22,973 bases of DNA from a virus. The stretch lies in IMG/VR virus record IMGVR_UViG_3300017732_000076, positions 1-22,973 of that record; one strand, given 5' to 3'. Of the stretch, positions 1 to 22,973 are shown in pieces; the first letter of the stretch is position 1, and the number at the start of each line of letters is the position of its first letter. The position numbers were made by a program, and so were the translations under genes. The notes under the pieces are model-generated. The model did not search any database. It worked only from the letters and a program-made list of their open reading frames with translations, and had not been told where the DNA came from.

Positions 1-1
1 A

Positions 2-805
2 GGTAAGAATATCATGATGACAGGTCAAGCCGGTTGTGGTAAGACTATGGCGGCAAAGTCACTTGTCAATGCCCTTGACAGACCTGACTTTTACTTCAAC
101 TTGGGTGCTACTCAAGACCCGAGGGCGTCACTAATTGGTAATGTTCACTTCGATAAAAAGAAAGGTACTTACTTTAGTGAGTCTCTCTTTGTCAAGGCTA
201 TACAGACCGAAAATGCCGTTATACTCTTAGACGAGTTAACAAGGGCTCATCCAGATGCTTGGAACATCTTAATGACGGTTCTCGACCAAGGTCAGAGATA
301 CCTTAGATTAGATGAAGCAGATGGTCAAGAGACTATTAAAGTGGCTGATGGAGTTACCTTTATTGCTACGGCTAACATCGGTAATGAGTATACCGCGACA
401 CGCCAGCTAGATAAGGCTCTTATGGACAGATTTACTGTCATAGAGATGGACATTTTGACAGACGAAGAAGAGCTTGGTTTACTTAAATATATGTTTCCTA
501 CTGTGGATGAAAGTGAACTAAATAATATTTCGTCCATTACCCATTTAACTCGTGTTGAAGCTCAAACCGATAACCCTCGTATAACGAGTGGAGTATCAAC
601 AAGAACTTCAGTAGAGATAGCTGGGTTACTCTTTGACGGCTTTAATCTAATGGAAGCTGCTGACATCACCATCTATCCTCAGTATGACGCTACTGGTGGT
701 GTTGACTCAGAGAGAACCTTTGTCAAACAGATAGTACAGAAGTTTGTTAGTGATGGTTCTGAAGAGGAACTATTCACCGACCACGAGATAGAGGACAACA
801 ACTAA
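2..805 (+). CDS. MoxR/CobS-like AAA+ ATPase, C-terminal part (5' end outside window)
   Basis: The frame is open from the first bases of the window, and the Walker A loop GQAGCGKT begins only four residues after the first in-frame ATG (14). The true start is therefore almost certainly upstream and the gene is partial. Counting from the ATG at 14, I see Walker A at 4-11, Walker B AVILLDEL at 68-75, a sensor-1 TANIGN at 119-124 and an arginine-finger-type MDRF at 137-140. This is the order expected of the MoxR/CobS branch of AAA+ ATPases, which remodel protein complexes by ATP hydrolysis and often work with a von Willebrand A-domain partner. Genes of this type are common in marine T4-like phages, sometimes labelled cobS; a role in cobalamin synthesis cannot be inferred here. 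No partner gene is visible. Base composition is visibly less AT-rich than the structural genes further on. The family is clear; the biological role is not. Confidence 0.9.
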   Translation, partial: GKNIMMTGQAGCGKTMAAKSLVNALDRPDFYFNLGATQDPRASLIGNVHFDKKKGTYFSESLFVKAIQTENAVILLDELTRAHPDAWNILMTVLDQGQRYLRLDEADGQETIKVADGVTFIATANIGNEYTATRQLDKALMDRFTVIEMDILTDEEELGLLKYMFPTVDESELNNISSITHLTRVEAQTDNPRITSGVSTRTSVEIAGLLFDGFNLMEAADITIYPQYDATGGVDSERTFVKQIVQKFVSDGSEEELFTDHEIEDNN

Positions 806-812
806 AAGATAT

Positions 813-872
813 CCACCCAGCCTCCGAGGTTCTTGTGTCTGACATAAGTTAAAAGGCCTCCGAGGCGGGTGG
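813..872 (+). other. Long RNA hairpin in the 3' region of the ATPase gene
   Basis: Eight bases after the ATPase stop, CCACCC(813-818)-A-GCCTC(820-824) can pair with GAGGC(862-866)-GGGTGG(867-872), leaving A819 bulged. Inside, GAGG(826-829) pairs with CCTC(857-860), and CTTGTGT(832-838) pairs with ACATAAG(842-848) around a CTG loop, with one G-U pair. The stem is GC-rich in an otherwise AT-rich phage. There is no T-tract, so it is not a textbook intrinsic terminator. An mRNA 3'-stabilising element, a processing site or part of a switch are possible. The fold is from manual pairing only. Confidence 0.55.
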
Positions 873-895
873 TCCACAATTAGGGTGTACACCAC

Positions 896-938
896 GATAG
901 GGCTGGTTTCTTATTTCCTTTTCCAGCCCTATCTTTCT
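896..938 (+). terminator. Probable intrinsic terminator 1 after the ATPase gene
   Basis: GATAGGGCTGG (896-906) is perfectly complementary to CCAGCCCTATC (923-933), giving an 11-bp stem with a 16-nt loop made almost only of T and C. A short T-rich run (TTTCT) follows. The T-run is modest, so termination may be partial. A second hairpin follows immediately. Confidence 0.65.
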
Positions 939-940
939 AT

Positions 941-962
941 ACCGAATCTTCATTCGGTTTTC
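941..962 (+). terminator. Probable intrinsic terminator 2 (tandem)
   Basis: ACCGAAT (941-947) pairs with ATTCGGT (952-958) around the four-base loop CTTC, followed by a T-run (958-961). It is a compact terminator-type hairpin. With the preceding hairpin it would insulate the ATPase transcript from the membrane-protein genes downstream. Confidence 0.6.
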
Positions 963-1018
963 CAAACGGTTAAAGTAATACTTTAAGGGCGCTAGACTGG
1001 CATGCAATCCGATGTCAA

Positions 1019-1095
1019 TTTTTTACCTATAGCTTTTTATTGCTATGTCTGACGACATATACAAAAAAATTTTAGAAGTATTTTTTTACCTATAG
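1019..1095 (+). promoter_or_regulatory. Leader region with direct repeat TTTTTTACCTATAG and two alternative hairpins
   Basis: The 14-mer TTTTTTACCTATAG occurs at 1019-1032 and again at 1082-1095, 63 bp apart, in the gene-free stretch 806-1140. Between the copies, ATAGC (1029-1033) can pair with GCTAT (1042-1046), and TATGTC (1044-1049) pairs perfectly with GACATA (1054-1059) around TGAC. The two hairpins share bases 1044-1046 and cannot both form fully. The region lies just upstream of the MscS-like gene, so a promoter or RNA control element is likely here. I see no good TTGACA box at the right distance from either TATAG. Confidence 0.4.
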
Positions 1096-1140
1096 AATTT
1101 ATCCTTAGTATGGGTGATATTTATTATTGGGAGAAAGACA

Positions 1141-1473
1141 ATGGAAGATATAAAAAACCTTGTAAATGAATATAGTTGGTTATTAGTTACTGGTGTAGCT
1201 TTACTTCTTTTTCAGAATACTATTACTGAGGTAGTAGATGGTATAATGGTGTTCTTAGGTAATGACTATAATGAAGATGATATTGTTACTGTGGATGGAG
1301 AACCTGGTCGTATAGTTAGAGTAGGGATGTGGAAAACAGTATTCTTTATATATCATATATCAAACGGTAAGATAGTTGGTGGTAGTAAGTTAGTAGTAGC
1401 AAATAGTAAACTGAAAGACCTTAAGATAGAGAAACCATTACCGAATTTTGATTTAACTAAATACCAAGATTAG
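1141..1473 (+). CDS. Small membrane protein with MscS-like beta domain
   Basis: The 110-residue protein has one hydrophobic segment (about residues 12-26). A region at about 38-100 follows whose pattern (DDIVTVDGEPGRIVRVGMWK, then a VVANSKL segment) matches the Sm-like beta domain of MscS mechanosensitive channels: a hydrophobic-D-hydrophobic strand, a G-x-V turn, a T-bearing strand and a PNS-like 'ANS' motif. Full MscS proteins have three or more membrane helices and a large C-terminal cage; here only one helix and the beta domain remain. I chose ATG 1141 because GGGAG lies just upstream; a GTG at 1114 is in frame but has no ribosome-binding site. The gene opens the envelope-protein island. 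A phage role in ion leak, membrane tension or lysis timing is inference. Confidence 0.7.
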   Translation: MEDIKNLVNEYSWLLVTGVALLLFQNTITEVVDGIMVFLGNDYNEDDIVTVDGEPGRIVRVGMWKTVFFIYHISNGKIVGGSKLVVANSKLKDLKIEKPLPNFDLTKYQD

Positions 1474-1492
1474 GGTGTAGAATAATATTTTA

Positions 1493-1501
1493 TATATTTA
1501 T
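1493..1501 (+). promoter_or_regulatory. Candidate late-type promoter box TATATTTAT
   Basis: TATATTTAT ends five bases before the ATG of the 1507 gene, which lacks a Shine-Dalgarno sequence. Related boxes sit before 1803, 9359 and 10838. T4 late promoters read by gp55 have a single TATAAATA-type box. Because a gp55-family gene is present in this window, a variant late box is plausible but unproven. Confidence 0.35.
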
Positions 1502-1506
1502 TATAT

Positions 1507-1719
1507 ATGAATGATATAGATAAAAGACTAAACGAGCTACATAATAAGATTGATTCTATTTATACCTTATTAGAAACCTTATCAGATAGATTAAACAAGA
1601 TGGAATATTCTGGTAAAATTAGTTATGGTAATATGTATGATGTAGGAAAAGTAGAAAAGCTAGTTCATATTGAATTAAGTCGCAAAAAACAAAAATCTAA
1701 TAAAAAACTAACACGATAG
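1507..1719 (+). CDS. Small coiled-coil protein, function unknown
   Basis: A 70-residue protein. Residues 3-33 form a heptad-like leucine/isoleucine pattern (LNELHNKIDSIYTLLETLSD) typical of a short coiled coil. The C-terminus is strongly basic (KKQKSNKKLTR), suggesting contact with nucleic acid or acidic membrane lipid. No transmembrane segment is visible. There is no Shine-Dalgarno sequence before the ATG, only the AT-rich TATATTTAT box, so the start is likely but the transcript may be nearly leaderless. It lies between the MscS-like and TonB-like genes on the same strand. I do not recognise a family. Confidence 0.6.
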   Translation: MNDIDKRLNELHNKIDSIYTLLETLSDRLNKMEYSGKISYGNMYDVGKVEKLVHIELSRKKQKSNKKLTR

Positions 1720-1742
1720 TTATATCATATTTAATATTCTTT

Positions 1743-1751
1743 TATATTTAA
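1743..1751 (+). promoter_or_regulatory. Candidate late-type promoter box TATATTTAA
   Basis: TATATTTAA followed by CTATAG lies about 50 bp upstream of the TonB-like gene and resembles the boxes before 1507, 9359 and 10838. No TTGACA-like element is seen at the right distance upstream. This is a pattern match only. Confidence 0.3.
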
Positions 1752-1802
1752 CTATAGAAGCGATATCAAATAACCCTCAAACCCAAGTAGGAGAAACACC
1801 AA

Positions 1803-2135
1803 ATGAGGACACTAGCGTGTTTGTTACTGATTGGCTTGTTGACAGCCAATAACTTATCAGTAGGTAAGAGTCAGCACCCTAAAATAAAAAAACCTTTTCA
1901 TCTCACATACCATGATGTTCAGCATATAGATACAATGTCTTTTGTTGGAAATGTATTAGTAGAGTTTACTGTAGATACAGAAGGTAAAGTTACAGAACCC
2001 AATATAGTAGATACTTTTAATATCAAGTTAAACGAAACGATAATCGATAAAGTAATGTGTTTGGAATTTAAACCAGCGTTACAAAATGGAAGACCTGTTA
2101 GAGTAAGATATAAGTTACCTATATTATTTAAATAG
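1803..2135 (+). CDS. Exported protein with TonB C-terminal-like domain
   Basis: The 110-residue protein begins with a basic start and a hydrophobic stretch (MRTLACLLLIGLLTANN), a signal peptide or uncleaved anchor. Residues 48-109 carry the TonB_C pattern: GNVLVEFTVDTEGKV (49-63), a central helix ending in FKPALQNGRPV (89-99), and a final strand LPILF. In bacteria this domain sits at the end of TonB, reaches across the periplasm and touches the TonB box of outer-membrane receptors. Here the proline-rich linker is absent and the domain follows the export signal closely, so it looks like a free or anchored periplasmic TonB_C module. AGGAG lies before the ATG and a strong terminator follows the stop. 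Interference with TonB-dependent receptors, for example to exclude competing phages, is inference. Confidence 0.8.
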   Translation: MRTLACLLLIGLLTANNLSVGKSQHPKIKKPFHLTYHDVQHIDTMSFVGNVLVEFTVDTEGKVTEPNIVDTFNIKLNETIIDKVMCLEFKPALQNGRPVRVRYKLPILFK

Positions 2136-2147
2136 AGTTTATAACCG

Positions 2148-2183
2148 AAGGGATGACACAAGTAGGTATGTCATCCCTTTTTT
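2148..2183 (+). terminator. Strong intrinsic terminator after TonB-like gene
   Basis: AAGGGATGACA (2148-2158) pairs perfectly with TGTCATCCCTT (2169-2179) around a 10-nt loop, followed by a T-run reaching 2183. It sits 12 bp after the stop of the TonB-like gene and just before the 3' end of the convergent minus-strand gene. The minus-strand side lacks a clear T-run, so it mainly terminates plus-strand transcription. Confidence 0.9.
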
Positions 2184-2191
2184 ATCTTTAC

Positions 2192-2413
2192 CTACTTACG
2201 AAATAAACCCACCAACACCAATAAAGCGACAAGTCCAGCAAATCCGGACTCACCGAATGTACTGATAATTGATGTTAGGTTTCCAATAACTTTGACACCA
2301 AAGACGCCAGTTCCAAAGATTACTTCAGATATAGCACCTATGGCAACAAAGGACATCATAAGATGAGCTATGTCATCTATGTATCCTTTGACCATTGTTA
2401 TTACTTCCTTCAT
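2192..2413 (-). CDS. Small two-helix membrane protein (only minus-strand gene)
   Basis: A 73-residue protein starting at 2413 on the minus strand and preceded there by CGGAGAATAAAC, a good Shine-Dalgarno sequence at normal spacing; this is the main reason to believe it. Hydrophobic segments lie at about residues 17-40 and 56-71, separated by a polar, glycine-rich turn (STFGESG), and it ends in a basic FRK. Such hairpin membrane proteins include holins and other small phage membrane proteins, but I cannot assign a class. It is convergent with the TonB-like gene and divergent from 2557, with a 143-bp shared control region. Its opposite orientation suggests separate timing or later acquisition. 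Confidence 0.7.
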   Translation of the reverse strand: MKEVITMVKGYIDDIAHLMMSFVAIGAISEVIFGTGVFGVKVIGNLTSIISTFGESGFAGLVALLVLVGLFRK

Positions 2414-2440
2414 GTTTATTCTCCGTTAGTTAAAGGAAAA

Positions 2441-2463
2441 TGGTAGAGGACTTTCCCCTACCA
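2441..2463 (-). other. Hairpin in the leader of the minus-strand gene
   Basis: TGGTAG (2441-2446) pairs with CTACCA (2458-2463), extended by GG/CC (2448-2449 with 2455-2456) after an A/C mismatch. On the minus strand it lies about 28 nt upstream of the start of the small membrane protein and is followed by ATTTTCC. It could be a weak attenuator or a leader stem. I see no convincing minus-strand promoter behind it. Confidence 0.4.
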
Positions 2464-2496
2464 CTAATAAATAACGAAAATTGTTGTAAAAAACAC

Positions 2497-2526
2497 TTGA
2501 CACGAATATATTTTTATTCGTATATT
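2497..2526 (+). promoter_or_regulatory. Sigma-70-type promoter P1 with an inverted repeat in its spacer
   Basis: TTGACA (2497-2502), an 18-bp spacer, then TATATT (2521-2526). The spacer is nearly filled by a perfect inverted repeat, ACGAATA (2502-2508) and TATTCGT (2515-2521), separated by 6 bp. It reads into the membrane-protein gene at 2557. The dyad overlaps both hexamers, which is where a repressor dimer would block RNA polymerase; that function is inferred. Confidence 0.75.
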
Positions 2527-2556
2527 ATGGTAATAAAATAAAAAAAGGTAACTTAA

Positions 2557-2877
2557 ATGATAGCAAAATATTTTCTAATGGGAGTTATAGCACCATCTTT
2601 TCTCAACTTGTTACACCTACTGATAGGTGTTTATGTTGTTAATGCTAGAGGTAGTGTTATGTCGTTAGGTTTCACAGGCATTAGTTTTCTAACTAAGTCT
2701 ATGGGTATGATATTCTTTACTTGGTTAGGGGTTTCTATAATGGGATTAGACTTCAGAATCTATGTCCCAATACTAACATTCTTTTGGTTTTTCTCTCATA
2801 TAGCAGAAGCATTTGTTATACAACATTACATACAAGAAAATGTACCTGAAGAGTTACAACAATTACAAATCAAATAG
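2557..2877 (+). CDS. Multi-helix membrane protein, function unknown
   Basis: A 106-residue, very hydrophobic protein. Candidate transmembrane segments lie at about residues 5-28, 35-62 and 66-92, followed by a short polar tail (YIQENVPEELQQLQIK). AGG lies 10 bases upstream of the ATG and the promoter P1 is directly in front. It heads a tight run: the 27-residue micropeptide starts nine bases after its stop. The segment order resembles small accessory membrane proteins generally (AtpI-like proteins were considered), but I see no diagnostic motif. Being first after a sigma-70-type promoter suggests expression by host polymerase. Confidence 0.7.
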   Translation: MIAKYFLMGVIAPSFLNLLHLLIGVYVVNARGSVMSLGFTGISFLTKSMGMIFFTWLGVSIMGLDFRIYVPILTFFWFFSHIAEAFVIQHYIQENVPEELQQLQIK

Positions 2878-2886
2878 GAGTCAAAT

Positions 2887-2970
2887 ATGATTGAATTTGG
2901 ATTAGCTACTGCTGTAGTGATTATAGCACTAACATTTTATCTTTATAAAGATTATTTTAGGAATTGGTAA
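2887..2970 (+). CDS. 27-residue membrane micropeptide
   Basis: A short open frame starting with ATG 2887, preceded by AGGAGTCAAAT, an excellent ribosome-binding site. It encodes a single hydrophobic helix (about residues 3-18, rich in L, I, V, A) with a charged aromatic tail (YKDYFRNW). Its stop TAA overlaps the next ATG (TAATG at 2968-2972), so the two are translationally coupled. The ribosome-binding site, coupling and conserved membrane-peptide layout make it likely real despite its size. Function unknown; possible membrane regulator of its neighbour. Confidence 0.6.
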   Translation: MIEFGLATAVVIIALTFYLYKDYFRNW

Positions 2971-3350
2971 TGAAGAAGTCAACACTAACTATAATACACA
3001 TAGTGGTAGCAGTATTAGCTCTTGGGTTTGGAATATCTAAATTAAATGGACAAGGATATCCAAACGCAACAACACCTGTTGAAATGGTGCCGTATCGATT
3101 ATCTCCAAGTGATGACTTAGATTGTCACATTGAAATTGAGATAATCGAACCAGCAAGTTTTAACAATATGGTTGAGGTTTACTCTGATGAGATTCGAGAG
3201 ATACTGAGGGAAAGGATAGTATTTGAAGTAGTCAATCCACATTCTGCTAGTGAAATGTTTTCAATAGATAACAGATATTATTATGTGATAAGATTACCTA
3301 ATACAGGTGAACTATGGCATAGACCATATCTAAGGTCAGATTGGAGATGA
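2970..3350 (+). CDS. Signal-anchored extracytoplasmic protein, function unknown
   Basis: A 126-residue protein from ATG 2970, which overlaps the stop of the preceding micropeptide; a TTG at 2964 is in frame but inferior. Residues 2-23 (KKSTLTIIHIVVAVLALGFG) are a basic-then-hydrophobic signal anchor or signal peptide. The rest is soluble and mixed alpha/beta by appearance, ending in an R/W-rich tail (HRPYLRSDWR). No cysteine lipobox is visible. It is followed by another coupled micropeptide through an ATGA overlap. The layout (anchor plus periplasmic domain between two membrane micropeptides) would fit an envelope complex, including a spanin-like lysis component, but no sequence motif proves that. 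Confidence 0.7.
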   Translation: MKKSTLTIIHIVVAVLALGFGISKLNGQGYPNATTPVEMVPYRLSPSDDLDCHIEIEIIEPASFNNMVEVYSDEIREILRERIVFEVVNPHSASEMFSIDNRYYYVIRLPNTGELWHRPYLRSDWR

Positions 3351-3421
3351 GTTATATCCTATTAGGAGTTCTACTTCTTATTGTGGTTATGCAAATAAAT
3401 AATGGATGGAAGTGGAAGTGA
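3347..3421 (+). CDS. 24-residue membrane micropeptide
   Basis: ATG 3347 overlaps the stop of the previous gene (ATGA) and has GGAG immediately upstream inside that gene. The peptide is one hydrophobic helix (residues 2-15) followed by a basic, tryptophan-rich tail (NNGWKWK). The next gene begins inside or at its stop (ATG 3406, or GTG 3418 overlapping TGA 3419-3421). The second such micropeptide in 0.5 kb supports a real pattern rather than chance. Function unknown. Confidence 0.5.
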   Translation: MSYILLGVLLLIVVMQINNGWKWK

Positions 3422-3963
3422 TACAATTTAAGTTATTCGATAAAGTAGAGGATATGACTTATGCTGAACTCTCAGAATCAGTTGGTGATTCGATACAAAA
3501 AAATATTCCAACTAATGCAAGTACCATAAAACCAAAATGGCACACAAAAGAACATCCATTGAATAGATGTCCAGGTGTAATCGACTTTATAAATAAAGGT
3601 TGGTTAGTTACAAGTCATAAATACATTTTTGATAATGATGACTCATTACACTATTTTGATCCTGTGACATCGGTAGGGTTACCTTTTATGAATAACCATA
3701 TTAAAAAAGTTTGTAAATTCAATACTCCTTGGTGTATTGTATCAGATAAGAAAACAAAAGTTATTTTTTTAGATTCATCTTATCATAAAAAACCAATTAG
3801 TCATATATCTATTATTAGTGGAATATTAAATTTAAAGCCCAATGTACCAGAGCAAATAAATGTTTTGTTTTCAATTGATAAAGACTGGCTTACTAAACAA
3901 TCCGATAATGGTAAACCATTATTTGAACCAAATGAAGTATTAATGCATATGATAGAATTATGA
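3406..3963 (+). CDS. Conserved-looking phage protein of unknown function
   Basis: A protein of 185 residues from ATG 3406 (181 from GTG 3418, which overlaps the upstream stop and starts VIQFKLF). Visible features are an RCPGVIDFINKGWLV segment near residues 54-68 and a later PW...D pattern (FNTPWCIVSDKK near 104-115). The general order, 'CP...GW' followed by an aromatic-rich beta region and a late 'G-x-P-L' (NGKPLF), recalls the family of phage proteins annotated DUF6065, but that is memory of a pattern, not a search. Soluble, no membrane segment. Its stop overlaps the start of the basic protein at 3960, so the two are coupled. Confidence 0.7.
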   Translation: MEVEVIQFKLFDKVEDMTYAELSESVGDSIQKNIPTNASTIKPKWHTKEHPLNRCPGVIDFINKGWLVTSHKYIFDNDDSLHYFDPVTSVGLPFMNNHIKKVCKFNTPWCIVSDKKTKVIFLDSSYHKKPISHISIISGILNLKPNVPEQINVLFSIDKDWLTKQSDNGKPLFEPNEVLMHMIEL

Positions 3964-4166
3964 GTAAAACAAAAACTAAATATTCAAATGCCGGTAAAGG
4001 TGACAAGAGTAGAGTAAAAGATAAAAAGAAATACGATAAGAACTACGATAGGATATTCAAACCGAAGATGTCGGACTTTCCGATACCCACCACCAAAGTG
4101 ATAAAGAGTAAAAAACGCAAATCACGACAGCAAGAAAAGATTGATTTAAAGAAAGAAATTGCTTGA
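3960..4166 (+). CDS. Small, highly basic protein
   Basis: A 68-residue protein with about 24 lysines and arginines and few hydrophobic residues. The N-terminal segment NAGKGDKSR, followed by KKKYDKNYDRIF, resembles small GKGD-containing proteins seen in many phages of unknown role. Its composition suggests binding to DNA, RNA or an acidic partner, and it is probably mostly unstructured. ATG 3960 overlaps the upstream stop (ATGA). Its own stop TGA (4164-4166) lies within the -35 box TTGACA (4163-4168) of the next promoter, a striking economy of sequence. Confidence 0.7.
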   Translation: MSKTKTKYSNAGKGDKSRVKDKKKYDKNYDRIFKPKMSDFPIPTTKVIKSKKRKSRQQEKIDLKKEIA

Positions 4167-4192
4167 CACATATACATTTTCTTTGTTATATT
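4163..4192 (+). promoter_or_regulatory. Sigma-70-type promoter P2
   Basis: TTGACA (4163-4168), an 18-bp spacer, then TATATT (4187-4192) followed by TAGG. It is preceded by the TTGC of the shared TGCTTGAC context. It reads into the HAD phosphatase at 4217 and plausibly through the two tRNA genes. Confidence 0.8.
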
Positions 4193-4216
4193 TAGGTCTA
4201 AGAAAAGGGAAAGAAA

Positions 4217-4726
4217 ATGAGTAAGAAAACGGTTATATTTGACTTAGATGGAACTCTCGCTAATATTGATGTTAGGAGAGATAAGTCTCTTAAACCTAAT
4301 GGTAAGTTAGATTGGGATATATTTGCTGCTCCTAATTCTATTATGGATTGGGATACACCAAATCTTCCGGTCATCAAGATGGCTCAACTATTTAAAAACG
4401 ATGGTTTCAAGATAGTTATATTTAGTGGTAGGAATGACAGAAGTTTTTTTTCTACTAAAGATTGGTTAAAGATACACAGAGTACCATTTGACCTTTTGGT
4501 TATGAGACCAGATAAGTTTAAAGCAGACTCATGGCCGATTGCTGATGGTAATCCAGCCACACATGATATGAGATATATGCCGGATGACATCCTAAAGAAA
4601 GCTATGTTAGATACTTTCGTAGATATCAATGATGTTTTTCTTGTTGTGGATGACAGAGACAAGGTGGTGAAGATGTGGAGAGACTTAGGTCTTAACACCT
4701 TTCAAGTAGCACCTGGTGATTTTTAA
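4217..4726 (+). CDS. HAD-family phosphatase resembling T4 Pnkp 3'-phosphatase domain
   Basis: A 169-residue protein with the HAD signature: motif I IFDLDGTLA (8-15, nucleophile D9 and acid/base D11), motif II IFSGRN (68-73), a lysine in LKKAM (126-130) and motif IV VVDDRDKVV (143-151). The later SGR...T..WL and LLVMRPD segments match the C-terminal phosphatase half of T4 polynucleotide kinase (PseT), which removes 3'-phosphates from nucleic-acid ends. The kinase half with its P-loop is absent, so this is a stand-alone domain. In T4 the enzyme helps repair RNA cut by host anticodon nucleases. Placement directly before two phage tRNA genes is suggestive but not proof. The start has GGGAAAG and follows promoter P2. 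Other HAD nucleotide phosphatases remain possible. Confidence 0.85.
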   Translation: MSKKTVIFDLDGTLANIDVRRDKSLKPNGKLDWDIFAAPNSIMDWDTPNLPVIKMAQLFKNDGFKIVIFSGRNDRSFFSTKDWLKIHRVPFDLLVMRPDKFKADSWPIADGNPATHDMRYMPDDILKKAMLDTFVDINDVFLVVDDRDKVVKMWRDLGLNTFQVAPGDF

Positions 4727-4731
4727 TTAAT

Positions 4732-4804
4732 GGGGCTGTAGTTCAGTTGGGAGAACGCCTCCCTTGCACGGAGGAAGTCGCTGGTTCGAGTCCAGTCAGC
4801 TCCA
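4732..4804 (+). tRNA. tRNA-Ala (anticodon UGC)
   Basis: A full cloverleaf: acceptor GGGGCTG/CAGCTCC with one G-T pair, D-stem GTTC/GAAC, anticodon stem CCTCC/GGAGG around loop CTTGCAC (anticodon TGC), and T-arm CTGG-TTCGAGT-CCAG. The discriminator base is A. The 3' CCA is not encoded (CTT follows). It lies 5 bp after the HAD phosphatase stop and would read GCA/GCN alanine codons. Confidence 0.95.
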
Positions 4805-4811
4805 CTTAAAT

Positions 4812-4882
4812 GTCGTGGTGGCCGAATGGTTAGGCAACGGATTGCAAACCCGTCTAAGTGAGTTCGATTCTCACCCACGACT
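4812..4882 (+). tRNA. tRNA-Cys (anticodon GCA)
   Basis: Acceptor GTCGTGG/CCACGAC is perfect, D-stem GCC/GGC, anticodon loop TTGCAAA (anticodon GCA), and T-arm GTGAG-TTCGATT-CTCAC. The discriminator base is T, as expected for tRNA-Cys. The anticodon stem ACGGA/CCCGT has an A-C mismatch at its last pair before the loop. CCA is not encoded. It is seven bases after tRNA-Ala and probably co-transcribed. Confidence 0.93.
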
Positions 4883-4897
4883 CAACGAGGTAATTAA

Positions 4898-5224
4898 ATG
4901 ACAAACACACAGAGATTTATATTATTTTTTTTATGTGGATATATAATGTTTAGTATCATTGGATGTGCTACAAATATAAAAGTTCCAATAGCAAGAGTTC
5001 CAACAAAGGTAACGAGTTACCCACTAGTAGACTATAAAGGAGTGGAACATAAATACACCGATAACTTCGATAGTTTTATATTCCCAAATGACAATAAAAA
5101 ACTTATACAATATTGCTCCTTTCATTTTGATTGGGAGAACATTAAAGCAGTTTACCGAAAAGATGAGAATGGTAAATGGAACTACACTTATATAGTAAAT
5201 AAAAATAAAAAAAGTTTTAAATAA
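4898..5224 (+). CDS. Small lipoprotein
   Basis: A 108-residue protein whose N-terminus is a lipoprotein signal: polar start, hydrophobic core (FILFFLCGYIMF) and lipobox SIIGC with the acylated cysteine at residue 23. The mature part (about 85 residues) is rich in aromatic and lysine residues, ending in a basic tail. GAGG lies before the ATG. Phage lipoproteins act as outer spanins in lysis or block superinfecting phages at the outer membrane; nothing in the mature sequence lets me choose. It follows the tRNAs and its stop merges into promoter P3. Confidence 0.75.
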   Translation: MTNTQRFILFFLCGYIMFSIIGCATNIKVPIARVPTKVTSYPLVDYKGVEHKYTDNFDSFIFPNDNKKLIQYCSFHFDWENIKAVYRKDENGKWNYTYIVNKNKKSFK

Positions 5225-5256
5225 TGCTTGACTTTTTTGATTATTCTTTGTATTTT
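5222..5256 (+). promoter_or_regulatory. Sigma-70-type promoter P3
   Basis: TTGACT (5228-5233), a 17-bp spacer, then TATTTT (5251-5256) followed by TAGG. The stretch TAATGCTTGACT (5222-5233) begins with the stop codon of the lipoprotein gene and is identical in P4 and P5. The predicted transcript start is near 5263, so the gene starting at ATG 5280 is the target. Confidence 0.8.
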
Positions 5257-5279
5257 TAGGTGTGAATAAAGGGATAAAC

Positions 5280-5450
5280 ATGAAGAACTTAATGATAAAT
5301 GCTTTCGGTGATGTAGTTGAAAGAACTGACTATGGTAATCACAAAAATCAGTTAAATCTATTTGATAATCTTAATGAGATAGTCGAAGAGAATAGAACTG
5401 CTGATAATATATTAGATTTTTTATTTAATAGAAAAAAAGGAAATAAGTAA
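5280..5450 (+). CDS. Small protein of unknown function
   Basis: A 56-residue protein from ATG 5280, preceded by AAAGGGATAAAC. An in-frame GTG at 5262 would sit at the predicted transcript start and is rejected. The protein is charged, with a possible amphipathic helix in NQLNLFDNLNEIVEENRTAD and a basic end (NRKKGNK). No family is recognised. Its stop overlaps the next start (TAATG at 5448-5452). First gene under promoter P3, hence probably expressed early. Confidence 0.65.
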   Translation: MKNLMINAFGDVVERTDYGNHKNQLNLFDNLNEIVEENRTADNILDFLFNRKKGNK

Positions 5451-5710
5451 TGAACTTGATTGAATTAAATAGTGTTGGAAATGTCATCGATGAAAATGGC
5501 GTGACTTATCCAATGTTAGTCGATGGTGGTTATGACATCTTTGCTGGTGTACATATTAATGACATAGAGAACGAAGAGTTCTTTGATGCCCTTAGTGATG
5601 AGGATTTGGATGTGATTGAAGAAATCTTAGGTAATCCAACAGATAAGTTATTGGATGACACAAAAGCGGATTACTTAGAAATGAAAGCGGAGTTGGCTTA
5701 TGGCATATAA
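5450..5710 (+). CDS. Small acidic protein of unknown function
   Basis: An 86-residue, strongly acidic protein (many D and E, especially in NEEFFDALSDEDLDVIEEIL). Its acidity could reflect mimicry of nucleic acid or binding to a basic host protein, as for several early phage proteins, but that is speculation. ATG 5450 overlaps the upstream stop, and its end overlaps the next gene by 11 bp, so all three P3 genes appear coupled. No motif recognised. Confidence 0.65.
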   Translation: MNLIELNSVGNVIDENGVTYPMLVDGGYDIFAGVHINDIENEEFFDALSDEDLDVIEEILGNPTDKLLDDTKADYLEMKAELAYGI

Positions 5711-6074
5711 TAAAAACTCAACCATAGACTTTTGGGATGCTGTTAATAATCTAATGTCAGGTATCAAACAAGATTATTACAATTGGACTAATCCAAATAA
5801 TGTGAAAGGAACAATCAAAGACATCAAGTTAAAATCTATTCAAGACTTTAACGAAAGTCTTGATATCAAAGTTGGTAGGAAATACACTAAGGTTCTACAC
5901 GGTAATTCGGTGTGGGGTTTCATCGCTAATGGTGATGGAGTTCACAAAGGAATACCACATAAGAAAGGTGATGTCTTCAAAGCTGCTGGTTGGAGAGCTC
6001 CAGCAAAATGGGCTAGAGGTTCTATCTTTGATGGTAAGAAATTTTATGCTTGGACAGGTCCAAATTATTTATAA
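5700..6074 (+). CDS. Conserved-looking phage protein with C-terminal K-AAGW-AP motif
   Basis: A 124-residue protein. The C-terminal part (about residues 56-124) has the order KVGRKYTKVLHGNSVWGFI, then KKGDVFKAAGWRAPAKWARG, then a WTGPNYL ending. I recall this 'kY.Ki...v.gFi...g.v.k.asw.aPak..R.ni' arrangement from widespread small proteins in marine phages; the function is unknown. The N-terminal 45 residues look helical. ATG 5700 has GCGGAG upstream inside the previous gene. It ends the P3 unit, and promoter P4 starts at once after its stop. Confidence 0.75.
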   Translation: MAYNKNSTIDFWDAVNNLMSGIKQDYYNWTNPNNVKGTIKDIKLKSIQDFNESLDIKVGRKYTKVLHGNSVWGFIANGDGVHKGIPHKKGDVFKAAGWRAPAKWARGSIFDGKKFYAWTGPNYL

Positions 6075-6075
6075 A

Positions 6076-6110
6076 TAATGCTTGACTTTATAAAATATTC
6101 TTAGTATTTT
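6076..6110 (+). promoter_or_regulatory. Sigma-70-type promoter P4
   Basis: TTGACT (6082-6087), a 17-bp spacer, then TATTTT (6105-6110). TAATGCTTGACT (6076-6087) is identical to the same segment in P3 and P5. The predicted transcript start is near 6117, which argues for ATG 6137 rather than ATG 6116 as the start of the next gene. Confidence 0.8.
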
Positions 6111-6136
6111 TACATATGACAAAAAGGGAAAAAACA

Positions 6137-6484
6137 ATGAACTTCGGAAAATTTAAAGATTGTGACACTCACACTTATTGGGTAAATAAGAAAACCGGCA
6201 CCACTCATATGGTTAGTGCTGATGTGGATTGGAGTGGTAATTTAAAGTTACACACTACTACTCTTAATCTTAGGTATGAGAGAGATTACTTCTTTAGGAA
6301 AGATGCTGTTGATAGGTTCTTAAAGAATTATGAGTTTGTTTGTGAGAATCCAAATATAGTTTTTTGGAGTAAGGTGTTGGCTAACAAACAACTAAAAAGT
6401 GAGTTATCTTGGGGTTTGAAAACCAAAGGTAGACTTGGTATTACAAAGGAAGAATTTTTTAACAAAGTAAAAGGAGAAGCATAA
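6137..6484 (+). CDS. Protein of unknown function
   Basis: A 115-residue protein from ATG 6137 with AAAGGG upstream; an in-frame ATG at 6116 would lie at the predicted transcription start and gives a lysine/arginine-rich seven-residue extension. The sequence has a beta-rich first half (THTYWVNKKTGTTHMV) and a helical, basic second half (LANKQLKSELSWGLKTKGRL). Soluble, no motif recognised. First gene under P4 and head of a run 6137-7582 of closely spaced genes. Confidence 0.7.
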   Translation: MNFGKFKDCDTHTYWVNKKTGTTHMVSADVDWSGNLKLHTTTLNLRYERDYFFRKDAVDRFLKNYEFVCENPNIVFWSKVLANKQLKSELSWGLKTKGRLGITKEEFFNKVKGEA

Positions 6485-6823
6485 ATGACTTATGTTTATG
6501 AATATGTTGTCGGTAATGACAATGTTAAAGTAGAGTATTGCCATAGCAGTATTACAGATTCAATCAAGGTGGTTGATATGTGGGTTAATGGTAAATTTCA
6601 TAGAACCAATTGGATGAGTCCTGAAGGTAACAAGGCGTTGATGACTAGGTTAGAAAACGATATGACGAATAGGATGTGTGGTACACCTGATGATGCGATG
6701 ATTGAGCCGTTTATGAAAGCTAATAATATGTTTGATGAAGATGAGGTAGATGTAGTTACTAATCATATGGACACCGAAGTCGATTTGGATAGGGATATGC
6801 CAGAATTTATGGGGCACTCATAG
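6485..6823 (+). CDS. Protein of unknown function, acidic C-terminus
   Basis: A 112-residue protein starting immediately after the previous stop, with AGGAG upstream inside that gene. The first 50 residues look beta-rich (VYEYVVGNDNVKVEYCHSS); the C-terminal 40 are very acidic (DEDEVDVVTNHMDTEVDLDR). No transmembrane segment. Not recognised. Co-transcribed with neighbours from P4 by arrangement. Confidence 0.7.
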   Translation: MTYVYEYVVGNDNVKVEYCHSSITDSIKVVDMWVNGKFHRTNWMSPEGNKALMTRLENDMTNRMCGTPDDAMIEPFMKANNMFDEDEVDVVTNHMDTEVDLDRDMPEFMGHS

Positions 6824-6831
6824 GAGTTAAA

Positions 6832-7047
6832 ATGAATTACAAAAAGATACTAGAGCATTTGTGTGAGATAGAAGGTGAGCTAGATGACGCTTACAATTCT
6901 TTACCAGACTACAATGCTAACTCTGATTCACAGAGTTATATAGATGGTGCTAGATGTACTTTATATCATTTAAAAGATGAGATAGAAAAAACTATTATAG
7001 TTCAAAATCAGTTAGACCCGATTGATAGGTTTGCAGACGACAAGTGA
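6832..7047 (+). CDS. Small helical protein of unknown function
   Basis: A 71-residue protein with AGGAG before its ATG. It appears all-helical, with two amphipathic segments (KKILEHLCEIEGELDDAYN and TLYHLKDEIEKTII) that could pair into a helical hairpin. Acidic overall. Its 3' end overlaps the zinc-ribbon gene by 26 bp in another frame. No family recognised. Confidence 0.65.
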   Translation: MNYKKILEHLCEIEGELDDAYNSLPDYNANSDSQSYIDGARCTLYHLKDEIEKTIIVQNQLDPIDRFADDK

Positions 7048-7582
7048 TATAGTATGTAAAGAGTGTTCGATTGAGTTGGATTCATCACGAGTCCAACTCG
7101 GTCTATACACTTGTATTGAATGTTCTGATATACAGAAGTATTCAGCCCATGTTGTTTATCCACATAAAACAGGTTCGGTTGTCCAACCTGTCCAAGAAGA
7201 TACTAAAAGAAATATTCAGAGATTAGACCGAAGGTCTGCTAATGGTAATCGAGTTGCTAAAGGTATCTTTGCTGATAATAGTTGGGATAGATGGTTAGAA
7301 AAATATTATGATAATATATATAACAAACAGACAACGAAAAAATCTTTAAAAAAAATCTCTCAAAAGTTCTCTCATATGAAAACCGAAACACTCTACCAAA
7401 CAATCGTCAAAAATTTTATTGAATGGGGTTATCAACAAGCAGTAGATAAAGTAAACGATTTATATTCAAAAAATAAAATATCATTAATTCAGAAAGGTAA
7501 GATGATGGATAACTTATCTAAACTACAAATGATGTCCTCAAAAGAAAAAAAGTTTTTCAAGAAGTTAGAAAACAATTCATAA
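7022..7582 (+). CDS. DksA/TraR-like zinc-ribbon protein
   Basis: A protein of 186 residues if read from TTG 7022. Four cysteines at 12, 15, 31 and 34 (CKEC...CIEC) frame a segment IELDSSRVQLGLYT that matches the DksA/TraR zinc finger (C-x2-C, 'I...R....P...C..C'). Directly after it SDIQKYSAHVVYPHKTG continues a pattern I recall from marine-phage proteins. DksA/TraR proteins insert into the RNA polymerase secondary channel and alter promoter choice; here the usual N-terminal coiled coil is missing. A long, lysine-rich helical C-terminal region (about 95-186) follows and could replace it or bind nucleic acid. No ATG or GTG lies before the first cysteines; TTG 7022 or TTG 7031 must be used, or expression is linked to the upstream gene. 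Confidence 0.7.
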   Translation: MIGLQTTSDIVCKECSIELDSSRVQLGLYTCIECSDIQKYSAHVVYPHKTGSVVQPVQEDTKRNIQRLDRRSANGNRVAKGIFADNSWDRWLEKYYDNIYNKQTTKKSLKKISQKFSHMKTETLYQTIVKNFIEWGYQQAVDKVNDLYSKNKISLIQKGKMMDNLSKLQMMSSKEKKFFKKLENNS

Positions 7583-7643
7583 GGTGGTACTAATTCTTTA
7601 GTCCTCAAATAGTCAACGACTTAAAAGAAGAAGTGCCACCTTA
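7580..7643 (+). other. Long hairpin between zinc-ribbon and transglycosylase genes
   Basis: TAAGGTGGTAC (7580-7590), which begins with the stop codon of the zinc-ribbon gene, pairs with GTGCCACCTTA (7633-7643) over 11 bp with one G-U pair. Inside, TTCTTTAGTC (7594-7603) can pair with GACTTAAAAGAA (7618-7629) with a two-base bulge. There is no T-run, so it is a weak terminator at best. Processing site, mRNA stabiliser or partial attenuator before the lysis-type genes are possible. Confidence 0.55.
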
Positions 7644-7671
7644 TACTTATTAATAAAGAAAGGAACATATT

Positions 7672-8247
7672 ATGTCATTAAATAAACTATATTACCTATT
7701 AGGTGTATCTACTACGGCTTTATCTGTTATGGTTTATGTAGAAGTAACAAAACCCAATATACCTATACAAACCAAAACCGAAACTGTTGTTCGTATGGTC
7801 AATGTACCATTTTCTTCAAGTGACTATGAAATACAAGCACAAGATATTAAATCTTCTTTGAATAAATCCAAGCTTAAGCATATACTTATTTACATAGAAG
7901 CTCTCTGTTGGGAGTATGGGGTTGATTATGAAATGGTTAAAGCCGTTATACAAACTGAATCCGATTGGAATCATAAAGCTGTCTCCACGAGTGGAGCAAT
8001 AGGTTTAATGCAAGTGTTACCATCTACAGCAAAATCAGAATTTAACACACCTAAACAAGACTTGTTTGATCCGTATGTAAATGTAACTGTAGGTATAAAA
8101 TATCTATCTAAGTTGGATAGTCATTTTGATGATTTAGAATCTACACTTACGGCTTATAGTCACGGTCCTACGGCTACTAAAAAGTATTCACCCTCTTATG
8201 TTAATAATAACTTTTATGTTAAACGAGTATTTAAAAACTTAAAATGA
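7672..8247 (+). CDS. Membrane-anchored lytic transglycosylase (SLT/goose-lysozyme-like fold)
   Basis: A 191-residue protein. Residues 6-23 are a hydrophobic N-terminal anchor, and 24-65 form a linker. The transglycosylase domain (about 66-190) shows the catalytic glutamate in AVIQTESDWN (E96), the GAIGLMQVLPSTA motif (108-120), and AYSHGPTAT (161-169) in place of the family's AYNAGPG. Such enzymes cleave the glycan strands of peptidoglycan. The N-terminal helix is short and rich in G, S, T and A, so a signal-arrest-release endolysin is possible, as is a tail-associated or anchored enzyme. AAGGAAC gives the ribosome-binding site. The next gene overlaps its stop (ATGA), implying coupled production of a membrane partner. 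Confidence 0.88.
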   Translation: MSLNKLYYLLGVSTTALSVMVYVEVTKPNIPIQTKTETVVRMVNVPFSSSDYEIQAQDIKSSLNKSKLKHILIYIEALCWEYGVDYEMVKAVIQTESDWNHKAVSTSGAIGLMQVLPSTAKSEFNTPKQDLFDPYVNVTVGIKYLSKLDSHFDDLESTLTAYSHGPTATKKYSPSYVNNNFYVKRVFKNLK

Positions 8248-8897
8248 ACATCGCAACAATAGCTGGTCACTTAGCATTTGGTCTTATTGCCTTTTCCTTT
8301 TTGGTCAAGGACATACTATATCTTAGAATCTTATCTATATTTGCTAGTCTATTCTCTGTACTTTATAATTTTTATATACCAATAGAACCAATGTGGTTAC
8401 CAATAGGTTGGAATATTATTTTTGTGATTGTAAATATCTATCATATATCAGTTATCATATATGAAAAACGACCAGTTGATATGACAGATAAAGAAAAAGA
8501 ATTATATGAAACTATGTTTAAGGGTTTAACACCTGTTGAGTTCTTAAAAATAACCAAAGTAGCAGAGTGGAAGAAGTTTAACACACCACTACCTATCATA
8601 ACACAAGGTAAGCCAGTAAAAGATTTAATCCTTATCTATAACGGAGCTGTTGATGTTCTTGTTAATGATACTAAAGTAGCAGAATTAAAAGATGGTCAGT
8701 TTGTAGGAGAGATGTCTTTTCTTACAGAGAAACCAGCAACAGCAACTTGTAAGGTAGAACATAATGCTGAATGTTTGGTCTGGCCTCAACAAGATTTTAA
8801 AGATTTATTAAAACGAAATCCTTCTTTGTATTTCACAATACAATCACTATTAAGTGAACAAGTTTCTAACAATTTAGTTTCAAGTTCTCAAAAATAA
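8244..8897 (+). CDS. Three-helix membrane protein with cyclic-nucleotide-binding-like (Popeye-like) domain
   Basis: A 217-residue protein. Three hydrophobic helices lie at about residues 6-22, 26-44 and 52-72, and a basic/acidic linker follows. From about 94 to 205 there is a cNMP-binding beta-barrel pattern: ITQGKPVKDLILIYNGAVDV (119-138), VAELKDGQFVGEMSFL (145-160), then PATATCKV (164-171) and a C-terminal helix. The core matches the phosphate-binding cassette F-x-GE-(hydrophobic)-S-x-L...P-R-T-A, but the arginine that normally contacts the cyclic phosphate is alanine (A165). Three helices plus this domain is the architecture of Popeye-domain proteins and of some membrane effectors with cNMP domains. 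ATG 8244 overlaps the transglycosylase stop. Ligand binding is uncertain because of the missing arginine. Confidence 0.8.
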   Translation: MNIATIAGHLAFGLIAFSFLVKDILYLRILSIFASLFSVLYNFYIPIEPMWLPIGWNIIFVIVNIYHISVIIYEKRPVDMTDKEKELYETMFKGLTPVEFLKITKVAEWKKFNTPLPIITQGKPVKDLILIYNGAVDVLVNDTKVAELKDGQFVGEMSFLTEKPATATCKVEHNAECLVWPQQDFKDLLKRNPSLYFTIQSLLSEQVSNNLVSSSQK

Positions 8898-8929
8898 TGC
8901 TTGACTTAATGGTTATTTATTTGTATATT
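8895..8929 (+). promoter_or_regulatory. Sigma-70-type promoter P5
   Basis: TTGACT (8901-8906), a 17-bp spacer, then TATATT (8924-8929). TAATGCTTGACT (8895-8906) begins with the stop codon of the cNMP-domain gene and is identical to the segments in P3 and P4. It drives the structured 8936-9069 region and the gene at 9070. Confidence 0.8.
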
Positions 8930-8935
8930 ATTATG

Positions 8936-9031
8936 GATACTTAAATAGGTTATCGTTCTCAAAGAATTGAATCTCATTTTTAAGAGGTTCTTATAGGGGC
9001 ATAGTTCTTTCTTCCTTTCTTCTATGTCCCT
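8936..9031 (+). ncRNA. Structured leader or small RNA downstream of P5
   Basis: About 130 bp without an open frame follow P5. GAATCTC (8969-8975) pairs with GAGGTTC (8984-8990) with one G-U pair. AGGGGCATAG (8995-9004) pairs with CTATGTCCCT (9022-9031) with one G-U pair, around a 17-nt loop made only of T and C. The second hairpin resembles the 896-933 terminator in stem length and pyrimidine loop, but no T-run follows. It may be a 5' leader of the 9070 gene, an attenuator, or the end of a roughly 95-nt RNA. The purine-rich Shine-Dalgarno sequences of this phage are natural partners for the loop; that is speculation. Confidence 0.4.
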
Positions 9032-9069
9032 TAAATTTAAATAATAATAAAATAAGAGGTTAATTAATA

Positions 9070-9309
9070 ATGAATAAAACTAAAAAAATAGATCTTTCCC
9101 AATTTAAATTATCAACAGATGATAAGAGACAAATGAAGTCTATGGATAGGCACTCATCATCTACACCTAATTATAAAGAAAACAAGAGAGTTAATCTTGA
9201 TTACTTTAATGAAGGTGAATTAGATGATACTGCTGTTGATGATTACTCCGAATGTGATGGTCGTGAAGACTTAAAAACATTAGGTGATATTGGAATGGAT
9301 GTATATTAA
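9070..9309 (+). CDS. Small acidic protein of unknown function
   Basis: A 79-residue, hydrophilic protein: basic N-terminal third (MNKTKKIDL, KRQMKSMDRH) and strongly acidic C-terminal half (EGELDDTAVDDYSECDGRED). It has little hydrophobic content and is probably disordered. AGAGG lies upstream of the ATG. It is the only gene between P5 with its structured leader and the next candidate late box. No family recognised. Confidence 0.6.
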   Translation: MNKTKKIDLSQFKLSTDDKRQMKSMDRHSSSTPNYKENKRVNLDYFNEGELDDTAVDDYSECDGREDLKTLGDIGMDVY

Positions 9310-9343
9310 AATTTAAAATATAAGTGATTTGATTGATTGGTAG

Positions 9344-9352
9344 AATATTTAT
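9344..9352 (+). promoter_or_regulatory. Candidate late-type promoter box AATATTTAT
   Basis: AATATTTAT ends six bases before the ATG at 9359, which has no Shine-Dalgarno sequence. The arrangement is the same as at 1493 and 10825. Weak on its own; its value is in the repeated position. Confidence 0.25.
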
Positions 9353-9358
9353 GAGTAT

Positions 9359-9694
9359 ATGGAACAGAAACAAAAACATAATAACGAGCAAATCATTAAA
9401 GTATTATCTTTTATACTAAGTCGTTTGGACTCGTTAGAAATTGAGCAATCAAGGCATAAAGAAATGTTTTATAAAGTTCGTAAGAATCTAACAGATGCTA
9501 ACGATTTAATAAATCAGATACTTGATGTTTTAGAGATTGAGAATCCTGAGTTATATGCTGAAACAATAAAACAATATCAAGATACTCATATAAAAAGTTT
9601 AGTTTCCACATTAGACAAACACATTCAAGAATTAGATGATTTTGATAATGAACAAATTCTTGAGTTACTAACTAACATAGTAGGAGATGCTTAA
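9359..9694 (+). CDS. Coiled-coil protein of unknown function
   Basis: A 111-residue, largely helical protein. Residues 8-60 show a continuous heptad-like pattern (IIKVLSFILSRLDSLEIEQS, then NLTDANDLINQILDVLEIE), followed by a second helical acidic region near 75-108. No Shine-Dalgarno sequence; the AATATTTAT box lies directly upstream. Its stop overlaps the next start (TAATG). It begins a coupled run (9359-10810) that ends in the late sigma factor. Not recognised. Confidence 0.65.
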   Translation: MEQKQKHNNEQIIKVLSFILSRLDSLEIEQSRHKEMFYKVRKNLTDANDLINQILDVLEIENPELYAETIKQYQDTHIKSLVSTLDKHIQELDDFDNEQILELLTNIVGDA

Positions 9695-9837
9695 TGAATA
9701 GCGAGATGATAATCTTTTTAGAAGATTTAAAAGCTTTGTTATTAGAAATAGATACACATCATGAAGAAGATCAAAACGAAATACTTATAGAAGTTATAGA
9801 TTTAATAGATGATAAAATACTAGATTTAGAGTCTTAA
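9694..9837 (+). CDS. 47-residue acidic helical protein
   Basis: A short frame beginning at ATG 9694 in a TAATG overlap with the previous stop and ending at TAA 9837, directly before the TTG start of the next gene. GGAG lies 10 bases upstream. The peptide is very acidic and leucine/isoleucine-rich (FLEDLKALLLEID, EILIEVIDLIDDKILDLES), a likely short coiled coil that might partner the preceding coiled-coil protein. Tight packing on both sides supports it as a real gene. Confidence 0.6.
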   Translation: MNSEMIIFLEDLKALLLEIDTHHEEDQNEILIEVIDLIDDKILDLES

Positions 9838-10128
9838 TTGTTACATTACATAATTACCATTACATTAGGAATTGTTGCCACCTTTTTAGGGGTGGTGACT
9901 TTTTATGCACTACGCCGTATCAATTCATATGAAAACATAATACTAAACATAAGCAATACAATAGAAACAATAAAAATTCAACTTAAAACTATAGATGATA
10001 AAGGCACATTTGAATCAGATGATGAAGTTGGTTTTTTCTTTACGGAGATAAAACAACTTGGAAAAGACTTAGACAATTTATTTGAAACCGAGGTTGAAGA
10101 AAATGAAAAAAAGACGAAAGAAAAGTAA
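9838..10128 (+). CDS. Membrane-anchored protein, T4-like-phage conserved type
   Basis: A 96-residue protein starting with TTG 9838, directly after the previous stop; no ATG is available before the hydrophobic helix, so TTG is the best start. Residues 3-25 form one transmembrane helix. It is followed by a coiled-coil-like stretch (RINSYENIILNISNTIETIK) and the segment KGTFESDDEVGFFFTEIKQL (55-74). I recall the KG-F-x-(S/A)DDEVGFFF motif from proteins lying beside gp55 in marine T4-like phages; the function is unknown. It overlaps the sigma-factor gene by 26 bp. Confidence 0.75.
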   Translation: MLHYIITITLGIVATFLGVVTFYALRRINSYENIILNISNTIETIKIQLKTIDDKGTFESDDEVGFFFTEIKQLGKDLDNLFETEVEENEKKTKEK

Positions 10129-10810
10129 AGTTTATTTTGGTACACCCGTACATGATGCTATTGTAAGATATAACCATTGTGATAATACTGTAGAAAGAAA
10201 CAAAATTTATACTGAAGAGATACATACAGCATTTCTTAAATTAGCAGAAAATATAATAAACACTTTTAAGTTTAGTTATTTTAGTTATGGGTTTAGAGAT
10301 TTACAAGAAGAGGTTGTATCTAATCTTGTTATCAACATGCACAAATTTGATGAAACAAAGGGAAGTAAAGCTTTTAGTTATTTTTCTGTAGTAGCAAAAA
10401 ATTATCTCATTCTAAATAATAATGCTAACTATAAAAAGATGAAGATTCATGATGATATTGATATTTTATACGACCACGGTGATGAAGATGATAAAATAAA
10501 AAAGAATCCATCTTTAGATGTATTTAAAAAAACGGTTGATTACTTTGATGAAAATATAGAAAGACTTTTTCCAAAACCACAAGATAGAGAAATTGCAGAA
10601 TCAATATTATATCTATGTAAAAACAAAAACAATATTGATAACTTTAATAAAAAAGCAATATACATAATGATTCGTGAGATGACAGATGTTAAAACATCTA
10701 AAATAACTCAGATTACAAATACATTTCGTAAAATATATCCTAAAATTCAAGAAGAAGTGCTTACAAAAGGTCACATAGATAACCTAAGATATACAGGTTC
10801 TTTAGTGTAA
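10103..10810 (+). CDS. 55: Late-transcription sigma factor, gp55 family
   Basis: A 235-residue protein from ATG 10103, with GAGG nine bases upstream; an in-frame TTG at 10082 adds seven residues and is less likely. After a very basic start (MKKRRKKSK), residues about 42-110 follow the sigma region 2 pattern of T4 gp55 and its relatives: FLKLAENIINTFKFSYFSYG, then FRDLQEEVVSNLVINMHKFD and KGSKAFSYFSVVAKNYLI. These correspond to core-polymerase contact and promoter melting. The T4 protein recognises single-box late promoters with the sliding clamp and gp33. It lies directly upstream of the structural genes, whose first member is preceded by a TATATTTAT box. The family call is firm; promoter specificity is inference. 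Confidence 0.88.
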   Translation: MKKRRKKSKVYFGTPVHDAIVRYNHCDNTVERNKIYTEEIHTAFLKLAENIINTFKFSYFSYGFRDLQEEVVSNLVINMHKFDETKGSKAFSYFSVVAKNYLILNNNANYKKMKIHDDIDILYDHGDEDDKIKKNPSLDVFKKTVDYFDENIERLFPKPQDREIAESILYLCKNKNNIDNFNKKAIYIMIREMTDVKTSKITQITNTFRKIYPKIQEEVLTKGHIDNLRYTGSLV

Positions 10811-10818
10811 TATTGTAA

Positions 10819-10841
10819 CCATACTATATTTATAGTTATGG
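10819..10841 (+). promoter_or_regulatory. Candidate late promoter box inside a dyad covering the start codon
   Basis: TATATTTAT (10825-10833) ends four bases before ATG 10838, the first gene of the structural run, and no Shine-Dalgarno sequence is present. The same bases form an imperfect dyad: CCATA-CTATA (10819-10828) against TATAG-T-TATGG (10831-10841), with one bulged T, taking in the ATG. The box may be the gp55-dependent late promoter, and the hairpin may limit start-codon access in longer read-through transcripts. Confidence 0.4.
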
Positions 10842-11251
10842 AAAAAGACTTTAAATTATTTGGTGATAAAAACTTCTCTGATTTATCTGAAGAGATATAT
10901 AATAACACCAAGCTTAAGAAAACTCAAATTGACCTTTTAATTCAAGAGGTGCATGGTTACATACAAGGTATCGAAGATATTGCTATCGTAGGTCCTATTA
11001 TTAAAGAACTAATGGATGTCGGTATTAAAAATGATGATAACCTTGTTAAACTAGCCACTCTATATCAAAGAATAATGTCCAAACAAACTGTAGATGAAAG
11101 TGATGTTGGATTTTTATCTGAAGAAGAAAAAGAACAACTCATGGCTTCTCTTGAAGATGTAGCAGAAGACTTACAGAAGAAGAGAGATGATATAGCTGAT
11201 AAAGATCCTATAGATATGTCTAAAATAAGACAAAAGTATGGTAACTCATAA
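10838..11251 (+). CDS. First protein of structural run, function unknown
   Basis: A 137-residue, soluble, acidic and mostly helical protein (IDLLIQEVHGYIQGIEDIAI, then KLATLYQRIMSKQTV and LSEEEKEQLMASLEDVAEDL). No export signal. Its stop overlaps the start of the spike-like protein (TAATG at 11249-11253). From position it is likely a baseplate or tail-assembly factor or a chaperone for the next protein, but I recognise no family. Its expression should follow the candidate late box just upstream. Confidence 0.7.
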   Translation: MEKDFKLFGDKNFSDLSEEIYNNTKLKKTQIDLLIQEVHGYIQGIEDIAIVGPIIKELMDVGIKNDDNLVKLATLYQRIMSKQTVDESDVGFLSEEEKEQLMASLEDVAEDLQKKRDDIADKDPIDMSKIRQKYGNS

Positions 11252-12507
11252 TGTCTTCAAATAGAGTTTTTGATAATGTAGCAACTAGTGCTATAGAATT
11301 TAATTTGGGTTTTGTTAACAAAATTTTTACTAATAATTTTGATTTCAATAATCAAAACGAAGAAAACCAATCGTCTCAGATAATAGAACTAAGACCTTTA
11401 AACACTACACTACCAACTATACAAAGAAAAATAAAAGCTAGACCTCTTTTTAGAGGTATTAGTGATTCGATAACAAGAGGTGACATAGTATTATTTTCTT
11501 TAATAAAAGAAAAATATTATTATATGGGTCCTCTAAATACATTTAATGAACCTAGTTTTTCACCATCAAATTTTTATAATACCAAGTTAGAAGATAGAGG
11601 TTTAAATATAAAAGATAATGTTGATGAAACAACTGGTTATGGAAAAGAATATCCACCAAAGAAATCTAAAAAATTACAAAAGAAACAAAGTGTATTGGAT
11701 TTATTAAGTAAACAAAATTATGGTATATCAAAACACTCTGATATGTTATTAGAAGGTAGACATGGTAATGCCATACGAATAGGATCTAAAAATATATTTC
11801 CTGTATTAAATATAAGTAATAATAATCAAAATATAGAAGAATCATTAAGTAAAGGTTCTTTAATATCATTATTACAAAATGGATCTTTAGAAGAAAACTT
11901 TTTTTTAAATAACGAATTTAGGTTATCAGCTGACATAACTACTGATGAAAATGTTTTATTTAAATTAAATCTTGGTAATGATAATGATGAGGAAGTATTT
12001 AATTATAATTACGGAGAATTAAATAATACAACAACTTTTGATCAGATAATAATTACATCAGATAAAATAACATTTGATGCTAGAAGTAATCAAGGAGATT
12101 TTACTGTATCATCAAATAGAAATATAAACTTTGGTGCTAAAAAGAATTTTACATTAAACAATCAAGGTAGTACAATTATTAATTCTGGTAATATTTATTT
12201 AGGAGTACCGGCAAAGTCTAAAGCTGAACCTATGGTTTTGGGTGATAGGTTAAGACAAATACTTTTAGACTTTGCTCAAATACTACAAGATTCAAGAGCA
12301 TTGGTTCAAGGAGTTCCTATCCCATTGACAGATCAAAACTCATCACCAATGTTTCAAAGAATACAGAGTTTGATAGATGAATTGCAACCAAGAACTGAAA
12401 CTGATAATGATGATGGTAGTAAAACAATAACAAATGATGGTCCTGAATTTATGAGTCATCATCATTACATAGAAATAAACAATAGGGAACAGAACAATGA
12501 AGGTTAA
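11251..12507 (+). CDS. Baseplate hub/spike protein, gp5/VgrG-like without lysozyme domain
   Basis: A 418-residue protein. Residues about 47-98 include an OB-fold-like segment (SDSITRGDIVLFSLIKEKYY), as in the N-terminal domain of T4 gp5. The C-terminal region is a run of short beta repeats (IIITSDKITFDARSNQGDFT, then SNRNINFGAKKNFTLNNQ and STIINSGNIYLG, 266-318) typical of spike and VgrG-like proteins. EPMVLGDRLRQILLDF (326-341) follows, a motif I recall from marine-phage spike proteins, then a terminal SHHHY. Unlike T4 gp5 there is no lysozyme domain between them. Its role would be to pierce the cell envelope at the baseplate centre. It overlaps the next gene by 11 bp. Confidence 0.78.
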   Translation: MSSNRVFDNVATSAIEFNLGFVNKIFTNNFDFNNQNEENQSSQIIELRPLNTTLPTIQRKIKARPLFRGISDSITRGDIVLFSLIKEKYYYMGPLNTFNEPSFSPSNFYNTKLEDRGLNIKDNVDETTGYGKEYPPKKSKKLQKKQSVLDLLSKQNYGISKHSDMLLEGRHGNAIRIGSKNIFPVLNISNNNQNIEESLSKGSLISLLQNGSLEENFFLNNEFRLSADITTDENVLFKLNLGNDNDEEVFNYNYGELNNTTTFDQIIITSDKITFDARSNQGDFTVSSNRNINFGAKKNFTLNNQGSTIINSGNIYLGVPAKSKAEPMVLGDRLRQILLDFAQILQDSRALVQGVPIPLTDQNSSPMFQRIQSLIDELQPRTETDNDDGSKTITNDGPEFMSHHHYIEINNREQNNEG

Positions 12508-12925
12508 TATATTTAAGAAGTTAATAAGAGAAGTAGTAAGAGAAGAGTTAGATTTTAAATTTTCTGCACTTGAAAAAAAGTTAGATGAAGTGTTAGTTAG
12601 AAGTAGATCTAATAGTATAGTAGAAGATCAAACAACACAGCTTAACTCGTCTCCAACTAAAAAAACAAATGTTCAGTCACAGGTTCCGACTCCAACATTA
12701 CCACCTCCTAATAATTTATTAACAAAAGATTCTATTTTAAATGATATTTTAAATGAAACAGCAGCAGCTGGTGATTGGAAAAAAATAAATGAAGAACCAC
12801 AAGTTCAATCTGTAACAGAAAATACACAAGGATTACCAGACCATTTAGCTAATGCTCTTAACAAAGATTATTCTGATATAATTAAAAAAGTAGATGAAAA
12901 GGCAAAGTTTAGAAATGGGACTTAA
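12497..12925 (+). CDS. Probable baseplate-associated protein, unknown function
   Basis: A 142-residue protein: basic helical N-terminus (KVNIFKKLIREVVREELDFK) continuing into a coiled coil to about residue 35, a proline/threonine-rich low-complexity linker (about 45-75), and a C-terminal segment GLPDHLANALNKDYSDIIKK (112-131). AGGGA lies upstream of ATG 12497. It overlaps genes on both sides. Position between spike and gp25 suggests a tail or baseplate role. In T4-like marine phages a protein of this sort is found here, but I cannot name it. Confidence 0.7.
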   Translation: MKVNIFKKLIREVVREELDFKFSALEKKLDEVLVRSRSNSIVEDQTTQLNSSPTKKTNVQSQVPTPTLPPPNNLLTKDSILNDILNETAAAGDWKKINEEPQVQSVTENTQGLPDHLANALNKDYSDIIKKVDEKAKFRNGT

Positions 12926-13256
12926 ATCTGATATATATAACGCATTGAAAAAAAATGTTGAACCAAGTAATCCTGCTGATAATTATGAATTTAACGATGG
13001 TGGCAAATTAGATACTTTAGCACAAGATTTAACTGATTCTATAGTAAAATGGGTTCAGGCTCAAACATTTACTGTAACCAAATTAAATGCAAGTCAAGGT
13101 GCAGTTCCCACAGTTACACCAGTTGGTCCTGGTACAATACCTTTAATTACTGTTAAGGTTGATGATAAAGGTCAAGGCGTAGATAATCCAATAGGTGGTG
13201 GTAAGGTAGAATCTATGCAAAGTAAAGTTCAATTAAAAAGGACAGTAGAGGTATAA
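12915..13256 (+). CDS. Probable baseplate-associated protein, unknown function
   Basis: A 113-residue protein from ATG 12915 (MGLKSDIYNALKKN); ATG 12894 is in frame and adds seven residues (MKRQSLE) with a deeper overlap. I prefer 12915 because the helical domain then begins at the N-terminus, but the ribosome-binding site does not decide it. Residues 35-53 are helical (LAQDLTDSIVKWVQAQTFTV). A valine/proline/glycine-rich beta tail follows (VPTVTPVGPGTIPLITVKVD). It ends one base before the gp25 gene. No family recognised with certainty. Confidence 0.7.
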   Translation: MGLKSDIYNALKKNVEPSNPADNYEFNDGGKLDTLAQDLTDSIVKWVQAQTFTVTKLNASQGAVPTVTPVGPGTIPLITVKVDDKGQGVDNPIGGGKVESMQSKVQLKRTVEV

Positions 13257-13257
13257 C

Positions 13258-13734
13258 ATGCCAATATTAGATAGAAGAAAAGATAGATTTGTAGAAGACC
13301 AAGATAGTAGGGTATCAGTTGGAATAGATTTTCCATTTGCTAGAGTTACTGGCGGTGATGGATTTTTTAAAACTACAAAAACAACTGTAGATGCTATAAA
13401 AAATAATATAAAACTTTTATTACAAACTAATCAAGGTGAAAGAGTATTTCAACCAAACTTGGGTATGAATCTAAAACAACTTTTATTTGAACAAATGACA
13501 GATGATACTACAATAAAAATAGAAAATAATATTGTTGATGCATTTGAAAGATGGCTTCCTTTTGTAGAATTAAGAAATATAGAAATAAACAATATTGATA
13601 GTAATAATCAAGTTACTATAAACATACAATTTAACATAAGAAGAACACCAAATAGTACAGAAGGTGTTCAAGTTACATTTGATGGTGTTGGTGGTGGAGA
13701 GTCAACAGCACAAACAACTGGTGGAGCATATTAA
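13258..13734 (+). CDS. 25: Baseplate wedge protein, gp25 family
   Basis: A 158-residue protein with the GPW/gp25 family core: IKNNIKLLLQTNQGERVFQP (47-66) and NLGMNLKQLLFEQM (67-80), followed by a beta strand pair (VELRNIEINNI, QVTINIQFNIRR). T4 gp25 is part of the inner baseplate wedge with gp6 and gp53, and homologues (TssE) occur in type VI secretion. A glycine-rich tail of about 25 residues extends past the family core. gp6 starts one base after its stop, the classical 25-6 order. Confidence 0.93.
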   Translation: MPILDRRKDRFVEDQDSRVSVGIDFPFARVTGGDGFFKTTKTTVDAIKNNIKLLLQTNQGERVFQPNLGMNLKQLLFEQMTDDTTIKIENNIVDAFERWLPFVELRNIEINNIDSNNQVTINIQFNIRRTPNSTEGVQVTFDGVGGGESTAQTTGGAY

Positions 13735-13735
13735 A

Positions 13736-15673
13736 ATGGCATATACTGATAAACAAAAATTAATACCAACGAATGTAAACTATACAAGTAAAGATTTTAG
13801 TACAATAAAAACTGATTTGATTGAGTATACTAAATCTTACTTTCCTGATACATACAAAGATTTTAACGAAACATCACCTGGTATGATGTTAATAGAACTA
13901 TCAAGTTATGTAGGTGATGTTCTTTCTTATTATATTGATTACAATTACAAAGAAAACCTTTTATCAACTGCAACCGAAAAAAGAAATGTAAGAAGATTGG
14001 CTGAATTTTTAGGGTATAAAACTCCAAACAAAACACCATCTGTTGTCAAATTAAAAGTAGAGACAACGATAAATGCTGATAGTACAACTGGTGAACCACT
14101 TTATGGAGAAGCTCCATCTTCAATAGATAGTGGATTACAGATTGCTTCTAATGTAGATTCAGAAATACTTTTTGAAACAACTAATGAAATAGATTTCACA
14201 TCAAGTGGTTCTGGTGATCCTGATATAAGTGCTCCAATACTTGATAGTAATGGTGAAGCTAGTTCATATACTCTAACAAGATATGTAAGAGCTGTATCGG
14301 GTAAAACAAAAACAAAGTCATTTACTATTACAACTCCAACTAAATTTTTAGAATTAGATTTAGGTGAAAACGATGTTATAGAGATATTAAATTGTGAAGA
14401 TGGTTCAGGACAAAAATGGTATGAAGTTGATTATTTAGCACAAGATAAAATTTTAAAACAAACACATTATTCAGATGATTCTACGAGAGCAACTGCTTAT
14501 GACCAAGGTGATGCTTCAGATAACACATCAGAAATACCAATTCCATATGTTGTTGAGTATATTAAGACTACTAAAAAATTCGTAACTAAGTTTGATGAGG
14601 ATACTCAAACTTATAAAACTCAATTTGGTAATGGGTTATTTAGGTTTAGTAACTCTGGCTCAAATGTTGATCCTGTAGAACAAGCTGGTGTGACAATTAA
14701 TGGAACTAATCTTGCTGATATTCCAAGTGCTTTAGGTGTTGTTACAGGTAATACTCCAAACTTAGGTGAAACTCCAGCAAATACAACATTAACATTTACA
14801 TATAGAGTTGGTGGTGGAGCTACATCAAATATTCAAGTAGGAGAACTTACATCTATTAATAATACTCCAGCTGGTGTATCGATAAATGTAACTAATGATG
14901 AACCTGGAACAGGTGGAACAGATGGTCAAACTGTTGATGAAATTAAAAACAATGCTAGTTCTTTTTTTGCATCTCAAATGAGATGTGTTACTAAAGAGGA
15001 TTATACGGCAAGAGTATTGAGTTTACCTCAAAAATTTGGTAGTATTGCTAAAGCTTATGTGGAAAGATTAAATGGAGGAGCTCTTTTATTTTCTACTCTT
15101 TCTTACAACCAAAATAAACAACTAGTGCAAACACCAGATCTTGTATTACAAAATATAGGAACTTATTTAAATCAATTTAGAATGATAAATGATCAAATTG
15201 GTTTTGGTTTTAATCTTAATAATACATTATTTTCTGCTTATATAATTAATTTTGGTGTTCGTTTTATTGTTAATTACGATAGAAGATTCAATCCAACAGA
15301 AGTTAAATTAAATGTAATTGAAGTAATAAAAAACTTTTTTAGAGTAGAAAAAATGCAATTTAGACAATCAATAAACATAAGTGATTTACAATATAATATA
15401 TTGGGATTAGATGGTGTAATTGGTATAAAAGAATTATTATTATTTCAAGATGGTAAACCAGGTGAATATGCAGAGGGTAGAAAATTATACTCCTTTCAAG
15501 GTGATGGTGACACAGTATCAGATGGAGATACTGGTTACGGATTTCAATATAATTTTTCAAATGCTAATCAAGGTGATAATGAATTCATACATACAGTAAT
15601 TAGACCATCTGTATCACCTGCTGTATTTGAATTAAGAAACCCTAACCAAGACATATATGGAAAGGTGATATAA
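13736..15673 (+). CDS. 6: Baseplate wedge protein, gp6 / baseplate-J type
   Basis: A 645-residue protein from ATG 13736 (MAYTDKQKLIPTNVNYTSKD); the upstream in-frame start at 13664 lies inside gp25 in another frame and is rejected. The N-terminal region shows the hallmark order YTSKDFSTIKTDLIEY, PGMMLIELSSYVGDVLSYYI and NLLSTATEKRNVRRLAEFLG (about 17-90), which define T4 gp6-like wedge proteins. A later DGQTVDEIKNNASSFFASQM (near 400) and RCVTKEDYTARVLSLP match the baseplate-J core. gp6 dimers form the ring linking wedges around the hub. GGAG precedes the start; the next gene overlaps by TAATG. Confidence 0.93.
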   Translation: MAYTDKQKLIPTNVNYTSKDFSTIKTDLIEYTKSYFPDTYKDFNETSPGMMLIELSSYVGDVLSYYIDYNYKENLLSTATEKRNVRRLAEFLGYKTPNKTPSVVKLKVETTINADSTTGEPLYGEAPSSIDSGLQIASNVDSEILFETTNEIDFTSSGSGDPDISAPILDSNGEASSYTLTRYVRAVSGKTKTKSFTITTPTKFLELDLGENDVIEILNCEDGSGQKWYEVDYLAQDKILKQTHYSDDSTRATAYDQGDASDNTSEIPIPYVVEYIKTTKKFVTKFDEDTQTYKTQFGNGLFRFSNSGSNVDPVEQAGVTINGTNLADIPSALGVVTGNTPNLGETPANTTLTFTYRVGGGATSNIQVGELTSINNTPAGVSINVTNDEPGTGGTDGQTVDEIKNNASSFFASQMRCVTKEDYTARVLSLPQKFGSIAKAYVERLNGGALLFSTLSYNQNKQLVQTPDLVLQNIGTYLNQFRMINDQIGFGFNLNNTLFSAYIINFGVRFIVNYDRRFNPTEVKLNVIEVIKNFFRVEKMQFRQSINISDLQYNILGLDGVIGIKELLLFQDGKPGEYAEGRKLYSFQGDGDTVSDGDTGYGFQYNFSNANQGDNEFIHTVIRPSVSPAVFELRNPNQDIYGKVI

Positions 15674-16767
15674 TGCATAAATATTTTTTTACAACCAAAG
15701 ATACTTTTATTAATAGTGGTTCAGACCAAATTACAGGTGAAGATTTTAAAAATAAAAATGTAGGACAAGATGAAATACTTGAATTAAAAAAAGTATTTTT
15801 TGACAGAACATTTTCTCATCCAACTCGTGTTCTTCTCCAATTTGATACTGATGAAATAGAAAACTATATTAGTTCATCTGTTTTACCAAATGACTATCAG
15901 TTAAATCTTAGACTTTATGAAACAGAGGGAACAAGTGGTTTAAGTGAAGAATATACAATTGCTGCTTATCCACTAAGTCAAGAGTGGGATGAGGGTATTG
16001 GTAAAGAAATAGATGTTCCAAAAACAACAGATGGTTGTAGTTGGTTATATAGAAAAAATAGAGATGGTGCTTCTGAAATAAGTTGGACAAATCCTGGTGG
16101 TACTTATATAGCTAGTGATGAAACAACACAAGTATTTTCGTCTGAATCACCGGATGTAAATATGAATATAACCACTATGGCTAAAAAATGGTTTGGTGGT
16201 GTAAATGATAACTATGGTATGTTAGTGAGAATATCTGGCAGTAGAGAAACATCAAGTGGTAGTTTTGAAGATATTAAATTTTTCTCAAGACAAACTAATA
16301 CAATATACTCTCCTAAGATAGAATTAAAGTGGGATGACCATTTACCAGCAACAGGTTCTAATACGGGTAGCTTGACCACCTTAGATGTTTCTGGTAATAG
16401 TGAGAACTACCTATACCCAATCCACTTACGAGAAGCGTATAAAGAAAACGAAACTGTAAAATTTAGATTTGGTGCTCGTAAAAGATACATACAAAAATCA
16501 TTTACAACATCAGTTCAAACTATAAGTGGTAGTTTTATACCACATGGAAAAGGTTCTTATTCTATTGTAGATATGGCAACAAATGAATCAGTTGTTCCAT
16601 TTAGTGCTTATACAACAATGAGTTGTGATACAACTTCTAACTATTTTAAACAAGACCTAAATTCCTTTGAACCTAATCGTGCTTATAAAATTTTGATAAA
16701 AGTTAATCATGATGATGGTCAAGAAATAATATATGATAATGATTTTGAATTTATACTGAGGACTTAG
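15673..16767 (+). CDS. Baseplate/tail structural protein with DNRLRE-like domain
   Basis: A 364-residue protein. Residues 1-225 resemble a DNRLRE/CBM96-type beta-sandwich: KYFFTTKDTFI near the start, ILELKKVFFDRTFSHPTRVL then LLQFD (34-58), LNLRLYETEG, YPLSQEWDEGIGKEID (97-112), TTMAKKWFGG and YGMLVRISGS, ending in IELKWDD. The C-terminal 130 residues form a second beta-rich domain. Such sandwich domains often bind carbohydrate. Placed immediately after gp6, it is probably an outer wedge or fibre-attachment protein replacing T4 gp7/gp8. It starts in a TAATG overlap with gp6. Confidence 0.75.
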   Translation: MHKYFFTTKDTFINSGSDQITGEDFKNKNVGQDEILELKKVFFDRTFSHPTRVLLQFDTDEIENYISSSVLPNDYQLNLRLYETEGTSGLSEEYTIAAYPLSQEWDEGIGKEIDVPKTTDGCSWLYRKNRDGASEISWTNPGGTYIASDETTQVFSSESPDVNMNITTMAKKWFGGVNDNYGMLVRISGSRETSSGSFEDIKFFSRQTNTIYSPKIELKWDDHLPATGSNTGSLTTLDVSGNSENYLYPIHLREAYKENETVKFRFGARKRYIQKSFTTSVQTISGSFIPHGKGSYSIVDMATNESVVPFSAYTTMSCDTTSNYFKQDLNSFEPNRAYKILIKVNHDDGQEIIYDNDFEFILRT

Positions 16768-16769
16768 TA

Positions 16770-18650
16770 ATGGCTAATTATGGAAATAATGATCCCGAAA
16801 TCATTAATAATCCTATTGTAGAAGTTGCTTTACAGGCTAAAGAAAACGATAATTTTTATTTTAAAAATAATTCAGAAGAGCAATATATAGGTTTATATCA
16901 CAAACATGAAGATGGTACTTTGATGATTGGTAGAGGTGTATTAGGTGTCAATCACGAATTAATTTCCGATGAAATAATATTTCAAAAATTTGGTTATCAA
17001 GATTTACAACAAACTCGTGAAAGAGTAAGTGATATTTTTTACAAAATATGGTTTCAATCAAATACTCTTTCAGACAACGAATTATTTTCTTTACAAACAA
17101 CCATTCGTGATGGTAAAAAACAAACAGGTCGTGAAGAAGACGAGCCTCTTGTATTTTATAAAAAAGATAGAAACACATTAGAAAATAGAAAAGATTTACA
17201 AGGTGATATTTTTGAGGACATGTGTCAATATATTTTTGATAACGATATTGTTGAATTGGATGATTTGTTTTCTATTGAAGTAAGCCAAGGACCAGTATTT
17301 GATGGTGAAGATGTTTTCATATACACAATGAATTTTGATACTGATAGATTTAAAATAGTAATTGCTCAAAAAATAGGTACTACCTTTACAGATATATTAA
17401 ATCTAAGTCAATTAACAAAACCAAAATTTGGAAACAAAATAGATCCTAATAAAGCTAGTGAAATATTAGATACAAATATTTTTGAATTACTACCAAACCA
17501 AACAACTCGTCAAGATAGAATAAATGATTTCTTTAGAGAGTTTGATACACTAATAGGACCAACACCAAGTTTTCAAGATGTAGATGATGATGGTATTGGG
17601 GAACAAGCAACAAATTATGAAACAGACGAACAATCTCGTATTAGTTATGAAAATCAAATAAATGCTTATATAACTAGACTAATTTCCCAATCAGAAGGTG
17701 ATACTAATAATCAAGGTAAAACTCTTGAAGATATGAGAAATCGTCTTAATACTTATCTTTTAGATGCTGATAATATAGTAGAAGAGGTTAGAGATGATAG
17801 ACCTGAATATGAAAATAAATCAACTGGATTTTTAAAAATAAGAAAACCAAACCAATCAATTATAATAAGGTCACCTGGTGATGATGATTTAGAATTCCAA
17901 AAAATAAATTCTGATACTGGTAAACCAAGTTATTTGGAAGATGGTTTTACAATAACAATGTGGGTAAGGTTTGTTAACAAAACTTCGGAGGGAACTCTTT
18001 TTAATTTTGGTAATCCAAATGAAATAGATGGTAATGGATTTAGATTAGAAACAAATATTACTCAAGATAGTAATGGTAAATATCGTAGAACAGTAAGGTT
18101 GGTGGTAAAAGATGATTTTATTAGAGATAATCATTATGGTTTTACACTATCAAATGGTAATGTCGGTTTAAATAGAATAACAGGAAGAGATTTAGTAACT
18201 AGACCAAATAGTAATTATAATCCAACTAGACGATTTCCAACTAGAGCTCATAAAATATATCCTGAAATACCAACTGATGATTTAAATGAGTGGTATTTTA
18301 TTTGTGCTACTTTTAATCCTCAAGTAGATGAAGATAGGGACATAGAAGAATCGTTAAGTAGTAACAAACAATATTGGTTAAATCATATTTTACCAACAGA
18401 GAATGGTGATACCGTGGTTGCTAATAGTGGTTTAGGTGCTAAATGTAAAGTTGAGATAATAAGTCGTTCTAATTTACTTAGAGCTCGTGGATTTAAAATA
18501 GGTGATTTAACTACACTACCTATTGATGATGAAACAATGGATTCGGATAATATCGTAATAGGTGATTTACCAATTGTTAATTTTTCATTTAGAATATTAG
18601 AGTATGAACAACCTATAGATACGGATACAGAAACAGTATCAGGAGTATAA
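16770..18650 (+). CDS. Large tail/baseplate protein with LamG-like domain
   Basis: A 626-residue protein. Near the N-terminus is EQYIGLYHKHEDGTLMIGRG (37-56), an 'Y.G.YH.H.DGT.M.G' motif that I recall from structural proteins of marine T4-like phages. The middle (60-350) is helical and acidic. From about 390 to 515 a concanavalin/LamG-like sandwich is visible: LEDGFTITMWVRFVNKTSEG, then GTLFNFGNPNEIDGNGFRLE and LNEWYFICATFNP. This fold in phage tails usually binds glycans or joins fibre parts. GAGGA precedes the ATG. Exact position in the virion is inferred from the gene order. Confidence 0.75.
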   Translation: MANYGNNDPEIINNPIVEVALQAKENDNFYFKNNSEEQYIGLYHKHEDGTLMIGRGVLGVNHELISDEIIFQKFGYQDLQQTRERVSDIFYKIWFQSNTLSDNELFSLQTTIRDGKKQTGREEDEPLVFYKKDRNTLENRKDLQGDIFEDMCQYIFDNDIVELDDLFSIEVSQGPVFDGEDVFIYTMNFDTDRFKIVIAQKIGTTFTDILNLSQLTKPKFGNKIDPNKASEILDTNIFELLPNQTTRQDRINDFFREFDTLIGPTPSFQDVDDDGIGEQATNYETDEQSRISYENQINAYITRLISQSEGDTNNQGKTLEDMRNRLNTYLLDADNIVEEVRDDRPEYENKSTGFLKIRKPNQSIIIRSPGDDDLEFQKINSDTGKPSYLEDGFTITMWVRFVNKTSEGTLFNFGNPNEIDGNGFRLETNITQDSNGKYRRTVRLVVKDDFIRDNHYGFTLSNGNVGLNRITGRDLVTRPNSNYNPTRRFPTRAHKIYPEIPTDDLNEWYFICATFNPQVDEDRDIEESLSSNKQYWLNHILPTENGDTVVANSGLGAKCKVEIISRSNLLRARGFKIGDLTTLPIDDETMDSDNIVIGDLPIVNFSFRILEYEQPIDTDTETVSGV

Positions 18651-18651
18651 T

Positions 18652-19341
18652 ATGGCAACAGCAACAGTTGAAACTAATGTAGCAGGAGATTTAGTATTAG
18701 TTAAATTAACAGAACAGGTTGAATTTACTGATGAATCTATTGGAGCAGATAATGTTAGTTGGGAATTTGGTGATGGTAATACATCATCGGAAAGAAATCC
18801 AATACACAATTATACTGATAATGGAGAATATACTGTTACCTTTATTGCATTTAATGATTTTGGTCAATCTTCTACACAACAAACTATAATTGTAACTGGT
18901 ATAGGAGAAGAGATACCTAATGTTGATGAACCTAAAGATGATAATCCAATAGAGCCACCAATAAGTGATGAACCCGATGAGCCACCAATAAGTGATGAAC
19001 CCGATGAGCCACCAATAAGTGATGAACCTGATGAGCCACCAATAAGTGATGAACCAATAGATGAAGATTTAGAACCACCTACTGAACCAAGAATATCTAC
19101 AGAACCACGACCAACAAATCCACCTAGTGGATACAATCCTTTATTTGGAAATTTTAAAAGAGGAGCTACAAGTCCTGAAAGACAATGGATTTGGAGTGGT
19201 TTTATTTGGAATGCAAATCCTAATTATGAATTAGTTGAAGAAGAAGAGGAAGAAGTAATAGTTAGAGAAGAAAGAGATGAAATCGTGGTTAATAGAAGAA
19301 GGCCTAGAGATAATATCAGAGAAACAACTAGAGGTTATTAA
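18652..19341 (+). CDS. PKD-domain structural protein with EPPISDEPD repeats
   Basis: A 229-residue protein in three parts. Residues 13-82 are a PKD (Ig-like) domain with its signature WEFGDGNTSSERNPIHNYTD (37-56) and a YTVTFIAFNDFG strand. Residues 101-136 are four tandem nine-residue acidic proline repeats (EPPISDEPD). The C-terminal part holds ERQWIWSGFIWNANPNY, an acidic run and an arginine-rich tail (RRRPRD). This is the layout of a virion decoration or fibre protein: a sticky domain on a stiff linker. AGGAG precedes ATG 18652. The next gene starts on its stop (TAATG). Confidence 0.8.
   Translation: MATATVETNVAGDLVLVKLTEQVEFTDESIGADNVSWEFGDGNTSSERNPIHNYTDNGEYTVTFIAFNDFGQSSTQQTIIVTGIGEEIPNVDEPKDDNPIEPPISDEPDEPPISDEPDEPPISDEPDEPPISDEPIDEDLEPPTEPRISTEPRPTNPPSGYNPLFGNFKRGATSPERQWIWSGFIWNANPNYELVEEEEEEVIVREERDEIVVNRRRPRDNIRETTRGY
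18952..19059 (+). repeat. Tandem 27-bp coding repeat, four copies
   Basis: Units begin at 18952, 18979, 19006 and 19033 with GAGCCACCAATAAGTGATGA, continuing to 27 bp. Copies 1 and 2 are identical, copy 3 differs by one base (CCT for CCC), and copy 4 diverges in its last few bases. The unit is nine codons, so gain or loss of a copy keeps the frame. Near-identity at the DNA level suggests recent expansion. Confidence 0.95.
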
Positions 19342-21677
19342 TGCCTAAGTTTAGTTCAATAGAAAACCTTTTTAATGAGGTTAATCAGTCTATAGGTCCT
19401 TATGAAGAAACTAATGATGATCAGAGAGTTGTTGTTGATAGAACAAGAGGTATAGATTTAAAATATGAAATTGTAGATAATATACCTCAAATTATAGAAG
19501 AAAATGATTTGCGTAAAACACTTGGAACATTTACGCTAAACAATAGAGATTATTGGGAAGGTATAAATTATAACCAATCTACATTTCAACCTTATTTAAC
19601 TGATGATAGAGAAACAGTTAAAATGAATTTTCTTTCTGCAGAGGGAATAGTTTTTAACCCTCAATATTTTAATTCTACTATTTACCAATATACTATTGAT
19701 GCTTTACCATTTGTATTAGATGCTAACAATGATAATGAGATAATTAATGTTGATAGATATTGGGATAAAAAAATAAATTCAAATGAATATTATTTAGCAA
19801 CAGAGGGTAAAATAAATTACTATCTATATCCAAGAGCAAGTGGTAGAGGTAGAGATTACAATACAAATAATCTAATAGATATTTATGCTAACAGAAATAG
19901 GCTTACTGGTTATGCTGGACAAAGTGGTGTAAATAATTTTACTGCTTATGCTAATGCTGGTGATAATAGTGGATTTTATTTATTTAAATTAAATTGGGGT
20001 GATGGTTCTCCATTAGAATATACAGACGAACCTAAATTGTTAGAGGGTTCTACTTTATTAGAACATTTTTATGAAGAACCAGGTTTTTATACTATTACTG
20101 GTACAGTATATGTTAGCTATAATAATAAACAAATAAATGCTTATGAACAATTTGAAACAAACATATTATTAAATCCATCAAAAAATTATGAATTTAGTTT
20201 ATATAATTATGATAATTTTGCTACTATTGGTGGTACAAGTTTAAACTCAACTTTAATTAAATCATTGTTAAACACTATAGGAATAAATCCTATAAGGGGA
20301 GAAGATGGTGATTTTGATTCTACAAATGCATCATCAGATTTAATAGAAAAAATAAATTTATTAGATAAATTAGAAATTTTTAATTTTTTAAATAAATCCA
20401 ATGATGAGTTTTTAAATAAATTTCAAGACTTGTTAGAACCATATTATTTAAGTGTTGATGAATATATTTTAGAAGAAGATCAAGATGAAGAAGATCAAGA
20501 TGAAGATAATCAAGATGAAGATAATCAAGAAGAACTTACAACATATACTTTATCTTTAAGTGTAGATGGTCACTTTGCTAATATGTATAATCCATTAGGA
20601 GCTATTAGTGTAGATGGTGAAGATGCTTTATTTGTTCCAAGAGAAATAAATTTTGTTCAAGGAACTGTGGTTAATTTATCAACAGTAACAATTGGAGAGG
20701 ACGATAATGCTGAAGTTATATTTGATGGTTGGTTAGGAGACACATACGCACTATCTAGTGATGAATCACCAACGACTATTACAATGAATAATGACTATAA
20801 TATCTCTGCTAAATTTGAGTGGTTGTATACTGACATACCAACATTAGAACAACCAGAACATATACCAATTGATTTAGATAATATGTGGTTTGGAAGTGCA
20901 GGAGATACTAGACCAACTGCACCAAATTCATTACAAACAGTTAATGTTGTTAATTTAAATGAACCTTGGAATTTTAATGTAAGATATATACACGATGATA
21001 ATAATCCACCAGATCCATTTACAATGCCTTGGAATTGGGCTGCATATGTAGTGTGGTTTTCCGAAACAGATGAAGAATGGAAAGATATTATGTTAGGTTA
21101 TGCTGAATATGTAGATGGTGTTAGTGACAATTTAACACCTGGTACTCGTACTATAACTGGAGGCGGTGTTAGAGATGGAAACGAGACTCCAACTAATAAT
21201 TGGGAATGGGCTTTAGATCAAGTTAAAAATTCAACTCAACCTACTGAAGATATTTTTTATTTTATTGAAGTAAATGATCCTGCTACTAGTCAAGAAATTA
21301 GATCTACTTTGGGACGAATAGAGGGATTGTTTGAAGAAAACACAAATGATACTGATGACAACAATGATGATACCGATGAAACTAATGATGATACTAATAA
21401 TACTCCTAGTCAAATTAATGGTACATTGACATATAGTGGAGAGGCTGGAGGAACAAATAGTAATTTTTCAGTTGTTGATTTCCCTAATGAATATGAAAAT
21501 CTTTTATCTTCTGGTGCAACTGTGTATATAACAAATAACAATGGAAATGTTAATAGTTATATTATAGATACAACTACAGAAGGTATAACTGGTAATACTA
21601 TACTAAGGTTAGCTAGTTTTGCTGCTGGATTTACATTATTTACTACTGAATATGATTTTTATGTTAATAATAATTAG
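19341..21677 (+). CDS. Large multidomain fibre/adhesin protein (PKD-like and InlB-repeat-like domains)
   Basis: A 778-residue protein, the largest in the window. Residues 1-190 are an unrecognised beta-rich domain. Residues 196-276 are PKD-like (FKLNWGDGSP at 215-224, EHFYEEPGFYTITGTVYV at 241-258). About 300-370 is helical. An acidic D/E/Q repeat linker lies at 378-398. Residues 400-496 resemble a divergent InlB B-repeat/bacterial surface repeat (VIFDGWLGDTYALSSDESPT, then a TITMNNDYNISAKFEW ending). Another beta domain follows, an N/D/T-rich linker lies near 666-690, and a final beta domain ends the protein. This mosaic is typical of tail fibres or baseplate-attached adhesins that contact host surface polymers. 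It is coupled to the preceding PKD protein. Confidence 0.75.
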   Translation: MPKFSSIENLFNEVNQSIGPYEETNDDQRVVVDRTRGIDLKYEIVDNIPQIIEENDLRKTLGTFTLNNRDYWEGINYNQSTFQPYLTDDRETVKMNFLSAEGIVFNPQYFNSTIYQYTIDALPFVLDANNDNEIINVDRYWDKKINSNEYYLATEGKINYYLYPRASGRGRDYNTNNLIDIYANRNRLTGYAGQSGVNNFTAYANAGDNSGFYLFKLNWGDGSPLEYTDEPKLLEGSTLLEHFYEEPGFYTITGTVYVSYNNKQINAYEQFETNILLNPSKNYEFSLYNYDNFATIGGTSLNSTLIKSLLNTIGINPIRGEDGDFDSTNASSDLIEKINLLDKLEIFNFLNKSNDEFLNKFQDLLEPYYLSVDEYILEEDQDEEDQDEDNQDEDNQEELTTYTLSLSVDGHFANMYNPLGAISVDGEDALFVPREINFVQGTVVNLSTVTIGEDDNAEVIFDGWLGDTYALSSDESPTTITMNNDYNISAKFEWLYTDIPTLEQPEHIPIDLDNMWFGSAGDTRPTAPNSLQTVNVVNLNEPWNFNVRYIHDDNNPPDPFTMPWNWAAYVVWFSETDEEWKDIMLGYAEYVDGVSDNLTPGTRTITGGGVRDGNETPTNNWEWALDQVKNSTQPTEDIFYFIEVNDPATSQEIRSTLGRIEGLFEENTNDTDDNNDDTDETNDDTNNTPSQINGTLTYSGEAGGTNSNFSVVDFPNEYENLLSSGATVYITNNNGNVNSYIIDTTTEGITGNTILRLASFAAGFTLFTTEYDFYVNNN
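20475..20534 (+). repeat. Short imperfect acidic coding repeats
   Basis: A run of GAAGATCAAGATGAA-like and GATAATCAAGATGAA-like 15-bp units encoding an E/D/Q/N-rich linker of about 20 residues. It separates the helical region from the InlB-like domain of the large fibre protein. Imperfect at DNA level, so older than the 27-bp repeat or under different constraint. Confidence 0.75.
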
Positions 21678-21686
21678 AGAATTTTA

Positions 21687-22271
21687 ATGCCAGAAACAAT
21701 ACATAATGGATTTATAAATAAAAAATTAACTAATTCGTTAAAGGATACGGGTTTAAATAATTTTGATTTAGCAACCACTAGAATTTACAAGGGTGTTAAA
21801 CCAATGTGGGAACAACTTGGTTTTGAAAATGATGATAGTGATATACCAAATCAAAATATTTATTGGAACAATATAATACCAGATGATTTTAATTTTTCTA
21901 ATATATCTAATGTAAATATTGAAGGTGATATAATGATTGATGAAGATAATCAATTTTGGGATGATGAATACTATTATCCTATTTTACCTACTATAAATAA
22001 ATTTGGAGTTTTTGATGACGATGTAGATGTTGAATTGTATGGTGGTGTTGATGCTCCAATAACAAATTTAAATGTTGTTGATGAGAATTTAATATTAGAT
22101 GTAGATTTTAATCAAACAACAACAGATGATTTAATAGATAAAACAGATTTCAATAAAGTTGATTATAATCAAGACTTTCAAGTATCACTTGATAAAAATT
22201 TAAGAATAAAAATAGATACTTTTATTATACCAGATGGTATAGAAAAAGATAATTTAGAACAGGCATTTTAA
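21687..22271 (+). CDS. Structural-region protein of unknown function
   Basis: A 194-residue, very acidic protein rich in D, N, I and Y. The N-terminal 45 residues (MPETIHNGFINKKLTNSLKD, then ATTRIYKGVKPMWEQLGFEN) look helical; the rest is beta-like and aspartate-rich (DDDVDVELYGGVDAPITNLN). No export signal or coiled coil. The ribosome-binding site is weak (AGAG about ten bases upstream). Its stop overlaps the next start (TAATG at 22269-22273). From its place it is likely a small baseplate or fibre-joining protein. Confidence 0.65.
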   Translation: MPETIHNGFINKKLTNSLKDTGLNNFDLATTRIYKGVKPMWEQLGFENDDSDIPNQNIYWNNIIPDDFNFSNISNVNIEGDIMIDEDNQFWDDEYYYPILPTINKFGVFDDDVDVELYGGVDAPITNLNVVDENLILDVDFNQTTTDDLIDKTDFNKVDYNQDFQVSLDKNLRIKIDTFIIPDGIEKDNLEQAF

Positions 22272-22973
22272 TGGCATACGAAAAAAAAGATAATTATCCA
22301 AATGTAAAATTAAAAGGAATATATCCATCAGGTTCTATAAAAGAACTTGGATTGGATGGTAATGATTTAGAAAAATTTTCATTAGGTAATTGGAACTCAC
22401 TTTTTAGAGGCAACAAATTAATTTTAGGAGGTGATTTACTGAGTGATATTCAAGAAGAAGATATAGAAGTTAAAGTTAGAACATCACCACCTAAAGATGG
22501 AACTAGAGTGCTTGTTTGGAGATATAAAAGAAGAGAAAGAGAAAATGGCTCATACGCAGAAGTTACACTTACACAAGGACCTATAATTGAATATCTATCA
22601 GATAGAGAGTATTGGTCAGATAATTCTAACAAAGATACGGCTGCTGTAAAAAGAAGTAGACTTATGAGAACAAATAGAGTTTATAAACGATTTTATGGTG
22701 ATGATAATGTTGTTTTATCAGGCGGAAGCAAGAAAAGAACTGCTTTTAATTTTAATGGTTTAGATACAAACAAAGCTTTAACTTTTGAAAATGATGAAGG
22801 AACTATTTCTACTGATAATGGTGAAGATATAATATTAAAAATAAATGAAGATAGTAGAGAAAAATTACAATATCATGTAATAGAAAGAGAGTTAACTCAA
22901 GATGAAATTAATAATTGGGGCGGTGGTGCACCTGAAAGTGGAAATGATAGAGACTTTACTCATGAACTTGTAG
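22271..22973 (+). CDS. Structural-region protein, partial (runs past window end)
   Basis: ATG 22271 overlaps the stop of the previous gene, and the frame is open to the window end (234 complete codons). The visible part starts MAYEKKDNYPNVKLKGIYPS and is beta-rich and charged, including VRTSPPKDGTRVLVWRYKRR, LTQGPIIEYLSDREYW and a basic RSRLMRTNRVYKRFYG stretch. I recognise no family. Continuation of the late structural run on the same strand makes another baseplate or tail-fibre protein the best guess. Confidence 0.75.
   Translation, partial: MAYEKKDNYPNVKLKGIYPSGSIKELGLDGNDLEKFSLGNWNSLFRGNKLILGGDLLSDIQEEDIEVKVRTSPPKDGTRVLVWRYKRRERENGSYAEVTLTQGPIIEYLSDREYWSDNSNKDTAAVKRSRLMRTNRVYKRFYGDDNVVLSGGSKKRTAFNFNGLDTNKALTFENDEGTISTDNGEDIILKINEDSREKLQYHVIERELTQDEINNWGGGAPESGNDRDFTHELV

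Follow-up and report, generated by a model that had tools for sequence, protein, structure and literature searches.

A phage protein family homologous to the pore helix and beta domain of the mechanosensitive channel MscS

Closest described systems

MscS serves as a model of membrane-tension sensing by proteins. TcMscS of Trypanosoma cruzi is a heptameric mechanosensitive channel that has neither TM1 nor the cage and is described, in the accessible text of PMC12334622 (PDB 9bgq, 9bgt and 9bgu), as a minimal functional unit. The same text places the gate of E. coli MscS at L105/L109 and gives A60/F64, a small residue followed by a bulky one, for TcMscS, which its authors tie to reduced hydrophobicity at the gate. 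As far as that text describes TcMscS, the phage protein reported here resembles it in consisting of TM3 and the beta domain without TM1 or the alpha/beta cage, in its short membrane domain, and in the small then bulky gate positions (A60/F64 in TcMscS, Gly or Ala 18/Leu 22 in the phage protein). TcMscS has 165 aa and keeps an N helix and TM2, whereas the phage protein has 110 aa and one predicted membrane helix; the novelty relative to TcMscS is that TM2 is lost as well. A heptameric mechanosensitive channel has been shown for TcMscS and is proposed for the phage protein. With E. coli MscS (residues ~88–187 aligned) it shares the kinked pore helix and the beta domain, but it lacks TM1, TM2 and the cytoplasmic cage, and identity in the structural alignment is ~13%.

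The accessible part of PMC6163359 notes mechanosensitive channels in large eukaryotic DNA viruses, among them a virus-encoded MscS homologue of the Aureococcus anophagefferens virus; that protein of an algal virus has 261 aa and three predicted TMs and, unlike the phage protein, is not reduced to the core. The available portions of two further papers place MscL among the osmoregulation genes of mainly Caudoviricetes contigs (PMC13288924) and an MscS-family protein, together with YchF, RpsF and other genes, in predicted Staphylococcus aureus prophages of one clade (PMC8460829), while the portions of PMC8074189 and PMC13050327 that were available contain nothing bearing on phage MscS proteins. 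In the literature covered, from which most subscription journals and preprints are absent, no description of a phage family pared down to the core of MscS was found.

The gene and its relatives

The window, i.e. the whole stretch of DNA that was analysed, is a record of 22,973 bases with contractile-tail genes, among them those of a gp25-like wedge protein and of a gp6-like protein, 34.8% identical to its best listed isolate match. The features of the locus are as follows.

1141..1473, + strand: miniature MscS-like protein gene, 110 aa, stop codon included (ORF, relatives, model, fold matches)
1129..1133, + strand: Shine-Dalgarno-like GGGAG, 7 bases before the ATG (read from the sequence)
1171..1212, + strand: membrane segment, residues 11–24, equivalent to MscS TM3a (model, alignments, conservation)
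1213..1263, + strand: second helix, residues 25–41, equivalent to MscS TM3b (model, alignments)
1282..1431, + strand: Sm-like beta domain, residues 48–97 (model, Pfam, fold searches)
1363..1383, + strand: hairpin extension, residues 75–81, a type I feature (alignments)
1432..1470, + strand: short C-terminal tail, where canonical MscS goes on into the alpha/beta cage (model, conservation)
1020..1095, + strand: two exact TTTTTACCTATAG copies (1020–1032 and 1083–1095), a possible regulatory element upstream of the gene

The ORF at 1141–1473 is a genuine, conserved gene. An in-frame GTG at 1114 would, as an alternative start, add nine residues, but in two close relatives, L001 and L004, an ATG occupies the position of the one at 1141. 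The two TTTTTACCTATAG copies lie 63 bases apart, with no further exact copy in the window. The T4 late-promoter signal TATAAATA was rejected as being at chance level, with 125 matches where 127 were expected when one mismatch is allowed.

The homologue search proposed in an earlier, sequence-only reading of this DNA was productive. The single protein query found a relative in 89 IMG/VR contigs, and a search with profile A1 (39 sequences selected from 54 distinct ones among 79 loci plus the window, L065 being left out as cut) found one in 387; divergent members as queries matched 17, 10 and 89 contigs and a type II query 8, these sets overlapping. The two types of the family, I and II, align with an E-value of 3.2e-22. 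A single copy is present in each of the 12 large contigs examined (100–209 kb; two of them type II), while L047 contains one copy of each type, the second of which (L047:5685–6014, + strand) is a divergent MscS-like gene located 360 bases after the first and is the founder of the type II branch. The dN/dS ratio has a median of 0.13 and a maximum of 0.45 in the 234 of 741 pairs whose dS is unsaturated, and computation thus shows a family under purifying selection that is widespread in uncultured phages. In tblastn searches against 50,697 phage records, five of six probes had no match and the sixth gave an insignificant antisense match to one phage (two records; E 0.4).

The profile was also run on 209 loci and the window, matching 206 records (L065, L087, L145 and L184 being without a match), and removal of two window copies and of exact duplicates of the last 200 bases left 122 distinct loci. 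By shared neighbours, these fall into 11 context groups of 44, 33, 16, 8, 6, 4, 3, 3, 3, 1 and 1 loci, a number that is approximate: group 1 is heterogeneous, the single-locus group L181 looks like group 4, most loci reach no further than ~5 kb to either side, and many contigs are fragments. The type II loci L210–L217 stand outside this grouping. A group 4 portal, used to seek phage kin, had no match, and a group 2 capsid was matched in 4 records at ~23–26% identity.

With two short peptide patterns as queries, by which distant relatives would be missed, a scan of the 84,980 species genomes gave 131 pattern-bearing stretches, with a relative encoded on one contig, which belongs to a Candidatus Pelagibacter MAG. 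Both gene clusters flanking this copy are common to the IMG/VR loci L052, L053, L086 and L129, and the contig is therefore probably a phage contig that may have been binned with the MAG.

MscS identity, pore helix and conserved residues

The sequence-only reading had described the protein as keeping the MscS beta domain with one membrane helix and no C-terminal cage, and all three parts of this description are borne out. The only stretch of the protein without charged or strongly polar residues comprises residues 11–24; with this single membrane segment in a 110-aa ORF, peripheral helices of the TM1/TM2 type are absent. The ORF ends in a short tail after the strands, leaving no room for a cage, and in 116 sequences the residues following position 100 number 14 in the median and 33 at most. 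The AlphaFold2 model (mean pLDDT 81, pTM 0.57) has helices at residues 2–23 and 25–41, followed by strands at 48–51, 54–61, 65–74 and 77–87 and a short fifth strand at 96–97.

A structural match to the MscS beta domain was found with this model, as ranks 1–35 of the Foldseek search against the PDB are all of the MscS family (best E 6.2e-4; TM-score on the query ~0.5). In VIA-align, the first 45 rows are MscS family, with Z 8.9 and 97–101 residues aligned at 3.8–4.3 Å, while the best row outside the family has Z 6.8; residues 1–110 of the model lie on ~88–187 of E. coli MscS, i.e. on TM3 and the beta domain. A Z of about 9 is not high for a partly helical model and was therefore weighed together with a type II model, which was built from an alignment containing some type I sequences (pLDDT 83; helices 3–33 and 35–50). 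Among the matches listed for this second model by Foldseek, all 50 are MscS family (best E 1.4e-4), and in VIA-align Z reaches 10.4, the first 46 rows being MscS family. The best match of the window model in the viral structure library is an unnamed protein of 138 residues (E 1.6e-9).

At the level of sequence, the MscS family PF00924 matches the window protein below its cut-off (E 0.012; 16.1 bits against 20.2), and at E <= 1 it matches 36 of the 39 profile members, the window included, with a best E-value of 5.3e-6. The type II protein of L047 (24.1 bits) and the Pelagibacter MAG contig copy are above the cut-off, while the type II protein of L213 (17.5 bits) is below it. NifZ (PF04319) matches the window protein with the same E-value of 0.012, but this identity was rejected, since NifZ is matched by 19 of the 39 members against 36 for PF00924, its best E-value is 0.0089 against 5.3e-6, and the folds favour MscS. 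No PHROG matched the window protein at E <= 1, and the A1 profile found no MscS among PDB sequences at E <= 1 but three unrelated weak matches. Taken together, the computation shows that the family is homologous to MscS, with the order TM3a, kink, TM3b and beta domain, and without TM1, TM2 or the cage.

The lone membrane helix is the equivalent of MscS TM3 (TM3a and TM3b) and not an unrelated anchor, which refines the one-helix description. The break at residues 24/25 aligns with the MscS Q112–G113 kink. In several VIA-align rows model residue 1 lies on MscS residue 88, and the type II protein gives a weak sequence alignment to MscS 107–170 (E 0.8–1.0); the two registers agree in placing Q25–N26 on Q112–G113, L22 on L109 and G18 on L105, and residues 11–24 are therefore assigned to TM3a, the break to the kink and residues 25–41 to TM3b. 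Among 109 distinct type I sequences, residue 18 (the MscS L105 position) is Gly or Ala in 108 and residue 22 (the L109 position) is Leu, Phe, Met or Ile in 108, the exception in both cases being L206, which is cut short there; in type II these positions are Ala (7/7) and then Phe or Leu (7/7). In 104 of 116 sequences, F24 closes a stretch of 14 residues that contains no D, E, K, R, Q, N or H, and in its shortness this apolar run resembles the membrane domain of TcMscS. Helical periodicity of conservation and hydrophobicity within residues 11–24 is not significant (4062 and 3545 of 5000 shuffles, respectively, reach the observed values), and no conserved pore-facing stripe is therefore claimed. 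The net charges of the 39 members, from −4 to 0 (median −2) for the N-terminal tail and from −5 to +2 (median −3) for residues 41–75, indicate no clear orientation.

Ten residues are invariant in all 109 type I sequences (D42, D46, D47, R57, R60, K83, N88, L91, P99 and L100), and the same is true of F38 and G40, which lie where TM3b ends. The hairpin extension contains G76, G80 and G81 in 108–109 of the 109 sequences and is missing from all 7 distinct type II sequences, although the placement of the gap varies between alignments; at this site type II has RKL, two residues of I or V, and PN, which is closer to the IPN of MscS. The many fully invariant residues within the beta domain, immediately ahead of it and in the C-terminal motif, the type I hairpin extension that type II lacks and the presence of only one short helix would all suit a membrane-anchored adaptor, in which a non-conducting MscS-derived beta domain is a docking platform on the inner membrane, its clients being, for example, other phage proteins, or its role superinfection exclusion. 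Such an adaptor, like the clients named for it, is considered rather doubtful, as F38, G40, the polar kink residue and the small and bulky gate positions are kept, none of which an anchor would need.

Conservation bears likewise on the proposal of the earlier reading that the protein co-assembles with host MscS, as a subunit inserted into host heptamers that alters or blocks gating. The core is homologous, and the Candidatus Pelagibacter MAG with the genome match also encodes an MscS of 361 aa; yet the phage family keeps its own near-invariant motifs across 11 contexts and shares 27% identity over 49 columns with that MscS, while the MAG is only a candidate host if the matching contig is a phage contig binned with it. 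Co-assembly thus gained no positive support and is judged very unlikely.

Candidate function and gene neighbourhoods

The phage protein may be an MscS reduced to its pore core that assembles with itself into a small inner-membrane pore, a reading to which we give about an even chance of being correct. By homology, the N-terminus would be outside and the beta domain inside the cell, the subunits would assemble into a ring, presumably of seven members like those of MscS and TcMscS, and the TM3a helices would line a small pore that membrane tension opens or that leaks when enough rings have formed. As a heptameric cage-less channel has been published in TcMscS, a homo-oligomeric pore would be, by this analogy, the most economical reading for the phage protein, and the small pore suggested in the earlier reading is on the same ground plausible and favoured. 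Counted against it is the loss of TM2, which TcMscS keeps and which bears on tension sensing and ring stability. A natural family consisting solely of TM3 and the beta domain would offer a direct test of whether peripheral helices are needed in assembly, conduction or tension sensing, and could show how little of MscS suffices for a pore; a likely identity is also offered for a membrane gene that is widely distributed among uncultured phages.

Gene order in some lineages suggests a late, membrane-active role without fixing what that role is; the pore may act late, bleeding off turgor or membrane potential around lysis. Neighbours of lysis type or small membrane neighbours occur in 4 of the 11 context groups and are firmly identified in group 3 only; families are named here from one representative per cluster, and the adjacency figures are raw counts within groups. 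In group 3 (16 loci), a Pam3 gp28-type holin cluster (representative PF23987, E 4.1e-14) lies divergently at −1 in 9 loci, and in 10 loci position −3 is taken by a LysM lysozyme cluster. A weak lysozyme-like gene (20.2 bits against a Pfam cut-off of 22.3) is found at −1 in 7 of the 8 group 4 loci; in all 8 the next ORF overlaps the stop codon by one base, and in 5 that ORF belongs to the portal cluster. Directly after the family gene, 25 of the 33 group 2 loci encode a one-helix protein of 61 aa (no PHROG match; a trace Pfam match to a holin family, E 0.045) or a weakly Rz-like one of 82 aa (E 5.9e-4), and the 82-aa gene follows in 3/3 loci of group 9; by longest-ORF coordinates, the following gene overlaps in 26 of 28 cases in these two groups. 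A signal-anchor lysozyme partner in group 4 was considered and rejected, as the hydrophobic N-termini lie in a stretch that, in L168, overlaps the preceding gene, which we take, from its sequence, to be terminase-like.

These neighbours could also belong with a holin- or pinholin-like lysis protein, whose pore would be the trigger of lysis and not a valve, a reading that overlaps with the self-assembling pore. We know of no MscS beta domain in S21-68, the pinholin of phi21, and homology between it and the phage MscS-like protein is not claimed. Both are small phage membrane proteins, and known pinholins form heptameric channels, of ~2 nm as reported for S21-68 in the accessible text of PMC9636201. 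A lysis trigger is nevertheless unlikely, since group 3 already has a holin, the labels of the Rz-like, 61-aa and group 4 lysozyme neighbours are weak, and in group 1, the largest (44 loci) and the window's own, no gene within three positions of the family gene belongs to any of five clusters of lysis-type or small membrane genes. An SLT enzyme lies 5.6–9.6 kb from the gene in the three group 1 records that have one (the window, G005 and G008) and ~24 kb from it in two type II records. The link to lysis put forward by the earlier reading has uneven support from gene context, with holin and lysozyme genes in one group, a weaker lysozyme in another and small membrane or weakly Rz-like genes in two, but with none in the window's group. 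Osmotic relief during DNA entry, also put forward there, is neither favoured nor disfavoured by these results. PF00959, PF01464 and PF23987 were matched in 1, 4 and 1 of the 12 large records, respectively.

The self-assembling pore might go further and represent a new class of lysis or turgor-control pore derived from MscS, namely a heptamer with a single helix per subunit, smaller than TcMscS and responsive to tension or potential late in infection, which we regard as improbable.

Several other genes of the window encode apolar or unusual proteins. A 73-aa small membrane protein (2192–2413, − strand), whose cluster occurs in 8 of the 122 loci, the window included, has no Pfam or PHROG match at E <= 1 and is a possible holin of the window's lineage. 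The gene at 1803–2135 (+ strand) encodes a protein of 110 aa that has a TonB C-terminal domain (PF03544, E 1.7e-9) and is apolar at its N-terminus, and whose cluster is found around the family gene in 7 of the 122 loci, the window included. At 8244–8897 (+ strand) is encoded a 217-aa protein with an apolar N-terminal half and matches to the Popeye-domain family (POPDC1-3, E 1.5e-14) and to a cyclic-nucleotide-binding domain (E 1.7e-14), a type of protein which is, to our knowledge, unusual for a phage. The protein encoded at 18652–19341 (+ strand) contains repeated DEPPISDEP units and is, as we read its sequence, presumably PKD-like.
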